This document shows positions 1 to 64,000 of a DNA stretch of 64,000 nt, one piece after another (positions within the stretch are counted from its first letter, which is position 1; each line of letters begins with the position of its first letter). Source of the DNA: Flavobacteriales bacterium (GTDB lineage Bacteria > Bacteroidota > Bacteroidia > CAIKAF01). A model generated the notes under the pieces. That model worked only from the letters and a program-made list of their open reading frames with translations, had not been told where the DNA came from and ran no database searches. The stretch covers positions 41,714 through 105,713 of the forward strand of contig JANWWQ010000002.1 in NCBI GenBank assembly GCA_025055635.1, given 5' to 3'. A program made the position numbers and the translations under genes.

Positions 1-240
1 AATCCAGAAACCTAAAAGCCGCAAGGCCGAAGAAGAAACTTCCGGACTTTAGGTTCCTAGACTTTTCATCCTTTTCATTGAGCCCCCAAATGGGGATTTC
101 CTCTTGCGCATCTTTAGCTGCCTGAGAAATTGAAGGTAGGCATGTGAGAAGGCAGTAGCCGGCTGCGGCTGGCTTGTAAAGGGTGAGTTAAATCTGCCAT
201 AATTCTAATTTTGGTAGGAGCGATTGAGGTCCCCTCAAGG
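1..240. repeat. GC-rich ORF-free element, copy A (cut by window start)
   Basis: This segment has gene-like GC content but no credible ORF. It shares four short blocks, in the same order, with 51036-51425. ATCCAG..ACCTA..AAAGCC.GCAAG lies at 2-25. CCCCAAATGGGGA lies at 84-96 (copy B2 has CCCCGAATGGGGA). AAATTGAAGGTAGGC lies at 127-141 (14 of 15 identical in B2). AGGAGCGA lies at 216-223. The alignment was done by eye. Collinearity of four blocks argues against chance. Whether this is a structured RNA, an extragenic repeat or a decayed mobile element cannot be told from sequence alone, and the strand is unknown. Confidence 0.5.
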
Positions 241-494
241 CAAAGTGAATTACGTGAATGGCCATTTCACTCGCCGGTCGTCACAATCCTCAGGGCCAGG
301 GCCTGCTGGAATTTTCCGGGTAAAAACGAGGTTGTGCATCATGCTCCGAAAGGGATACCTATATGATTGAGGGTTGCTCCACCACTAAGTTTACCGCTCT
401 CGCTTCAACAGAATCATATCTTTTTGTCTCAGCGAAGGAGGGTGAAACATACTTCCCCTGACAACGGCCCTGATACGAAGGCTTAACTCACCCT
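180..494. other. Long-range 12-bp inverted repeat enclosing about 290 nt
   Basis: AGGGTGAGTTAA at 180-191 is perfectly complementary to TTAACTCACCCT at 483-494. A further GCC/GGC pairing (196-198 with 480-482) lies inside, after a 4-nt bulge. Local hairpins such as TTGAGG-TCC-CCTCAA lie inside the enclosed region. ATTGAGGGT near 366 is also complementary to ACCCTCAAT near 490. A long closing stem around an ORF-free region is typical of a structured RNA, but no known class was recognised. It overlaps the right part of repeat copy A. Confidence 0.4.
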
Positions 495-499
495 CAATC

Positions 500-1118
500 C
501 AATATGAACCTGGGAAAAACCAGGATTTTCCCAATATTGGACACATAGAAGAAAGCTTGAAAAAGAGAACGAATAGAAGTGGCTGATTATATGGTATTGA
601 GAAAAAAGCAGGTTTGTTTAAATGTCATAATTTTTTAGGGATATCTTAGAAAGTAGAGAAGCTTAAAAAAATAAACTAAAAACATTTGACCAGAATTTGT
701 TTTACTCACCTAAAAGCAAAACACATAACAACTAAATGAAGGTTACAAATTTTAATTTAAAAATTATATTTAGTATGTAAAGATATTTGTTTTGGTCCAT
801 TTTTTATGTAAATATTTTTTCAGAGTTCAATTTGTTATTAAAATAAGTAGAATAAAAAATATAAATAATTGAAGCCATTATTTTTGTGAAGGATGAATTC
901 TTGAAAAATTCGGTAAACATAATATTTAAAAGAAGATTAAATAATTTTTTTTTTGAGAATGATGACTAAGATAAGTAAGCCTTTTCTATAAAATGATTAT
1001 ATTTCATTATGAGCCATTTATTATTTTAGTTATAATTAATTTAGTTAAAAAAATTCGCTAAAGACACTTCATTCTTACCGTACCCGTCAATGATATCAAT
1101 GAACGGTTTAGGCTAGGT
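500..1118. other. AT-rich intergenic region, no gene seen
   Basis: The stretch becomes extremely AT-rich from about 540, with runs of A and T. It has no ORF with recognisable protein similarity and no convincing tRNA or terminator. It resembles other AT-rich spacers in the window, such as 41794-42223 and 14861-15227, and contrasts sharply with the GC-rich 1-500 segment. Confidence 0.6.
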
Positions 1119-1126
1119 TAATTTTG
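1119..1126 (+). promoter_or_regulatory. Putative -7 box (TAATTTTG) for the thioredoxin gene
   Basis: TAATTTTG matches the Bacteroidota -7 consensus TAnnTTTG and lies 16 nt before the ATG at 1143. No clear -33 TTTG is seen at the expected distance. Confidence 0.4.
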
Positions 1127-1142
1127 GAAAGGTTTTTGTTTA

Positions 1143-1682
1143 ATGGATAAGTTGTATAATCTTTGCTCCATGAACGTTGCATTATTTCTGTTTTTTTGTT
1201 TCGGTATTTTATTGGGAGGTCGAGCCCAGACTTTTCGGTTGCCTGCCATAGATTTAAAAACTCCGGAAGGCAGAACGGTGAACAGCAGCACCTGGTCCAA
1301 CGACGGCAAGCCCATCATCGTGAATTTCTGGGCCACCTGGTGCAAGCCCTGTGTGCTGGAGCTCACCAATATTGCTGAGGAGTATGAAGAGTGGCAAAAA
1401 GAAACAGGGGTGAAGCTTATTGCTGTTTCCATTGATGACATGCGTAATGCCGCAAAAGTGGGCCCCTTCGTGAAAGGTCGGGGATGGCCCTTTGAGGTCT
1501 ATCTAGACAGCAATGAGGACTTCAAGCGCGCCATGAACGTAACTAACCCACCCCACACTTTCGTGGTAAATGGAAAAGGCGAAGTGGTCTGGCAACACAT
1601 GGCCTACCAACCCGGGGATGAAAAAATTCTTTATAAAGTTGTAAAGCAGGTGGCTGCCGGAAAACCAGTGGATGAACATTAA
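1143..1682 (+). CDS. TlpA/ResA-like thioredoxin-fold protein
   Basis: This 179-residue protein has an N-terminal signal-like hydrophobic segment (about residues 10-27, ending GGRAQT). A thioredoxin fold follows, with the redox motif WCKPC at about 66-70 and a proline-rich NPPHTF segment near 135 in the cis-proline position. Family members are periplasmic thiol-disulfide oxidoreductases that reduce or isomerise disulfides in exported proteins or cytochrome c. M10 is an alternative start that would give a shorter n-region. The gene stands alone, so the partner substrate cannot be inferred. Confidence 0.85.
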   Translation: MDKLYNLCSMNVALFLFFCFGILLGGRAQTFRLPAIDLKTPEGRTVNSSTWSNDGKPIIVNFWATWCKPCVLELTNIAEEYEEWQKETGVKLIAVSIDDMRNAAKVGPFVKGRGWPFEVYLDSNEDFKRAMNVTNPPHTFVVNGKGEVVWQHMAYQPGDEKILYKVVKQVAAGKPVDEH

Positions 1683-1947
1683 TTTTCCAGCAAGCCAATC
1701 TTAGTCTCTAAAGCTTTTGCAATAACAATACAATAAAATATCAATTTCTTGACCTTTCTTCAACAGATTATTACCATATCATATTTATTCATGAGGATAT
1801 AATAAAAAATGACCGAGAACCCATTAAGGAAAAACCTACTTAATCCCAAGCTTTAAAAAAATGTGCGTACGGGAACCAGGGCGTACATAATCCCTGATAG
1901 TTAATGTGATATATTTTAATCATTTACCTAATTACCTATTGCTAAAA
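1683..1947. other. Intergenic AT-rich spacer
   Basis: Between the thioredoxin gene and the convergent small membrane protein gene there is AT-rich sequence without a credible ORF. Apart from the terminator hairpin at its right edge, nothing was recognised. Confidence 0.6.
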
Positions 1948-1968
1948 AAGCCTGGAAACTTCAGGCTT
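1948..1968 (-). terminator. Intrinsic terminator of the small membrane protein gene
   Basis: Read on the minus strand it is AAGCCTG, a 7-nt loop, CAGGCTT, then a run of T. The 7-bp GC-containing stem followed by the T-tract lies just downstream of the stop of the minus-strand gene ending at 1991. Confidence 0.75.
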
Positions 1969-1990
1969 CTTCAAAAGAACTAGCAACCTT

Positions 1991-2440
1991 TTATGTCCCC
2001 CCTTTTTCCCGCACTCGGAAAATAATACCTACTACTAAGAAAGCTGCACCGCCAAAGAAGAGCAGAAGGCCTATGTAGTTAAAAATCAAAGGCCATGGAA
2101 AGCTCCCGCTGAGCACCACAACGATAGAAAGTACTATTCCTAAGATTCCTAAAAGGGCGGCCACCCCCAAAATAATGCATCCATTAATGATAAACTTCAA
2201 ACCGTTGACTTGGGGTTTCTGTGGGTCCAACGCGCTGAAATTCACCTCGGAAAGCGCTTTTTCAGCAAAAGGCAAGGAGCGGAGGGTGTGTTCCGTTTTA
2301 CGGAGAATTCGTTTTGCCCGCTGGACCCTTGGATGGTGCTTTACAACGAGTAAGGATTCCAACTCGGGATCCGCAGAAGCCGTTAACATTTCTCTGGGCT
2401 CAGGGATAGATTCCGGAATTTGTTCCACTTCAAACGCCAT
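1991..2440 (-). CDS. Small membrane protein of unknown function
   Basis: I do not recognise this protein. Its N-terminal part (about 85 residues) is acidic, proline-containing and probably cytoplasmic. Two strongly hydrophobic stretches follow (IINGCIILGVAALLGILGIVLSIVVVL and FNYIGLLLFFGGAAFLVVGIIF), then a short basic tail ending REKGGT. The ORF track extends to 2482 using a TTG codon. The first ATG is at 2440, which I prefer, but no promoter motif decides it. A terminator lies directly downstream, so the gene is probably transcribed alone. Confidence 0.6.
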   Translation of the reverse strand: MAFEVEQIPESIPEPREMLTASADPELESLLVVKHHPRVQRAKRILRKTEHTLRSLPFAEKALSEVNFSALDPQKPQVNGLKFIINGCIILGVAALLGILGIVLSIVVVLSGSFPWPLIFNYIGLLLFFGGAAFLVVGIIFRVREKGGT

Positions 2441-2688
2441 TTCGGTAACGCTTTGTGCGGACGTCAGTGGCGTGATTTCCAAGTTTTAGGTTTAGAGGTT
2501 TGAGGGGAGAAATGGACCTTGCCCTCTGGAGTTCGTGCATGACGCAAATGTTTGTACCTTTTTTGGGCCTGCAGAAATTCAGAGGGAGAAATAACAGCGA
2601 TTAATAAAAGAAAATTAAAGAAAATTAAAGATAAATTTTTTGCATGGGAAAGGGATTTTTCACCAGGCTGAGATACTAATAAGAAATT

Positions 2689-3429
2689 TTAAAATACCTG
2701 AGGGGATACATTGTCCAGGCATCCCTGGAGGTATAACATGGGATTGGTGAGATCAAACGCTATCAGGCGACCCATTCCCACACGGTTCCGATAAACACAA
2801 CCGTTGTCAATACAGACATACCCAAAGCTGGGGTTGTTGACAGACTGTTCAATAAACTCTAAACTCACAGGTACATGGCCATGCACCACTCGGCGGCCCC
2901 CTGTTTTGACAGGGTCATATTCAAAATCACGTATCCAGTGCATGGCATTAATGTCCTCAAAAATGTTGTCTAGGGAGAAATTGAAGCCGGCGTGAACTAC
3001 AATAAAATGTTCTGTTTCGTAATAATGCGGCATATTTCGCATCCAAACCACATATTCTTCCGGCATTTCCAGAATGTTTGACACACCAAATGACTGAAGG
3101 GTTTCGCGTCCACCCAATTGCATCCATTGCTGCAAAAGAGGATTTTTCGGTTTACGGAATAGGGTCCTGCGGGGCAAAGTTTTCTGGGCCTCATAAGCGG
3201 CCACCATCACTTCTTCATGATTGCCCATGAGGGTCACCACCCGGCACACCTGGCTGTTTAAATGTCGTACATAGTCAATGACTCCTTTTGAGTCGGGGCC
3301 TCGGTCCACAAGGTCGCCCACAAAGATGAGCGTATCCTCCGAGGTGGGCTTTATGTGACGCTCAACCAGAGCCTGTAGGGTTTTCAGGCAGCCGTGCACA
3401 TCGCCAATGGCTATCTCGCGCCCCATCAT
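2689..3429 (-). CDS. PPP-family serine/threonine (or Ap4A-like) phosphatase
   Basis: This is a calcineurin-like metallophosphoesterase of 246 residues. The three metal-binding signatures are visible: GDVHG at about 9-13, GDLVDRG at 38-44 and GNHE at 69-72. A VVHGH block (the last ligand histidine region) lies further on. PPP enzymes of this size in bacteria dephosphorylate phosphoproteins or dinucleoside tetraphosphates, and the sequence does not tell which. The start overlaps the gpmA stop by 4 nt (ATGA), which implies translational coupling in the operon fumC-gpmA-phosphatase. Confidence 0.88.
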   Translation of the reverse strand: MMGREIAIGDVHGCLKTLQALVERHIKPTSEDTLIFVGDLVDRGPDSKGVIDYVRHLNSQVCRVVTLMGNHEEVMVAAYEAQKTLPRRTLFRKPKNPLLQQWMQLGGRETLQSFGVSNILEMPEEYVVWMRNMPHYYETEHFIVVHAGFNFSLDNIFEDINAMHWIRDFEYDPVKTGGRRVVHGHVPVSLEFIEQSVNNPSFGYVCIDNGCVYRNRVGMGRLIAFDLTNPMLYLQGCLDNVSPQVF

Positions 3430-4178
3430 TGCTTGCCTTGGGCTGCCACTTCGGCCATTTTACGTTCCAATTCTTCCTGTGAAATAAGAAAGCTGTCGTA
3501 GATGACGCGCATTTGGGCGTCCAGTTCCAATACATAGGGAATACCCGTGGGAAGATTGAATTCCAGGATACGCTGTTCATCCCAAGCCATTAAGAATTTG
3601 ATAAGGCCTCTAAGACTGTTGCCATGGGCCACCACAAAGTAGTCCCCCGGCGTATTTCTGATTTCCGGAGCCATTTGATGCTCCCACAATGGAAGCAAGC
3701 GTTCTATTGTATTTTTCAGGGATTCGGTAGCGGGCAACAAGTGCGGTGGCACTTCAGCATAACGCAGATCATTAACAGGATGATAAGGACTTTGAGGATC
3801 CAGAGGTGGAGGGGCCACATCATAGGCCCTCCGCCACAGCTTCACCTGCTCTTCCCCGTGGCGGGCAGCAGTTTCTGATTTATTAAGCCCCGTGAGTTGG
3901 CCGTAGTGCTTTTCATTGAGGCGCCAGGAAGTTAGGACAGGAATATGCATAAGGTCAAGCTCCTCCAAACATATCCACAAGGTTTTTATGGCCCGTTTAA
4001 GGTAGGATGTATAGGCCTTGCGGGGTTGAAGGCCGGCCTCTGAAATCAAGCGCGCAGCCTGGCGGGCTTCGGCTTCCCCTTCTGCGGTGAGTGGCACATC
4101 CACCCATCCGGTAAACCGGTTTTCTTTATTCCATTGGCTTTGACCGTGGCGTAATAATATAATTCGTCGCTTTTCCAT
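3426..4178 (-). CDS. gpmA: 2,3-bisphosphoglycerate-dependent phosphoglycerate mutase
   Basis: This histidine-phosphatase-superfamily enzyme interconverts 3- and 2-phosphoglycerate in glycolysis and gluconeogenesis. The phosphohistidine motif LLRHGQSQWN has its catalytic His at residue 11. NRFTGWVDVPL follows, and the second catalytic block is VVAHGNSLR. Length (250 residues) is normal for the dPGM class. It starts 3 nt after the fumC stop and overlaps the phosphatase gene by 4 nt, so a three-gene central-metabolism operon is likely. Confidence 0.95.
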   Translation of the reverse strand: MEKRRIILLRHGQSQWNKENRFTGWVDVPLTAEGEAEARQAARLISEAGLQPRKAYTSYLKRAIKTLWICLEELDLMHIPVLTSWRLNEKHYGQLTGLNKSETAARHGEEQVKLWRRAYDVAPPPLDPQSPYHPVNDLRYAEVPPHLLPATESLKNTIERLLPLWEHQMAPEIRNTPGDYFVVAHGNSLRGLIKFLMAWDEQRILEFNLPTGIPYVLELDAQMRVIYDSFLISQEELERKMAEVAAQGKQ

Positions 4179-4181
4179 GGA

Positions 4182-5594
4182 TCAGAGGGGATGAATCATA
4201 TTTTCTGGGCGCACCCATTGGTCAAATTGCTCAGGGGTGACATATCCCAGTTCCGTTGCAGCCTCGCGAAGAGTTTTCCCTTCCTTATGAGCTTTTTGCG
4301 CTATTTCAGCGGCTTTGTAATAACCGATGTGGGGGTTGAGGGCTGTAACTAACATGAGGGAGTTTTCCAGGTGGCGCCGAATGACAGGTAAATTGGGCTC
4401 AATACCTGCGGCACATTTATCCGCAAAAGAAACACAAGCGTCGCCCAGCAGGCGGGCGCTTTGGAGCACGTTGGCCGCAATGAGCGGCTTGAATACATTG
4501 AGTTCAAAGTGCCCGTTCATGCCACCCACCGATACGGCTACATCATTACCAATTACTTGAGCGCAGACCATCGTGAGGGCTTCGGGTTGGGTGGGGTTTA
4601 CTTTTCCAGGCATGATAGAAGAACCTGGTTCATTGTCGGGGATCAATATTTCACCGATTCCGCAGCGGGGGCCGGAGCTGAGCATACGGATGTCATTGGC
4701 TATTTTGAAGAGAGCTACCGCAGCTTTTTTAAGGGCTCCGGAGAGTTCCACCATAGCGTCGTGGGATGCCAGAGCCTCAAATTTGTTAGGTGCTGTCACG
4801 AAAGGATAACCTGTGAGCTGGGCGATGTATTTGGCCACCAGTACATCGTAACCCTTAGGAGCGTTGAGCCCCGTTCCTACAGCCGTACCCCCTAAGGCCA
4901 ATTCTGCTACGCGGCCGAGTGCGCTTTCAATGGCTTGGATGGCATTGTCCAATTGCTGCACATAACCACTGAATTCCTGGCCCAGCGTCAGTGGTGTAGC
5001 ATCCATGAAGTGGGTGCGGCCTGTTTTTACGATATCGCGGAAGGCTTCGGACTTTTGGGCTAGCACGTGGCGAAGGTGCTGGAGTCCGGGGAGGGTGACC
5101 TCGCGAACGAGCTTATAGGCCGCTATGTGCATGGCAGTGGGGAAGGTGTCGTTGCTGGATTGGGATTTATTGACGTCGTCGTTTGGATGTAATACCTTCT
5201 TTTCATCCATGAGGCTACCACCGGCCAGCACATGGGCCCGATAGGCAATTACTTCATTAACATTCATGTTGGTTTGAGTGCCAGAGCCTGTTTGCCAAAT
5301 GACCAGGGGGAAGTGATCATCCAGCTTTCCTTCCAGAATTTCATCACAGACACGGGCTATGAGGTCGCGTTTTTCGGCAGAGAGCACGCCTAATTCGTGG
5401 TTGGCCATGGCAGCAGCCTTTTTCAAGTGGGCGAAGGCATAAATGATTTCCTTGGGCATGGAGGCCGGCGGGCCAATGCGGAAATTGTTCCTGGAGCGTT
5501 CGGTCTGGGCACCCCAATACCGATCGGCGGGCACGCGAACTTCGCCCATCGTGTCGCGTTCAATGCGATATTCTTTAGAAGCGGCACTTTCCAT
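4182..5594 (-). CDS. fumC: Class II fumarate hydratase
   Basis: Fumarase C reversibly hydrates fumarate to L-malate in the citric acid cycle without an iron-sulfur cluster. The family signature [11 protein letters not shown] is intact, as are the [13 protein letters not shown] and [17 protein letters not shown] blocks. The ORF track begins at a GTG at 5642. The ATG at 5594 ([14 protein letters not shown]) gives 470 residues, close to family length. A TAAATTTG -7 box lies in the intervening stretch, which could not be transcribed if the GTG were used. It is first in the operon with gpmA and the phosphatase. Confidence 0.95.
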
Positions 5595-5602
5595 TGCGGC
5601 GG

Positions 5603-5610
5603 CAAATTTA
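5603..5610 (-). promoter_or_regulatory. Putative -7 box (TAAATTTG) for fumC
   Basis: On the minus strand TAAATTTG matches TAnnTTTG 8 nt before the ATG at 5594. That predicts a nearly leaderless mRNA and argues for the ATG over the upstream GTG. The -33 element is not obvious. Confidence 0.5.
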
Positions 5611-5849
5611 GGAACCCTCAGGAGCCTTGGCGCCTTGGTCACAGAATTTTAGGTCCTGACAAGACCATTTTAAAACAAAATTTCAAGGAGGATTTTCTTC
5701 AAGCCTCGAAAATGAGATTGCTTATTTTTTTCAAAACCCTTGATTTTCAATCCTGAAAATTAATCTTTAATAAAACCTGCAAAAGCAAGGGATCAATGTG
5801 AAAGGTTTGTGTCAGGGAGGTGGTGAATTCTCAATCCAGTTTCTGGGTT

Positions 5850-5998
5850 GAAATTTTTTTCACAAAGCCCTATGGCTAATTGGAGTAGCAGAAAGAGGGA
5901 GTTGCGGGAAAGCGACCGGCGGATATATACAAAGGAAGCGGAGGGCAGCCGGAGGCCGGGGGTGTCAGCTGGCACACCAGGGGCACGCCCCAGAGAAA
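5850..5998. repeat. GC-rich ORF-free segment, possible copy D of the dispersed element
   Basis: The spacer between fumC and the HAD gene is AT-rich up to about 5870, then becomes purine- and GC-rich. It holds small hairpins such as GGGGC-AC-GCCCC. GTAGCAGAAAGA at 5885-5896 matches GTGGCAGAAAGA at 50750-50761 at 11 of 12 positions. Otherwise the relation to copies A-C is weak, so membership in the family is tentative. No U-tract makes it a standard terminator. Confidence 0.25.
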
Positions 5999-5999
5999 A

Positions 6000-6716
6000 T
6001 TAAAAGGAAATTTTTTCTAAAAGGGTAGGCAACTCAGGAAGGGATCGTAAGAGTTGAAGGTTTTGAAAATCCCTGGAGGAGGGCCCTGGAAGCCCTGAAG
6101 GATTGTACCAGAAAGTGTGGAAGCCCATACGGACTGCCGGTAGGATGTCAATTTCTAGGTCGTCGCCGATGAAGGCGGCTTGAGACGCAAGGGCTCCAGC
6201 ACGGCGGAGGGCATAGCGAAAAATGCGCGGATCGGGTTTGCGGTAGCCGGATCGCTCGCTGGTGGTGATTGTGGTAAAAAGGTGGTGGATGCCGGAGGAG
6301 CGGAGCTTGGTGCGCTGGGTGATTTCAAAGCCGTTGGTGATAATGTGAAGGCAATAGCGGGAATGCAGAGATTGGAGAGTTTCCCGGGCCCCTTCTTCTA
6401 AGAGGGAGCCCTGGGGAGCAATATCTAGAAAAGTGCGGCTAAGGCGACGGGCCAGGTTGTTGGAGGGCAGACCCACATTTTGAAGGCAGATTCTAAATCG
6501 GAGAAAACGCAGATGCGGACCCGTGATCCGCCCCTGACTGAAAAGTTTCCACAGGCGTTCATTGGCTTCTGTGAAGGCGGCTAAAAAAATCTCTTTAGGA
6601 ACATGACCCAGTTCGTTGTAGAATTGGCGGTGGAGTTCCTCTATGGCATGGGCAAGGTTAGCACGGTGGTTCCACAGCGTTTTGTCCAGGTCAAAAAAAA
6701 TGTGGCGTAGGGACAT
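6000..6716 (-). CDS. HAD-superfamily hydrolase, YjjG/YfnB-like nucleotidase
   Basis: The haloacid dehalogenase fold is shown by the nucleophile motif FFDLDKTLW near the N-terminus, motif II in IITNGFE, the conserved lysine in RKPDPRIF and motif IV FIGDDLEIDI. Length (238 residues) and layout match the YjjG group, which dephosphorylates nucleoside monophosphates, including non-canonical pyrimidines. A role in nucleotide clean-up fits the upstream uracil phosphoribosyltransferase gene. It is the last gene of the minus-strand run upp - membrane protein - HAD, 5 nt after the preceding stop. Confidence 0.85.
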   Translation of the reverse strand: MSLRHIFFDLDKTLWNHRANLAHAIEELHRQFYNELGHVPKEIFLAAFTEANERLWKLFSQGRITGPHLRFLRFRICLQNVGLPSNNLARRLSRTFLDIAPQGSLLEEGARETLQSLHSRYCLHIITNGFEITQRTKLRSSGIHHLFTTITTSERSGYRKPDPRIFRYALRRAGALASQAAFIGDDLEIDILPAVRMGFHTFWYNPSGLPGPSSRDFQNLQLLRSLPELPTLLEKISF

Positions 6717-6721
6717 CAGCC

Positions 6722-7195
6722 TTATATTTTAAAAAGGCTTATAAAAGCATTGCGAAAGGCCGCCATGACCACAGACCAGAAGAGGACGGAGGCCATCATG
6801 GTGAAAAGTATGCGGCGCCGGTTATGGAAATAACGGACTGCCACCAGGCAGCCAATGGGGATACTAATGAGGACCGGTGAAAGGAAAGCTATGCCCCACA
6901 GACCGTACTTTTGTTTTATCCGAACTAACCGGCGACGGCCTGGAGTGAATCGTGGGCGACGCGGTGCTGGACGGGGGCCCTTCAGCTTTTTGACCAGGTG
7001 GTTAAAGGAGTTTACCAAGAATGTACCTGCATAAGTGAAGGCGAAGACTCCCAGCCCCCCACCGGTCACCCCAAAGGCCACAGCTTCGAGGAAGGAAAAG
7101 TTAAAAGTCAAAATTGATGTGGGGTAAGCTATGGCAAACTTGACGGCACAAGCTAGCAAAGCTGTAAACAGGACGGTGATCCGGGCCATATCCAT
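6722..7195 (-). CDS. Small integral membrane protein, function unknown
   Basis: This 157-residue protein has about four hydrophobic segments. Two lie at the N-terminus (ITVLFTALLACAVKFAIAY and the VAFGVTGGGLGVFAFTYAGTFLV stretch) and two in the C-terminal half (GIAFLSPVLISIPIGCLVAVRYF and ILFTMMASVLFWSVVMAAF). A very basic, proline-rich loop (KKLKGPRPAPRRPRFTPGRRR) separates the halves. The second half loosely resembles the small multidrug-export-like family, but I do not assign a function. It is sandwiched between upp and the HAD gene with short spacers. Confidence 0.65.
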   Translation of the reverse strand: MDMARITVLFTALLACAVKFAIAYPTSILTFNFSFLEAVAFGVTGGGLGVFAFTYAGTFLVNSFNHLVKKLKGPRPAPRRPRFTPGRRRLVRIKQKYGLWGIAFLSPVLISIPIGCLVAVRYFHNRRRILFTMMASVLFWSVVMAAFRNAFISLFKI

Positions 7196-7210
7196 GAGGT
7201 AGAAACGGTC

Positions 7211-7861
7211 TCAATCTTTTTGGCCGTAGGCCAGGTCGCCGGCGTCACCTAATCCAGGAACGATGTAAGACTTAGCATTGAGCTCAGGATCCAGGGCGCC
7301 GAGCCAGAACATGGTATTTTCAGGCATGTGGCGGCGGGCATAGTTGTACCCTTCTTCGCTGGCCACCACGGCCACGACGTGGGTGATTTCAGGCCGGCCC
7401 ATGCGTTCTGAGAGAGCCCTGTAAGATTCTACCATGCTTTGGCCAGTGGCCAGCATAGGATCGCAAAGAATGAGAGTTTTTCCTGTCAGCAAGGGGCTGC
7501 TCACGTACTCCAACCGTATCTCAAAAGAATTGTCTTTGTGGTGTTTACGATAGGCTGCGATAAAACCGTTCTGGGCTTTATCAAAAAACTGAAGTAGTCC
7601 GTGGTGTAGAGGCAGTCCTGCTCGGAGTACAGAGGCTATGACTACTTCCTCCGCTAACTTTAAGGCAGAGGCTATTCCCAGGGGGGTCTCCACTTCGCAA
7701 GGGATGTAACGGAGCTCTCGGCTTATTTCATAAGCGAAGATTTCCCCTATGCGCTCCAAATTGCGGCGGAAGCGAAAGGGATCTTTCTGGATATGAACAT
7801 CCCTGAGTTCGGACAGAAAAAGGGAGAAAACAGATGCCTGTTCAGAAAGGATTTTAAGCAT
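7211..7861 (-). CDS. upp: Uracil phosphoribosyltransferase
   Basis: This enzyme salvages uracil by making UMP from uracil and PRPP. The PRPP-binding loop DPMLATGQSM is intact, and the C-terminal GDAGDLAYG matches the uracil-binding hood. The ORF track starts at 7933, but M25 (MLKILSEQASVFSLFLSELRD) gives 216 residues, the usual family length. A near-consensus TATTTTTA box lies upstream on the minus strand, so 7861 is chosen. It is the first gene of a three-gene run. Confidence 0.92.
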   Translation of the reverse strand: MLKILSEQASVFSLFLSELRDVHIQKDPFRFRRNLERIGEIFAYEISRELRYIPCEVETPLGIASALKLAEEVVIASVLRAGLPLHHGLLQFFDKAQNGFIAAYRKHHKDNSFEIRLEYVSSPLLTGKTLILCDPMLATGQSMVESYRALSERMGRPEITHVVAVVASEEGYNYARRHMPENTMFWLGALDPELNAKSYIVPGLGDAGDLAYGQKD

Positions 7862-7993
7862 ACAGCAGTTGGGCTCGTAAAAATAGGTAGGGAGGATGTC
7901 ATAGGAGCGTTGTCTCAAGCTATTTCCGAACAAGTTCCTGCCATGCTTTCAAAGCTTGAAATGGATAGAAGTAGGGCTTCGGAAAAGAGCCCA

Positions 7994-8001
7994 TACTTTT
8001 G
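7994..8001 (+). promoter_or_regulatory. Putative -7 box (TACTTTTG) for the ABM-domain gene
   Basis: TACTTTTG matches TAnnTTTG and lies 16 nt before the ATG at 8018. It sits inside the longer ORF-track reading frame and so supports the short form of the protein. Confidence 0.5.
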
Positions 8002-8017
8002 CAGGCCTCTTAATGAC

Positions 8018-8344
8018 ATGGGAATTTCGGATACAAATTCTTTAGTGCGCATTGTGCGTTTATCCTTCAAAGAGGAACACCTGGATGATTTTTTGCAGTT
8101 TTATAGCCGCGTGCAATCTCAAATAGCAGCCTTTGAGGGTTGTCTGGAGGTGCAGGCGTTCCGGGACAACGAGCAGCCCAATGTAATTTACACGATAAGC
8201 AGGTGGGCGGATGCAGCCTGTTTGGAAAATTATCGGCAAAGCGATTTATTTCGGGACATCTGGGCCCGGGTGAGTCCTTGGTTTGATGAAAAGCCGCAGG
8301 CTTTTTCTCTGATACCACTAAGGGAATTAGCCCGTCCAGCTTAA
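8018..8344 (+). CDS. Antibiotic biosynthesis monooxygenase (ABM) domain protein
   Basis: The 108-residue form starting MGISDTNSLVRIVRLSFKEEHLDDFL has the single ferredoxin-like ABM domain pattern: an opening beta strand, EGCLEVQAFRD, then the IYTISRWADAACLENYRQSDLF block. Family members range from quinol or heme monooxygenases to small-molecule binders, so the substrate is unknown. The ORF track starts at 7793, but those 75 extra residues lie across the upp start and lack domain character. A -7 box sits at 7994-8001, so I use the ATG at 8018. Confidence 0.78.
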   Translation: MGISDTNSLVRIVRLSFKEEHLDDFLQFYSRVQSQIAAFEGCLEVQAFRDNEQPNVIYTISRWADAACLENYRQSDLFRDIWARVSPWFDEKPQAFSLIPLRELARPA

Positions 8345-8366
8345 GGGCAAAGGAGATCTGTTTCGC

Positions 8367-8374
8367 TAATTTTG
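8367..8374 (+). promoter_or_regulatory. Putative -7 box (TAATTTTG) for the gldFG operon
   Basis: TAATTTTG lies 5 nt before the gldF ATG. If it is used, the mRNA would be essentially leaderless. No good -33 TTTG is visible. Confidence 0.4.
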
Positions 8375-8379
8375 GAGAG

Positions 8380-9102
8380 ATGAAAGCGTTGTTCTTTAAA
8401 GAAATTAGGTCTTTTTTGGCCAGTCTGCAAGGCTACATTTTCATGGGGGCCTTTCTGGCTTCTTGTGCTGTGGTGTTGTGGCTGCTACCTCAGACCCGCA
8501 TTCAGGACAGTGGGTATGCCAGTCTGGACGCATTTTTTAATTATGCGCCCCAGCTTTTTCTTGTTCTCATTCCGGCAATCACGATGCGGAGCATATCCGA
8601 AGAGCGTAAGAGCGGCACGCTGGAGATTCTGATGACCCTGCCCTTGCGCCGGTGGGAGGTAGTGATGGCCAAATACAGCGCTGCCATGGCTCTGACAGCT
8701 CTTGCGCTTGTCCCTACTCTTACCTATGTGTATACTATCTACGAATTGGCCGATCCCCGGGGCAATATTGATGCGGGGGGTATCGCTGGTTCTTATCTTG
8801 GTCTGCTATTTCTGGCCTCCGCATATTGTGCCGTGGGGCTGTTTGCTTCTTCTGTCACGGATAATCCATTGGTAGCGCTTGTGCTGGCCGTTGCCATGTG
8901 CGTGGTATTCAGTTTCGGTTTTGAAGCATTGGCGGCTGCGGCAGGTTTGCAAAAAGTAGCCTATTACCTGTTGAAGTTTAGCCTTGTTGAACATTACATG
9001 TCCATGAGCCGGGGGGTAGTGGATTCAAGAGATCTGATATACTTCGCCGGTTTTGTGGTATTTTTTCTTGTGCTCACCATGCATCGGCTTCCAGGGCGAT
9101 GA
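8380..9102 (+). CDS. gldF: Gliding-motility ABC transporter permease GldF
   Basis: This 240-residue ABC-2-type permease has six hydrophobic segments (about 19-36, 58-71, 100-118, 135-155, 162-183 and 219-235). It also has the conserved block MRSISEERKSGTLEILMTLPL typical of GldF/NosY-like permeases. GldF works with the GldA ATPase and GldG; in Flavobacterium johnsoniae these affect gliding and are not universal. No gldA is adjacent here. The stop overlaps the gldG start (ATGA), indicating translational coupling. Confidence 0.9.
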   Translation: MKALFFKEIRSFLASLQGYIFMGAFLASCAVVLWLLPQTRIQDSGYASLDAFFNYAPQLFLVLIPAITMRSISEERKSGTLEILMTLPLRRWEVVMAKYSAAMALTALALVPTLTYVYTIYELADPRGNIDAGGIAGSYLGLLFLASAYCAVGLFASSVTDNPLVALVLAVAMCVVFSFGFEALAAAAGLQKVAYYLLKFSLVEHYMSMSRGVVDSRDLIYFAGFVVFFLVLTMHRLPGR

Positions 9103-10817
9103 AAATAAAAGAGTTGCAAAAATTATTCTCCCGTTGGAGGGGGATTCTCTTGATGTTCATGGTTTTGTTTGGAGCTAATGCCCTTGCACATTGGCGTTTT
9201 ATACGTCTAGACCTTACTTCCAATCGCCGATTTACCCTTTCCGACAGTACCATTGCCATGTTGAGGCGGCTGGATGATATTGTTTATGTGCGTTGTTTCT
9301 TAGAGGGAGAACTCAATGCAGATTTCAGGAAGTTGCGCCAGGAAATCCGAGAACTTTTTGATGAGATGCGGGCTTATGCCGGAAGCCATTTTCGTTACGA
9401 GTTTGTGAACCCATATTCCCTGGGGAAAGGGAAAGATCTGCGTGAGGCCTTGCGCCAACTGGAGGAGGAAGGTTTACAGCCCACCAACGTGATTGACCGT
9501 AGCGCAGATAAGGCCTCTGAAACAATCATTTACCCGGGCGCAATATTTCATTACAAAGGACGTCGGGAGGCAGTGAATTTTCTCCAAGCCCAGCTTAACC
9601 GCGATCCTCTAACCGTGTTGCATCAATCCATTGAGAGCCTGGAGTATGAATGTGCCAAAACTATCTACTCCCTTTTGGCCGGAGATATTCGGAAACGGAT
9701 TTATTTCACGCGAGGCCATGGAGAATTGGGCTCTTACGAAACGGTGGACATTTATACTGCGCTTTCTGAAATGTACTCCGTGCATAAAATCCAGGTGAAT
9801 GACCGATTGGGCTGTATTCCAGAAGATGCGGCTCTCTTGGTGGTAGCAGGTCCCGATAGCGCCTTCAGCGAAGGCGCTCGTTTCAACCTGGATCAGTTCG
9901 TTATGCGCGGTAAACCCATTTTTTGGCTTCTGGACAAAGTGGAGGTGAATATGGATACTATGGCGGCCTATGGGTTTACTCCCGCCTTGCCGCGGGAACT
10001 TAATATAGAAGACATGTTATTTGTCTATGGTGCCCGTGTAAATACCAACCTCGTTCGTGATGTAAGGTGTGATGTGCTGCCTGTAATAACTGGTCAATAC
10101 GGAGGAAAGCCCCGTACAGAGTTGATGCCCTGGTACTTCTATCCTGTGGTGGTATCCGATGAGAGCCACATGATCACTAAGGGTTTATCCAATCTCCGGC
10201 TGAAATATGCCAGCACGGTGGATACCATACGGGCACCAGGGGTGCGTAAAACCATTCTGCTTCGCAGTTCAGAACTCTCCCACGCGGCTTTCGCACCATT
10301 CCGCGTAGGCCTGCACTTTGTGCGTATGCCTCCTAGTAGAGAAAATTTTCCAAAATCTAACTTGCCGTTGGTCGTTCTATTAGAAGGGCGATTTACCTCT
10401 GTTTTCAAAGATAGGATTGCGCCCAAGATCCCCGCCGACTCCCTTCCTTTTAAGGTAAGAGAGGAGAGCCCTGACAATACACGCATGATTGTGTGTGGAA
10501 CTTCCTCATTAATCAGTAATGTAGTGGACCGAAGAAATGGTCAACCCTTTCCCTTGGGCTATGAACCGGCTAGTCGTACCTACTTTTCGGGCAACAAGCA
10601 GTTTGTTCTGAACTGCGTGAATTACCTTTTAGGAGATTCTTGGCTGATTCCATTACGGGGTAAACAATTTGTAATCAGGCTCCTTGATCGCACACGGGTA
10701 AGAGAAAATGGGACTACCATCCGTCTTTTAAACACCCTCATTCCCATTCTGGGATTAAGCCTTTTCGGAATAATCTTCAGTATAATTTACCGAAGCCGCT
10801 ACAGTCATGGATATTAA
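9099..10817 (+). CDS. gldG: Gliding-motility ABC transporter auxiliary protein GldG
   Basis: This 572-residue protein is anchored by an N-terminal transmembrane helix (about 14-32, ILLMFMVLFGANALAHW) and a C-terminal one (about 545-565). Between them is a large extracytoplasmic domain. It opens with the conserved RLDLTSNRRFTLSDSTIAMLRRLDDIV block and contains IYFTRGHGELG, both characteristic of the GldG/IFT52-like domain. It overlaps gldF by 4 nt and the following DUF4340-like gene by 11 nt. Confidence 0.9.
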   Translation: MKIKELQKLFSRWRGILLMFMVLFGANALAHWRFIRLDLTSNRRFTLSDSTIAMLRRLDDIVYVRCFLEGELNADFRKLRQEIRELFDEMRAYAGSHFRYEFVNPYSLGKGKDLREALRQLEEEGLQPTNVIDRSADKASETIIYPGAIFHYKGRREAVNFLQAQLNRDPLTVLHQSIESLEYECAKTIYSLLAGDIRKRIYFTRGHGELGSYETVDIYTALSEMYSVHKIQVNDRLGCIPEDAALLVVAGPDSAFSEGARFNLDQFVMRGKPIFWLLDKVEVNMDTMAAYGFTPALPRELNIEDMLFVYGARVNTNLVRDVRCDVLPVITGQYGGKPRTELMPWYFYPVVVSDESHMITKGLSNLRLKYASTVDTIRAPGVRKTILLRSSELSHAAFAPFRVGLHFVRMPPSRENFPKSNLPLVVLLEGRFTSVFKDRIAPKIPADSLPFKVREESPDNTRMIVCGTSSLISNVVDRRNGQPFPLGYEPASRTYFSGNKQFVLNCVNYLLGDSWLIPLRGKQFVIRLLDRTRVRENGTTIRLLNTLIPILGLSLFGIIFSIIYRSRYSHGY

Positions 10818-11871
10818 AGCCATTTTCTTGAGGATCCGCCAACGCTGGTGGCTGGCTTTGTTAATCATTATAGGAGTGGGGGTTGGAGTTGTTCTGTCGT
10901 TAAGAAATTCCGGCGAGGAACTGAGCGACAGGAGTGATTTTGCACTGCCGGACACCGGTGATGTGACGCGCGTTTTAATCTACGACAAATCGGGCCGGCG
11001 GGTAGAGCTGACGCGACTGGCTGGCTTGGACTGGCAAGTGGACGGGCAATACTTGGCGCGCCGCGATATGATTGAAAATCTTCTAAATGTGGCCGCCCGT
11101 ATGACAGTGATGGCCCCCGTGGCGCTGGCTGCCCGGGATAATATAATGAAAAAATTGGCCTCAATGGCCGTTAAAGTGGAATATTATGCAGGTGAAAACA
11201 AATTGAAAGGATACTATATTGGTTTTGGTACGCAAGACAACTTTGGAACGTATGCCATTTTAGAAAAATCTACGGCTCCTTATATTGTTTACCTGCCCGG
11301 TCACCGCGGTTACCTATCAGAATTTTTTTCTCCCATAGCCCTTAACTGGCGTGATAAGCGCATTTACACCTACAACATTCCGGATATTCGCCGCGTTGAA
11401 ATGCGCTTTTTCCGAATGCCTATCCCGAGCTACGCCGTAGAGTGTGAAGAAGGCCGTACATTCAGGCTTCTGAGCCTTCCGGATAATAATCTTCTTCCCT
11501 TTGATACGGCCCGCATGAAAACCTGGCTCCGGGAATTTCGCAATATCGCTTTTGAAGATTTCATAACTCTTCCGAAGGCCAAAATGGACAGCCTGCGCCA
11601 GTGGCATCATTTATTTACTGTCAGCGTCACCGACGCCCGAGGTAATACCAAAAGCGTATCGGGCTATCGGATTCCCTTGCCGCCAAACACCGAGGATGCT
11701 TTTGGTCGTATAGTGAAATATGATTACGACCGTATGTACGGAGAAATATCGGGAATTGAAGGGCCTGTCATATTACAATACCTCACCTTTGACCGTATAA
11801 CCAAACATCCTTTATGGTTTGTAGGAAAAGCACCCCCAGAAAATGGAGTAAGCCCCGGTACAGTTCCCTGA
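10807..11871 (+). CDS. DUF4340-like membrane-anchored protein
   Basis: This 354-residue protein has one N-terminal transmembrane helix (about 14-31, WLALLIIIGVGVGVVLSL) followed by a beta-rich extracytoplasmic region. Features such as VTRVLIYDKSGRRVELTRL..LDWQVDGQY, and length, resemble DUF4340 proteins, which often accompany GldG-type transporters. The start overlaps gldG by 11 nt, so it is probably a third component of the GldFG machine. The family link is by resemblance only. Confidence 0.65.
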   Translation: MDIKAIFLRIRQRWWLALLIIIGVGVGVVLSLRNSGEELSDRSDFALPDTGDVTRVLIYDKSGRRVELTRLAGLDWQVDGQYLARRDMIENLLNVAARMTVMAPVALAARDNIMKKLASMAVKVEYYAGENKLKGYYIGFGTQDNFGTYAILEKSTAPYIVYLPGHRGYLSEFFSPIALNWRDKRIYTYNIPDIRRVEMRFFRMPIPSYAVECEEGRTFRLLSLPDNNLLPFDTARMKTWLREFRNIAFEDFITLPKAKMDSLRQWHHLFTVSVTDARGNTKSVSGYRIPLPPNTEDAFGRIVKYDYDRMYGEISGIEGPVILQYLTFDRITKHPLWFVGKAPPENGVSPGTVP

Positions 11872-11894
11872 TTAAATTAATCAGAAACAGGTTT

Positions 11895-11924
11895 TTTGAT
11901 GCTTAGCTCCCCTACCTATTTTTG
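11895..11924 (+). promoter_or_regulatory. Promoter of dnaN
   Basis: TTTG (11895-11898) and TATTTTTG (11917-11924) are separated by 18 nt, matching the Bacteroidota -33 and -7 consensus at correct spacing. The predicted start of transcription lies about 15 nt before the ATG at 11947. Confidence 0.7.
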
Positions 11925-11946
11925 TGGACTTGAATAATTGCGTGTT

Positions 11947-13065
11947 ATGAAATTTTTGATTTCTAGTAGGGAACTAAACGAGGCCTTAGCCACTGTTTCC
12001 GGTGTAGTGGTCCACAACAATATCACGCCTGTCCTGCAGGACTTTTTGATGGAAGTGAAAGACAATAAATTGCAGATTTCCGCAACCGACCTGGAAACAT
12101 ACATGACCATTGAAGTTCCCGTGGAAGCTGACGGCGAGGGTCGGTTTACCGTGTTGGCCCGTACCCTGTTGGACACCTTGAAAACCTTTCCTGACCAGCC
12201 GCTGACCTTTACTTGCAACCCTACTAATCTCAGTGTTAAAGTGACACACGAAAGTGGGGAATTTGTTATCAGCGGCCACCCAGCGGAGGATTTTCCTAAT
12301 CCTCCTACTTTCAGCCCGGAAGCCCAAACTACCCTAGAAGGGAATTTGCTGGCCCTGGCTATCCATAGGACGCTCTTCGCCACTGCCTCTGAAGATCGCC
12401 CCCAGATGTCTGGGGTACTATTTGAACTCTCTCCGGAAAAAACCAACTTCGTAGCCACCGATGCGCACAAGCTGGTACGCTACACCCGCACTGATGTTCA
12501 AAGCGACCAGTCTTATTCCTGCATTGTTCCCAAAAAGCCTCTCAATATTCTGCGCAACCTGCTGACGGGAGTGGAATCTCAGACCCATCTTCAATTCAGC
12601 CGGTTGAATTTTTCAGCCTCGTGGGACAATATCCGTTTGATGGGGCGTCTGGTTGACGCACGCTACCCCAACTACGAGAGTGTCATTCCAAAGGACAATC
12701 CCAATGTGCTCACGGTGGACAAGGATATGTTTATCAACCGCCTGATGCGGGTGCAAAACTTTACCAACAAGAGCACTTTTTTAGTACGGCTTCAGCTTGC
12801 GGGAAGTCAGCTTACGTTAGATGCTGAAAACTTGGATTTTAGCAGTCAAGCCCACGAGGTGATGCCCTGCTCTTACTCCGGCGCAGACATGGAGATTGGT
12901 TTTAACTCCAAATTCCTCATAGAAGTGCTTAAAAACATCCCGGAAAGTGAGGTGACCATGCGTCTTTCCCTGCCAAGTAGGCCCGGTGTTGTTGAGCCCG
13001 CCCATCCCTCTGACGAAAACGAGCAACTGCTCATGCTTATCATGCCTCTTATGATTGGCATGTAA
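11947..13065 (+). CDS. dnaN: DNA polymerase III sliding clamp (beta subunit)
   Basis: The beta clamp encircles DNA and tethers the replicative polymerase. The protein begins MKFLISSRELNEALATVSGVV and has three clamp domains. The C-terminal LLMLIMPLMIGM matches the conserved peptide-binding tail. The ORF track uses an upstream TTG (11938); the ATG at 11947 is the normal family start. It has its own well-spaced promoter and sits after the gldFG run, with a SirB1-like gene only 5 nt downstream. Confidence 0.96.
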   Translation: MKFLISSRELNEALATVSGVVVHNNITPVLQDFLMEVKDNKLQISATDLETYMTIEVPVEADGEGRFTVLARTLLDTLKTFPDQPLTFTCNPTNLSVKVTHESGEFVISGHPAEDFPNPPTFSPEAQTTLEGNLLALAIHRTLFATASEDRPQMSGVLFELSPEKTNFVATDAHKLVRYTRTDVQSDQSYSCIVPKKPLNILRNLLTGVESQTHLQFSRLNFSASWDNIRLMGRLVDARYPNYESVIPKDNPNVLTVDKDMFINRLMRVQNFTNKSTFLVRLQLAGSQLTLDAENLDFSSQAHEVMPCSYSGADMEIGFNSKFLIEVLKNIPESEVTMRLSLPSRPGVVEPAHPSDENEQLLMLIMPLMIGM

Positions 13066-13070
13066 AAAAT

Positions 13071-13952
13071 ATGAAGGACTCAGAACTAGATGCTCTTATC
13101 AGTTTGCTCGGAGATCCTGACCCAGAAATTTTTGCGGAGGTTAGATCCAAGCTGATTTCCTTAGGAACTTCCATCCTTGAACGATTGGAAAAGCACTGGG
13201 AGCTTTCTGATGACCCCGAAATGCATTACCGCATAGAGGGCGTCATTAAGGAAATTCATCTGGATCACGTTTGTATGCTTCTGGAGCAATGGGCCAAAGG
13301 AGGTTGCCAGAATCTGTTGGAGGGCGTCCTAATCTGCGCCAGATATCAGTTTCCCAATCTGGATGAACAGCGAGTGCGTCGGTACATAGAACACATCCAG
13401 AAAGATGCCTGGCTGGAAGTGAATCCATCACTCACGGCTATGGAAGTCGTGAAAACCCTGAACAAAATCATCTACCGTATCCACGGATTTCACCCCAACA
13501 CAAAAGATTACGGTCACTGGCACAACAACATGATTAACGAGGTGCTTGAAACAAAGGCCGGAAATTCTCTTTTGCTGGGAGTGATTTATCTGATAGTTGC
13601 TGAATCGCTGAATTTACCTATACGTGGGGTGAACTTGCCGGAACATTTCGTCCTGGCCTACCTGGATGATAGCAGCTTAGGGCGGTTGTTCGGTTCGTCG
13701 TCCCAGCCTCGCATTTTCTTTTACATCAACCCCTATAATGGTGGGAGCATCTTCAGCCGCCGAGAGATCGAAGCCTTTCTCACCAGGCTGGGATTGGCGA
13801 AAAAGGACGAGTACTTTTATCCCTGTTCCAACCGAACCATTGTGGAACGGTTGCTCAATAACCTAATGATTTACTTTCAGCATAGCGAGCAAAAGCTTAA
13901 GTACGAAGAAGTGAAACGCCTGAAGCAGTGCCTTCAGGGCGCCGGCTCTTAA
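13071..13952 (+). CDS. SirB1-family transglutaminase-like protein
   Basis: This 293-residue protein has a helical N-terminus. A SirB1/transglutaminase-like core follows, seen in the block EVLETKAGNSLLLGVIYLIVAESLNLPIRGVNLPEHFVLAY, where the NSL.LG.IY and G.PEHFVL motifs are typical. The classical catalytic Cys of transglutaminases is not obvious in that block, so enzymatic activity is uncertain. It starts 5 nt after dnaN and is probably co-transcribed. Its stop overlaps the stop of the convergent desaturase-like gene through a shared TTAA. Confidence 0.75.
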   Translation: MKDSELDALISLLGDPDPEIFAEVRSKLISLGTSILERLEKHWELSDDPEMHYRIEGVIKEIHLDHVCMLLEQWAKGGCQNLLEGVLICARYQFPNLDEQRVRRYIEHIQKDAWLEVNPSLTAMEVVKTLNKIIYRIHGFHPNTKDYGHWHNNMINEVLETKAGNSLLLGVIYLIVAESLNLPIRGVNLPEHFVLAYLDDSSLGRLFGSSSQPRIFFYINPYNGGSIFSRREIEAFLTRLGLAKKDEYFYPCSNRTIVERLLNNLMIYFQHSEQKLKYEEVKRLKQCLQGAGS

Positions 13953-14860
13953 ATGCCGCTTTTCATCCGCATCTGGTTGGCAGTGAGGGTGCGGCCGTCG
14001 TGGCTCCACCCCGGAGGCATAAAAAGGTATTTAAGTTTATTGAGCAAGCCGGGAGCCTGCCGCACATCGTGCCAAAGGGCTTTGTATTCGTGCGTGGCTA
14101 TTTCCAGAGGATTGTATGTTTGAATGTTTTTCGTAATGCCATAAACTACTTTTTCTTTTTCAGGCTCAAAGGTGCCGAAAAGTCTGTCCCAGATAATTAG
14201 TATTCCCCCGTGATTACGGTCCAGGTAACGCACATTGCTACCGTGGTGCACCCTATGGTGAGAAGGGGTGTTCAGGACCCATTCCAATGGACCCAAGCGG
14301 CCGATGGCTTCGGTATGCAGGAAAAACTGATAGATAAGACTGATGGATAGCATCACCATCATGGCGCCGGGATGAAACCCCACCAGAGGCATCCAGGCCC
14401 ACCAGATATACTTGTGGAATAATTCTCCCCAACTTTGCCGCAAGGCCACAGCCAGGTTAAAATGCACGCTGGAGTGGTGGTTCACATGGCCGGCCCAGAA
14501 CAAACGCACTTCGTGGCAGGCTCGGTGGTGCAAATAAAAGGAAAAATCATCTGCCAATAAAAGTAAGAGCCAACCCCACCACTTATCGGTAGGAATGGTC
14601 CATAAGCGGTATTGATAAATATGAAAGAACAATGCCATCACAAGACCCTTGGCCACCGTATTGATCACCGCACTTCCTACTCCCATGGTAATGGAAGCCA
14701 GGGCATCACGCAAAGGATACTTATGGCCCCGGCCCAGTGTCAGCCACAGCGCTTCTATAGTGACACTTAATAAAAATATGGGCACAGCCCAGGCGATAAC
14801 CTCATCGCCGTAAAGCCACCATTGCCCAAAAAGGCCTGACACTGTCTGATGATTACGCAA
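13949..14860 (-). CDS. Sterol desaturase / fatty acid hydroxylase family membrane protein
   Basis: This 303-residue di-iron membrane enzyme has the histidine clusters of the superfamily: HHRACH, HVNHHSS and HHRVHHGSN, plus the late DRNHGG. Several hydrophobic segments surround them. Family members hydroxylate or desaturate sterols, carotenoids or fatty acids; the substrate here is not deducible. No ATG lies near the N-terminus. A stop codon lies four codons upstream of the TTG at 14860, so a TTG (or the GTG six codons later) must serve as start. Confidence 0.82.
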   Translation of the reverse strand: MRNHQTVSGLFGQWWLYGDEVIAWAVPIFLLSVTIEALWLTLGRGHKYPLRDALASITMGVGSAVINTVAKGLVMALFFHIYQYRLWTIPTDKWWGWLLLLLADDFSFYLHHRACHEVRLFWAGHVNHHSSVHFNLAVALRQSWGELFHKYIWWAWMPLVGFHPGAMMVMLSISLIYQFFLHTEAIGRLGPLEWVLNTPSHHRVHHGSNVRYLDRNHGGILIIWDRLFGTFEPEKEKVVYGITKNIQTYNPLEIATHEYKALWHDVRQAPGLLNKLKYLFMPPGWSHDGRTLTANQMRMKSGI

Positions 14861-15227
14861 ATTTAATATTTAGAAAATGGTGAAAAGATTCCAAATTGTT
14901 TCAAAAGAAGTATAAAACAAAACTTCCAAGATTATTTCTAAGTAAGAAACAAATAAGTTTTTTTAAGAATTTTAAGAAGATTTCCTCTTGTTGAATGAAA
15001 AAATTTCCTTACAAAATTTTGCTAAAACAGAAACTTTAGCTATAATTATTTGATCCGCAGGCATTTCACTCCGCAAAAACCAAATTGAAAAATTAACTCA
15101 TTGGAAAGCAACTTATCAGGTGAGCCAAAAAAGTTTTTTTATTTATGCTTATCTAAAAAAAATAGAATAAACCTATGCCCATGTACCTTCCATACAATTT
15201 TTTCAACAAGGTAAGCAAAAATGAACC
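14861..15227. other. AT-rich spacer between the desaturase-like gene and carA
   Basis: Very AT-rich sequence with no credible ORF and no convincing terminator hairpin for carA. Nothing else was recognised. Confidence 0.6.
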
Positions 15228-16373
15228 TTAGGGACCAGGGGACGTCACAGGATGTCTTTCCTGAACCTTCGTTTCTTTCTTTTTAATAATTAGCTCCAAA
15301 AATTTATCAAACAGATAGCGTGAATCGTGAGGGCCCGCAGAAGCTTCTGGATGGTACTGTACGGAAAACACAGGATAATCTTTTAATTCTAAACCTGCCA
15401 CAGTGTGGTCGTTCAGGTGGCGGTGGGTGATGATGATATTGGATTGTTTATCCGCAACTTCAGCCACGGCGAAGCCATGGTTCTGGGATGTTATCTCCCC
15501 TTTTTGGTTGACAAGGCAAAGTACAGGATGGTTGATACCTCTATGGCCATGGTGCATTTTGTAGGTTTTCAAGCCTTGGGACAGGGCTATTATCTGATGG
15601 CCTAGACAAATTCCGAAGATAGGAAGACCAGTTGGAATGAGCTCGGCTACCGTAGAGATGGCGTGGGTTAAAGTGGCGGGATCCCCTGGTCCGTTGGATA
15701 TTACCAAACCATCGGGCTGCCATTCCAGAATATCAGCGGCCGTTGTTGACATGGAGAAAAGCCTAACATGACAGCCCCGTTCCAGGAGGCACCGGATGAT
15801 ATTGTGTTTAACACCCAGATCCAGCAAAGCAACCCGATATCGGCCGTTAGGGGCATAATAATCCTTGCACTGCTTCACGGAAACGTATGAAGATAACTGC
15901 AGCCCTTCCATGGACGGAGTTTCATTCAGGATATGTGCCATTTCTTCCCAACTGATGTGTTCCTCCGTGGAAATGACCGCATTGATAACTCCTTGGGTTC
16001 GGATGTGACGTACCAGGCGACGAGTGTCCACGCTGTGCATGACGGGTACACCCTGCGAGGCAAACCACTGGTTCAACGGACCGGCCCCGTATCTGGAATG
16101 ATGAAGAGAAAAGTTTCGGCACACAAGGCCCTTGATCTGGATCTTTTCAGATTCAGATTCATCTTCCCCTACTACTCCGTAATTCCCAATGTGAGCGGCA
16201 GTGGAAATCAGAATCTGACCGTAGTAAGAAGGATCTGTGTAGGTTTCCTGATAGCCGGTCATGGCTGTGTTGAAGCAGAGCTCTCCGGCCATGGTAACTG
16301 TGGCTCCGGCCCCTAGACCCTCGAGGCGGGTCCCGTCAGCCAACAACAGCTTAGCTTTAGGAAATGAAAGCAT
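15228..16373 (-). CDS. carA: Carbamoyl-phosphate synthase small subunit
   Basis: The glutaminase subunit releases ammonia from glutamine for carbamoyl-phosphate synthesis (pyrimidines and arginine). The N-terminal domain has the FNTAMTGYQETYTDPSYYGQI block. The C-terminal class I glutamine amidotransferase domain has the catalytic Cys in FGICLGHQ and the His/Glu in QYHPEAS. The large subunit gene carB is not in the window. It lies about 76 nt downstream of rplQ, beyond a strong terminator, and no consensus promoter is visible before it, so some readthrough from the ribosomal operon is possible. Confidence 0.95.
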   Translation of the reverse strand: MLSFPKAKLLLADGTRLEGLGAGATVTMAGELCFNTAMTGYQETYTDPSYYGQILISTAAHIGNYGVVGEDESESEKIQIKGLVCRNFSLHHSRYGAGPLNQWFASQGVPVMHSVDTRRLVRHIRTQGVINAVISTEEHISWEEMAHILNETPSMEGLQLSSYVSVKQCKDYYAPNGRYRVALLDLGVKHNIIRCLLERGCHVRLFSMSTTAADILEWQPDGLVISNGPGDPATLTHAISTVAELIPTGLPIFGICLGHQIIALSQGLKTYKMHHGHRGINHPVLCLVNQKGEITSQNHGFAVAEVADKQSNIIITHRHLNDHTVAGLELKDYPVFSVQYHPEASAGPHDSRYLFDKFLELIIKKKETKVQERHPVTSPGP

Positions 16374-16395
16374 GGCTTTTTTTTACATACAAAAA

Positions 16396-16421
16396 AAGGA
16401 AGAATGAGACCATTCTTCCTT
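16396..16421 (-). terminator. Intrinsic terminator of the ribosomal super-operon
   Basis: On the minus strand it reads AAGGAAGAATG, GTCT loop, CATTCTTCCTT, then a run of T. The perfect 11-bp stem and U-tract mark the end of the transcript after rplQ. Confidence 0.88.
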
Positions 16422-16449
16422 AACTTATTTAGAAAAAGGTTGGTATAGT

Positions 16450-17004
16450 TTATTCTTTCTCGCTTTTATCAGAAGGACCTTCCTCTAAATTCTCAACGGT
16501 GGTAGAGGGGGTGGTACCTGTTTCTTCGGGTGGAGAAGGGACAACCTGATCGGCATTTGAAGCGGTGCCCGTTTTTGTGCTTCCTTTTTTGGAAGAACGA
16601 CGCGTGCGCTTACGTCCGGTAGTCTTGGATTCTTTTGTATATAGAGTGTTGTAGTCTACGAATTCAATAAAGGCCATGGGGGCGTTGTCACCAGTACGGT
16701 TTTCCAGTCTGATAATCCGTGTGTAGCCGCCGGGGCGTTCGGCAACCTTCGGACCAATTTCGCGGAAAAGTTCCGTGACGGCCTCTTTATGCCTAAGATA
16801 GGAAAACACTATCCGGCGGGAATGTTGGGTATCGTTTTTGCTTCGGGTGACCAGGGGCTCCACATAACGGCGCAGAGCCTTAGCCTTGGCCAGGGTGGTG
16901 CGTATGCGTTTATGGCGAATCAGGGCTACCGCGAGGTTTGAGAGCAGTGCTCGCCTATGGTTCACTGTACGACCCAGATGGTTGTCTTTCTTTCTGTGGC
17001 GCAT
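16450..17004 (-). CDS. rplQ: 50S ribosomal protein bL17
   Basis: The first about 115 residues ([21 protein letters not shown] onward) form the conserved L17 core, with the family block [16 protein letters not shown]. They are followed by a low-complexity tail of about 65 residues rich in Ser, Thr, Lys and Glu (for example [17 protein letters not shown]). C-terminal extensions are common in Bacteroidota L17. It is the last gene of the super-operon and starts 2 nt after rpoA. Confidence 0.96.
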
Positions 17005-17006
17005 AT

Positions 17007-18011
17007 TTATTTCTTCTTAAAGTATTTGCTCACGTCCATGCCAAAGGTGAGGCCTTTTTCTTTGAGGAGTTCTGTCAATTCTGTGAGCGATTTTTGACCA
17101 AAGTTGCGGAATTTGAGAAGGTCATTTTTCTGATAAGAAACCAGGTCACCCAGAGTTTCCACATCAGCAGCCTTGAGGCAGTTGAGGGCTCTGGCTGATA
17201 GATCCAGTTCGGAGAGCGGTGTACTGAGCAACTGGCGCATGCGGAGGGTTTCCTCGTCCACATCCTCTTCGTCTTTTGAGCTCTCTTCTTCTTGCTCAAT
17301 CAGCAGCTTTTCGTCGTCGGCAAATAGATAAAGATGGTGAATAAGAATTTTGGCGGCCTCTTTAAGAGCGTCTTTCGGATTGATGGAGCCATCGGTCTCC
17401 ACTTCTATGAGAAGCCGCTCATAGTCTGTTTTTTGTTCCACCCTGTAATTTTCTACGCTGTACCTCACGTTGCGGATAGGGGTGTAGATGGCGTCCATAG
17501 GGATGAAGCCTGCATCAGCAGTGAGAGGTTTATTTTCTTCGCTCGGTACGTAACCTCGACCTTTCGTGATGTGCAGTTCAAATTTCACTTTCACTCCCGG
17601 TTCTGCCGTGAAGATCACAAGGTCTGGATTGAGCACTTTAAAATTTAAGAGAGCCTTCCCGATATCCCCTGCTGTGAACCGGCCTCCCTCCGAACAACTG
17701 ACAATCACCTTTTCTTCATTAACTCCTTCCACCTGACGTTTCAACCTAACCTTTTTTAGGTTTAAGATGATTTCGGTAACGTCTTCGGTAATATATTTAA
17801 TGGTAGAAAATTCGTGGGGAACGGGAGGCTCCAGAAATTTTATTCCCGAGATGGCGAAACCTTCCAGCGATGATAGCAATATCCGACGAAGGGAATTACC
17901 GATAGTAATACCGTAGCCGGGTTCTAGGGGTCTGAACTCAAAGAGGCCCCTATCCGGCTTTAATTCATTAACGATAACTTTTTCCGGTTTCTGAAATTCT
18001 AGAATGGCCAT
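17007..18011 (-). CDS. rpoA: DNA-directed RNA polymerase alpha subunit
   Basis: This 334-residue subunit initiates RNA polymerase assembly. The N-terminal dimerisation domain holds [22 protein letters not shown]. The C-terminal domain ([36 protein letters not shown]) is the helix-hairpin-helix alphaCTD that contacts DNA and activators. An acidic linker ([14 protein letters not shown]) joins them. It lies between rpsD and rplQ, the usual alpha-operon order. Confidence 0.97.
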
Positions 18012-18029
18012 AGGGTGAAGGATTATAAT

Positions 18030-18635
18030 TTACTTGGAATAGAGTTCAACGATTAATTGTTCGTTAATGTTTTCCGGTATTTGTTCTCTTTCTGGGAGAG
18101 CAATAAAGGTGCCTGTGAGGGTGTTGGGATTGAAATCAATCCAGTCCAGCTTGTTTTTGGTGCTGTGCACATGGTTGCGGATCACCTGGAGGCTTTTGCT
18201 TTTCTCCCGGACAGCGATGGTGCTACCCGGCTTCACGATGTAGGAAGGTATTTTCACCACTTCTCCATTAACGGTAATGTGGCCATGGTTAACTAACTGA
18301 CGGGCAGCCGCCCTTGTGGGAGCGATGCCCATGCGGTATACGAGATTATCCAAGCGGCTCTCACAGAGGCGCAGCAGATTCAGACCTGTGATGCCCTTCA
18401 TGGAGGAGGCTATCTCAAAGAATCGGCGAAACTGGCGTTCCAGCATTCCATAGATATATTTGGCTTTCTGTTTTTCCTGCAACTGAATGGCGTATTCGCT
18501 TTGTTTGCGGCGCCTTTTAAGTGGGCCGTGCATACCAGGGGGGTAATTTTTGCGCGCCAAAGCTTTGTCTTCCCCAAAAATGGGTTCTCTGAAACGCCTC
18601 GCTATTCGGCTTCGCGGTCCTGTATATCGTGCCAT
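18030..18635 (-). CDS. rpsD: 30S ribosomal protein uS4
   Basis: This primary 16S rRNA-binding protein (201 residues) nucleates assembly of the 30S body. The N-terminus [21 protein letters not shown] and the S4 RNA-binding domain ([31 protein letters not shown]) are clear. No zinc-binding cysteine cluster is present, so it is the cysteine-free form. It sits between rpsK and rpoA. Confidence 0.97.
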
Positions 18636-18648
18636 GGGATAATGCGGT

Positions 18649-19092
18649 TTAAATTCTTCTACGTTTGGGAGGGCGGCACCCGTTATGAGGAATAGGCGTC
18701 ACATCTATTATCTCCACTATTTCAATGCCAGGGGATTCTTTTTTCGTTTCGCTCTGACTGTCTTGCGTGGACTCATTTTGTACTGTATCAAAGGCTGCAA
18801 TGGTCCGGATGGCAGATTCCCGCCCTGCTCCAGGTCCTTTCACAAACACCCTGACGCGGCGGACGCCCAGATCATAGGCTGTTTTGGCTACGTCCAAAGC
18901 GGCCACCTGAGCGGCGTAGGGCGTGTTCTTTTTGGAGCCTTTGAAGCCCATTTTTCCAGCTGAGGACCAGGCAATCACTTCGCCGTTGTTGTTGGTAAAT
19001 GTAATGATTATGTTGTTGAAAGTGGCATTAATGTGGCACTGACCCATTAGGTCCACCTTCACCTTCTTTTTGGAGGTTTTGGATTTAGCCAT
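18649..19092 (-). CDS. rpsK: 30S ribosomal protein uS11 with an internal insert
   Basis: S11 forms part of the 30S platform near the mRNA exit. The core ([35 protein letters not shown] and the C-terminal [13 protein letters not shown]) is fully conserved. Residues about 101-121 ([21 protein letters not shown]) interrupt the usual junction between the [11 protein letters not shown] helix and the [12 protein letters not shown] strand, making the protein 147 residues against about 127-130 normally. The insert is hydrophilic, looks unstructured, and is in frame. It is coded like its surroundings, so an assembly error is unlikely. Confidence 0.96.
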
Positions 19093-19103
19093 ACATTCAG
19101 AAA

Positions 19104-19484
19104 CTATTTCTTAGTTGCTTTCTTTTTGTTGGGCACGGTTTTCCGTTTACCTTTACGCGTACGGCAGTTACACTGGGTCTGCTGGCCCCTGACCGGAAGA
19201 CCTAGACGATGGCGAATGCCTCGGTAGCAGCCAATATCCTGAAGGCGTTTGATTGCGAGCTGTACTTCACTCCTCAGAGCCCCTTCCGTTTTGTATTCAT
19301 TGTTGATGATATTGCGGATGGCTGTAAGTTGATCATCGTTCCAGTCCTTAACCTTCACGTCGTAAGGAACGCCAGCTTTATCCAGAATCTTACGGGCTGA
19401 ACTGCGGCCAATACCGTAAATGTAGGTGAGACCGATTTCTCCTCTTTTGTTAGGTGGCAAATCAACTCCTGCTATGCGTGCCAT
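19104..19484 (-). CDS. rpsM: 30S ribosomal protein uS13
   Basis: S13 (126 residues) bridges the 30S head to the 50S subunit and contacts the P-site t[29 protein letters not shown] and the C-terminal [25 protein letters not shown] are family hallmarks. NCRTRKG here replaces the more common NARTRKG. It lies between rpmJ and rpsK. Confidence 0.97.
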
Positions 19485-19489
19485 AAATG

Positions 19490-19606
19490 TTATCCTTGTC
19501 TTTGTTTAAAGCGGGGATTTTTTTTGTTAATGACATATACTACCCCTTTCCGGCGCACGATTTTGCACTCGGGGCTTCGTTTTTTCACGGAGGCTTTTAC
19601 TTTCAT
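19490..19606 (-). CDS. rpmJ: 50S ribosomal protein bL36
   Basis: This gene is too short for the ORF track. The reverse strand from the ATG at 19606 encodes 38 residues, [21 protein letters not shown].. ending NPRFKQRQG. It matches the cysteine-poor (zinc-independent) form of L36 found in Bacteroidota, with only one Cys left of the zinc ribbon. It lies in the expected place between infA and rpsM, 5 nt upstream of rpsM. Confidence 0.95.
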
Positions 19607-19627
19607 TATTTAATTACTTGAGTGGTA

Positions 19628-19843
19628 TTATAATCTGCGAATGATACGGCCTTTGGTAAGATCGTAGGGGGACATTTCCAACTTCACCATGTCTCCTGGT
19701 AGAATTTTGATATAATTCATTCGCATTTTACCACTGATATGGGCCGTGACCAGATGGCCGTTTTTCAGACGAACTCGGAACATGGCATTGGAAAGTGCCT
19801 CCACGATTTCTCCATCTTGTTCAATAGACGCTTGTTTAACCAT
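19628..19843 (-). CDS. infA: Translation initiation factor IF-1
   Basis: This 71-residue S1/OB-fold protein binds the 30S A site during initiation. [30 protein letters not shown] and [33 protein letters not shown] are the conserved family sequence. Its start overlaps the map stop by 8 nt (ATGGTTAA), implying coupling. Confidence 0.97.
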
Positions 19844-20645
19844 AGACGGGCAACAAATAGGGGTTTTGACAAATGGCTTTTTCTACCGGGGAAAAGGAGG
19901 AGAGGGGGGTTAGACCTTTTTCTGTGATGGCCACAGTGTGTTCGTAGTGGGCCGAAGGCAACCCATCAGCTGTAACAACTGTCCAATTGTCGGACAGCGT
20001 TTTCACAAATCGTTTTCCTTGGTTTACCATGGGTTCAATGGCAATAACCAATCCTTCTCTTAGCACCGGACCTTTCCCGGGTTGGCCAAAGTTGGGAACC
20101 TCCGGGGGTTCATGAAGCTGACGACCCAAACCATGGCCAACCAGTTCGCGTACCACGGAATATCCTCTGCTTTCTACGTATTTCTGAATAAAATGACCCA
20201 CGTCACCTATAGTTTTTCCAGGGCCCGCAAAATTAATACATTTTTCTAAACTTTCCAAAGTGGTGCGACATAATTCCATTTTTTTATTTTCGGCCCCCTG
20301 CACAATAAATGTGTAGGCCGCATCGCCATACCAGCCTTCCCACACCACGCCACAATCCACAGAAACAATATCGCCTTCGCGGATTTCATACTTTCCTGGA
20401 ATACCGTGAACTACGGCTTCGTTTACGGATATGCATAACGTAGCCGGAAAACCATTGTATCCTTTAAAGGCCGGTTTGGCTCCGTATGATAAGATAGTTT
20501 CTTCAGCCAACTGGTCTAGCTGAGCCGTGGGGATTCCAGGCCGGATGGCCTCCGCTACACGGGCCAGTACCTCACTGACCAGGAGAGCGCTGCGGCGTAT
20601 AGCTTCAATTTCCTGGTGTGTTTTGAGGTAGGCAGATAACAGCAT
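19836..20645 (-). CDS. map: Type I methionine aminopeptidase
   Basis: This enzyme removes the initiator methionine from nascent proteins. The pita-bread fold metal ligands are recognisable in [20 protein letters not shown] (two Asp), the [17 protein letters not shown] block (His) and IAIEPMV (Glu). Length (269 residues) is normal. It follows secY by 7 nt and overlaps infA by 8 nt, the standard spc/alpha junction order. Confidence 0.96.
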
Positions 20646-20652
20646 TAATGTT

Positions 20653-21999
20653 TTAGTAGCCGGTTGCTCGGGCAGTCATGCCCACCCCAGAGGTGCGGCC
20701 TTTAATGCGACCTGTTTTCATAAGGCCGTCGTATTGGCGCATCAACAAATGACTTTCAATTTGCTGAAGGGTATCAAGCACCACACCCACCATGATGAGC
20801 AAAGAGGTGCCACCATAGAAATATGCGAAGGCATCATTGATATTTGAAAGCTTGGCTATGGCTGGAAGGATAGCCACAAAAGCCAGGAACAGCGAGCCTG
20901 GGAGGGTAATGCGCGACATTACGTTGTCAATATATTCTGCCGTCATTTTACCAGGCTTGATACCGGGAATGAATCCGCCATTGCGCTTGAGTTCTTCAGC
21001 TATCTGGGTGGGATTGACGGCGATGGCTGTATAAAAATAAGTGAATAGGACGATCATGATGGCAAAGGTGAGATTGTACCAGAATGAGGTGTAGTCAGAA
21101 AAATTTCGAGTAAACCAGTTAGTACTGCCGTCGGTAGCAAAGCCCAACAGGTAGATGGGGATAAACATAATAGCCTGGGCGAAAATGATTGGCATCACGC
21201 CGGAGGCGTTGACCTTTAGGGGCAGATATTGGCGCACACCCCCAAACTGCTTGTTTCCCACCACACGTTTAGCAAATTGAATGGGGATGCGGCGTGTTCC
21301 TTGTACCAGGAGAATGCAAATGAGGATAACGGCCAGCAACAGGAGCATTTCCACTAAAAAGAGAATGAGGCCCCCGCCGTCCGGTTCCATTTTGGAGCCG
21401 AATTCCACAATTAGGGCGGATGGAAAGTTGGCAATAATGCCTATCATAATAATTAGTGAGATACCATTTCCTATTCCGCGATCTGTGATACGTTCGCCAA
21501 GCCACATGACAAAGATGGTGCCAGCTACCAGAATGATTACAGAAGTGATCCACCATAGAGGAGTATCGGGGCGGGCCGACAGAGGCACTTGGGAAGCTAG
21601 GTATCCTGGGGCTTGGAAGGCGGTGATGGCCACCGTGAGTAGACGCGTGATCTGATTCAATTTGTTGCGGCCACTCTCGCCTTCTTTCTGAAGTTTTTGA
21701 AAATATGGAAGGGCGATACCCAGCAGCTGCACAATGATGGAAGCCGAAATGTAGGGCATGATCCCAAGGGCCATCACAGAAGCACGGGAAAAGGCGCCTC
21801 CCGTGAAGTTAACCAGGATATCTAGCACAGTACCTGAAGTAGCACTGCTCTGGGCAGCTAGCTCGGCCGAGTCAACACCTGGCAAAACCACGTAAGACCC
21901 AAGACGGTACACAGCCAGGAGGCCCAAAGTGGTGAGGATGCGGTCCCTCAGCTCAGGGATGTGGAAGATGTTGCGAAGCGTTTGAATTAAGTCTTTCAT
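20653..21999 (-). CDS. secY: Protein translocase subunit SecY
   Basis: SecY forms the channel of the Sec translocon. The 448-residue protein has about ten hydrophobic segments. The conserved opening FHIPELRDRILTTLGLLAVYRLGSYVVLPGVD and GIMPYISASIIVQLL are present, as is the C-terminal LLMRQYDGLMKTGRIKGR region. It follows rplO by 3 nt. Confidence 0.97.
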   Translation of the reverse strand: MKDLIQTLRNIFHIPELRDRILTTLGLLAVYRLGSYVVLPGVDSAELAAQSSATSGTVLDILVNFTGGAFSRASVMALGIMPYISASIIVQLLGIALPYFQKLQKEGESGRNKLNQITRLLTVAITAFQAPGYLASQVPLSARPDTPLWWITSVIILVAGTIFVMWLGERITDRGIGNGISLIIMIGIIANFPSALIVEFGSKMEPDGGGLILFLVEMLLLLAVILICILLVQGTRRIPIQFAKRVVGNKQFGGVRQYLPLKVNASGVMPIIFAQAIMFIPIYLLGFATDGSTNWFTRNFSDYTSFWYNLTFAIMIVLFTYFYTAIAVNPTQIAEELKRNGGFIPGIKPGKMTAEYIDNVMSRITLPGSLFLAFVAILPAIAKLSNINDAFAYFYGGTSLLIMVGVVLDTLQQIESHLLMRQYDGLMKTGRIKGRTSGVGMTARATGY

Positions 22000-22002
22000 G
22001 AA

Positions 22003-22458
22003 TTAGGCAATTGTTAAGGCTTTGCCTCCTGCGTTTTCAATGGCCGCCCGGGCTTTTTGGGTGAAAGCGTGGGCCGACACTTCAAGAGCTTTATCCACAG
22101 CGCCCCGGCCTAGAATTTTTACCTTATCCTTCTTTGAAACCAAGCCGTGTTCACGTAAGGTGTCAATGGTGATCACCTGAAGATCAAATTCCTTACTCAG
22201 GGTGTTCAGAGTATCTAGGTTAATACCTTTATATGATACTCGGTTAATATTTTTAAACCCAAATTTGGGAATTCTTTTTTGCAAAGGCATCTGGCCACCT
22301 TCGAACCCTCTTTTGCGGGAATACCCGGAACGTGACTTGTGGCCTTTGTGGCCGCGGGTGCAGGTACCCCCTCGCCCTGAGCCCTGGCCTCGGCCCAGGC
22401 GCTTGTTTTTTCTGACGGATCCTTCAGCAGGCTTAAGGTGAGAAAGCGAAATAGTCAT
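22003..22458 (-). CDS. rplO: 50S ribosomal protein uL15
   Basis: This 151-residue late-assembly protein of the large subunit opens with LSHLKPAEGSVRKNKRLGRGQGSGRGGTCTRGHKGHKSRSG, the glycine- and arginine-rich extension typical of L15. A C-terminal domain ending in AHAFTQKARAAIENAGG follows. Confidence 0.96.
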   Translation of the reverse strand: MTISLSHLKPAEGSVRKNKRLGRGQGSGRGGTCTRGHKGHKSRSGYSRKRGFEGGQMPLQKRIPKFGFKNINRVSYKGINLDTLNTLSKEFDLQVITIDTLREHGLVSKKDKVKILGRGAVDKALEVSAHAFTQKARAAIENAGGKALTIA

Positions 22459-22469
22459 TTTTCTTTCGT

Positions 22470-22652
22470 TTAACCAATTGTTTCTACAGAGATAAGATGG
22501 GCAACTTTTTTAATATTTCCTTCCAGTGCAGGGTTCAGCTCTAATTCCCTGCGATCGTTAATTTTATTAAGACCCAAGGCCCGCAGAGCCTCTTTCTGAT
22601 CTTTGGGGCGGCCTATTTTACTGCGCACAAGGGTAATTCTAACCTTTGCCAT
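22470..22652 (-). CDS. rpmD: 50S ribosomal protein uL30
   Basis: This 60-residue small L30 has the short ferredoxin-like fold. MAKVRITLVRSKIGRPKDQKEALRALGLNKI is diagnostic. It sits between rpsE and rplO in the usual spc order. Confidence 0.96.
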   Translation of the reverse strand: MAKVRITLVRSKIGRPKDQKEALRALGLNKINDRRELELNPALEGNIKKVAHLISVETIG

Positions 22653-22657
22653 CGTGC

Positions 22658-23176
22658 TTATCCTTTGAAGACTTTTTCCAAGGGGATGTTTCTGTCCTGG
22701 GCTACCATGTAGGCGTCTCGGAGCTGTTCTAGAGCGCGGATGGTGGCTTTCACCACGTTATGGGGGTTAGAAGATCCTTTGGATTTCGCAAGAACGTTCT
22801 TGATGCCCACGCTTTCCAGCACAGCCCGCATGGCACCGCCGGCAATGACGCCGGTTCCACTGGCAGCCGGTTTTATCAATACCCGAGCGCCGCCGTATTT
22901 GGCTTCTTGCGCATGGGGTATGGTTCCGTTGATGATGGGGACTTTAATCAAATTCTTTTTGGCATCTTGAGTGCCTTTTGTGATAGCATCAGTGACTTCG
23001 TTGGCTTTGCCTAGTCCGAAGCCCACTGTGCCATTCTCATCGCCCACCACCACGATGGCTGCGAAACTAAAGTGACGTCCTCCTTTGGTTACCTTAGTGA
23101 CACGTTTCACGGCCACAAGGCGGTCCTTCAGCTCTAGTTCGGTGGCTTTTACTCTGCGTACGGTTTTAAATACCAT
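22658..23176 (-). CDS. rpsE: 30S ribosomal protein uS5
   Basis: S5 (172 residues) helps maintain decoding accuracy. The double-stranded RNA-binding-like N-terminal domain ([32 protein letters not shown]) and the C-terminal domain ([29 protein letters not shown]) are intact. Confidence 0.97.
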
Positions 23177-23189
23177 ATTTTATGAAGTT

Positions 23190-23543
23190 TTAAAATTCAA
23201 GACCTTCCTGACGCGCGGCTTCAGCCAGTGCCTTTACGCGCCCATGGTAAAGATAACCGTTCCTGTCAAAGCGTACCTTTTTAATTCCAGCTTCTAGGGC
23301 TCTGCGAGCCAGGATTTTTCCTACCAGCGCAGCTTTTTCTGTTTTGGTTGCGTTGATTGCTGCAAGCTCCTTTTCACGGGATGAGGCGGCTACAAGGGTG
23401 TGGCCTTTCTCGTCATCAATAATCTGAGCATAAATTTCTGCATTGCTTCGGAATACAGAAATTCTAGGGGCATCAGGCGTTCCGGTAATTTTTTTTCGGA
23501 TACGCATCTTAATGCGTTCTCGTCTCGTATACTTTCTGGCCAT
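23190..23543 (-). CDS. rplR: 50S ribosomal protein uL18
   Basis: L18 (117 residues) binds 5S r[37 protein letters not shown] and the C-terminal [30 protein letters not shown] match the family. Confidence 0.97.
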
Positions 23544-23581
23544 ACTGCTTATTTTTAACCCATTGTGAATTTAACTATAAT

Positions 23582-24142
23582 TTACTTTCCTTTACCGGCC
23601 TGCTTTCCGGCCTTGCGGCGTATGACCTCATCCACAAATTTTATTCCCTTTCCTTTGTAAGGTTCAGGCTTTCGGAATGAGCGAATTTTGGCTGCCACAA
23701 GGCCTAAGAGTTCTTTATCGATGGAAGTGAGGGTTATCAGAGGGGGTTTACCTTTTTCGGTCTTGGTTTCCACTTTTACTTCAGGTGGTATTTCAAATTG
23801 CACGGTATGACTGTATCCCAGCGTGAGTTCTAGAATTTGCCCTTTGGCCTCTGCTCTGTAGCCCACACCTATGAGTTCCTGTTCTTTCTTGAATCCCTCT
23901 GAAACCCCTTTAACCATATTATTGAGCAGAGCCCTGGTGAGCCCGTGCAGGGCTTTGTGATTTTTACTATTACTAGGCCGTTCCACTATAATTTTTCCAT
24001 CGACCTCTTTAATTTTTAGGGAAGGGTTAAAAGAGCGTGTAATCTGACCCTTGGGCCCTTTTACAGTGACCACGTTATTGTCTGCTACCTTAACAGACAC
24101 CCCTGCAGGCAGGGGAATTGGCATTTTTCCTATCCGTGACAT
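23582..24142 (-). CDS. rplF: 50S ribosomal protein uL6
   Basis: L6 (186 residues) has two repeated domains near the sarcin-ricin loop and EF-G site. MSRIGKMPIPLPAGVSVKV and the C-terminal signature PEPYKGKGIKFVDEVIRRKAGK are clear. Confidence 0.97.
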   Translation of the reverse strand: MSRIGKMPIPLPAGVSVKVADNNVVTVKGPKGQITRSFNPSLKIKEVDGKIIVERPSNSKNHKALHGLTRALLNNMVKGVSEGFKKEQELIGVGYRAEAKGQILELTLGYSHTVQFEIPPEVKVETKTEKGKPPLITLTSIDKELLGLVAAKIRSFRKPEPYKGKGIKFVDEVIRRKAGKQAGKGK

Positions 24143-24153
24143 AACCTATATTA

Positions 24154-24546
24154 TTAATAAACGTAACACAACACTTCCCCGCCCACGCGCAGTTCACGGG
24201 CCATTTTGTCGGTCATAATTCCTTTGGAAGTACTTATCACGGCGATACCCAGCCCGTTTAGGACGCGGGGCAACTCATCCACACCCACGTACACCCTGCG
24301 GCCGGGAGTGCTTACTCTTTTAATCCCCCGGATGACCGGTACCTTGGTGATGGGGTGGTATTTTAATGCGATTTTGATAATTTCTCCCTTTTCGGTTTTC
24401 AAAAATTTATAGTTGGCGATATAGCCTTGGTCAAAAAGAATCTTTGTGATATTCTTTTTGAGCTTGGAGGCCCTATCTTCTACAATAAGATGGCCTGCCT
24501 TTGAAGCATTTCGGATTTTCGTCAGGAAATCGGCAATGGTATCCAT
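24154..24546 (-). CDS. rpsH: 30S ribosomal protein uS8
   Basis: S8 (130 residues) is a primary 16S rRNA binder and often the translational repressor of the spc operon in other bacteria. DTIADFLTKIRNASKAGH and the C-terminal STSKGIMTDKMARELRVGGEVLCYVY are diagnostic. Confidence 0.97.
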   Translation of the reverse strand: MDTIADFLTKIRNASKAGHLIVEDRASKLKKNITKILFDQGYIANYKFLKTEKGEIIKIALKYHPITKVPVIRGIKRVSTPGRRVYVGVDELPRVLNGLGIAVISTSKGIMTDKMARELRVGGEVLCYVY

Positions 24547-24562
24547 AAAGGAAGAGTTCTAA

Positions 24563-24832
24563 TTACCAACTTGCTTTTTTAACGCCAGGTATTAGGCCGA
24601 AGTTGGCCATTTCCCTGAATTGGTTTCTGCACAGTCCAAAAAGACGCATATAACCGCGGGGCCTTCCTGTTAACTTGCACCGGTTACGTAAACGCACGGG
24701 GGAGGAGTTCCGCGGCAGCCTGGAAAGCGCCTGATAATTGCCCTCGGCCTTGAGTCGGGCTCTTTTCTCAGCGTATTTACGCACCAGCATTTCTCTTTTT
24801 CTTTCCCGAGCTTTAATGGATTCTTTGGCCAT
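24563..24832 (-). CDS. rpsN: 30S ribosomal protein uS14
   Basis: This 89-residue form lacks the CxxC zinc ribbon and so is the longer, zinc-independent type. [36 protein letters not shown] is the conserved core. It lies between rplE and rpsH. Confidence 0.96.
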
Positions 24833-24844
24833 ATTTATTTCGAT

Positions 24845-25429
24845 TTAGCTGATTGTTTGCTTTTTGGCTTTAAAGGGACCGCTAAATGGCATCCCCAATT
24901 CTTTAAGCAAAGCGTAGGCTTCTTCGTCTGTTTTAGCGGAAGTGACAAAGGTAATATCCAAACCGTTGATTTTTAGTACCTTATCAATATCTACTTCAGG
25001 GAAAATGATTTGCTCAGGTACACCTAAATTGTAGTTACCGAATCCATCAAATCCTTTGGGGTTGACACCGCGAAAATCCCTGATGCGCGGTAAGGCAATG
25101 GTGAGGAGTCTATCTAAAAATTCGTACATGATGGTGCCCCGCAAAGTCACGCGCACCCCCACATTCATACCGCGGCGGAGCTTAAAATTGGAAATATCTT
25201 TTTTAGCTTTAGTGGCTACGGCTTTTTGACCTGCTATGAGAGAAAGCTCCTGCACGGCGGCATCAATGAGTCTTTTATCGGCCACAGCGCCTTTTACTCC
25301 TTGATTAAGAACGATTTTGGTGAGTTTTGGCACCTGCATGATGTTTTTATATCCAAATTGTTTCATCAAGGCAGGCACCACCTCTTTTTGATATTTTTCC
25401 TTTAGTCTCGGAATGTACTTTCCTTCCAT
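24845..25429 (-). CDS. rplE: 50S ribosomal protein uL5
   Basis: L5 (194 residues) binds 5S rRNA and contacts the P-site t[42 protein letters not shown] and the [29 protein letters not shown] block identify it. Confidence 0.97.
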
Positions 25430-25437
25430 TACAGCAT

Positions 25438-25779
25438 TTATTTAATAATAAGGATTTGATTATTTTCTTTTTTCTCTTTTTTTGAATACCGCACCAAGCG
25501 GCCTGTTTTTTCATCAAGGATACGGCCTACGCGGGTGGGACGGCCTTTGGAGTCAATCACCATGAGCTTGCACAAGGGCAGGGGTGCCTCTTTTTTGATG
25601 ATGCCACCGTCAGGGTTTTTGGTATTGGGTTTAGTATGTCGGGATACTAGGTTCACGCCTTCCACGATGGCTTTTTGCTCAGAGCGCAACACTTTGAGCA
25701 CGGTACCTGTGGCACCTTTATGGTCGCCCGAAATCACCACCACTTTATCTCCTTTTTTAATTTTCAGTTTCATCGTCAT
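25438..25779 (-). CDS. rplX: 50S ribosomal protein uL24
   Basis: L24 (113 residues) carries the KOW motif ([24 protein letters not shown]) and initiates 50S assembly. The first ATG shares one base with the rplN stop. M3 is an equally plausible start. Confidence 0.96.
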
Positions 25780-26147
25780 CAGAGCACTTCAGGAGCCAAA
25801 GCAATAATTTTAGCGTAGTTCTTTTTTCGCAATTCCCTGGCCACAGGACCAAAGATGCGTGTGCCGCGCATTTCCCCCTGATTATTGAGTAGTACGGCGG
25901 CATTATCACTGAAGCGGATATAAGAGCCGTCTTCACGCCTCACTTCCTTACGGGTGCGCACGATGACAGCCCGAGACACTTGCCCCTTTTTAACGGTGCC
26001 ATTGGGAAGGGCCGACTTGATGGTCACAACCACGGTATCACCCACAGAGGCGTAACGGCGTCCAGATCCGCCCAGAACGCGGATCACCAGCACCTCTTTG
26101 GCACCAGTATTGTCCGCTACATTCAATCTAGTTTCTGCCTGTATCAT
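25779..26147 (-). CDS. rplN: 50S ribosomal protein uL14
   Basis: L14 (122 residues) lies at the subunit interface. [33 protein letters not shown] and [13 protein letters not shown] are the family signatures. Its stop overlaps the rplX start by one base. Confidence 0.97.
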
Positions 26148-26149
26148 GA

Positions 26150-26404
26150 TTACTTAGCTTTTTCAATAATTTCCACAAGACGCCATCTCTTCAGTTTACT
26201 CAAGGGCCGGGTTTCCATGATTCGCACTGTGTCACCAGGTGAGCATTGATTATGTTCGTCATGGGCATAAAATTTCTTGGTGCGTTGTACAAATTTTCCA
26301 TACTTAGGATGTTTTACGCGGCGCACCACATTTACCACGATGGTTTTGTCCATCTTGGTGCTGCTCACCACGCCGATTCGTTCTTTTCTGGAATTTCTTT
26401 CCAT
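26150..26404 (-). CDS. rpsQ: 30S ribosomal protein uS17
   Basis: This 84-residue OB-fold primary 16S binder has [40 protein letters not shown] as its conserved core. It ends 2 nt before rplN. Confidence 0.97.
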
Positions 26405-26410
26405 AATTTG

Positions 26411-26620
26411 TTATTTACTTTTTTTCTGATCATTGAGCTCCCGGCGGCGTATTTCAGTAAGTATTGCGGCAATAAGCCGGCGAGTGTGCTTTATTTTGTG
26501 GGGATTGTCCAAGGATCCAGCTTTGTGGTTGAATCGCAGGGTTATTAATTCCGATTTGAGGTCGGCTGCTTTATCCCGAAGATCTTGTAAAGACATTTCT
26601 TTAATGTCCGCTTTTTTCAT
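26411..26620 (-). CDS. rpmC: 50S ribosomal protein uL29
   Basis: This 69-residue two-helix protein sits near the polypeptide exit. DIKEMSLQDLRDKAADLKSELITLRF and KHTRRLIAAILTEIRRRE are diagnostic. Confidence 0.96.
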   Translation of the reverse strand: MKKADIKEMSLQDLRDKAADLKSELITLRFNHKAGSLDNPHKIKHTRRLIAAILTEIRRRELNDQKKSK

Positions 26621-26626
26621 GGTAGC

Positions 26627-27049
26627 TTAGCTTTCGGAGTAATCCACACGGGTAACGAATTTAGTTTTTACAGGAAGTTTTTGAGCTGCCAACCGCAGGG
26701 CCTCTCGGGCGGTTTCCATGGGAACGCCGTCCACTTCAAACATGATCCTTCCTGGCAGAACCACAGCAGTCCAGAATTCCGGATTTCCCTTGCCTTTTCC
26801 CATTCTTACCTCGGCTGGTTTGCGTGTGACAGGCTTATCAGGGAAAATGCGGATCCAAACTTGGCCTTCCCTTTTCATGTACCGGTTAATGGCTATGCGC
26901 GCAGCTTCTATCTGTCGGGCGGTAACCCAGGAAGCTTCTAACGATTTAAGCCCAAAGGATCCAAAAACGACCAGGTGCCCCCGGGTGCTGAGGCCTTTCA
27001 TACGACCTTTTTGGACTTTCCTGTATTTAGTGCGTTTAGGTTGGAGCAT
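26627..27049 (-). CDS. rplP: 50S ribosomal protein uL16
   Basis: L16 (140 residues) helps form the A-site tRNA binding region. [25 protein letters not shown] and [22 protein letters not shown] are family hallmarks. Confidence 0.97.
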
Positions 27050-27060
27050 GGTGGATGGTT

Positions 27061-27789
27061 TTATTTTTTAGCTTTATCCTGTCTGCGGCCACGCTGTCCA
27101 GTTGCGGAGAGGGTTGATCTGACAGCTTTCTGCAGCCCAAGGTTGGGTGATAAATCCCTCTTGCCGTACACTTCTCCTAGGCAAATCCAGACTTTTATTC
27201 CTATTCTGCCGTAGGTAGTGTGGGCCTCGGCAACAGCATAATCTATATCAGCGCGGAACGTATGTAATGGGGTACGACCTTCCTTGTAAGTCTCTGACCG
27301 GGCAATTTCCGCCCCGGCAAGCCTCCCCGAAATTGTTATTTTAATCCCTTCGCAGGCCCCTGTTTGCATGGCGGCCTGAATAGCGGTTTTGATAGCCCTT
27401 TTGTAAGCCATCCGGCCTTCTATTTGGCGCGCAATAGAGTCCGCCACAAGGCGGGCATCAATTTCAGGTCGTTTAATTTCAAATATGTTGATTTGTATTT
27501 CTTTACCGGTGAGGTCTTTTAATTCGTCTTTTAATTTATCCACTTCCTGGCCCATACGCCCAATGATAATGCCAGGCTTGGATGTGTGAATGGTCACTGT
27601 CACCAGCTTCAGGGTGCGTTCAATAACCACTTTTGAGATACCAGCACGGGGGAGTTTCTTGAATATATACCTGCGGATTTGTGTGTCCTCCAAAATTTTG
27701 TCCCCGTAGTTCCAACCACCAAACCAGTTGGAGTCCCATCCTTTGATAAAGCCAAGACGGTTACCTATTGGATTGGTTTTTTGTCCCAT
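27061..27789 (-). CDS. rpsC: 30S ribosomal protein uS3
   Basis: S3 (242 residues) forms part of the mRNA entry pore. It has the N-terminal KH domain ([21 protein letters not shown]) and the C-terminal S3 domain ([32 protein letters not shown]). [13 protein letters not shown] is the typical start. Confidence 0.97.
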
Positions 27790-27794
27790 GTGTT

Positions 27795-28253
27795 TTATGA
27801 TTTTTCGTTGGGTTGTTCAGCGGATATTTTTTCCGATTCTTTTTCCAAAATCATCTTTTTGTAGGCTTCACTGCCCAGGACCACAGTCACGTGGTTTGAT
27901 CTCTTACGGATCCGGTAGGCCCGACCTTGAGGGGCGGGACGGATGCGTTTGAGGATTCGGGCACTATCCACGAAGGCCTCGGCTACATAGAGGCCGCTAT
28001 CCTCGGCTCGCATGCCTGTTTTTTGCTCAAAGTTGGCGATGGCAGAGCGCAGGAGTTTGGAAAGGCGAGGAGCTGCCTCTTTGTTAGTAAACTGAAGGAT
28101 ATCCAGGGCTTCATTCACATCTTTTCCACGGATAAGGTCCACCACAAGTCGCATTTTACGAGGGGATGTAGGACAGTTTCGTAAGCGGGCCACGAAACGA
28201 TGCCGTTTGGCTTCTTTACGGGCTTGGGCAGAAAGTCTTTTGCGCGCTCCCAT
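27795..28253 (-). CDS. rplV: 50S ribosomal protein uL22
   Basis: L22 lines the peptide exit tunnel. The conserved core begins at [21 protein letters not shown] and includes the [16 protein letters not shown] tunnel hairpin. At 152 residues it is longer than the usual 110-137 because of a basic N-terminal extension and a Glu/Lys-rich C-terminal tail. Such extensions occur in Bacteroidota. Confidence 0.96.
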
Positions 28254-28256
28254 GGG

Positions 28257-28529
28257 TTATTGGTTTTTGCGGTTACCAGGATGGCCCCGGAATGTTCGGG
28301 TAGGCGCAAATTCTCCCAATTTGTGACCTACCATATTTTCAGTGATATACACGGGGATGAACTTGTTACCATTGTGTACTGCGATGGTATGCCCCACAAA
28401 ATCGGGGGTTATCATAGAACGCCTGGACCATGTTTTGATGAGGGATTTTTGACCTGACTGGTTCATGGCCAGGATGCGCTTCTCCAATTTATAATCTACA
28501 AAAGGTCCTTTTTTAAGGGATCTTGGCAT
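28257..28529 (-). CDS. rpsS: 30S ribosomal protein uS19
   Basis: S19 (90 residues) lies in the 30S head. [40 protein letters not shown] and [14 protein letters not shown] are diagnostic. Confidence 0.97.
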
Positions 28530-28532
28530 GGC

Positions 28533-29357
28533 TTATTTCTTTCTGCGTTCAAGGATAAATTTGCTGGTGGGATTCTTTTTAGAGCGGGTTTTGAAGCCTT
28601 TGGCTGGGATCCCCTTGCGCGAGCGCGGGTGTCCGCCAGAGGCCCTTCCTTCGCCACCACCCATGGGGTGATCCACAGGATTCATGGATACGCCGCGGTT
28701 GCGGGGGCGGATGCCTAGCCACCTACGTCTTCCCGCCTTGCCGTGGCTCACCAGGTTGTGTTCCGGGTTGGAAACTGACCCGATAGTGGCTTTACATTGG
28801 ATATGGATTAATCGTGTTTCACCGGAAGGCATTTTGATGGTGGCGTAGTTATTATCCTTGGCCGTGAGCTGGGCAAAGGATCCGGCTGAGCGGGCAATCT
28901 TTCCACCCTGCCCCGGTTTCATTTCAATATTATGGATGATGCTTCCCATCGGTATCTCACTCAGTGGCAGACAATTACCTACCTCCGGAGGAACTTTCTT
29001 TCCTGAGATTATCACCTGACCGACTTTAAGTCCTTGTGGGGCTAGAATGTATCTTTTTTCCCCGTCCACGTAATGGATTAAGGCAATACGAGCAGAGCGA
29101 TTGGGATCGTATTCAATAGAGGCCACCCTGCCGGGGATATTATCTTTATTGCGCTTAAAGTCAATCAGACGGAAGCGGCGTTTATGGCCACCGCCGATGT
29201 AGCGCATGGTCATTTTGCCCGTATTATTTCGGCCGCCGGTTTTATGATAGGGTAAAAGCAAGGATTTTTCAGGTCTGCTTCGGGTAATTTCTTCAAAATC
29301 CGGGATAATCTTGAAGCGGGTGCCCGGCGTTACAGGATTAAACTTTCTTAGACCCAT
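28533..29357 (-). CDS. rplB: 50S ribosomal protein uL2
   Basis: L2 (274 residues) is a core 23S binder required near the peptidyl-transferase centre. [28 protein letters not shown], the SH3-like C-terminal part and [24 protein letters not shown] (holding the functionally important His) are intact. Confidence 0.98.
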
Positions 29358-29370
29358 CTTTGTATAGAAA

Positions 29371-29664
29371 TTAAATGTTGTTGAAGAAATTAATTGTAAA
29401 TCCGGGCTTTAAGGTCACGATGGCCTTTTTCACATGAGGGCGCCGCCCTGAAAGCACATTTCGTTTCGTAAAACGCTGCACAGTTTTTCCTGCCTGACGC
29501 AATGTGTTCACTTTTTCCACTTGAACCTGATACCGCTGTTCAACGGCTTTGCGTATTTCTACCTTATTGGCATCCATTGCCACAAAAAATCCATAGCGGT
29601 TCAACTTTTCCGCTTGGGAAGTCATTTTCTCGGTGATTATAGGCCGGAGCAGAATGTCTTTCAT
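29371..29664 (-). CDS. rplW: 50S ribosomal protein uL23
   Basis: L23 (97 residues) lies at the exit tunnel, where trigger factor and SRP dock. [41 protein letters not shown] is the conserved core. Confidence 0.96.
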
Positions 29665-29674
29665 AAAATTTAGA

Positions 29675-30304
29675 TTAACGTGTAATTAAACTCTGGACCA
29701 CGGGTAAAGCAGCTTCAGTAACGAACAGTTTGTCGCAATTCATAATCTCATAAGTGTTTAATTGTGAGGCGTTTATCACTTTTGCACTCTTTAAATTTCG
29801 GGCCGACAAAATTACATTTTTTTCTGGCTCCTTTATTACGAATAAGGACTTTTTATCAGCAGCCTGAAGTTTACGAAGCGATTGAGCAAAGATTCGGGTT
29901 TTGGGCTCGGGGATCTCCACTTTGTCAAGAACGACGAGTGCGCCGCTGGAGATTTTTATGGAAAGTGCTGATGCACGGGCCAAAGCTTTCACTTTTTTAT
30001 TGAGCTTAAAAGAATAATCGCGGGGTTTTGGCCCGAAGACAGTGCCTCCGCCCCTTATCAGAGGGGATTTGTAACTCCCCCGGCGGGCCCCACCGGTTCC
30101 TTTTTGACGGTATGCCTTGCGCGTGGTACGCGCTACCTCGCCGCGTTCCTTTGTCTTGTGGGTACCTTGCCGCTGGCTGGCCAGGTAGTGCTTTATATCC
30201 AGGTACACGGCATGGGCATTGGGTTCTATGCAGAAGATCTCATCGGGCAACTGAACAGTACGCCCGGTATCTTCGCCTTCAAACGTGAGTACTTTAAGTT
30301 CCAT
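29675..30304 (-). CDS. rplD: 50S ribosomal protein uL4
   Basis: L4 (209 residues) reaches into the exit tunnel and in some bacteria regulates the S10 operon. The conserved extension AYRQKGTGGARRGSYKSPLIRGGGTVFGPKPRDY is present. Confidence 0.97.
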   Translation of the reverse strand: MELKVLTFEGEDTGRTVQLPDEIFCIEPNAHAVYLDIKHYLASQRQGTHKTKERGEVARTTRKAYRQKGTGGARRGSYKSPLIRGGGTVFGPKPRDYSFKLNKKVKALARASALSIKISSGALVVLDKVEIPEPKTRIFAQSLRKLQAADKKSLFVIKEPEKNVILSARNLKSAKVINASQLNTYEIMNCDKLFVTEAALPVVQSLITR

Positions 30305-30314
30305 GGTAGTCAGC

Positions 30315-30932
30315 TTATTTGGTGATGAGGAGGAAACCGCCCTTAGGTCCGGGGACAGCCCCTTTGATGAGCAGGATGTTTTTTTCAGGAATCACTTTAA
30401 TTATTTGGAGGTTAAGCACTTTAACCTTCCTGTTACCGGTTTTTCCGGCCATACGCATGCCTTTAAGCACGCGTGAGGGGAAGCTAGAAGCACCCAGGGA
30501 GCCCGGGGCGCGCTCTCGGTCGTGCTGGCCGTGGGTGCGCATTCCTACACCCCTGAAGCCATGCCGTTTAACCACCCCCTGAAATCCTTTTCCTTTTGAG
30601 ATACCGCTCACGTCCACGTAGTCTCCTTCAGAGAATATGCTCACATCCACCGTATCACCGGGCTTTAACTCACGGTCAAAATCTTTGAACTCAGCCAGTT
30701 TTTTCTGAGGCGGAACACCGGCTTTTTTAAAATGTCCGAGCAAAGGAGCCGAAACGCGTGTTTCTTTTTGTGGGCCAAAGGCCAGTTGCACCGCATTATA
30801 GCCATCTTTTTCTGCGGTCTTGACCTGGGTAACAAAGCAAGGCCCCGCCTCCACCACAGTCACGGCGATCTGCTTGCCTTCGGCTGTGAACACCGAGGTC
30901 ATACCTGCTTTGCGACCAATAATACCTGACAT
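30315..30932 (-). CDS. rplC: 50S ribosomal protein uL3
   Basis: L3 (205 residues) initiates 50S assembly and reaches toward the peptidyl-transferase centre. [20 protein letters not shown] and the loop [30 protein letters not shown] are diagnostic. Confidence 0.97.
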
Positions 30933-30955
30933 ACGATTAGTAAAGTTTAAATTAG

Positions 30956-31264
30956 TTATAGGACCTTAATTTCTACATCCACGCCGCTGGGTAATTCCAG
31001 TTTCATGAGGGCATCCAGGGTTTTTTGGGTGGTGTTCATGATGTCCATGATACGCTTGTGGGCATTCAGCTCAAATTGTTCCCGTGATTTTTTGTTTACG
31101 TGTGGCGAGCGCAGCACCGTAAAAATGCGCTTGTGGGTGGGCAGGGGTATGGGGCCCGATACAATGGCTCCAGTACTTTTCACAGTTTTCACAATCTTGT
31201 CGGCGGATTTATCCACCAGATTGTGATCGTATGATTTCAATTTTATTCTGATCTTTTGGCTCAT
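30956..31264 (-). CDS. rpsJ: 30S ribosomal protein uS10
   Basis: S10 (102 residues) belongs to the 30S head and also acts in transcription antitermination as Nus[30 protein letters not shown] and [29 protein letters not shown] are conserved. It follows fusA by 4 nt; no tuf gene lies between them. Confidence 0.97.
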
Positions 31265-31268
31265 CGGT

Positions 31269-33398
31269 TTACACTTTAACCTTACCTTTTACTTTAGCTA
31301 CCACTTCCTCCTGGACATTGCGAGGTGCTATCTCATAGTGGGAAAATTCCATGCTGGAGGAAGCCCTGCCTGAAGAGAGGGTGCGCAAGGTGGTTACATA
31401 ACCAAACATCTCACTCAAAGGCACTTTAGCCTTAATAACCCGCGCATTGCCTCTGCTGTCCATGCCTTCAATGGTACCGCGCCGTCGGTTCAGGTCGCCC
31501 ACAATGTCGCCCATGTATTCTTCAGGAGTTACCACTTCCAGCTTCATGATAGGTTCCATCAGGACGGGATTGCACTTTGGAAGCGCTTCTCGGAAAGCAT
31601 TTTTGGCACAGATTTCAAAGGATAAAGAGTCCGAATCCACGGGGTGGTAGGAACCATCCAGGAGGGTAACCTTTAACCGGGAAACCGGATAGCCGGCCAA
31701 TACACCGCTGTTCATGGCCTCGCGGAATCCTTTTTCTACGGAAGGAATAAATTCTTTCGGGACGTTCCCTCCTTTGACCACATCAATGAATTCCAGACCG
31801 TCTTTTTCACCGGGTTCAATCCTGACGATAATATCCGCATATTTACCGCGTCCGCCTGTCTGCTTTTTGAAGAGCTCCCTGTGTTCGCAGCTTGAAGTGA
31901 TGGCTTCTTTATAGTTTACTTGGGGAGCCCCCTGGTTACATTCCACTTTGAACTCCCGCTTCAGGCGGTCCAAAATGATTTCAAGGTGCAATTCCCCCAT
32001 TCCGGAAATGACAGTCTGTCCGGATTCCTGGTCAATGTGTACGCGGAAGGTGGGGTCTTCTTCTGCAAGCTTACTGAGTGCCGTGCTGAGTTTATCTAGG
32101 TCAGCCTGTGTTTTGGGTTCAATGGCCAGCCCTATGACCGGTTCGGGGAACTGCATGGCCTCTAAGATTATGGGCGACGATTCGGCACAGAGGGTGTCGC
32201 CGGTGCGGATGTCTTTAAACCCGACGGCCGCACCGATATCCCCGGCTTCAATATAGTCAATGGGGTTTTGCTTATTGGCATGCATTTGAAAGAGACGAGA
32301 TATGCGCTCCTTGTTACCCGTACGCATATTTATTACATAAGAGCCGGCTTCCAGGCGTCCTGAATACATTCTAAAGAAACACAAGCGCCCCACATAAGGA
32401 TCGGTGGCAATTTTGAAAGCCAGTGCAGCCATGGGTTCATCCGGATCAGGCCGGCGCACCTCTTTTTCTCCAGTGTTAGGATTGATACCTTCTATGGCCG
32501 GAATGTCCACAGGAGAGGGAAGGTAACGCATCACTGCATCCAGCATGGTTTGAACACCTTTGTTTTTAAAGGCGGCGCCGCACAGCATGGGTGTGATTTT
32601 CATAGCCAGAGTCCCCTTACGCAAGGCTTGAATGATTTCCTCTTCCGTGATGGAATCGGGGTTTTCAAAATATTTTTCCATCACAGTTTCGTCCAACTCT
32701 GCGACGGTCTCCAGAAGGTGGTGGCGCCATTCTTCCACAACGTCCTTAAGGTCATCAGGGATGGGCACTTCGGTGTAACGTTTGCCTTCCGAGGCCTCAT
32801 CCCAGATGATACCTTTGAGGCTAATGAGGTCTACCACCCCTTTGAAATGTTCTTCTGCACCGATAGGCACCTGCAGGGGCACAGGCTTGGCTCCAAGACG
32901 TTCTTTGACCTGCTGTACAACACTGAAAAAATCTGCTCCGGCACGGTCCATCTTATTTACGAAAGCAATACGAGGCACTTTGTAACGGTCAGCCTGGCGC
33001 CAAACGGTTTCGCTTTGGGGTTCTACACCGCCCACAGCACAAAAGATTGCCACAGCCCCGTCCAGTACGCGGAGAGAGCGCTCCACTTCCACGGTAAAGT
33101 CAACGTGGCCCGGAGTATCAATTATGTTGATTTGATAACGCTTGGACTCAGGGATAGGCTCTCCTTGGCGGGTGGGATAATTCCAATAGCAAGTGGTAGC
33201 TGCTGAGGTGATGGTGATACCGCGTTCCTGTTCCTGGGGCATCCAGTCCATTGTAGCGGTTCCTTCGTGGACCTCACCGATTTTATGGGTTTTTCCAGTA
33301 TAATACAAGATGCGTTCAGTAGTAGTGGTTTTACCCGCATCTATGTGGGCCATGATGCCTATGTTGCGGACGTAGCGAAGGTCTCTCTTTTGGGACAT
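31269..33398 (-). CDS. fusA: Translation elongation factor G
   Basis: EF-G (709 residues) is the GTPase that drives ribosomal translocation. The G-domain motifs are G1 [16 protein letters not shown]3 DTPGHVDF and G4 [10 protein letters not shown]. Domain IV and V sequences (GSYHPVDSD and [13 protein letters not shown]) complete the canonical length. It lies between rpsG and rpsJ as in the str operon. Confidence 0.98.
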
Positions 33399-33413
33399 GA
33401 ATCTAAGTATGGA

Positions 33414-33884
33414 TTATTTAAATTTAAAGTGAGAGAAAGCTTTGTTGGCTTCAGCCATGCGGTGGGTATCCTCTTTCTTTTTGAAGGCCCCACCTTCCTG
33501 TTTATAGGCAGCCAGGATTTCATTTGCCAACTTACGGCTCATAGATTTATCGTTTCGGTTGCGCGCTGCCTCTATCAACCATTTCATGGCTAGGGATAGC
33601 TTTCTGGCAGGCCTAATTTCCTGGGGAATCTGATAAGTGGCCCCCCCCACCCTTCGGGAACGAACCTCTACTTGGGGGGTGACGTTTTCCAGCGCTTTTT
33701 TCCACACCTCCAAACCGTTCTCCTGAGTTTTTTGAGCTACTTCCTCAATGGCGGAGTAAAAGATTTTAAAGGCCTTGCTTTTTTTGCCTTCCCGCATTAT
33801 ATTATTAACAAACTTGGTAACCATAGTATCGCCGTATATCGGGTCTGGCTGCACCGGTCGAGGTTTAGGTTTGGCTCTTCTCAT
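33414..33884 (-). CDS. rpsG: 30S ribosomal protein uS7
   Basis: S7 (156 residues) nucleates the 30S head. [41 protein letters not shown] and the [24 protein letters not shown] block are conserved. Confidence 0.97.
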
Positions 33885-33919
33885 TACTCAAACTTCTTTA
33901 AATTAAATTACTAGATATT

Positions 33920-34318
33920 TTATTTCTTGGCTGTTTTAGCTGTGGTGGGTTTTGGTCGTTTGGTTCCGTATTTGCTTCGGCGCTGTTTGCGGCCTTCAAC
34001 TCCTGCCGTATCTAGAGCCCCCCGCACGATGTGATAACGTACGCCTGGTAGGTCCTTAACCCTGCCACCCCTTACAAGAACTATGGAGTGCTCTTGTAGG
34101 TTATGACCCTCTCCAGGAATGTACGCAATCACCTCGGTTCCGTTTGAAAGGCGCACCTTGGCTACCTTTCTTAGGGCCGAGTTTGGCTTTTTGGGCGTAG
34201 TGGTATACACGCGCGTGCACACCCCGCGCTTCTGAGGACAAGAGTCAAGAGCCACAGATTTACTTTTTCTGCGGACCTTTTGACGTCCTTTACGCACCAA
34301 TTGTTGAATGGTAGGCAT
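33920..34318 (-). CDS. rpsL: 30S ribosomal protein uS12
   Basis: S12 (132 residues) sits at the decoding centre. [51 protein letters not shown] and [28 protein letters not shown] are diagnostic. The lysine in TPKKPNSA, where streptomycin resistance mutations occur in other species, is the wild-type residue. First gene of the ribosomal super-operon. Confidence 0.98.
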
Positions 34319-34383
34319 TAACTATTTGTTTATTAATTTATTATATAACGGAATCGGGCATTTGCCGCTCAAAAAACGGGTTG

Positions 34384-34391
34384 CAAAGGTA
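34384..34391 (-). promoter_or_regulatory. Promoter of the ribosomal super-operon (-7 box TACCTTTG)
   Basis: On the minus strand TACCTTTG is a perfect TAnnTTTG box about 65 nt before the rpsL ATG. A TTTG lies 15 nt further upstream, a little closer than the usual spacing. This is the only strong candidate promoter ahead of rpsL. Confidence 0.65.
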
Positions 34392-34403
34392 CGATTTTTT
34401 CAA

Positions 34404-34431
34404 ATCCAAACCTATCCTCAGGTGTTTGGAT
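34404..34431. promoter_or_regulatory. 8-bp dyad overlapping the -33 region before rpsL
   Basis: ATCCAAAC (34404-34411) and GTTTGGAT (34424-34431) form a perfect inverted repeat with a 12-nt loop. It lies between the end of the DUF4292 gene and the rpsL -7 box and covers the candidate -33 TTTG. It could end the upstream operon or act as an operator; no U-tract follows. Confidence 0.4.
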
Positions 34432-34471
34432 GGGCAGAATTTTTTCTTACCAACCCATAAATCCTTTCGGA

Positions 34472-35308
34472 TTACTTGAGCTCCTGCCGCATGTAATTTT
34501 CAGGTATATTAAAAGGAAAATCCAGCTCCAGAGGAAATTCTGCCTTATGGTATTGCATCTGAAGTTGCACCCAGAATGTGTCTGATTGTAATTTAATATC
34601 TTGGTTAAGGGCAAGCGGACAGGGGCCTTCCAGGAAATTTTTTTCCTCGCGTCGGAGTTCAAGGATGCGGTGTTTCTTTAAATCGTATAGGATCATGCGA
34701 ACCACTTTATAGTGGTGGGGACTAATCCACAGGGCCTGAAGGAACGGTTTACTCCAGAGAGATTCGGCAAGGTGCTTTTCACTTATAAGTCGATCAAAAC
34801 TTTTATAATCCAAAGGACATAAGAAAAACAATCCGTTTTTTACTTGTAACTGGTATTCCGAGCGTGGATGCATGAAAAAGGGCTCTGAGAGCAGAAGGGA
34901 CTGGAGCAAGTGAAAATCCAATGGGAAGTCGGCATAGTCCGAAAACACTAAATAATTGCCGGATAAATATTCTTTAGAGACATAATTAATAATCTGGGCT
35001 GTTGGAACCGTAGCCATGAATCTCACCAATTCAATACCGAGAGCAGGCTGAACGCTGGCCCAGATGATGCTGTCTCTTTGAAGGCGAAGGCGTCCCTTGA
35101 AGGATGTTGCGGGATGTTTTTTGCTTTTAGCGGAAGCCGTGAAACGGGCGGAAAAGAAAAAGGGCGGGCATTGGGCGGAGTCGATTCTTCCCCAGAAAGT
35201 GGCGAGGTTAATGTCCCGTAGTTCGGCCCGTGACAGACCTTTTTCAGTAGATTTACAGGCTACCATCACGCTGCACAGCGTCCCGACGGTTGCCAGCCAT
35301 TTCCTCAT
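34472..35308 (-). CDS. DUF4292 family lipoprotein
   Basis: This 278-residue predicted lipoprotein starts MRKWLATVGTLCSVMVACKSTEK, with a lipobox ending at Cys18. The mature part resembles the Bacteroidota DUF4292 family: an opening ADIRDINLAT-like segment, then KGRLRLQRDSIIWASVQPALGIELVRFMATV. It has the beta-rich lipoprotein-carrier-like pattern suggested for LolA/LolB-type folds. The precise function is unknown. Its start overlaps the stop of the upstream TPR gene by 4 nt, an arrangement that links the two. Confidence 0.78.
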   Translation of the reverse strand: MRKWLATVGTLCSVMVACKSTEKGLSRAELRDINLATFWGRIDSAQCPPFFFSARFTASAKSKKHPATSFKGRLRLQRDSIIWASVQPALGIELVRFMATVPTAQIINYVSKEYLSGNYLVFSDYADFPLDFHLLQSLLLSEPFFMHPRSEYQLQVKNGLFFLCPLDYKSFDRLISEKHLAESLWSKPFLQALWISPHHYKVVRMILYDLKKHRILELRREEKNFLEGPCPLALNQDIKLQSDTFWVQLQMQYHKAEFPLELDFPFNIPENYMRQELK

Positions 35309-37017
35309 GGTTTCTGTTCTCTTAGCTTGTGCTGTAGTGAGTAGGATAGAGGAGCCAGCTGGAGGCCACGTTCGTATAAACGGACGGCTTCGGCCTTAAG
35401 CCCCGACTTAAGGAGCGCATCGCCCATGACTTCTAAGGTGAGGGGACCCAGATACAAACCTGAGTGGTTTAACTTTTCTATTTCGTTCAAGATTTGCGTT
35501 GCGTTTTGGGGGCCTGCGAAACAGTAGGTTTTAACAGCCTGGGCCAGCGGACTGGAAGCGGGCCATTCAGCGGTGTTGAAATTTTGATAGTCCTTGCCTG
35601 AGGCGCATAAAAGTCGGGCTTTCCAGACCCTAGCCCCGCGGTTTTGCTCATCCAGAAGGAGGGCTTGGTCTAGAAGGTCTAAAGCTTCCGGAAGCCGGTT
35701 CTGTAAAAACATCCATTCAGCTTTCACTGTGAGCCAGCGGGAACGGAGGGGAGGATTATCCTCTACAGCCCATTCACAGGTTGTCAGTACTTGTTCCGAT
35801 AAGGAAAAATCCCCCATCCTAAGGTATGCCATTGCTTTGGTAAGTAAAGGCTCCACCGCCACAGGGTTGAGGGTATACACGGTATCGGCGTAGGCAATGG
35901 CCTGCGGAAATTTTCCTGTTTCCATACAGAGAAAAAGAATTTGCCGCCACAGGGGAAAGCGTGATTTATCGTAAGTGACAGCTTTTTGATAGGCCTGGAG
36001 GGCAGCAGGGTAGTTTTCCCGTTGCATGAAATAATCTCCTTCGGCTGAATATACCCTGGCTTCTTCGGGATATTCTTCCTTTAGGATTTGCAAAAGGGGG
36101 AGGAGGGTGTCAGGTTTCCAGAGCATAAAAGTCTGATTTTCCAAAAGACCCAACAAGGCCATCATTTTCTCATCCAGAGAAAGGGTGGGGTTGCGAAAGG
36201 CCTTTCCAAGCCATCGGATGGCCAGGGGAAAGTCTTTTGATTCTAGGGCATAGTAAGCTAACGCTAGTTGGGCCTGGGGATGAAGGCTGTCTAAACGCAG
36301 AGCTTGCCGCAAGTGCTCAAGAGCGCAAGGCTGATCGCCTAAAGCCCGGCAGGCGTCAGAAGCCATGCCATGATACCGGGCGCTTTGCGGATTTATTTGC
36401 AAAAGCTTATAGGCGGTCCGATAAGCCTCCTTATAGCGGCCTTCCTTCATGAATAGTCCATAAATGCGTACCAAAGCCGCTGTTGTTTTTCCAGGTTGGG
36501 CCTCCAATTTTTCAAGATTTTTCAAGGCTTCGGTCATCTTGAACATCCGTATTTGGAGGTCTGCCAGGTCCTCCAGGTATTCAGTGTGTTGGGGGAACCT
36601 CTCCACCATTTCTTGGTATTGCGCTTCGGCTTCCTTGTACATTTTTAGTTCCAATAAGAGTTCCGCTAGAAACTGGTGATAAAATTTGTTTGAGGGGTCA
36701 TAGTGCACAGCTCGGCGGGCCGATTCTAGGGCATCGGTATATAGCCCTAGAACACGGCTGACCTCGGCCAGCCTGAAATGCCCTTCGGCAATGTGGGGAT
36801 ATTGCTGTGTGAAGCGTAAGAGCAATATACGGCTCTCGGAGTAATACCCCAAAATGGATTGGGTAAGGGCGTCCACAAGTTCGTTTTGAATCTGGGTCTG
36901 GATTTCCGAATGGTTTTCCTGTTTACGCGGGAGGGATTTATGCTTTTGAGACAGGGCGGGAAACCATCCAAATAGCACGCTGAACACGCCTACGCCAAAG
37001 GCCTTCATCCCTCCCAT
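35305..37017 (-). CDS. Tetratricopeptide-repeat protein, probably exported
   Basis: This 570-residue protein has an N-terminal signal-like segment (MKAFGVGVFSVLFGWFPALSQ after an alternative first Met) and then near-continuous TPR units. Examples are AEGHFRLAEVSRVLGLYTDALESARRAVHYDPSN and LAYYALESKDFPLAIRWLGKA. Such proteins act as scaffolds for envelope complexes. The operon with a DUF4292 lipoprotein suggests an outer-membrane-related role, which is inference. M1 (37017) or M4 (37008) may be the start; a TAGCTTTG -7 box ends only 4 nt before M1. Confidence 0.78.
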   Translation of the reverse strand: MGGMKAFGVGVFSVLFGWFPALSQKHKSLPRKQENHSEIQTQIQNELVDALTQSILGYYSESRILLLRFTQQYPHIAEGHFRLAEVSRVLGLYTDALESARRAVHYDPSNKFYHQFLAELLLELKMYKEAEAQYQEMVERFPQHTEYLEDLADLQIRMFKMTEALKNLEKLEAQPGKTTAALVRIYGLFMKEGRYKEAYRTAYKLLQINPQSARYHGMASDACRALGDQPCALEHLRQALRLDSLHPQAQLALAYYALESKDFPLAIRWLGKAFRNPTLSLDEKMMALLGLLENQTFMLWKPDTLLPLLQILKEEYPEEARVYSAEGDYFMQRENYPAALQAYQKAVTYDKSRFPLWRQILFLCMETGKFPQAIAYADTVYTLNPVAVEPLLTKAMAYLRMGDFSLSEQVLTTCEWAVEDNPPLRSRWLTVKAEWMFLQNRLPEALDLLDQALLLDEQNRGARVWKARLLCASGKDYQNFNTAEWPASSPLAQAVKTYCFAGPQNATQILNEIEKLNHSGLYLGPLTLEVMGDALLKSGLKAEAVRLYERGLQLAPLSYSLQHKLREQKP

Positions 37018-37021
37018 GCTG

Positions 37022-37029
37022 CAAAGCTA
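37022..37029 (-). promoter_or_regulatory. Putative -7 box (TAGCTTTG) for the TPR operon
   Basis: Minus-strand TAGCTTTG matches TAnnTTTG and lies 4 nt before the first ATG of the TPR gene, so the transcript would be leaderless or begin within the first codons. The divergent FAD oxidoreductase gene shares this 28-nt intergenic gap. Confidence 0.45.
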
Positions 37030-37045
37030 AGGTTTCACGACCTTT

Positions 37046-38113
37046 GTGTCTGTGGTGGCCAGTGACCCTGCAGAACCCAGCCATCTTTCAGCCCCGTTAC
37101 CCTACTTAATCGTGGGTGGAGGAGTGGCCGGCATCTGCCTCGCTTTACATCTCCAAGAGTATGGGGTTCCTGTGCGGGTGGCTGATTTGCCCCATCAGAA
37201 TGTGTCATCCCGGAAGGCTGCAGGTCTTGTTAATCCTTTTATTATTAAGCGATACGCTCTGAGTTGGAAGGGGGTTGAGGCCTACGCTTATGCCCATGAA
37301 TTTTATGTAAAACTGGAAAAGCTCACTTCCAAGAAAATCCTAGAAACTCCAGCTGTTTATCGGCTTTTCCCAAATTCACAAATCCTGAGCGAATGGGAAA
37401 AAATCCGAGCTTCCCGCCCTGACTTACAGATGTTCATGGGTGTTCCAGAAAATGCCTTTATACTGGGAAAGACAATTCACCGGGCTGCGGTGCCGTGCGT
37501 TTTCAGAGTAAGAACAAAAGATTTCTTTGCATCTGCAGCGCAGATTTTAAATGATTGTCTGAGGGAAGAGTATATAAGTCCCTCGTTATTAGTTCCTATG
37601 CCATGCGGCTGGCGGTATAAGTCGGACCTCTTCAAAGGAGTGATTTTTTGCCAGGGGCCGGCCCTTAAGGACAACCCATTTTTTAATGGTTCTTTCTTGA
37701 GGCCTTGCAAAGGACAATGGTTGCGATGTGTAAATCCAGGCCTTCAGGAGGCCTATTTGTCGGGCATTTTTTTAATCCCTGAGGAGCCTTCCATTTTGTG
37801 GGTAGGGTCCACCTATGAATTTTCTTTTGCGGATCCATACCCTGATGAAGCGGGCAGGATGCGTCTTTCCAGAGAATTTGAACGTATGACCGGTCGTCGG
37901 CCTGAGGTTGTTGAAGCACAGGCTGGTATCCGGGCCACTACGAAGGACCGCCGTCCTGTTCTGGGTTCTCACCCATCGTACCCGGGCCTTTTTATTTTCA
38001 ACGGCCTGGGTTCCAGAGGTTTTTTATTGGCTCCTTACCTGGCCCAAAAAATCAGCCGGCACATCCTTTTTGGCGAAAGGCTGCCGGCTGAGGTGTCTTT
38101 TGGGCGCTTGTAG
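37046..38113 (+). CDS. FAD-dependent oxidoreductase (DAO family)
   Basis: The N-terminal dinucleotide-binding motif is YLIVGGGVAGICLALHLQEYG. The C-terminal block EAQAGIRATTKDRRPVLGSHPSYPGLFIFNGLGSRGFLLAPYLA matches the D-amino-acid/glycine oxidase (DAO) superfamily. Substrate unknown; a flavin-dependent amine oxidation is the family default. There is no ATG near the N-terminus. In-frame GTG codons at 37046, 37052 and 37055 are candidate starts, and a near-consensus GACCTTTG box ends at 37045, favouring one of the later GTGs. Confidence 0.82.
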   Translation: MSVVASDPAEPSHLSAPLPYLIVGGGVAGICLALHLQEYGVPVRVADLPHQNVSSRKAAGLVNPFIIKRYALSWKGVEAYAYAHEFYVKLEKLTSKKILETPAVYRLFPNSQILSEWEKIRASRPDLQMFMGVPENAFILGKTIHRAAVPCVFRVRTKDFFASAAQILNDCLREEYISPSLLVPMPCGWRYKSDLFKGVIFCQGPALKDNPFFNGSFLRPCKGQWLRCVNPGLQEAYLSGIFLIPEEPSILWVGSTYEFSFADPYPDEAGRMRLSREFERMTGRRPEVVEAQAGIRATTKDRRPVLGSHPSYPGLFIFNGLGSRGFLLAPYLAQKISRHILFGERLPAEVSFGRL

Positions 38114-38125
38114 GACAGGGTTTTT

Positions 38126-40978
38126 TTAAGGCTTCACAAATTTTCCCCGGGTCTGTATGCCGTTGGTGAGGTTAACCAAATTGATACAGTAAACGCCTGA
38201 AGCCAAAGGCCGTACGTCCACATTCAAAAGGTCGTGGATGGTCTGACCCCGTAACACTTCCTTTCCGTTCATGTCCATCACCGTGTAGTTCCAGCGACCT
38301 TGGGAAGGCATCACCACATGGACCACATCGCTGGAGGGATTGGGATATATCAACAAGTCACTGGCAGTGGTAGGGTTAGAAGCCGGCGGCAGATTGACCA
38401 AGTTCCCCTTAAACACGGGTAACTTAAGATGGGTGGGATGCTCCGGGGAGAAATGTACACGGTTTACAGCAATGCGGGGCGCCATCTCTACTCCCATGTA
38501 ATTATAAGTACGGCCATCCCCTGGGCTGCGACGGAAAAATTCCCCGGGCATGATTGGCAGGTTAGCATCTGACTGGAAACGTCTGTAGTTACTGCTGCTG
38601 ATGAGCACTTTCATTTTGTGTCCCTTGCCAAAAACATAGGCAATGGGGAACATCTGGAAATGAAATTCATAGATTTGACCTATTTCAATATTGTCCCAGG
38701 GAGCATTATCATTTTCCTGGCCCATGGCTATGCTTTTGGCATAGTGACGGGCTCGGGCATTGACACCTCCTTCAATGACGTAGAATTGGCGACCATCGGG
38801 GTACACATCCACAATCCGCACATAAAATTCCGTGCTGGTGGGCCCGCTGGTAAGCCCGGCCGGGTTGCTTTTGGCATAGAGCACCGCCTGAGGGAAGCCA
38901 ATAATGCTTAGAGGCTCCTGCAACACTTCGGTTTCAAACTGAATTACACCTGGATGATCCATCGTGTACTTGGCCCAAGGTACCAGGTCACATTGGCCTT
39001 GGGTCACCTTGCTGCCGTCGGGAAACTTTTCAATCATGTTTCCCCCGCCCACAGTGCGTACTGGATTATCAGGGTCGTGTAAAATCATCTTGTAACCCTC
39101 GTCATGGGTGGGAGGAGACTGGTCCACGCGACCGTTCTGATGTAAATAAAAATTTTGCCACTCAATATCCTCTTTCAGCGGGAAGGTATCGGCTTCAAAC
39201 CAGTAGTTGCCAATGTTAGCATTCTCAGGAATACCATCGTTCACGGGACCTATCAGGTAAAAACGGACATCCTTCACCTGGCGAAAATCCTTGTAAGGAA
39301 TTGGGGTGATTTGTCCCCCATCAAATTCCGGGATGACGGGAGAACCGAGGGCTGGTACATCCACAGTGAAGTCAAGTTCATTATTCAATAAATTTTCTTT
39401 CACTTTGATGGGAACATCTTGAAGGCCCCCTACGCCATTAAGGAAATTGAGCAAGTCGGTGAAACTGAGTAAATAATCCTCACTTGGAATCTTCACAGAA
39501 ACGATGCCTAGGTTAATCCAGGAGTTAGATTTAGGCAGGCGGGCCTTAGGTTCGCCTAAAAAATAGGCACTGTCATAATTCAGATTGTAACGGAACCAGC
39601 TTATCACTTCGCTGTTGATGGCCTTAGAGATGGGCAGATTATCAGAGCTGAAATCATCCAGGGCAAAACCGATGATGTCAGCCACGTTGGGGGGATAAGT
39701 GATATCACAGGTGGTACGGGCGCCTACCGTTTGATGGGCCCAGGGCCCGATGACAAGTTTCTGAAGGTATTTGGCTTTTCCATTGGGGTTAAGATGTTTT
39801 TTCATGAAGGCCCACGTTTCAATTTGACCATCGGTAAAAATATCCCACCAACCGGTGAGGTGATAAGCAGGCACCTCCATGTTTGTGTAGCGGCTGAAGC
39901 CGCCATTAGGATCGCTTTCTCCCAGGGCATTTACAGGAGCCCGCGAAGCGTCCATGTCTGCGCGCCCTATTGAATTCGGGTAATATCCAGCAGGCCCACC
40001 TCCGTATCGGATTGTGGAGAAGTGATCAATTGCTCTTCTGGCGGCTTCAAACTTATTGGGCAAACCATAATCAGCCGCAGTATGAATGTTATTATCCAAA
40101 CTGCTGTCAATATCAATGAGGTCGTCATTGCAGCCGGTGAAAATCATACCTTTCAGCCATCCGTTCACTAGCTGATCCCTGAAACATCCGTTGTGATATC
40201 CGGTGCTTTTGTAGAATTCCTGGGTGGCCACAATGGGCAAAAGGCACTTGAGACCGGGTTGGGAAGGATCTATTTTCCGGGCGGCCGCTGCCTGGTATTG
40301 GCTATATCCCATTGCCGAAGCTCCAAACATGCCTACGCGGCCATTACAAAGTTTATCGGTGGTTTCTTTTATTCCGTCGCCATCCAAATCGTATTGCCAA
40401 TCCAAGTTTAGGAGACCTTGAATGGTATTATAGCCATCTTCGTGGTTATTGGCATTGGCGGGATCGTCCAAAGGTCTTATATCCAGAATATGCCCATGGT
40501 TGGGATGGTATGGCCCCTTTTTCCAGCTATCGCTATGAAGAGGAAAGTATACCCCCTCAGAAGTATATCGGCCTCTATTATCCTGCACGGCATATACGTA
40601 GCCCAACAGACAAACGGGCACCGCAGTCTCGTCAAAATCTCCGATACCATAGGGCATCCGCATAAGTATTAATGGTAGCTTGAAAGGATTGGGATTTGGC
40701 TGCCCGTTTACCTGGTCGTATACGAGGATTTGCTGGCCGCGCGGTAACACAGGTAATTTAAAGGTCTGGTTGATGATGGGTACCTGAATATCCACCAACA
40801 CGCAATCTTGCAGAATAGGTTGATAGATATCCGTCGTTAAGCGTATCCCATCAGGCATGGGTAAGAGAACTCTTGTTTTGGTCACCAGTTCCTTGATGTC
40901 GTCAATTTTCCCATTGAGCACTTGACCGAAGGCGGGTACGTAAAAAACGAGGGAGACAAGAAGTAGGAATCTTTTCAT
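38126..40978 (-). CDS. Secreted S15/CocE-type hydrolase with T9SS C-terminal sorting domain
   Basis: This 950-residue protein has a signal peptide (MKRFLLLVSLVFYVPAFGQ). Next comes an X-Pro dipeptidyl-peptidase/CocE-NonD type alpha/beta hydrolase domain. The nucleophile elbow GASAMG, the aspartate block TGWWDIFTDG and the histidine block VIGPWAHQ form the expected Ser-Asp-His triad. A C-terminal beta domain follows. The last about 75 residues (LLIYPNPSSDVVHV..LASGVYCINLVN..GKFVKP) are a type A sorting domain for type IX secretion. Relatives cleave dipeptides, amino-acid esters or beta-lactam side chains; the substrate is unknown here. Confidence 0.9.
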   Translation of the reverse strand: MKRFLLLVSLVFYVPAFGQVLNGKIDDIKELVTKTRVLLPMPDGIRLTTDIYQPILQDCVLVDIQVPIINQTFKLPVLPRGQQILVYDQVNGQPNPNPFKLPLILMRMPYGIGDFDETAVPVCLLGYVYAVQDNRGRYTSEGVYFPLHSDSWKKGPYHPNHGHILDIRPLDDPANANNHEDGYNTIQGLLNLDWQYDLDGDGIKETTDKLCNGRVGMFGASAMGYSQYQAAAARKIDPSQPGLKCLLPIVATQEFYKSTGYHNGCFRDQLVNGWLKGMIFTGCNDDLIDIDSSLDNNIHTAADYGLPNKFEAARRAIDHFSTIRYGGGPAGYYPNSIGRADMDASRAPVNALGESDPNGGFSRYTNMEVPAYHLTGWWDIFTDGQIETWAFMKKHLNPNGKAKYLQKLVIGPWAHQTVGARTTCDITYPPNVADIIGFALDDFSSDNLPISKAINSEVISWFRYNLNYDSAYFLGEPKARLPKSNSWINLGIVSVKIPSEDYLLSFTDLLNFLNGVGGLQDVPIKVKENLLNNELDFTVDVPALGSPVIPEFDGGQITPIPYKDFRQVKDVRFYLIGPVNDGIPENANIGNYWFEADTFPLKEDIEWQNFYLHQNGRVDQSPPTHDEGYKMILHDPDNPVRTVGGGNMIEKFPDGSKVTQGQCDLVPWAKYTMDHPGVIQFETEVLQEPLSIIGFPQAVLYAKSNPAGLTSGPTSTEFYVRIVDVYPDGRQFYVIEGGVNARARHYAKSIAMGQENDNAPWDNIEIGQIYEFHFQMFPIAYVFGKGHKMKVLISSSNYRRFQSDANLPIMPGEFFRRSPGDGRTYNYMGVEMAPRIAVNRVHFSPEHPTHLKLPVFKGNLVNLPPASNPTTASDLLIYPNPSSDVVHVVMPSQGRWNYTVMDMNGKEVLRGQTIHDLLNVDVRPLASGVYCINLVNLTNGIQTRGKFVKP

Positions 40979-41088
40979 ATGAGCAAAGCTTATTCAGGCC
41001 GAAAGTAAAAAAAAAAATTACAAAAATTTTTTTGGGATTATTTGCAACCCCTTCCGAAAAATTTCGTTCTCAAAAATGGAGTAGTCAT

Positions 41089-41118
41089 TTTATTTTTGTA
41101 CAATTTATTTTTGTACAA
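41089..41118 (+). repeat. Tandem 15-bp promoter/operator repeat before the ECF sigma gene
   Basis: TTTATTTTTGTACAA is repeated perfectly head-to-tail (41089-41103 and 41104-41118). Each unit contains TATTTTTG (the TAnnTTTG box) and ends in the 8-bp palindrome TTGTACAA. A related string, ATTTATTGTACATAATGAAAAT, occurs at 42134-42155 on the other side of the sigma gene. Duplicated -7 boxes overlapping a palindrome suggest regulated initiation. Confidence 0.6.
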
Positions 41119-41196
41119 TGAAAATTTAGCCTATCGCCCACTGATACCTTAATACGGCATTAAATACTGGATTTTTACCCTCTTACAGTTGGGCCT

Positions 41197-41793
41197 ATGA
41201 AAGTTTGTAAGCTCAGCGATCAGGAGCTGGTCAATGCTTTTTTAAATGGTCAATCGGCGGCCTTTGAGCAGCTGCTTAACAGGCATAAGAACCGCGTTTA
41301 TTCCTACATTTTTATGATGGTGAAGGACAGGGAGTTGGCCGAGGATATTTTTCAGGATACATTCATCAAGGTGATACATACCTTGCGGGGTGGCCGTTAC
41401 AATGAGGAAGGAAAATTTCTGCCCTGGGTGCTGCGAATTGCCCATAATTTAGCCATTGACCACTATCGCCGCCGGTGTAAGATGCCCCTGGTACGGGGCG
41501 GTGGCTCCAGCGAGGAGGATTTTGATATTTTCTCGGTACTCAGCAGTTCGCTGCGCAGTGCTGAGGAAAAACTCATTGCCTTACAAACCGATCAGAGGCT
41601 TCATCAGCTTATCAGCCACTTGCCTAAGGAACAGAAAGAGGTGTTGATGCTGCGCGTTTATGGAGGATTGAGTTTCCAGGAGATTGCCCAGCAGACGGGT
41701 GTAAGTATCAATACGGCCCTCGGGCGTATGCGATATGCCCTTATAAATCTCCGCAAACTGATTCGCCAGCACCGGGTAGAATTGGGTGATTAA
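41197..41793 (+). CDS. ECF-type RNA polymerase sigma-70 factor
   Basis: This 198-residue sigma factor has region 2 (FEQLLNRHKNRVYSYIFMMVKDRELAEDIFQDTFIKV..GKFLPWVLRIAHNLAIDHYRRR) and region 4 (LPKEQKEVLMLRVYGGLSFQEIAQQTGVSINTALGRMRYAL). The linker carries a SSSLRSAEE segment. No anti-sigma gene is adjacent: the S15 hydrolase gene is divergent and the next gene is convergent. Regulation is probably transcriptional, through the tandem repeat about 80 nt upstream. The target regulon is not evident. Confidence 0.92.
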   Translation: MKVCKLSDQELVNAFLNGQSAAFEQLLNRHKNRVYSYIFMMVKDRELAEDIFQDTFIKVIHTLRGGRYNEEGKFLPWVLRIAHNLAIDHYRRRCKMPLVRGGGSSEEDFDIFSVLSSSLRSAEEKLIALQTDQRLHQLISHLPKEQKEVLMLRVYGGLSFQEIAQQTGVSINTALGRMRYALINLRKLIRQHRVELGD

Positions 41794-42223
41794 TTATTCT
41801 AACCAAACAAAATATTACGAAGGGAAATTCCTAAGTAACAAAGTATTTTTTAAAAGCAATATTTTCTAGCTAAAATAAAAAAGAAATTAGAAACTCAACA
41901 TCATTCTTTTTAGTTAAGTAAAGTTAATACAGAGGGTTGTTTTAAGGTTAGGAATTAGTTTTTGCCCAAATTAATAAGGCTTTAAGCTTTGATATACTTC
42001 CGATAAATCTAATGTTCGAATTAATTTATTTACTGATTAAAATATATTTCATTATTCTGAAGAGTTGTATCACAAAGTTTGAAAATTTATCTCAAATTTT
42101 ATTTAAAAAGGGCTAAATGTACTCCAAATTTAAATTTATTGTACATAATGAAAATAATTTAAAAAATCGGTTTTAGGCTGTTCGAATCTTTGCATATTCT
42201 GCGATTCTGAAAGCATTCAGCTC
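41794..42223. other. AT-rich spacer between the sigma gene and the nucleoside phosphorylase gene
   Basis: Very AT-rich, no ORF. It contains the ATTTATTGTACATAATGAAAAT string (42134-42155) that resembles the tandem repeats upstream of the sigma gene. Nothing else was recognised. Confidence 0.6.
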
Positions 42224-43105
42224 TCATTTTAACCTGGAACAAAGAACCAAACAATCCAATGTTTTTTGTATCAATTGATCTATGGCTTGCTCGGGATTTT
42301 CCAGTACCCGACCGGTACTTCTATGAGCCACTACCACCGAAAGGCTCATAGGGGCGTGTCCCAAAAGATGAGAAAGTCCGTAAAGAGCTGCCGTTTCCAT
42401 TTCATAGTTGGTGATAGTCAGATCCTTATACTTAAATGTATGAAAGCTTTTCCAGAAGTTAGGGAAATTCAGGGGAATTCGTAATTGTCGGCCTTGAGGG
42501 CCATAAAAACCCGGGGCAGTAAGGGTAATACCTGGTTGGGCAAAAGGAAATAAAGATTGAAGGTTTGGTGCAGAATGCCAGGCATAGGGTTGTCCCAGCG
42601 AACTAGGCCACTCTACATGGGTGGTAAAACGTTGTTCCAGATCCGGCTCGCGTCCGGGACAGCCCGCCACATTATAAAATCCGAGTAGGTTATCCAGCCC
42701 CAATGCATAATGGGAAGCAATGAAAGCCCCGGGCCCTAAATCTTCGGAAAGTGATCCGGTAGTGCCCACTCTGATGATGCGTAAGCGGCGAAGTTGAGAG
42801 CGCGTCGTACGGGTTTGGGGATCGATGTTGACAGCAGCGTCTAATTCGTTCAATACAATGTCCACGTTATCAGTTCCGATTCCAGTAGAAATTACTGTAA
42901 GATCTAAGCTACCTAGGCGTCCTGTATGGGTGATGAATTCCCGGTGGCAACGTTTCTCAAAAATTTGGTCAAAATACTTGGATACCTTTTCCACGCGGTC
43001 CGGGTCACCTACTGTGATTACAGTGTCGGCCACGTGGCGTTCCAGGAGGGAAAGGTGATAAACGGAATGGTCAAAATTTAGGATGAGCTCGCTGGGGGCA
43101 AACAT
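42224..43105 (-). CDS. Uridine phosphorylase-like nucleoside phosphorylase
   Basis: This 293-residue PNP/UDP family enzyme cleaves nucleosides with phosphate. The phosphate-binding GDPDRVEKVS, the IRVGTTGSLSEDL strand-loop and the nucleoside-binding NYEMETAALYGL blocks are characteristic of the uridine phosphorylase branch. It would feed pyrimidine salvage together with upp elsewhere in the window. It is divergent from the universal stress protein gene, 43 nt apart. Confidence 0.85.
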   Translation of the reverse strand: MFAPSELILNFDHSVYHLSLLERHVADTVITVGDPDRVEKVSKYFDQIFEKRCHREFITHTGRLGSLDLTVISTGIGTDNVDIVLNELDAAVNIDPQTRTTRSQLRRLRIIRVGTTGSLSEDLGPGAFIASHYALGLDNLLGFYNVAGCPGREPDLEQRFTTHVEWPSSLGQPYAWHSAPNLQSLFPFAQPGITLTAPGFYGPQGRQLRIPLNFPNFWKSFHTFKYKDLTITNYEMETAALYGLSHLLGHAPMSLSVVVAHRSTGRVLENPEQAIDQLIQKTLDCLVLCSRLK

Positions 43106-43121
43106 GTGAAGATGTTTAGGC

Positions 43122-43129
43122 TAACTTTG
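43122..43129 (+). promoter_or_regulatory. Putative -7 box (TAACTTTG) for the universal stress protein gene
   Basis: TAACTTTG matches TAnnTTTG and ends 19 nt before the ATG at 43149. No -33 TTTG at ideal spacing. Confidence 0.4.
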
Positions 43130-43148
43130 GCGGCCAAATTAAAACAAC

Positions 43149-44018
43149 ATGTCTTCAAAAGTCTTCGCGGTCCCGATTGATTTTAGCCAACTTTCTCTCA
43201 ACGGTCTGGAGTTCGCCTCTCGCTTGGCTAAAACCCTTGAGGGCGAGCTACTGCTCATCCACGTGGTGGAGGGAGAGCCTTTCTGGAAGTTGGGTATAGG
43301 CTCTGATGCCATCAAGGAGCTTCGTTCCATAATGGAGAAGAGATTAGAAGGCTTGGCTGAACGTGAGCAAAAAGAAAATGGGATATCGGTTAGGTGGGCG
43401 TTAGGTCAGGGGAAGGTGTATACCGAAATCAGCCGCATTGCTCACGAGCATAAGGCCCGTTTTATTGTCATGGGTACTAATGGGGAGGACACTTTTGTTC
43501 AGAGACTGATGGGCTCAAATACCGCCCGCGTGATCCGGGAGAGCGCCTTACCGGTGGTTTCCGTATCGGATCCCCTACCAGCCACCACATGTAAGCGTGT
43601 AGTGCTGCCTTTGGACCTCACCAAAGAATCGCGACAGAAAGTGAAACTAGCCGCCGATTGGGCCCTCAAGTTTCAATCGGAAATAAAAGTGGTTTCGGTG
43701 ATGGAAATGCATGACGAATTTGTCAAGCACACCCTGCAGCGGCAGATGGATCAAGTATGCCACTTTTTACAAGAGAAAAATATTCCGTTCACATCTGAAT
43801 TCGTTGAGAAGGAGGGTACCATCGCTCGCACAATATTAGAGTACTGCTATACTCATGGGGCAGACATACTGATAATCATGACCCAGCAACAGGAGGATAT
43901 CATAGATTTCTTTATTGGCTCATCTGCTGAAGAGATCATCAACTACTCCCGCATTCCTGTTTTGAGCCTTCCTCCCAGAGACCTTGAACGGCATACGGGT
44001 AGCATCATCGGAACTTAA
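43149..44018 (+). CDS. Tandem-domain universal stress protein
   Basis: This 289-residue protein has two UspA domains. The first contains FAVPIDFSQLSLNGLEFASRLAK and the nucleotide-binding-like GTNGEDTFVQRLMGSNTARVIRESALPVVSV. The second is degenerate, with RVVLPLDLTKESRQKVKLAADWA and FFIGSSAEEIINYSRIPVLSL. Usp proteins bind ATP or sense stress; a specific role cannot be assigned. It stands alone, divergent from the nucleoside phosphorylase gene. Confidence 0.88.
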   Translation: MSSKVFAVPIDFSQLSLNGLEFASRLAKTLEGELLLIHVVEGEPFWKLGIGSDAIKELRSIMEKRLEGLAEREQKENGISVRWALGQGKVYTEISRIAHEHKARFIVMGTNGEDTFVQRLMGSNTARVIRESALPVVSVSDPLPATTCKRVVLPLDLTKESRQKVKLAADWALKFQSEIKVVSVMEMHDEFVKHTLQRQMDQVCHFLQEKNIPFTSEFVEKEGTIARTILEYCYTHGADILIIMTQQQEDIIDFFIGSSAEEIINYSRIPVLSLPPRDLERHTGSIIGT

Positions 44019-44092
44019 GCTTGGTGGGATTGATTGATTTTCATCATTTTATTTTGGTATAAAGCGCTTACCACGGCTCTAACGCGACGGAG

Positions 44093-45094
44093 ATGATCAT
44101 CCGATTAAAACAAGGTTGCGACAAGAATGAGGCTCTTCATCTAGCCGCCCCTTTTTATGGCATCCTCGTCCAAGATGGAGGGGAGGATGTTCTTGTGATC
44201 TCAGGAAAAATACAAGAACTTCCTTCCATACTGGAACCCTTTGCAGAGGAAGTGATCCCCACGGAAGGCGATTTCCAGCTTTCTGCGCGTCGCTACCGGA
44301 ACGAAAAGCGGGCCATTAAACTATCTTCTGGTTTGACGATTGGTGGCACCACCACTAATTGTGTACTCATGATAGGTCCCTGCTCGGTAGAGGAAGAGGA
44401 ACAGATAGAAGCTGTAGCTCAGTTTTGCGTGGCACAAGGTATTCGGGTGCTGCGGGCAGGGGCTTTCAAACCCAGGACTGCCCCATATTCTTTTCAGGGT
44501 CTGGGTCTTGAGGGGCTTAAGCTTTTAGCTCGGATGAGGGAGAAATACGGCCTTCTCATTATAACCGAAGCGAGGGATGCCACCCACATTGAAGCGGTCA
44601 TTGAACATAGCGACATAGTGCAAGTGGGGGCCAAAGCCATGTATGACCATGGAATTCTAAAAGCATGTGGAAAAGCCCGAAAGCCCGTACTCATCAAAAG
44701 GGGGTTTGGCAGCACACTCCAGGAGTTGGTACAAGCCAGCGAATTTGTGTTATCCGCTGGAAACGAACAGGTTATGCTCTGCGAGCGTGGCATCCGCACT
44801 TTTGAAACAAAAACCCGTTTCACTCTTGACTTGTGCGGGGTGGCTTGGTTAAAAGAACATTGCAATCTTCCCATCATTTTAGATCCCTCCCATGCCATGG
44901 GTTACGCCTATGGCGTGCCTGATTTAGCTCGTGCCTGTCTGGCTATGGGTGTGGACGGCCTGCTGGTGGAAGTGCATCCCTTCCCCGCTAAGGCCCTTTC
45001 GGACTCTTCCCAGCAACTGAATTTTGAGCAATTCGCTCGTTTAAAATCCTCCCTGATCCCCTTGGCTCAGGCCATCGGGATAACTTTAATTTAA
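44093..45094 (+). CDS. aroF: 3-deoxy-7-phosphoheptulonate (DAHP) synthase
   Basis: This enzyme condenses phosphoenolpyruvate and erythrose 4-phosphate, the first step of the shikimate pathway. A roughly 85-residue N-terminal ferredoxin-like regulatory domain precedes the barrel, as in the Thermotoga-type (I-beta) enzymes. Active-site blocks MIGPCSVE, RAGAFKPRTAPYSFQGLG and ILDPSHAMG are intact. The usual QIGARNMQN motif is replaced by QVGAKAMYDHGIL, a notable divergence. It is followed after 20 nt by glyS, so co-transcription is likely. Confidence 0.9.
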   Translation: MIIRLKQGCDKNEALHLAAPFYGILVQDGGEDVLVISGKIQELPSILEPFAEEVIPTEGDFQLSARRYRNEKRAIKLSSGLTIGGTTTNCVLMIGPCSVEEEEQIEAVAQFCVAQGIRVLRAGAFKPRTAPYSFQGLGLEGLKLLARMREKYGLLIITEARDATHIEAVIEHSDIVQVGAKAMYDHGILKACGKARKPVLIKRGFGSTLQELVQASEFVLSAGNEQVMLCERGIRTFETKTRFTLDLCGVAWLKEHCNLPIILDPSHAMGYAYGVPDLARACLAMGVDGLLVEVHPFPAKALSDSSQQLNFEQFARLKSSLIPLAQAIGITLI

Positions 45095-45114
45095 AATTTC
45101 TCCAATCCAGCCAC

Positions 45115-46647
45115 ATGAGCGAAGACCTGTTGAAAAAAATCACCGCCCATTGTAAAGAATATGGCTTTGTATTCCCCACCACGGAAATTTATGATGGCCC
45201 TGGCGCTTTGTATGATTATGGGCCATACGGATGCGAATTGAAGAATAACATTCGGCAATACTGGTGGGAGAGTATAGTCCATGCGCATGAGAACATTGTG
45301 GGTGTGGACACGGCCATTTTAATGCATCCCACTACCTGGAAGGCTTCGGGCCATGTGGATGCCTTTAACGATCCGCTCATTGACAACAAGGATTCTAAAA
45401 AGCGTTATCGGGCCGATGCTCTCATTGAGGAACACCTAGCCCGTCTGGATGAAAAAATTGAAAAGGAGGTGGAAAAGGCCCGGAAGCGCTTTGGCGAACA
45501 GTTTAATGAAGAACTTTTTCGCAGTACTAATCCTCGTGTGGCCGAACTAAGCCGACGGCGTCAAGCCCTGCATCAGCGTCTTACAGAGGCCCTCCGGAAT
45601 AATGATCTAGAGACCTTGCGGGCCATCATTACGGAAGAAGAGATTGTGTGCCCAGTGAGTGGCACTAAGAACTGGACTGAAGTCCGACAATTTAACCTTA
45701 TGTTTTCCACCCAACTGGGCTCCCACAGTGACGACACCCTCACGCTGTATCTCAGACCTGAAACGGCTCAGGGAATCTTTGTGAATTTTCTGAATGTGCA
45801 AAAATCAGCCCGTCTGAAGGTACCTTTCGGCATTGCCCAGGTGGGGAAGGCCTTCCGTAACGAAATTGTGGCACGCCAATTCATTTTCCGGATGCGGGAA
45901 TTTGAGCAAATGGAGATGCAATTTTTCGTGCGGCCTGGTACTGAAGACCACTGGTATGAGTTCTGGAAAAGCGAGCGCATGCGCTGGCACGAAAAGTTGA
46001 ATTTGGGCCCGGGTTTGCATCGTTTCCGTGACCACGACAAGCTGGCCCATTATGCCCGTGCCGCTTGTGATATTGAATTCCGATTTCCGATGGGCTTTAA
46101 AGAACTGGAAGGCATTCACAGTCGTACGGATTATGATCTGCGCAATCACCAGGAACACAGTGGTCGTAAATTGACCTACTATGACCCCGATCTCAATGAA
46201 AGCTATATTCCTTACGTAATTGAAACCTCCATAGGTTTGGACAGGATGTTTCTGGCAGTCCTTACGGCCGCCTATTTGGAGGAGAAGCTACCCGACGGCA
46301 GTGAGCGCACTGTTTTGCGGTTTCATCCCGCCCTGGCTCCGGTGAAGTTTGCCGTTTTGCCGCTGGTACCTAAGGATGGTATGGAAGTGATGGCCCGCAA
46401 GCTGTTTGAGGACTTGAGAAAATTGGCCCCGGGGCAATATGATGAAAAGGATAGTATTGGACGTAGATACAGGCGCCAAGATGCGCTGGGGACACCCTTT
46501 GCCTTCACCGTGGACGGGCAATCTTTAGTGGACGGTACCATCACTGTGCGATTCCGTGACAGTATGGAACAAGAGCGTATTCCAGCTTCCCAGGCGCCCC
46601 GTTTTATAGAGGAACAAGTTAGTATCCGACGGCTGGTGTGGAGCTAA
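45115..46647 (+). CDS. glyS: Glycyl-tRNA synthetase, dimeric alpha2 type
   Basis: This 510-residue class II enzyme charges tRNA-Gly and is related to the eukaryotic/archaeal form rather than the bacterial alpha2beta2 enzyme. FVFPTTEIYDGPGALYDYGPYG, motif 2 (FRNEIVARQFIFRMREFEQMEMQ) and motif 3 (SIGLDRMFLAVL) are present. The C-terminal anticodon-binding domain begins near KFAVLPLVPKDG. A charged coiled-coil insertion (KIEKEVEKARKRFGEQFNEELF..) lies in the first third. Confidence 0.95.
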   Translation: MSEDLLKKITAHCKEYGFVFPTTEIYDGPGALYDYGPYGCELKNNIRQYWWESIVHAHENIVGVDTAILMHPTTWKASGHVDAFNDPLIDNKDSKKRYRADALIEEHLARLDEKIEKEVEKARKRFGEQFNEELFRSTNPRVAELSRRRQALHQRLTEALRNNDLETLRAIITEEEIVCPVSGTKNWTEVRQFNLMFSTQLGSHSDDTLTLYLRPETAQGIFVNFLNVQKSARLKVPFGIAQVGKAFRNEIVARQFIFRMREFEQMEMQFFVRPGTEDHWYEFWKSERMRWHEKLNLGPGLHRFRDHDKLAHYARAACDIEFRFPMGFKELEGIHSRTDYDLRNHQEHSGRKLTYYDPDLNESYIPYVIETSIGLDRMFLAVLTAAYLEEKLPDGSERTVLRFHPALAPVKFAVLPLVPKDGMEVMARKLFEDLRKLAPGQYDEKDSIGRRYRRQDALGTPFAFTVDGQSLVDGTITVRFRDSMEQERIPASQAPRFIEEQVSIRRLVWS

Positions 46648-46748
46648 AAGGTGACAAAAAGTTTTTAGCCGAAGAATTTCAGTCTTCTAATCAGATTTCC
46701 CATTTGTGTAAGACCAATTCCTGCCGAAGCGGGGTTCTAAAAAACTAA

Positions 46749-46772
46749 AAACCCCGCCCGAGAGCAGGGTTT
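46749..46772 (-). terminator. Intrinsic terminator downstream of nrdA
   Basis: Minus-strand AAACCCTGC, loop TCTCGG, GCGGGGTTT then TTAGTTTTTT. This is a 9-bp stem with one G-T wobble followed by a T-rich tract, just past the nrdA stop. A partner GCGGGGTT (about 46728-46735) could form an alternative hairpin serving the convergent glyS transcript. Confidence 0.8.
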
Positions 46773-46794
46773 AGAGCTAAGTCAAAAAAATTCC

Positions 46795-49218
46795 TCAGCT
46801 GCTGCAGGAAAGACATCCTTCAGGATTGTCCAAAGAACAGGATATTTCGGAGTCTGAAACTTTATTCAGAGAATCGGATATTGCATAAGGATTGGAAGCC
46901 GGCGCATAGGAACCATTCGTGGAAGCTGATAAGGGAGAAGCAAGCTTGTCCTTCCGGACGGTGAATTTGATTGGGTCTGCGGCGGCCTTGGTTCGTAAGT
47001 AATATAATCCGGTCTTGAGCCCTTTCTCCCAGGCATAGAAGTGCATGGCTGTGAGCTTGCTGATGCTGGGGTCTTCCACGAAGAGATTGAGTGATTGGCT
47101 CTGGTCAATGAAGGCCCCGCGATCAGCAGCCATATCTATCAAGACCCGCTGCTTAATCTCATAAACGGTTTTATAAAGCGCCTTCAGATTGTCGGGAATT
47201 TCTGGAATGTTCTGAATGGAACCGTTGTGGGCCATAATTTTGTTTTTCATATCCTCGTTCCATAGACCCAAGGCTACCAAGTCTCGGAGCAGATATTTAT
47301 TGACTACCGGGAATGACCCTGAAAGCACGTTGCGTATGTACATGTTGCTGCTAAAGGGTTCAAAACACTCATTATTCCCCAGGATTTGAGCCGTTGAGGC
47401 GGTGGGCATGGGAGCCACCAGGAGCGAATTGCGCACTCCGTAGGTGAGGATTTCCTGGCGAAGCACGTCCCATTCCCAGCGGGGTGAGGGCTTCACACCC
47501 CACATATCAAACTGGAAAATGCCTTTGGAAATCGGGGAACCCTGAAATGTCTCATAGGGGCCTTCTTTTTTTGCCAAGTCTTTGGAAGCCGTGAGCGCTG
47601 CATAATAAATGGTTTCAAAAATTTCGCGGTTCAGCACTCTAGCTTCCTCGCTGTCAAAGGGATATCGCATTAAAACGAAGGTGTCGGCCAGGCCCTGCAC
47701 ACCGATTCCGATGGGGCGGTGGCGTAGGTTGCTGCGCCGAGCCTCAGGAACCGGGTAATAATTGCCATCTATGATACGATTGAGATTAATGGTTACCTTA
47801 TAGGTGATGTCAAAAAGTTTATTGTGGTCAAATTGTTTGTCAGGAGTGACGAATTTGGGCAAGGCAATGGAAGCCAGATTGCACACGGCTACTTCGTCAG
47901 GGGAGCTGTATTCAATAATTTCAGTGCACAAATTGGAGCCCCGTATGGTTCCTAAGTTTTGTTGATTGCTTTTCCGGTTAGCATGGTCCTTGTAAAGCAT
48001 GTAGGGTGTACCTGTTTCAATCTGAGCTTGGAGGATGGCCTGCCACAGCTCGCGGGCTTTGATTCGGCGGCGGGCGCGTCCCTCCTCTTCGTACCGTGTA
48101 TAAAGGGCTTCAAATTCCTCTCCCCACACATCCGGCAAACCCGGTGCCTCATTGGGACAGAATAAGGACCAATGCAGATCTTCCTTCACTCTTTTCATGA
48201 ACAAATCAGGAATCCATAAGGCCAAGAAAAGGTCTCTGCAGCGCAACTCTTCCTTTCCGGTGTTTTTCCGCAGATCCAGGAAGTCAAAAATGTCATCATG
48301 CCAAGGTTCCAGGTACACCGCTATGGAACCTTTGCGCTTGCCGCCCCCTTGATCAACGTAACGAGCCGTGTCGTTGAACACGCGAAGCATAGGCACGATG
48401 CCGTTGCTCGTGCCGTTGGTCCCACGGATATAGGAGCCCTTGGCGCGGATGTTATGTATGCTCAGTCCGATACCCCCGGCGGATTGGGATATTTTGGCAC
48501 ACTGTTTTAGCGTGTCGTAGATACCTTCGATGCTGTCCTCCTTCATGGTAAGAAGGAAACAACTGGACATCTGGGGCTTGGGTGTACCGGCGTTGAATAG
48601 AGTGGGAGTGGCATGAATATACCAGCCTTCGCTCAGATGGTTATAAGTATCTATGACGGCTTCTAGATCGTTTTTATGAATGCCCACCGCCACGCGCATG
48701 TACATGTGCTGAGGTCGTTCGGCCACTTTCCCATTGATTTTCAGCAGATAGGACTTTTCTAAGGTTTTGAATCCAAAATAATCAAAGTTGTAGTCCCGAT
48801 CGTAGATGATACTAGAATCCAGAAGCTCGGCATTGGCCATGATAATCTCATACACATCCTGGGCTATAAGTGGGGCATGTTCGCCGGTTTTGGGGTCCCT
48901 GTATTCATACAGGGCCTTCATGGTTTGGGAAAAGCTTTTTTGGGTGTTCTTGTGGAGGTTGGAAACCGCTATGCGCGAGGCCAGAATGGCATAATCAGGA
49001 TGGACGGTGGTGAGTGTGGCGGCTGTTTCGGCGGCCAAGTTATCCAGCTCGGTGGTGTGCACCCCGTCGTAAACAGCGTTGATAACTTTTTGGGCCACCA
49101 CGTTAGGGTCCACATAATCCTGATTGAGACCATAGCAAAGCTTTGTGATGCGGGCCGTAATTTTTTCAAAGCGCACAATTTCGCGCCGCCCGTCCCTTTT
49201 GATTACGTACATGGCCAT
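46795..49218 (-). CDS. nrdA: Class Ia ribonucleoside-diphosphate reductase alpha subunit
   Basis: The large catalytic subunit (807 residues) reduces NDPs to dNDPs. An N-terminal ATP-cone ([22 protein letters not shown]) binds the allosteric effector. The active-site Cys set is visible: PQMSSCFLL and EVAVCNLAS for the redox pair, SNLCTEI for the thiyl cysteine with its Asn and Glu. The C-terminal CLSC accepts electrons from thioredoxin. Two ATGs (M1, M3) are possible starts. It lies 3 nt after nrdB. Confidence 0.96.
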
Positions 49219-49221
49219 GGC

Positions 49222-50301
49222 TCAGAAGTCTTCATTAAAGTTAAACATGTCATCGTTAAGCGTGCGGGCCTGTGGCGATCGGATGCTGGCCATGACCCCT
49301 GCTTTCTGATACTCTGCTACACGACGTTCAAAAAAGTTGGTTTTGTTTTGCAAGCTGATAAAATCCATAAAGTCAAAGGGATTTTCCGAATGATACACGC
49401 GGGAACAGCCTAGTTCAACCAGCAACCTGTCGGCAATAAATTCAATGTATTGCGACATGCTTTCGCTGTTCATGCCGATGAGGCGCACCGGCAGAGCGCT
49501 GCACACAAACTCTTTTTCAATGTCCACTGCTTCTGTTATTATCTGGACCACCCTTTCCTTAGGTAGTTTATTGACAATGTGGTGGTTGTAAAGGTGACAA
49601 GCAAAATCACAATGCAGGCCTTCGTCGCGGGATATGAGTTCATTGCTAAAAGCCAGTCCCGGCATTAAGCCCCGCTTTTTGAGCCAAAAAATGGCGCAAA
49701 AGCTACCGGAGAAGAAGATGCCTTCTACGGCAGCAAAAGCAATGAGGCGTTCCTGGAAAGTTCCTTTTTTTATCCAGCGCAGGGCCCACTGGGCTTTCTT
49801 TTTCACGCAGTCCATGGTCTCAATGGCGCGGAACAGGTAGTTTTTCTCAACCGGGTCTTTGATGTAGGTATCAATGAGCAGCGAATAAGTCTCGCTGTGG
49901 ATATTTTCCATCATCAATTGAAAGCCATAAAAGAATTTGGCTTCTGTGTATTGTACCTCACGCACAAAGTTTTCGGCCAGATTTTCATTCACGATGCCGT
50001 CGCTGGCAGCAAAGAAGGCCAGCACATGTTTGATGAAGTAGCGTTCATCGTCATTGAGTTTGTTGTTCCAATCGGACAGGTCTTCTGACAGGCTTATTTC
50101 TTCGGCAGTCCAGAAGCTGGCTTCAGCTTTTTTGTAGAATTCCCAAATATCCTTGTGCTCTATGGGATAAAGTACAAAGCGCTGAGGATTTTCCTGAAGG
50201 ATGGGTTCTGGTAACTCCGCTTGAATGTTTGATGACGAAACTGAAACGACAGGCACGGAGGAGGAAGCTGAGGATTCTATGGGATAGGTTCTAGAGTTCA
50301 T
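49222..50301 (-). CDS. nrdB: Class Ia ribonucleoside-diphosphate reductase beta subunit
   Basis: The small subunit carries the diiron centre and tyrosyl radical. The ligand helices [13 protein letters not shown] and [14 protein letters not shown] show the Asp, Glu, His and radical Tyr in the E-x2-H-x3-Y pattern, so this is a tyrosyl-radical (class Ia) enzyme. The C-terminal tail [13 protein letters not shown] is the NrdA-binding peptide. About 35 Ser-rich residues precede the core. The ORF track starts at a TTG (50307); the ATG at 50301 is preferred. It is the first gene of nrdBA. Confidence 0.95.
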
Positions 50302-50660
50302 AGGCAAGCAACATTTTTATTGTGAGACAAATAATTTTTCCCTTTTAAGCAGCATTGTTTGAATCATCGTTTAGATGGAAAAACTGAAAGGAATTAATGG
50401 ATCCGCATGGCAAAGGTGGAAAATACAAGGTCTTAATTTTTTTTCATTTGCGAACAGCGAACAGGGTTTTATTAACATAGATTTAATGTGCCTTGTGCTT
50501 AGCGAAGTTAAAAGGTTATTTCAGGCTTGTATTCACAATTTTCAGAAATGAATGAACAGGGGGAGGTTAATTGGATTTGGAATATACATCTAATTGATTA
50601 TCAATATACAATAAAAAAGCAAAGGAAATAGAATGCTCATTATCAACATTTTATTTCCTT
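50302..50660. other. Intergenic region upstream of nrdB
   Basis: AT-rich spacer before nrdB. No NrdR-type palindrome was seen. It runs into the GC-rich repeat segment beginning near 50700. Confidence 0.5.
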
Positions 50661-50699
50661 GGGGGAGAACCCTCTCTCTTTCAGAACCTTTTGGCATTT

Positions 50700-50880
50700 A
50701 ATAGGACCGGATTCCAAAAGGAAAATTTGCAAAAAATCCCAGGGCAGGTGTGGCAGAAAGAAACTTTTGAAGCCGTAATGAATACGGCCCCAAAGATGGG
50801 GGGAGGGACGTGGAGATCGGCCCTCCGACCGCCGGGCCGAAGGGGGCATGCTCCAAATTTCATTCAAATGGGCTTTTGAT
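50700..50880. repeat. GC-rich ORF-free element, copy B1
   Basis: Hairpin-dense, no credible ORF. GCCGTA-ATGAA-TACGGC (50772-50788) is a perfect hairpin. CCCCAAAGATGGGG (50788-50801) is the equivalent of CCCCAAATGGGG in copy A and CCCCGAATGGGG in copy B2. AGAAAGAAACTT near 50756 matches AGAAGAAACTT near 31 in copy A. GTGGCAGAAAGA (50750-50761) matches the 5885 segment. Relations were found by eye and are less firm than for B2. Confidence 0.4.
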
Positions 50881-51035
50881 GTACGCTACTTTTAAAGAAT
50901 CCCTCTTAACATTTGGTACCCCCCTGCAACGGCAAAAATCCATTTGCACCACCCTGTGCCAAGGAATATTCCCGGTAAAGAAAAATTGGATTCCAAAGGC
51001 TGGAGATGTTGGCCCACCAAAATGTTTTCTGCCCT

Positions 51036-51425
51036 ATCCAGCAGACCTATGATGAAAGCCAGCAAGTGTATACCCCGAATGGGGAAAGGCCCTTGTCTAT
51101 GGTAGAATTCCCGATAGGCAAGGTCAGAGAAAAGGAAGCTGCGTTGAATAGTAAAGAATGTGCCGGTCCGGGGGAAAATTAAAGGTAGGCCTTAATGTGT
51201 TGGGGGCCCGCCCAACATGGGAAAGCCTCCCTATGAGAATGAGGAGGCCCGTCTGATATATCAGGCGGTGGAACCACCAGGCAACTCCGTGTTAAAAGAT
51301 GTCGCGGAGGGTTCGTGGGATTCCAAGCCTCCCAAAAGTGACAGCCCATGGCAAGTACAGAGAGCAGGAGAGGGGAGGAGCGAAGCCTCACTATCTGGGG
51401 CCCATAAAACCTCGGAAATGGCGGC
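51036..51425. repeat. GC-rich ORF-free element, copy B2
   Basis: It carries the four blocks shared with copy A in the same order: 51036-51066, CCCCGAATGGGGA 51073-51085, AAATTAAAGGTAGGC 51176-51190 and AGGAGCGA 51376-51383. From GTGCCGGTCCGGGGGA (51160) to the end it also resembles copy C (59503-59700). A perfect hairpin TGTTGGG-GGCCCG-CCCAACA lies at 51198-51217. The sequence ends exactly at the rmuC stop. It could be a non-coding RNA on either strand or an extragenic repeat. Confidence 0.5.
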
Positions 51426-52952
51426 TTAAGAATTCCCCTGGCGGTCGGTGAGGACCTGGGAGGGGCTGGAGGCTTCTGCGGGGCCTTCCGGTTCCTCATA
51501 AAGTACTAGCTGGGCTTGAGCTTCCGGTAAGGCCTCCACATGGCGGAGGCGCCGTTCCACTTGTTGGGTGCGCGTTGTGATAAGTTTATCCAGCTCGGTT
51601 CCTGCCTCTTCTACCTTTTTCCGAACCTTGAGAAGCATATCCCGGAATTTACCGAACTCTGATTTTACAGCACTAAGGATTTTCCAGACTTCAGCCGAGC
51701 GTTTTTCAATGGCCAGGGTGCGAAAGCCCATCTGAAGGCTATTGAGGATAGCAGCCAGCGTGGTGGGACCGGCTATGATGAGCCGTAGCTCCCGCTGGAT
51801 ACGGTCCACAACTTCTAAATTTTGAAGGGCCTCCGCGTACAGACCCTCGGTGGGCAGAAAAAGGATGGCAAAATCGGTAGTGTGGGGAGGGCAGATGTAT
51901 TTCTGACGGATGTCGGTGGCGTTTCGAAGCAAAATGGCCCCCAGCTCCTGGCGGGCTTTACGGATGTCTTCCATATCGCCAGACTCTTGGGCGTCCAACA
52001 AGCGTTGGTAGACCTCCAGAGGGAACTTGCTGTCTACGGGAAGCCAAACAGGCTTATCCTCCTGACGGCCAGGCAGCTTCACAGCGTATTCCACTGTTTC
52101 ACGGCTTTCGGGGTTGACCCGCACGTTCTGGGCATATTGCTCGGGGCTTAAGATTTGTTCAAAAATGTTGCCCAACTGCACTTCACCAAGAATTCCTCGG
52201 GTTTTCACGTTGGAGAGCACCTTTTTAAGGTCGCCCACGTTGCTGGCCAGGGCTTGCATCTCACCCAGTCCCTTATGCACCTGTTCCAGTTGTTGGCTCA
52301 CCAGTTGGAAGGATTCCGTCAGCCGGTTATGGAGGGTTTCCTGAAGTTTCTGATCAACGGTTTGGCGCATCTGTTCCAGTCTTTCTTCAGTGGTTTTACT
52401 GATTTGTTGTAAATGGCTGTCTACAGTGTTTTGAAGGTTTTGTAAGCTGGTGTTGATCTCAGTCCGGAAATGATTAATGGCTTCTATATTGTTGTTTAAA
52501 CGTTCCTGGACAGCTCTTTGGATCCCCTCCAACTGTTGATTTTGTTCTGTACGGTTTTCCCGCAAACGGGCGTTCACTTCATCTCGGCTGGCTGCAAAAG
52601 CCTCCTGTAGGGTATTTCTCTGTTCTGTTAAGAGCTGGTGCAGGCTATTGGAGAGATTTTGAAAGGCGCTATGGAGCTGTTGCAGATTTTGGGTGAGGAG
52701 CTCGTTTTGGCGGCCCAATTCCTCACGCATCTGCTGACCTTGCAGGGTGAGCATATTGACCAGCTCCTGTCTCTGCTGCCCGGAAAGTGTGAGCACATCT
52801 TGCCGCAGGGTGTGCTGTTGTTGGGTGATGCGCTCTTCCATCAGCCGCAGGGCTTCATTGGAGGATCCGGCTTGGTATCGGGATATACGCCATAAAATCA
52901 AGATCTGTATTAAGAGGATGATTCCAAGGAGCAGGGGTATGAGAGTTTCCAT
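51426..52952 (-). CDS. rmuC: DNA recombination protein RmuC
   Basis: This 508-residue protein has one N-terminal transmembrane segment (METLIPLLLGIILLIQILILW). A long coiled-coil of Gln/Arg/Glu-rich heptads follows (about 25-240), then the conserved RmuC domain with LPVDSKFPLEVYQRLLDA and FLPTEGLYAEAL. RmuC has a nuclease-like fold and limits inversions between repeats in E. coli. It lies alone between a repeat-rich intergenic region and a divergent glycosyltransferase gene. Confidence 0.92.
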   Translation of the reverse strand: METLIPLLLGIILLIQILILWRISRYQAGSSNEALRLMEERITQQQHTLRQDVLTLSGQQRQELVNMLTLQGQQMREELGRQNELLTQNLQQLHSAFQNLSNSLHQLLTEQRNTLQEAFAASRDEVNARLRENRTEQNQQLEGIQRAVQERLNNNIEAINHFRTEINTSLQNLQNTVDSHLQQISKTTEERLEQMRQTVDQKLQETLHNRLTESFQLVSQQLEQVHKGLGEMQALASNVGDLKKVLSNVKTRGILGEVQLGNIFEQILSPEQYAQNVRVNPESRETVEYAVKLPGRQEDKPVWLPVDSKFPLEVYQRLLDAQESGDMEDIRKARQELGAILLRNATDIRQKYICPPHTTDFAILFLPTEGLYAEALQNLEVVDRIQRELRLIIAGPTTLAAILNSLQMGFRTLAIEKRSAEVWKILSAVKSEFGKFRDMLLKVRKKVEEAGTELDKLITTRTQQVERRLRHVEALPEAQAQLVLYEEPEGPAEASSPSQVLTDRQGNS

Positions 52953-52957
52953 GTTTA

Positions 52958-52965
52958 CAAAAATA
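52958..52965 (-). promoter_or_regulatory. Putative -7 box (TATTTTTG) for rmuC
   Basis: Minus-strand TATTTTTG matches TAnnTTTG and lies 5 nt before the rmuC ATG. The divergent glycosyltransferase gene has only a TATCTTTC near-match in the same gap. Confidence 0.4.
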
Positions 52966-53002
52966 ACTACCCTCAGCCCTGTTAGTATCTTTCGCCCCCC
53001 GA

Positions 53003-54037
53003 ATGTACCGAACGCGGACTGATACAGCTGTCGTCATTCTCAGTTTTAACGCATTTCATTGGCATGAAAAATTTCTGCCGGGGATCCTGGCCGAAGGAAT
53101 GGGACGCTACGATGTGGTGTTAGTGGATAATGCCAGCATAGACGGGACTGGCGAGAAGGTGCGGGCCCGTTTTCCTTCGGTCCATGTAATACGGCTGGAT
53201 GTGAACCGGGGCTTTACCAATGGCTACATTGAAGGCTTAAGGCAAATTGATAGCAAGTATTATGTGCTTTTAAGTTCTGACTTTGAAGTAACTCCGGGAT
53301 GGTTCGATCCTTTACACCGGCTGATGGAAAGCGATCCCCAAGTGGCCGCTGTCCAACCCAAGATACGCTATTGGCGCGAAAAAAAGATGTTTGAATATGC
53401 TGGTGCTGCGGGGGCTTTCATTGATACCTTGGGATATCCCTTTTGCAGAGGGCGTCTTTTTTTTACTTTAGAGGAAGATAAAGGGCAATACGACGAACCT
53501 TGCGAAACGTTCTGGGCTTCTGGGGGGTGCATCATGCTCCGCAGCCAACTGTATCATCAGTTTGGGGGCTTAGACAACCATTTTTACGCCCATATGGAAG
53601 AGATTGACCTCTGTTGGCGATTCAAAAATGCCGGATACAAAGTGATGTGTGAGCCACGGTCGTTGGTTTATCATGTGGGGGGTAGCGTGATTTCTTATGG
53701 GAGTCCTGAGAAAATTTATCATAATTATCGCAATGGACTTATTTTGTTAGTTAAGAACCTACCTGCCAGCCAATTGGCCTGGAAGCTACCCCTCCGTCTC
53801 ATGCTGGACGGGGTGGCCGGCTTATATGCACTTTGGCGAAGAAAGGGATGGGAATTAATTGCCATTCTGCGGGCCCACCGAGATTTTTGGAAAGGGTTAC
53901 CCCGGTGGTTTCATTTGCGGCGTCAGAGTCGGGCTTTTGCTACCCGTCCTAACATGAAGGGTATGTATCCGCGCAGTATCGTGTGGGATTATTTTGTCCG
54001 GGGCCGGCGCACCTTCAGTGAATTGAGACCTTTTTAA
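53003..54037 (+). CDS. Family 2 glycosyltransferase (WbbL/rhamnosyltransferase-like)
   Basis: This 344-residue GT-A enzyme starts with TAVVILSFNAFHW. The nucleotide-binding VLVDNASIDGTGEKV, the SSDFEVTPGW region (DxD position) and the acceptor-site HMEEIDLCWRFKNAGYKV motif are typical of GT2 transferases that build surface polysaccharide. The C-terminal region is basic and may sit on the membrane. Donor and acceptor are unknown. Adjacent genes continue the envelope theme but are separated by a 190-nt gap with its own promoter. Confidence 0.88.
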   Translation: MYRTRTDTAVVILSFNAFHWHEKFLPGILAEGMGRYDVVLVDNASIDGTGEKVRARFPSVHVIRLDVNRGFTNGYIEGLRQIDSKYYVLLSSDFEVTPGWFDPLHRLMESDPQVAAVQPKIRYWREKKMFEYAGAAGAFIDTLGYPFCRGRLFFTLEEDKGQYDEPCETFWASGGCIMLRSQLYHQFGGLDNHFYAHMEEIDLCWRFKNAGYKVMCEPRSLVYHVGGSVISYGSPEKIYHNYRNGLILLVKNLPASQLAWKLPLRLMLDGVAGLYALWRRKGWELIAILRAHRDFWKGLPRWFHLRRQSRAFATRPNMKGMYPRSIVWDYFVRGRRTFSELRPF

Positions 54038-54202
54038 ACTCTACGAAATAGAGTAGTTGCCTTATCAAAAATCCCGAAAAGGGCAAACCTGGAAATTAAT
54101 GGATGTAGCCGCTCCCCTTGGATTATATTTCTTTCTTCATGTGCTTTGAACTAAGATAAAGTGGTTTTTTGGAAGGAATTATTTAAATCCTTGCGGGGTG
54201 TG

Positions 54203-54210
54203 TACGTTTG
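54203..54210 (+). promoter_or_regulatory. Putative -7 box (TACGTTTG) for the tdh-led operon
   Basis: TACGTTTG fits TAnnTTTG and lies 15 nt before the ATG at 54226. It overlaps the TTG that the ORF track uses as start, supporting the ATG. Confidence 0.5.
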
Positions 54211-54225
54211 TGCCGGAAATTAGAA

Positions 54226-55182
54226 ATGGCAAGGCGCATCCTAATAATAGGTTCAGAGGGTCAGATTGGCAGCGAGTTGATGTGGGCCATAAAAAAAAGG
54301 TGGCCGGATGCTTTGCTGGTGGGTGCCGATCTTAAGCAAAAACAAGCAGGTCCTTGGTCGTTTGAACATTTAGATGTACGGCAAGCCGATGCGCTGCAAG
54401 AATGTGTGCTCAAGCACAGGATTGATACGGTGTTTTTGTTGGCTGCTCTGCTATCCGCCACCGGCGAGGCTCGGCCTGAGGAAGCCTGGAAGCTCAACAT
54501 GGAAAGTCTCTTAAATGTTCTTAACCTGGCTCGGGACAAGTACGTCCGTCAGATTTTCTGGCCCAGCAGTATAGCCGTTTTTGGTCCTGAGACGCCTAAG
54601 CAACTCGCTCCCCAAGTGACAGTGTGCGCCCCCTCAACTGTGTATGGTATAAGTAAATACGCGGGAGAGCTATGGTGCCGTTGGTACCACGAAAAATATG
54701 GGGTGGATGTCCGCAGCCTCCGTTATCCCGGCCTGATTGGTTACAATTCTAAACCGGGTGGAGGAACTACCGATTATGCGGTGGACATTTTTTACAAGGC
54801 AGTGGCCGGGGAGCCTTTTGAGTGTTTTCTGGCGCCGGACACTCGGCTGCCTATGATGTTTATGCCGGATGCCCTAAGGGCTACCCTAGAGCTGATGGAG
54901 GCCGACGAAAACCGATTAACCACCCGGATGGCCTATAATGTGGCTGCTTTCAGTTTTTCTCCGGCCGAATTGGCTGCCCAAATAAAGCTTTACAAACCTA
55001 ACTTCCAAATTGTCTATAAACCAGACCATCGTCAAGCTATTGCCCAAAGCTGGCCTGAAAGCATAGATGATAGTCTGGCCCGGCGCGATTGGTCATGGTG
55101 CCCTGAGTATACGCTGGAAAAAATGGTGCGCGTGATGCTGCAAGAATTAGAGAAGCGGGTGACTTCAGTCACCGCAGGTTAA
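54226..55182 (+). CDS. L-threonine 3-dehydrogenase-like NAD-dependent epimerase family enzyme
   Basis: This extended short-chain dehydrogenase (318 residues from the ATG) has the Rossmann motif GSEGQIG and catalytic Ser plus YGISK. The downstream block RSLRYPGLIGYNSKPGGGTTDYAVDIFY is characteristic of the short-chain threonine dehydrogenases known from Flavobacterium and Cupriavidus. These oxidise threonine to 2-amino-3-ketobutyrate. No glycine C-acetyltransferase is nearby. It leads a run of four genes with spacings of 4 nt, an overlap and 8 nt, which otherwise concern glycan metabolism. Confidence 0.85.
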   Translation: MARRILIIGSEGQIGSELMWAIKKRWPDALLVGADLKQKQAGPWSFEHLDVRQADALQECVLKHRIDTVFLLAALLSATGEARPEEAWKLNMESLLNVLNLARDKYVRQIFWPSSIAVFGPETPKQLAPQVTVCAPSTVYGISKYAGELWCRWYHEKYGVDVRSLRYPGLIGYNSKPGGGTTDYAVDIFYKAVAGEPFECFLAPDTRLPMMFMPDALRATLELMEADENRLTTRMAYNVAAFSFSPAELAAQIKLYKPNFQIVYKPDHRQAIAQSWPESIDDSLARRDWSWCPEYTLEKMVRVMLQELEKRVTSVTAG

Positions 55183-55186
55183 AGGG

Positions 55187-56281
55187 ATGTCACTTTCAGA
55201 GCTTACGCTTTGGTTGAGTGGGCTGGCATTTTTGTTGGCAGTGGTCGGATGGTATTTGCCGGGGTTGCGCATTCTTACGGCCCCACCGGTTTATCTTCAG
55301 CAGGAATATCCACCTGTTTCTGTGATTGTGGCTGCCCGCAACGAGGCCCGGCATTTGATGGGGCTTCTACAATCTCTGCTAACTCAACAATACCCTGATT
55401 TTGAGGTGATTTTAGCCTTAAACGGCTGTCAGGATGAGAGTGTAGCCCTGGCCCGACGTGTGGCAGACAAAGACCCTAGACTGAGGGTCTTAGAGCTATC
55501 AGAAGCTGGAAAGAAAAAGGCCATAGAGCAAGCTATAACCTGTGCCCGCTATGATGTTTTGCTGTTTACGGATGCGGATTGTCAACCTGCCAGTCCTTAT
55601 TGGATCAGGGAGATGGCTGCTGCGTGTGTGGAGCCCTTTGCAGGGGTCTTGGGTTATAGTCCCGTGAGGCCAGGCAAGGGATTTCTGAATGTTTTGGCAC
55701 GGTTTGACCACTTTTTGGTGGCTTTACAGTATTTGGGGGCTGCGGCCTGGGGCCGGCCCTTTATGGGCGTGGGGCGCAACCTGGCCTACCGGCGCTCTGT
55801 GTGGCAGGCTGTGGGAGGTTTTTCGGCCCATTCCGACCTGGCTTCAGGAGATGATGATTTACTAGTCCAAGCGGCGGCACGCCGGTTTCGTTTTCAGGTC
55901 CAATGGCATCCAGAATCTTTTGTCTTCACAGAAACGCCTAGTTCGTTGGGACAGTTTGTACGTCGTAAAGCCCGACACTTCACTACAGGATGGCGGTATC
56001 ACTGGTTGCCCTTATTCTTTTTACAAGCCCACTTCTGGGGACGGCTGGGAGTATGGCTTTCTCCGGCCGCATTGTCCCTGACAGGTTGGCCATGGTATCA
56101 CGCGATGTTTTTCTTAATGTTTTACTTGCTCATGAGCCTTTGGCTATGGAAAGCAATTTCCACAAAACTCTGTGAAAAACATTTGGTACGGTACGGAATT
56201 GGCTGTGATATGTTGCTTACGTTTGTATGGCTGGTGGCAGGGGTGCTAAGTCTATTCAGAAACTCCACAAAGTGGACCTGA
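55187..56281 (+). CDS. Membrane-bound family 2 glycosyltransferase
   Basis: This 364-residue enzyme has an N-terminal transmembrane helix (ELTLWLSGLAFLLAVVGWYLPGL). The GT2 domain has SVIVAARNEARHLMGLLQSLLTQ, the donor-site FTDADCQP and SGDDDLLVQAAAR. C-terminal hydrophobic segments follow (LSLTGWPWYHAMFFLMFYLLMSLWLW and CDMLLTFVWLVAGVLSLF). It resembles processive-type or lipid-linked sugar transferases. Its 3' end overlaps the sigma factor ORF. Confidence 0.86.
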   Translation: MSLSELTLWLSGLAFLLAVVGWYLPGLRILTAPPVYLQQEYPPVSVIVAARNEARHLMGLLQSLLTQQYPDFEVILALNGCQDESVALARRVADKDPRLRVLELSEAGKKKAIEQAITCARYDVLLFTDADCQPASPYWIREMAAACVEPFAGVLGYSPVRPGKGFLNVLARFDHFLVALQYLGAAAWGRPFMGVGRNLAYRRSVWQAVGGFSAHSDLASGDDDLLVQAAARRFRFQVQWHPESFVFTETPSSLGQFVRRKARHFTTGWRYHWLPLFFLQAHFWGRLGVWLSPAALSLTGWPWYHAMFFLMFYLLMSLWLWKAISTKLCEKHLVRYGIGCDMLLTFVWLVAGVLSLFRNSTKWT

Positions 56282-56874
56282 GTCCTAAGTTTACGGGGCG
56301 TTCTCGGGAAGATTATCTCCTGGTCCTGAGAGCTGCCGAACACAATGACAGTGCAGCTTTTGCGGAGCTCCTCCGGCGTTACAAAGAACCATTATTCTAT
56401 ATGTTCCTGAAAATTACCGGTCGCCAGGAAGATGCCGAGGACCTTACGATTCTCTCTTTGACCAAAGCTTTTCAAAATATTCGCAATTACCGGCCTGAAT
56501 ATCCATTTGGTACTTGGCTTTTCCGTATTGCCACTAATACAGGCATTGATTTCCTGAGGAAGAAAAAACTGGCCACAACTTCTTTGGACCAGTATCATGA
56601 ACAGGAAGACGGCGATCAGCTCAAGCCTCAGATAATCTCGGAAGACCTGACCCCTGAAGAAGAATTGATTTTAAAAGAACGCGCAGAAATTTTGAAGCAA
56701 ATCATCCAGAATCTGAAACCTCGCTATCGTATGTTAATGGAACTGCGCTATTACGAACAACTTACTTACGAGGAAATCGCGGACCGGATGCATTTGCCAG
56801 TGGGCACGGTCAAAGCCCTGCTTTTTCGCGGTCGCATGCTCATCGCTCAGACGCTTGGTAATGTAAAACCCTAG
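56227..56874 (+). CDS. ECF-type RNA polymerase sigma-70 factor
   Basis: Region 2 (AFAELLRRYKEPLFYMFLKITGRQEDAEDLTILSLTKAFQNIRNYRPEYPFGTWLFRIATNTGIDFLRKKK) and region 4 (LKPRYRMLMELRYYEQLTYEEIADRMHLPVGTVKALLFRGR) are clear. DLSPKFTGRSREDYLLVLRAA resembles the N-terminus of a conserved Bacteroidota sigma group. The ATG at 56227 would overlap the glycosyltransferase gene by 55 nt. A GTG at 56272 (VDLSPKF) would reduce this to 10 nt and fits the family better. No anti-sigma gene is adjacent. Confidence 0.9.
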   Translation: MAGGRGAKSIQKLHKVDLSPKFTGRSREDYLLVLRAAEHNDSAAFAELLRRYKEPLFYMFLKITGRQEDAEDLTILSLTKAFQNIRNYRPEYPFGTWLFRIATNTGIDFLRKKKLATTSLDQYHEQEDGDQLKPQIISEDLTPEEELILKERAEILKQIIQNLKPRYRMLMELRYYEQLTYEEIADRMHLPVGTVKALLFRGRMLIAQTLGNVKP

Positions 56875-56882
56875 GTGCCTTC

Positions 56883-59435
56883 ATGAGGACCTCCTCAGCG
56901 GGCAAAGCCTTGTGGTGGATGTGCCTTTGGGGGCTTTTACCTGCATGGGCCGTTCCACAGACCGCTTCGGATCTTTATAGCCGACTGAAAGCCCTTAAGA
57001 ACACCCATACTGTGCTTTATGTAGCGGCCCATCCGGACGACGAAAATACCCGACTGCTCACATGGCTGGCCCACCATGAAGGCATGCGCGTGGCTTACCT
57101 GTCGCTCACTAGGGGTGAAGGGGGGCAAAACCTCGTTGGAAAAGAGCAGGGATTTTCCTTAGGTGTGTTGCGTACCCAGGAATTGCTGGCAGCCCGACGA
57201 TTGGATGGCGCCGAACAGTACTTCACTACCGCTCGCGACTTTGGCTTCTCTAAATCGGCGGAGGAAACTCTGCGTTTTTGGAACCGGGACTCGGTTTTGC
57301 ATGATATAGTGTGGGTGATCCGCTGGTTGCAGCCCGATGTGGTAGTATGCCGCTTTCCGACCACAGGTGAAGGGGGCCATGGCCACCATACGGCTTCAGC
57401 CATTTTAACGTTAGAGGCCCACAGATTGGCAGCTGACCCGACCGCTTATCCGGGCCAGTTAGCATGGGTAAGACCTTTTCGTTGCCCCCGCTTGCTATGG
57501 AATACTTTTCAGTTTGGCACTATCAATACCACCGACTCCACGCAATTTCGGGTTGATGTGGGCACCTATCTTCCGCTGCTGGGCAAAAGCACGGGTGAAA
57601 TTGCGGCCGAGAGCCGTTCTCTGCACCGCAGCCAAGGGTTTGGGACGGAAAAGCGGCGCCACGGTCAGTGGGAATACTTCAAGACCCTCCACGGCTCCCC
57701 GCCTATCGTGGGGATTACGGACCATGTTCCCGCCGGATGGCGGCGGTTTGAAGGCCTGGGCTTCGTGGATGATGTGCTGGATTCCCTTCTGCGCTTTTTT
57801 GACCTGGAAAAGCCTGAAAAAACAGCGCCGGCCCTACTTCGCTTGCGCCAGCAAATACTTCAGAGACTGGAGGGGAAGTCTTTTCCCCCAGCCATCGTGC
57901 AATACCGGTTGGCCCAAATGGTCCAATGGGCCCTGGATGCCTGTGGTTTTTACGCAGAATTAACCGCATCGCAACCCTCTAGAGTAGTCAATACCCCATT
58001 TGAGTATCGGCTTTATGGTATTAATCGCAGTGCCATACCTATACGCGTCCTCGGCGTGAAAGGATGGGGCTATGAACGGGCATTTTCTGTTCTTTTGGAA
58101 CGAGGGGTTCCTCTGGTTGATACGTTGCGTGGCCAATCCCAATGGGTGGAGCCGGTGAGTCGTCCTTATGCTTACCTGGAAAGGGAGCCATTAAGGGTAT
58201 TTATTCCCGCTGAAATGAGCACAAGTTGGAATCCGGAGTATCACTTGGAAGGAGCCGAAATGGAAGCTTATGCACCGGTGTTTCACTTGCCCGAGTACCG
58301 GCCAGAAACCACTTGGCGCCTGCTTCTGGAAGTGGCTGGTTTCCCAATAGAGTGTACCCTGCAGGTGCAATATAAAAAATTAGAGCCTGACCGCGGCGAA
58401 GTTTTCAGTCCTTTTGTGTTGGTCCCCCCCATAGTGCTGGAGACGGATAAAGAATTTCTCCTATGCTCCCGTTCCCACTCAGGTTCCCTTCGGCTCACCA
58501 TCCGCAATTACGGGCAAGCTAGGCCTTGCAGGGCCCGTCTACGTGCCCCCTCTTCTTACCTTATAACCCCCGACTCGGTTCTTTTTACCTTGGGAGCCGC
58601 CAGGGACACCCAGATTGAGTTCACTGTGCGCATACTGCCCCAAGCTCCTGCGGATGGCAGACCCGTACGGCTGATACCTGAGGTGGCCTCCCAAGGGGAG
58701 GTGTTTTCTTTAACAAAGATTTCTATTTCCTATCCTCACATTCCAGAACAGATACTTTTCCAACCTCTCTTAATTCCGGCCTGTTATGGCCCATGGCCTT
58801 CCAGATCAAAAACCCGTTGCCTTTACGTGGAAGGGGCTGGTGACAAAGGGCCGGATGCTTTACGCCAGCTTGGGTTTGAGGTGACCGTTTGGGAAATGAA
58901 ACAGCCCCGACCCCCCGCATCTTGGACCCGTAACACCGATGTAGTGGTATTCGGTATCAGGGCCCTTAATACACGTGATGACCTTCCCTCCTTTTTTCCT
59001 GAGCTTTGGAAATTTGTTCGCAAGGGAGGACGGGTCGTGTTTCAGTACAACACTTTGCAGGATTTGTGCTGTAAGGAAGCTTTCCCTCTGCTGCCCCGCA
59101 TTTCGCGTCGTCGCGTGGCGGATGAGACGGCGCCCGTTGAATTCCTGCAGCCCAACCATCCTCTCCTGAAAAGGCCCTTGATGGTGGAGCCCTCCGATTT
59201 TGACTTTTGGGTGCAGGAGCGGGCCCTGTATATTCCGGATCAATGGAATGGAACATGGACAGCACTATTGCGTATGGCTGATGCGGGGGAAGAACCTTCA
59301 GATGGAAGCTTACTAGTAGCCGAGCTTGGGAAAGGAGAGATAGTTTACACAACCCTTTCCTTCTTCAGACAATTGCCTGCTGCGGTTCCGGGGGCCGTGA
59401 AATTGTTTTATAACCTGATCGCAAGAGGAAGGTGA
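56883..59435 (+). CDS. Large PIG-L/LmbE-family deacetylase, exported
   Basis: This 850-residue protein has a signal peptide (WWMCLWGLLPAWAVPQ). The N-terminal PIG-L domain (about 45-270) shows the zinc motif AHPDDE and the distal HGHHTAS. PIG-L enzymes deacetylate N-acetylglucosaminyl groups. A long C-terminal part (about 280-850) has beta-rich regions (NYGQARPCRARLRAP..) and a late globular domain (VVVFGIRALNTRDDLPSFFPELWKFVRKGGRVVFQYNT) resembling a glutamine-amidotransferase-like fold. It follows the sigma gene by 8 nt. Confidence 0.85.
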   Translation: MRTSSAGKALWWMCLWGLLPAWAVPQTASDLYSRLKALKNTHTVLYVAAHPDDENTRLLTWLAHHEGMRVAYLSLTRGEGGQNLVGKEQGFSLGVLRTQELLAARRLDGAEQYFTTARDFGFSKSAEETLRFWNRDSVLHDIVWVIRWLQPDVVVCRFPTTGEGGHGHHTASAILTLEAHRLAADPTAYPGQLAWVRPFRCPRLLWNTFQFGTINTTDSTQFRVDVGTYLPLLGKSTGEIAAESRSLHRSQGFGTEKRRHGQWEYFKTLHGSPPIVGITDHVPAGWRRFEGLGFVDDVLDSLLRFFDLEKPEKTAPALLRLRQQILQRLEGKSFPPAIVQYRLAQMVQWALDACGFYAELTASQPSRVVNTPFEYRLYGINRSAIPIRVLGVKGWGYERAFSVLLERGVPLVDTLRGQSQWVEPVSRPYAYLEREPLRVFIPAEMSTSWNPEYHLEGAEMEAYAPVFHLPEYRPETTWRLLLEVAGFPIECTLQVQYKKLEPDRGEVFSPFVLVPPIVLETDKEFLLCSRSHSGSLRLTIRNYGQARPCRARLRAPSSYLITPDSVLFTLGAARDTQIEFTVRILPQAPADGRPVRLIPEVASQGEVFSLTKISISYPHIPEQILFQPLLIPACYGPWPSRSKTRCLYVEGAGDKGPDALRQLGFEVTVWEMKQPRPPASWTRNTDVVVFGIRALNTRDDLPSFFPELWKFVRKGGRVVFQYNTLQDLCCKEAFPLLPRISRRRVADETAPVEFLQPNHPLLKRPLMVEPSDFDFWVQERALYIPDQWNGTWTALLRMADAGEEPSDGSLLVAELGKGEIVYTTLSFFRQLPAAVPGAVKLFYNLIARGR

Positions 59436-59459
59436 AAAAAAAATAAGATGAAATGAAAT

Positions 59460-59745
59460 GCCTGAAGGGGCGCCTCAAGGTGACAAGCGGTCCGACCTGT
59501 GGGTGCCGGGGGATAAAAGTGAACTTTAGGCGCATTTTGGTTTGAGCCGTTCAGCACTTGGAAGTACCTTCCGTGGAGACGTCCTTATTAATTTAGCGCC
59601 AGGAAATGCTCCTGATGAAGAGACCTTCCAGGGGGCTCATGGAAGAGTTTAAGAGATTGTGTTCCTTTGGGCAGTTGAGAGCTGCTCCTACGGAGCCGAT
59701 GCCCCCGCAAGGGTATGCCCACAATATGTATTCAGTGAAAATTAA
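59460..59745. repeat. GC-rich ORF-free element, copy C
   Basis: This is the spacer between the convergent PIG-L and GT22 genes. It has gene-like GC but no ORF. Blocks GTGCCGGGGGATAAAAG (59503), CAGCAC.TGGAAG.ACCTTCCGTGGAGA, AGGGGGCTCATGGAA and GAGAGCTG..GGAGCCGATGCC parallel B2 positions from 51160 to 51390 in the same order. Perfect small hairpins GGAAG-TAC-CTTCC (59560-59572) and GCTCC-TAC-GGAGC (59684-59696) are present. The alignment is by eye with gaps. Confidence 0.42.
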
Positions 59746-61230
59746 TTACAGAGCTGTGATATTATCCGGAATATAAATAACATAGGCTCGCACATTATGT
59801 GGAAGGTGAAAACCCTGCTCCCGAATTTTTCGCAGAAGAGGGGCGTATAAATTCTGGTAAGCTATGCGCAGGGGACCACAACGGGGCTCTGCCTGGCGTC
59901 GGAGAGCTTCTTCGCGGCTGACCTCAGTGATAAATGCCGTGCAGGGTGGGTTAGAGCCAAGCTTTAGCCAACGAACAAGGGGTATAAATTGCACCCGACG
60001 CTGGCGGGGTTGGAGAAATGTGAATTTCAAAGCGCCATCGTCATAAGGGCTTAGGAAATGATGCTCCTCATCGTACACCACCGTGGCCCCCTGCGGTAAG
60101 GGAAACTCATACAGGTTCTTCAGGAACCAGAAATTGTCGGAGGGAGGGAGGAATACCGTCCAACCCATCAATAGAAAATTGGCGCCCACGGCGGGCTTCA
60201 GGAGGGCCTGGCCCACCTTTTTGAGCGCCGATAGGCGTCCCAGGAATTCCATGGCCAGACCTACTACATAGGGCACAAGCAGGTACATAGGAAACAAAAA
60301 GCGCAATTCCTTGTGTCCTACGAGGCTGTGCGCAAGCAAAAAGGGAAGACTCGTAGTGGTAAAGGCATGGCCCGGAAAGCGTACCAGCAGTAGGAGGTAA
60401 CCCAAAATGACGAAGGGGCCCAGGGCCAGCAAGGGCCCCCAGGCCAGGCATTTTAGGTAGTAGTACCAGGGTTTAACGCCAAAAGCCACCGCCTTTTGAT
60501 GCACGATATTTTCAAGGTAATAGTTGTAAGGCGGCATCACCCATTTTCCGTAAAACCAGGCATCCAGGAGAAGGCCGCCTCCTAATGCAATGAGCCCCCC
60601 CAGAGCCGTGAGAAGGGGCACGCGCCAGGCCCGCCGGTAACGCACCAGCATCCAGAGGCTCAGACCCAGCAGCGCAAAGGCAATCTGGTACCGGGCGTGA
60701 AAACTCAAACCCAGCAGGGCCCCGGCCGCCATCAGACGGCCGCTACTCTTTTTCTCAGCGTCCTTCAGAAGGGCAAGACTGAGAAATAGCAGGCACCCCG
60801 AAACATTCTCGGAAGAAAAGCGCACCGCCAGGTACGGTGTGGTGTAAAGCCACAAGGCAAGGAACAGGACAATGGTCTGACGGGTCTTGGGAAAGAAATC
60901 GCCGGCAAAGGTGTTCCAGCAACTCAAAGCCGTTGTAAAAAATAAAAGGCCTGCTAAAAACCTAAAAAATGTCATGAGGTAAAAAGGGTGAAACCACCCC
61001 AGTCCCTCACTGATTTTAATGGCAGCCCATACGAGCGAGGGTTGCAGTGTGGGCCTCATGTGGCGGTTAAATTCCCAGGGCAGATCTTCAGCAGGCGTGA
61101 TGCCGGCCCGCCACGAAGCAAATTCAAAAATCTGGAAATACTCATCCGGATGGTGATAGCCTAAGCTAAACCAGGAAGCCAGCGCAATCAAAAAGAAACC
61201 CACCCATTTAATGGTATTATGCTGTGCCAT
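59746..61230 (-). CDS. GT22 Alg9/PIG-B-like mannosyltransferase
   Basis: This 494-residue multi-pass membrane protein carries the family 22 signature HPDEYFQIFEFASWRAG after the first transmembrane helix, plus RPTLQPSLVWA and the KELRFLFPMYLLVPY motif. GT22 enzymes use polyprenyl-phosphate sugars. The family is best known from eukaryotic N-glycan and GPI assembly, with scattered bacterial members. The acceptor is unknown. It is convergent with the PIG-L deacetylase gene. Confidence 0.88.
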   Translation of the reverse strand: MAQHNTIKWVGFFLIALASWFSLGYHHPDEYFQIFEFASWRAGITPAEDLPWEFNRHMRPTLQPSLVWAAIKISEGLGWFHPFYLMTFFRFLAGLLFFTTALSCWNTFAGDFFPKTRQTIVLFLALWLYTTPYLAVRFSSENVSGCLLFLSLALLKDAEKKSSGRLMAAGALLGLSFHARYQIAFALLGLSLWMLVRYRRAWRVPLLTALGGLIALGGGLLLDAWFYGKWVMPPYNYYLENIVHQKAVAFGVKPWYYYLKCLAWGPLLALGPFVILGYLLLLVRFPGHAFTTTSLPFLLAHSLVGHKELRFLFPMYLLVPYVVGLAMEFLGRLSALKKVGQALLKPAVGANFLLMGWTVFLPPSDNFWFLKNLYEFPLPQGATVVYDEEHHFLSPYDDGALKFTFLQPRQRRVQFIPLVRWLKLGSNPPCTAFITEVSREEALRRQAEPRCGPLRIAYQNLYAPLLRKIREQGFHLPHNVRAYVIYIPDNITAL

Positions 61231-61552
61231 AGATGCAGTCTTCGTAGAGAAAGATGTGTATTAAAATAAAATTTTTGGCGTGCACAAAAATTCAAAAATT
61301 CCCTTCATTGTCTCCCTCTATATTATTAAAAGATAAATTTTTCGCAGAATAAAGTAATTTGAAATGAATTTTTATTAAAACGAAAATTAACTTTGGTATT
61401 ATAAACTTAATTTAAAAACCTCTTTTCGTCTACGTATAGACGAAATTTTAGCTCATTTTTTGGGCTTCCTGCATTTACATAAATTAAAATGGTCTTTTTT
61501 AAAAAAGGAAAGTTGAATTTTATTTGCATTTCAGATAAGTTCTCCCTGCCGC
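61231..61552. other. AT-rich intergenic region between the GT22 gene and aspS
   Basis: AT-rich, no ORF. It holds one perfect 22-nt dyad (61424-61445) and a TAACTTTG box at 61388-61395 that could be a second, distal promoter for aspS. Confidence 0.55.
61424..61445. promoter_or_regulatory. Perfect 9-bp inverted repeat upstream of aspS
   Basis: TTTCGTCTA-CGTA-TAGACGAAA: two perfect 9-nt arms around a 4-nt centre. If the TAACTTTG box at 61388 is a promoter, the dyad lies in the 5' untranslated region. It may be an operator or a weak terminator (TTTT follows on the plus strand). Confidence 0.5.
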
Positions 61553-61560
61553 TACCTTTG
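61553..61560 (+). promoter_or_regulatory. Promoter -7 box (TACCTTTG) for aspS
   Basis: A perfect TAnnTTTG box lies 6 nt before the GTG at 61567, predicting a leaderless transcript. A TTTG 26 nt further upstream is slightly too far to be an ideal -33. It supports the GTG over the ATG at 61489. Confidence 0.5.
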
Positions 61561-61566
61561 CCCGCT

Positions 61567-63357
61567 GTGAAAGTTACGACCGCTTATCGTTCCAGCCACT
61601 GTGGCCAACTGAGAGCTACGGAGGTGGGCAAGGAGGTAACGCTCAGCGGGTGGGTGCGGCGCCTCCGAAAAATGGGCGCTCTCATATTCCTGGACCTCGC
61701 CGACCGCTATGGTATTACGCAAATAGTGTTTGATCACACCGTGGACGCTAGCTTATGGTCTGCAGCCCAGGAGCTGGGACGCGAATATGTGGTGCAGGTG
61801 AGCGGACAGGTCCGCCCCCGCGAAGCGCCTAATCCCCAGTTAGCCACCGGTGAGATAGAAGTCCTCGCTCATAGCCTACGCGTGCTAAACACGTCAGAGG
61901 TTCCACCCTTTCGCCTGGAAAATGAAACCGATGGGGGGGAAGAACTTTTGATGCGCTTCAGGTACTTGGACCTCCGCCGTCCTATTAATCAGCAGCGCCT
62001 CCTTCTGCGCCATCGCATGGCCATGGCAGTGCGTAAATATCTCAGTGAGCAGGGTTTCCTGGAAATTGAAACGCCCTTTCTCATTAAGTCCACTCCAGAG
62101 GGGGCGCGTGACTTTGTGGTGCCTTCTCGCTTGCATCCCGGACAGTTTTACGCCTTACCTCAATCACCCCAAACCTTCAAACAATTACTTATGGTGGCAG
62201 GGTTAGACCGTTATTTTCAGATTGTCCGCTGTTTCAGAGACGAAGACCTTCGGGCAGACCGTCAGCCGGAATTCACGCAAATTGATTGTGAGATGAGCTT
62301 TGTGGACAGGGAGGATGTGTTGCATATGTTTGAAGGCCTGGTGCGATACCTCTTCCAGGAGATCAAAGGCTTTGACCCGGGGCCCTTTGCCCGTCTCACT
62401 TATGAGGAGGCTCTCAGACTTTATGGAACGGATAAGCCTGACCTGCGCTTCACAATGACAATCACGGAGTTCAAGACACCGGCAGGCGAGGACCTTTTTG
62501 CCGGGGCAGGCTTTCGCATCGCTGAGCAAGCTCCTTACATGGGAGGGTTGTGCGTGGAAGGCGGGGCCACCCTCACCCGTCGGCAACTGGATGAGCTTAT
62601 AGAGTTTGTAAAGCGTCCCCAGATTGGGGCAGAGGGTTTGTTATGGTGTCGCTGGAATACTGATGGCTCTACGTCTTCAAGTATGGATAAATTTTTTGAG
62701 GAGAGCAGGCGGTTGTCCTGGTTGCAAAAGGCCGGGGCGCGCCCGGGAGATCTTCTCCTTTTTCTGGCCGGCGAGCCCGAGAAAACCCGGCGCCAGTTAG
62801 GAGAGCTTCGGTTGGAAGTGGCCCGTAAGCTTCAGCTCCGGCCAGCAGACCGCTTTGCGTGCCTGTGGATTACGGATTTCCCGCTTTTGGAATGGGACAG
62901 TGGGGAAAACCGATGGGTAGCCATGCATCACCCCTTTACAGCACCATTACCAGAAGATCTGGCCTTTTTGGAAGAGAAACCTGGTTCTGTCCGCGCAAAT
63001 GCCTACGACATAGTCATCAACGGTGCAGAGGTAGGCGGCGGCAGCATCCGCATCCACGATGAGCAGTTACAAAAAAAAGTGTTTCGGCTTTTGGGTTTCT
63101 CGGACGAAGAGGCCCAGGCTCGCTTCGGCTTCTTGATGAATGCTTTCCGGTATGGAGCCCCGCCCCATGGAGGCATTGCCTTTGGTTTTGATCGGCTCGT
63201 AGCCCTGTTTGCGGGTTGTGAGAGCATCCGGGAGGTGATTGCCTTCCCTAAGAACAACGCCGGCCGGGATACCATGATCAACGCCCCGGACAGCATAGAG
63301 CCCCGCCAATGGGAAGAACTGCACATTCGTCCTGCATTTTCAAACGCTAACCCATGA
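61567..63357 (+). CDS. aspS: Aspartyl-tRNA synthetase
   Basis: This class IIb enzyme charges tRNA-Asp. The OB-fold anticodon-binding domain opens with YRSSHCGQLRATEVGKEVTLSGWVRRLR. Motif 2 (FRDEDLRADRQPEFTQIDCEMSF), the bacterial insertion (GAD) domain and motif 3 (GGIAFGFDRLVALFAG) are intact. The ORF track starts at 61489. The GTG at 61567 gives 596 residues, near family length, with a -7 box just before it. The stop overlaps the purD start (ATGA). Confidence 0.95.
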   Translation: MKVTTAYRSSHCGQLRATEVGKEVTLSGWVRRLRKMGALIFLDLADRYGITQIVFDHTVDASLWSAAQELGREYVVQVSGQVRPREAPNPQLATGEIEVLAHSLRVLNTSEVPPFRLENETDGGEELLMRFRYLDLRRPINQQRLLLRHRMAMAVRKYLSEQGFLEIETPFLIKSTPEGARDFVVPSRLHPGQFYALPQSPQTFKQLLMVAGLDRYFQIVRCFRDEDLRADRQPEFTQIDCEMSFVDREDVLHMFEGLVRYLFQEIKGFDPGPFARLTYEEALRLYGTDKPDLRFTMTITEFKTPAGEDLFAGAGFRIAEQAPYMGGLCVEGGATLTRRQLDELIEFVKRPQIGAEGLLWCRWNTDGSTSSSMDKFFEESRRLSWLQKAGARPGDLLLFLAGEPEKTRRQLGELRLEVARKLQLRPADRFACLWITDFPLLEWDSGENRWVAMHHPFTAPLPEDLAFLEEKPGSVRANAYDIVINGAEVGGGSIRIHDEQLQKKVFRLLGFSDEEAQARFGFLMNAFRYGAPPHGGIAFGFDRLVALFAGCESIREVIAFPKNNAGRDTMINAPDSIEPRQWEELHIRPAFSNANP

Positions 63358-64000
63358 AACCGCGCAAAGAAAAATTTCGTGTTTTGCTGTTGGGCAGCGG
63401 AGGCCGTGAATCGGCTCTGGCCTGGGCAATTGCCTGCAGCCCACACCTGGAGCAACTGTACATTAATCCTGGCAATCCAGGGACGGCGGAGTGGGGCATC
63501 AACGTCCGTCCGGAATTAAAAACCTTTGATGAAATCAAAGCGTTTTGCCTCGAAAAAGATATTGATTTTGTAATTCCAGGGCCGGAAGCTCCCTTAGTCA
63601 AGGGTATATATGATGCCTTTAAAAACGACCCTCTCACAGCAGCCATTGGCGTCATTGGCCCCTCACAACAAGGCGCCCTTCTGGAAGGCAGTAAGGCATT
63701 TGCCAAAGCTTTTATGCAGCGACACGGTATCCCTACCGCCGCTTATCACCTGGTGGATCGGGACACGCTCTACAAAGGCTTCCAAATCTTGGATAGCCAG
63801 AAGCCTCCCTACGTTTTAAAAGCTGACGGACTTGCGGCGGGGAAGGGGGTGCTGATCTTGGATGATGTGGATAACGCCAAAAGGGAACTGGCCTTCATGG
63901 TAGGGGAAAAAAAGTTCGGAGAAGCCGGCCGTAAGGTGCTCATTGAGGAATTCCTCCAAGGCATGGAATGCTCGGTGTTTGTGTTAACCGACGGCCAATC
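63354..64000 (+). CDS. purD: Phosphoribosylamine-glycine ligase, 5' part (runs off window)
   Basis: This ORF is missing from the track because it has no stop inside the window. From the ATG at 63354 it reads MKPRKEKFRVLLLGSGGRESALAWAIA, with IPGPEAPLVKGI, GPSQQGALLEGSKAFAKAFM and the ATP-grasp block VLKADGLAAGKGVLIL. GAR synthetase performs the second step of de novo purine synthesis. Its start overlaps the aspS stop by 4 nt, suggesting an aspS-purD operon. About 215 residues are present, roughly half the protein. Confidence 0.95.
   Translation, partial: MKPRKEKFRVLLLGSGGRESALAWAIACSPHLEQLYINPGNPGTAEWGINVRPELKTFDEIKAFCLEKDIDFVIPGPEAPLVKGIYDAFKNDPLTAAIGVIGPSQQGALLEGSKAFAKAFMQRHGIPTAAYHLVDRDTLYKGFQILDSQKPPYVLKADGLAAGKGVLILDDVDNAKRELAFMVGEKKFGEAGRKVLIEEFLQGMECSVFVLTDGQ

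Follow-up and report, generated by a model that had tools for sequence, protein, structure and literature searches.

In the window, by which we mean the whole 64,000-nucleotide stretch of Flavobacteriales bacterium DNA analysed here, a gene for an ECF sigma factor is preceded by a short leader and by an exact tandem repeat (Table 1). Its neighbours encode an X-Pro dipeptidyl-peptidase with a type IX sorting tail, a nucleoside phosphorylase and a universal stress protein, so the remark in the initial annotation that no anti-sigma gene lies adjacent holds. Nor did an anti-sigma-like gene recur among the neighbouring ORFs of at least 110 aa in the orthologous loci. Orthologs of the sigma factor (E <= 1e-40) were found in 202 of 217 Bacteroidia genomes, nearly always as one gene per genome, and in 58 of 118 genomes sampled from the phylum; among the genomes listed, only G115 has two sigma-family matches at E <= 1e-40 (C1:4368686-4369246 and C1:350516-351058). 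The usual order in the named genomes, using names assigned from the sequences, is a divergent uvrA, the sigma gene, a convergent nth and a bcp-like peroxiredoxin gene, and it was seen in many orthologous loci (L035-L114). This order may hint that the sigma factor is tied to DNA repair or oxidative stress. In the window, the ancestral order around the sigma gene has been lost. The window also contains a second ECF-type sigma gene (56227-56874, + strand, 215 aa), which overlaps the end of a glycosyltransferase-like ORF and whose product shares about 32% identity with the first in the part that matches.

Table 1. Features of the sigma locus in the window, with the basis or detail of each assignment
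Feature	Position	Strand	Basis or detail
X-Pro dipeptidyl-peptidase with type IX secretion sorting tail	38126-40978	-	divergent from sigma gene
Imperfect -33 element, TTC (TTG expected)	41067-41069	+	spacer 21 before box 1; sequence and ortholog spacer histogram
Repeat copy 1	41089-41103	+	-7 box TATTTTTG 41091-41098; palindrome TTGTACAA 41096-41103
Repeat copy 2	41104-41118	+	box TATTTTTG 41106-41113; palindrome TTGTACAA 41111-41118; no -33
Leader motif GCCT-ATC	41129-41135	+	AUH triplet is ATC, 41133-41135; ortholog comparison
Possible mini-ORF ATC GCC CAC TGA	41133-41144	+	putative, from sequence; weak frame statistics in orthologs
Predicted hairpin 5' arm GCCCACTG	41136-41143	+	own-arm duplex -12.5 kcal/mol, best 1% of swaps
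Conserved TAC	41145-41147	+	near-invariant in orthologs
Predicted hairpin 3' arm CAGTTGGGC	41186-41194	+	ends 2 nt before start codon; not the minimum-energy fold
ECF sigma factor, 198 aa	41197-41793	+	Pfam Sigma70_r2 and Sigma70_r4_2

The repeat consists of the 15-mer TTTATTTTTGTACAA present twice, exact, directly adjacent and head to tail, which confirms the initial description of a tandem repeat with TAnnTTTG boxes and 8-bp palindromes before an ECF sigma gene. In each copy the box TATTTTTG fits TAnnTTTG and overlaps the palindrome TTGTACAA. The repeat is unlikely to have arisen by chance, as no other perfect adjacent repeat in the 64-kb window has a unit exceeding 10 bp, and 12 dinucleotide shuffles of the window yielded zero or one perfect adjacent repeat of any unit from 10 to 60 bp. 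Two other perfect tandem repeats in the window, at 2607 and 36507, have 10-bp units. A search of the whole genome with the 15-mer returned these two exact matches and two further matches with one mismatch each, and thus none of the additional exact copies for which the initial annotation had suggested looking; a single-target operator would not need more. The combination of box and palindrome (TANNTTTGTACAA) likewise occurs only at these two sites genome-wide. In the sole other genome of the genus compared (G001), the sigma gene is kept and both the repeat and the TTGTACAA palindromes are absent, which is the pattern that the initial annotation had named as counting against its proposal, in a relative whose sigma protein is only 70% identical. 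As TTGTACAA is also not conserved in the ortholog promoters and no further site in the genome joins box and palindrome, a repressor operator is unsupported, and the best reading of the repeat, also the simpler one, is a tandem duplication, confined to this species, at a promoter of the housekeeping type. A tiny ORF (ATG AAA ATT TAG, 41118-41129, + strand) at the end of copy 2, directly before the leader motif, is probably due to chance.

The identification of a Bacteroidota-type -7 box at this locus was borne out by the orthologs, 49 of 158 of which carry TAnnTTTG 15-75 nt upstream of the leader motif described below, compared to 8.1 expected from shuffles. These boxes peak at -50 to -30 relative to the motif, and 39 of 55 ortholog boxes have a TTG at a spacer of 19-21 nt. 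Both repeat copies contain the TAnnTTTG box, and neither has TTG at that spacing. Copy 1, whose box falls within the ortholog peak at -42 relative to the AUH triplet and is preceded by a TTC at spacer 21, is the likely promoter, an assignment we consider well favoured even though, judged by its -33 sequence, the region is only promoter-like. The box of copy 2, at -27, falls outside the peak and has neither TTG nor any -33, and this copy is probably located at the predicted transcription start or downstream of it. Compared to the Bacteroidota housekeeping promoter (TTG-N19-21-TAnnTTTG), box 1 and its position are alike, and the differences are the TTC and the duplicated box. Of the proposed doubled promoter and operator, through which the sigma factor or a repressor would control transcription via the boxes and TTGTACAA, the promoter part therefore stands for copy 1, which adjoins the gene as part of an exact repeat and sits at the ortholog promoter position. 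The missing -33 of copy 2, together with palindromes that are absent in G001, not conserved in ortholog promoters and joined to no other box in the genome, speaks against the remainder, and we regard this model as very unlikely.

The seat of control seems to be the transcribed leader and not the repeat. Across 110 orthologs, inspection of the upstream regions revealed a shared element composed of (GCC)T-AT[A/C/T]-G, a gap of about 7-12 nt, TAC, a variable loop and a segment complementary to the 5' arm, and in the orthologs this complementary segment holds the ribosome-binding region and the ATG. The AUH triplet is AUA, AUC or AUU and never AUG in 158 of 158 accepted leaders. The site score rewards A, T and TAC and so imposes part of the invariance of A and T; it leaves the third base free, and the absence of G was therefore not imposed. 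In the first set, five sites were moved by hand onto ATA and eight leaders that offered no confident site were excluded by hand, one of them L030, which has ATG at its best-scoring place; in the second, a rule shifted off-register sites to the closest AT, and seven leaders of low confidence were excluded by hand. The third base was A65 C17 T7 G0 in 89 nonredundant leaders, A56 C13 T2 G0 in 71 independent leaders and A119 C30 T9 G0 when pooled, and G makes up about 3-25% of nearby, less constrained columns. A near-cognate triplet thus stands in place of AUG in all 158 leaders, as would be expected of an IF3-sensitive non-AUG site.

Several features around the triplet resemble those of a start site. 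A Shine-Dalgarno sequence lies 5-8 nt before AUH in 19 of 89 leaders and in 15 of 71 independent ones against a background below 4% (3.8% for the independent leaders), at a spacing resembling that at the real start; about 80% of leaders have none there, and Bacteroidia mRNAs mostly lack one (PMC8710568, PMC9976891). Its co-occurrence with a Shine-Dalgarno at the ATG was significant in the first set (p 2e-6) and did not replicate in the second (p 0.77). U occupies -1 of AUH in 90%, and an A-rich stretch at -10 to -14 lies near the adenines at -12/-13 that have been discussed for Flavobacterium (PMC6847099). Position -3 counts against a start site, being mostly C and not the A by which initiation is favoured in Flavobacterium (PMC6847099). 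A literature search for support of U at -1 through tRNA A37 or an extended anticodon gave nothing usable.

The mini-peptides encoded from AUH are not conserved across leaders, and 13 of 158 frames continue beyond the real ATG, both of which count against initiation at the triplet. None of these 13 frames is that of the ATG, and an N-terminally extended sigma factor starting at AUH was therefore rejected. Closure before the ATG is modestly in excess, at 92% compared to 83% when frames are opened at other ATH triplets of those leaders, and base-pairing between CATAA and the start codon may be the reason why ATA GCA TAA is common. Searching for a second gene with this leader gave no other convincing hit in the genome, using a sequence-only model that the same fold with another sequence could escape. 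Rfam covariance models matched no family in 15 loci, giving four unrelated sub-threshold hits.

Automatic whole-leader alignment with MAFFT and RNAalifold, which places the arms in columns with gaps and therefore yields no structure, was replaced by an arm-swap test and a motif-anchored covariation test. In the arm-swap test, 89 leaders paired with their own arms at -11.2 kcal/mol, compared to -6.9 for permuted arms (z -16.4), with z -13.5 among the 65 leaders below 65% identity and z -15.2 in an independent set of 68, all three values being uncorrected for kinship; a control segment upstream gave z 0.9. In 60 leaders whose register was fixed only by the TAC and GTA motifs, the covariation score was 0.309, compared to 0.146 in shuffles, and was reached by 0 of 500 shuffles, again uncorrected for kinship, while the best slid register gave 0.196. 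All eight pairs outside the anchors changed on both sides, including the pair adjoining TAC, which is U-A in 20 and C-G in 16. These comparisons make it highly probable that a hairpin is shared across the class.

Across the orthologs, the start region is unpaired at 0.26 with the native leader, compared to 0.44 with a shuffled leader (p 5e-20, uncorrected for kinship), the helix reaches the start-codon region in 82%, and its first paired base mostly lies at +4 or +5 from AUH. Sequence comparison therefore indicates that the 3' arm masks the start region in most orthologs, and what is found across the class, weakly in the window species, is a helix between leader and start region carrying compensatory changes, as in a masking leader. 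Masking of this kind, with a moderate mean duplex energy of -11.5 kcal/mol, would also suit an RNA thermometer, in which a mostly A/U-rich helix over the start melts with heat and needs neither a ligand nor upstream initiation. As a thermometer would leave the conserved AUH, the UAC and the upstream Shine-Dalgarno unexplained, and no Rfam thermometer family was matched in the 15 loci, we consider this explanation improbable.

Although well supported across the class, the hairpin is only weakly supported in the window species itself. There, the minimum-energy fold of the longer RNA sequesters the start codon in a local hairpin that extends into the coding region, and shuffled sequences fold just as stably. 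The congener G001 has a start region that looks open, and its own arms rank 0.98 among swaps. A hairpin that is weak in the window species and not evident in G001, together with the restriction of the repeat to the window species and the loss of the ancestral gene order, is what would be seen if the repeat were a neutral product of replication slippage and the leader had decayed in the genus, leaving box 1 to drive transcription and translation to proceed without leader control. Such decay fits poorly with the retention of AUH and UAC in both species and with the window's own arms falling in the best 1% of swaps, and it appears about as improbable as a thermometer.

Our preferred account combines a duplicated repeat at an ordinary promoter with a masked start codon in the leader that is gated by the ribosome, and we put it forward tentatively, as somewhat short of an even chance. 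Copy 1 would supply the -7 box and copy 2 would mostly lengthen the start of the transcript, with the sigma gene controlled post-transcriptionally by the conserved 5' leader RNA. At rest, the segment just 3' of AUH would pair with the ribosome-binding region and the start codon, and little sigma factor would be made. Binding of a 30S subunit at AUH (AUA, AUC or AUU, in some leaders preceded by a Shine-Dalgarno of its own) would occlude the 5' arm, hold the hairpin open and free the real start. As the helix starts beside the triplet, a ribosome at AUH and a closed helix could hardly coexist, which is an argument from geometry and not proof that the site is used. The level of sigma factor would then report not on an anti-sigma factor but on the state of initiating ribosomes, be it start-codon stringency, IF3 or how accessible the anti-Shine-Dalgarno is. 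We infer that initiation occurs at AUH, along with the sign of its effect, the signal and the continued working of the weak window hairpin in this manner. Taken by itself, the AUH step is doubtful. The broader proposition, that an initiating ribosome switches a partnerless, class-wide sigma factor through competition between a non-AUG leader start and a masking hairpin, so that the sigma factor reads stringency or ribosome composition, is more doubtful still.

The same leader could act in a different way, with a hairpin that masks the start and is stabilised or opened by an RNA-binding protein or small RNA bound at GCCUAUAG...UAC, in which case AUH would not be a start codon. This would account for conservation at the base of the helix beyond what pairing demands, for the persistence of AUH and UAC in G001 where no hairpin is evident, and for a third base of AUH that is not free, A exceeding C and C exceeding T. 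It leaves unexplained the Shine-Dalgarno at ribosomal spacing before AUH and the exclusion of G, and we judge it rather unlikely.

ECF sigma factors are commonly restrained by anti-sigma proteins, and the gene described here occurs once in nearly every Bacteroidia genome searched, and the loci examined show no anti-sigma gene beside it. Masking of the start by a conserved leader is a testable mode of control and may explain regulation without a partner inhibitor. The AUH site points to a possible connection with the state of the ribosome, in a class where ribosomes largely disregard Shine-Dalgarno sequences. Neither gene nor leader was found described in the papers searched, and it is this conserved leader, free of Rfam matches in the 15 loci, that we regard as the finding worth keeping.

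Among known systems, RNA thermometers and other leaders that mask the ribosome-binding site are alike in having a start-region helix kept by compensatory changes, to which the sigma leader adds the conserved AUH and UAC and its lack of an Rfam match in the 15 loci. The triplets AUU, AUC and AUA are near-cognates against which IF3 discriminates, and the AUU start codon of Escherichia coli infC is autoregulated by IF3. The AUH triplet of the sigma leader is one of these near-cognates; infC is a different gene with no upstream leader site and no such conserved hairpin. Flavobacterium rpsU, which encodes bS21 and is autoregulated by ribosomes lacking bS21 (PMC9976891), resembles the model proposed for the sigma leader in coupling translation to ribosome state in the same class by means of a Shine-Dalgarno that most mRNAs there lack; its Shine-Dalgarno is extended (9-13 bp), whereas those of the sigma leaders are short, occur in a minority and are accompanied by a masking hairpin. 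The closest parallel comes from Streptomyces sigR, in which IF3 acts to repress a GTC start codon (PMC5472188), and in both cases the output of a stress sigma factor would depend on a non-canonical start codon. In sigR the odd codon starts the sigma factor itself, whereas here, with dependence on IF3 hypothetical, it would belong to a distinct site in the leader, upstream of an ordinary ATG that is masked.

Follow-up and report, generated by a model that had tools for sequence, protein, structure and literature searches.

Decayed copies of a dispersed, folded extragenic element related to Flavo-1 in a Flavobacteriales genome

The 64,000-nucleotide stretch of DNA analysed here (the window; C59:41714–105713 of a 2.3-Mb, 136-contig Bacteroidota genome) carries only decayed, internally deleted copies of a structured extragenic element that is dispersed through the genome. 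We think that these two copies probably descend from an element that is copied around the genome and recognised through its folded strand. This reading draws on the copies themselves, their structure, the covariation of their arms, their placement, and constraint in one genus alongside decay in another, all of which were observed. The genome of the metagenome-assembled Flavobacteriales bacterium SKYG25, which belongs to the same genus and was the nearest relative used, served for comparison and is called the congener below.

Distribution, anatomy and fold of the element

Places in the genome that match B1, one of the two window copies, align with one another over ~200 bp (E 1e-22), and using one of these as query brought the family to light. 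The element is ~190 nt long and dispersed, with intact copies of about 85–230 nt, and is built in a constant order: Box1 (GCGTGAGGGAT), variable hairpins (P1), Box2 (AGCCCGACC), a variable hairpin (P2) and Box3 (GGGNCACGCCC). The boxes are common to copies from many genomes, and the stretches between them are variable and self-complementary.

A covariance model trained on 27 copies from the same genus identified about 27 distinct loci in the genome (E<1e-4). BLAST gave 13 matches in the congener, and Schleiferia thermophila has at least 26 distinct copies. The Box1–Box2 pattern, with a gap of 41–101 bases, occurred in 32 of 396 Bacteroidota genomes and up to 26 times in one genome; a reversed control pattern had no match in the same 396. 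Hosts include S. thermophila, Chryseobacterium species, several hot-spring Bacteroidia, other Bacteroidota and Treponema metagenome-assembled genomes. The Treponema copies come from several such genomes; they could be misbinned, although the error would then need to have happened repeatedly. One of these Treponema contigs (L112) also has below-threshold matches to the TD-1 and TD-2 RNAs at 1712–1899. A Chthoniobacterales record (SKW161, locus L190) holds a copy closely resembling those of SKW94, which comes from the same type of sample, and is probably a misbinned contig. Some proteobacterial records match only Box1, apparently by chance. Phage and plasmid collections, searched with two queries, yielded no copy, and literature searches on the box sequences and on intergenic repeats of Bacteroidetes turned up nothing relevant.

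The MFE fold has the same shape across different lineages. A closing stem P0 (GCGTG/CACGC) is followed by an unpaired A, P1 (GGG/CCC at its base), unpaired GA, P2 (CCC/GGG), one unpaired base and the return of P0. P1 starts with a 1x1 mismatch and continues with a 3x3 purine loop (GGA/GGA or GNA/GGA). An intact family member folded with a z score of −6.8, and the three-way junction was the MFE structure in 96 of 105 copies. Because the fixed boxes partly build this count in, the variable parts were tested separately by exchanging half-arms between copies in four groups and comparing the folding of the chimeras. Exchange of P2 half-arms weakened folding in every group (z −9.0 in Schleiferia, −6.2 in the phylum sample, −5.4 in the window's genus and −9.5 in the others), as did exchange of P1 half-arms (z −3.5, −9.5, −3.0 and −6.2, respectively).

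Alignments pointed the same way. In Schleiferia, 99.2% of alignment cells pair and seven pairs have changed on both sides; shuffles gave 0.7 such pairs and slid controls no more than 4. In the window's genus, with decayed copies included, 78% of cells pair and there are 51 double-change cells versus 26.6 in shuffles. An alignment of this genus was too misaligned to yield a structure with RNAalifold alone, and we used a structure from one copy and the chimera test. The junction residues and the boxes are fixed, and the outer arms are free to vary while pairing is kept. At four loci of SKW94 (L213, L210, L198 and L223), P1 holds another palindromic repeat nested within it (CGTCATTGCGAGGGCGAAGCCCGAAGCAATCTC...GAGATTGCTTCAC...GCAATGACG), and the arm is still self-complementary.

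Window copies and the GC-rich spacers

One of the two window copies lies at 5890–5998 on the plus strand. It consists of a GCGAC-like upstream stretch, a 5' half at 5933–5959 (AGGAAGCGGAGGGCAGCCGGAGGCCGG; nhmmer E 2.2 on its own), a perfect hairpin at 5961–5978 (GGTGTCAGCTGGCACACC) and an exact Box3 at 5980–5990 (GGGGCACGCCC). A pattern search matched 5938–5959 as a 22-mer with 2 mismatches in 22 (chance expectation 0). Nine nucleotides separate the end of Box3 from the stop codon, at 6000, of a HAD-family hydrolase gene on the opposite strand (6000–6716, minus strand; Pfam PF00702/PF13419), which is the placement typical of the family.

B1 (50790–50858, plus strand) is a short degenerate copy within the segment 50700–51425, in the spacer between a ribonucleotide reductase small-chain gene (49222–50307) and an RmuC gene (51426–52952). 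It retains a remnant of the 5' half together with the P2 and Box3 region (GGCCCTCCGACCGCCGGGCCGAAGGGGGCATGCTC). When 50700–51425 was searched against its own genome by BLAST, one significant and several weak matches were obtained, all to the same 40–60 bases of B1; the best was to a copy on contig C79 (E 6e-5), with weaker ones on C53, C81 and C117. An nhmmer match covers 50809–50853 (E 6e-4), and 50819–50853 matches the family as a 35-mer with 2 mismatches in 35 (chance expectation 0). B1 breaks the placement rule, as the nearest gene on its Box3 side starts only at 51426. The AT-rich portion of the same spacer contains an imperfect palindrome of 39 nt (82%) at 50622–50660.

Both window copies are short forms without most of P1. 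Too short and internally deleted, they are missed by the covariance model, and the whole window had no Rfam match at gathering score. Comparable short forms occur at other loci of the genome (for example, L002, L063 and L065), and many copies in the genus are worn or truncated. Synteny with the congener breaks in both spacers, which leaves no clean empty site to read at either copy. Elsewhere the congener has an intact copy (C40:84–271) upstream of the orthologue of the AhpC/TSA gene at 1143–1682 of the window, where positions 800–1200 of the window are very AT-rich only; copy presence therefore differs between congeners.

An initial annotation had grouped three other segments, A (1–240), B2 (51036–51425) and C (59460–59745), as one family of hairpin-dense intergenic elements, possibly non-coding RNAs or repeats, with B1 as a possible tandem half-copy and 5850–5998 as a possible weak fourth copy. 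Its description of A, B2 and C as intergenic, with near-genic GC content and no credible open reading frame, was borne out, and inspection of their stop-to-stop frames by eye gave no convincing decayed gene. Their kinship through common blocks was not: blastn with a word size of 7 returned no significant alignment between any of them. The likeness of A and B2 includes one 15-base near match (AAATTRAAGGTAGGC) and reached P=0.017 in a shuffle test under a strict scoring scheme, with an inconsistent 0.15 under a lenient one; the parallel between B2 and C reached P=0.027 with the lenient scheme alone, and neither value survives correction for 20 tests. No further copies of the three segments turned up in the genome or in 16 relatives, where the best match was at chance level (E 0.03), and their folding was unremarkable against shuffled sequence (z −0.84 for A, −1.16 for B2 and −0.47 for C). 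When run on the window, the covariance model of the element placed no member at any of the three segments.

With no significant alignment, no extra copies and ordinary folding, A, B2 and C are rejected as one family, whether of non-coding RNAs or repeats, and we regard that earlier reading as highly improbable. All three are unexplained GC-rich spacers. What the annotation had sensed in the neighbourhood is nonetheless real, since a structured extragenic family does pass through B1 and 5850–5998: B1 is a true repeat copy, of a family to which B2 does not belong, and the fourth copy is a short copy of the element and not of the A/B2/C set.

Strand, placement and candidate roles

In each of the 105 copies the written strand folds better than the complementary one, by a mean of 8.2 kcal/mol. 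The ratio of G.T to A.C mismatches is 17:2 in Schleiferia and 23:12 across all copies when folds are restricted to Watson–Crick pairs; in the alignment of the window's genus it runs in the opposite direction (88:114). This weakly points to the written strand, in a way that does not separate RNA from single-stranded DNA, and the mixed mismatch ratios count against the reading favoured here.

We surveyed placement in 96 copies, using simple, ORF-based and thus crude gene calls. Box3 lies beside the stop codon of an opposite-strand gene in 57 of the copies (median 25 nt) and before the start of a co-directional gene in the other 39 (median 69 nt); on the Box1 side, genes are about 240–280 nt away. 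The proximity of Box3 to stop codons, and the retention of a copy by one gene across six Chryseobacterium species, would suit an intergenic or 3'-UTR element of the mRNA whose stop lies beside Box3, acting as a stability, terminator or processing signal. We consider such a role unlikely: 39 copies precede a start instead, neither end is followed by a T-run, and the strand that folds better and carries the conserved purine internal loops is antisense to that gene.

In the six Chryseobacterium species the copy is retained between the same two genes. Within this orthologous set the Box1–Box2 region has a mean identity of 94%, compared with 81% for adjacent coding sequence and 45% for the left, Box1-side spacer; in a second orthologous set (n = 4) the figures are 93%, 84% and 28%. 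Orthologous Chryseobacterium copies are more highly conserved than the gene beside them. In C. soldanellicola (L172, compared with L141, L165, L170, L195 and L222), the P2 hairpin has been wholly swapped for an unrelated one, with the boxes and P1 intact.

The strong constraint at orthologous loci is also what would be expected of a multi-copy structured non-coding RNA, in which each intact copy would be a small RNA gene transcribed from the Box1 side; its promoter would lie in the ~250-nt spacer there and its 3' end would abut the neighbouring gene. The greater stability of the folded strand in 105 of 105 copies and the promoter space on the Box1 side agree with this, and Weinberg et al. (2010, PMC2864571) class Flavo-1, to which the element is related (see below), as a likely RNA that is not a switch and not cis-regulatory. 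Against it, 28 Schleiferia copies inspected by eye have no fixed promoter-like sequence before Box1, genomes carry tens of copies each, with decay extensive in the window's genus, and in RNA-seq of F. psychrophilum, Flavo-1 matches lie sense or antisense to transcripts alike and many are untranscribed (PMC9723704). A multi-copy RNA is the main and a serious rival, although on this evidence we hold it to be rather doubtful.

The same frequent non-transcription and indifference to strand in F. psychrophilum fit an element that acts at the level of DNA, and we return to the folded, copied element as the probable explanation. Under it, the folded single strand, either displaced DNA or a transcript, would be recognised by a protein of the host or of a mobile element, and copies would multiply to new genomic places and settle beside gene ends in the manner of REP sequences. 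Selection may later retain some copies, with Chryseobacterium as an example, and let others decay like the two in the window. Several observations weigh against this scheme: no transposase or clean-bordered insertion polymorphism came to light for the element, the phage and plasmid searches described above returned no copy, and a host function would account equally well for the conservation at orthologous loci.

Comparison with attC sites, REP sequences and Flavo-1

Integron attC sites are conserved in structure more than in sequence, have variable inner hairpins and often lie just downstream of a stop codon. The element resembles them in being conserved in structure, in its variable inner hairpins and in its frequent position near a stop codon; it differs in that no attC core sequences, cassette array or integrase were noticed.

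With the REP sequences associated with RAYT (Y1) transposases, the element shares a dispersed, extragenic distribution, folding of one strand, many copies per genome and a position near gene ends. REPs, however, are short single palindromes of 20–40 bp (PMC3733652). In both the genome (C124, locus L111) and the congener (C8, locus L103), a type III restriction-like gene has the one IS200-type (Y1, RAYT-like) gene downstream of it, and in the congener an array of other short palindromes (CATCCCTTCGGGATG, GAACCCGAAGGGTTC and CGACCCCTACGGGGTCG) comes next; this is a typical REP/RAYT locus of the genus and is separate from the element. Neither locus contains a copy of the element. Because the repeats flanking these Y1 genes are of the CATCCCTTCGGGATG and GAACCCGAAGGGTTC types and belong to a different family, the resident RAYT was rejected as the mobiliser of the element; that the only IS200-type gene of either genome is an unlikely agent tells in turn against mobilisation.

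The closest known relative is the Flavo-1 RNA of Rfam (RF01705), so that the family is not as undescribed as the initial annotation had supposed. Five Flavobacterium-type Box1–Box2 loci (L237, L241, L242, L247 and L253) pass its gathering score of 42 bits, with 49–69 bits, and three fall below it (L230, 40.2; L225, 35.9; L224, 29.2 bits). Flavobacterium-type copies share with Flavo-1 a core of GGGAT, GNAGYGGA flanking both sides of a variable hairpin, and then AGCCCGA, and both occur as many copies dispersed between genes across Bacteroidota. A P1 stem with a GGG..CCC base, a purine internal loop and conserved box flanks is present in the MFE folds of all groups. RF01705 nevertheless had no match in the genome or the congener, though it has many in other families of the class. 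It likewise gave no match to four same-genus loci (L002, L004, L005 and L007) or to five others (L046, L080, L088, L140 and L222), and nothing in the intact copies tested from the window's genus at E up to 1 or 5 or in intact Schleiferia copies.

The Rfam model (76 positions) corresponds to P1 only; the element adds the closing stem P0 and the arm P2, and its P1 is enlarged by extra hairpins. Since RF01705 covers P1 only and finds nothing in the window's genus, the element is an extended, GC-rich relative of Flavo-1 that the current model does not recognise, and we do not file it as a member of RF01705. A further and more tentative proposal, which we think has a limited chance of being right, is that RNA is not the primary form of Flavo-1 and its extended relatives. 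They would instead act as single-stranded DNA that folds into the site recognised by a mobilisation or recombination system, itself as yet unrecognised, in Bacteroidota (and Treponema). The three-way junction of such a site would be fixed, its arm tips could be exchanged freely, and its polarity would put Box3 at gene boundaries.

Flavo-1 was listed as a likely RNA in 2010 and has had no function assigned to it since; RNA-seq of a flavobacterium gave no clue to one. The present analysis adds that its Rfam model describes a single arm of a three-way junction, that related copies reach lineages in which Rfam detects none, and that copies have a fixed polarity beside gene ends and, at orthologous loci, exceed coding sequence in conservation. 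With this extended structure, polarity and conservation, the choice between RNA and DNA becomes directly testable in cultured Chryseobacterium or Flavobacterium.
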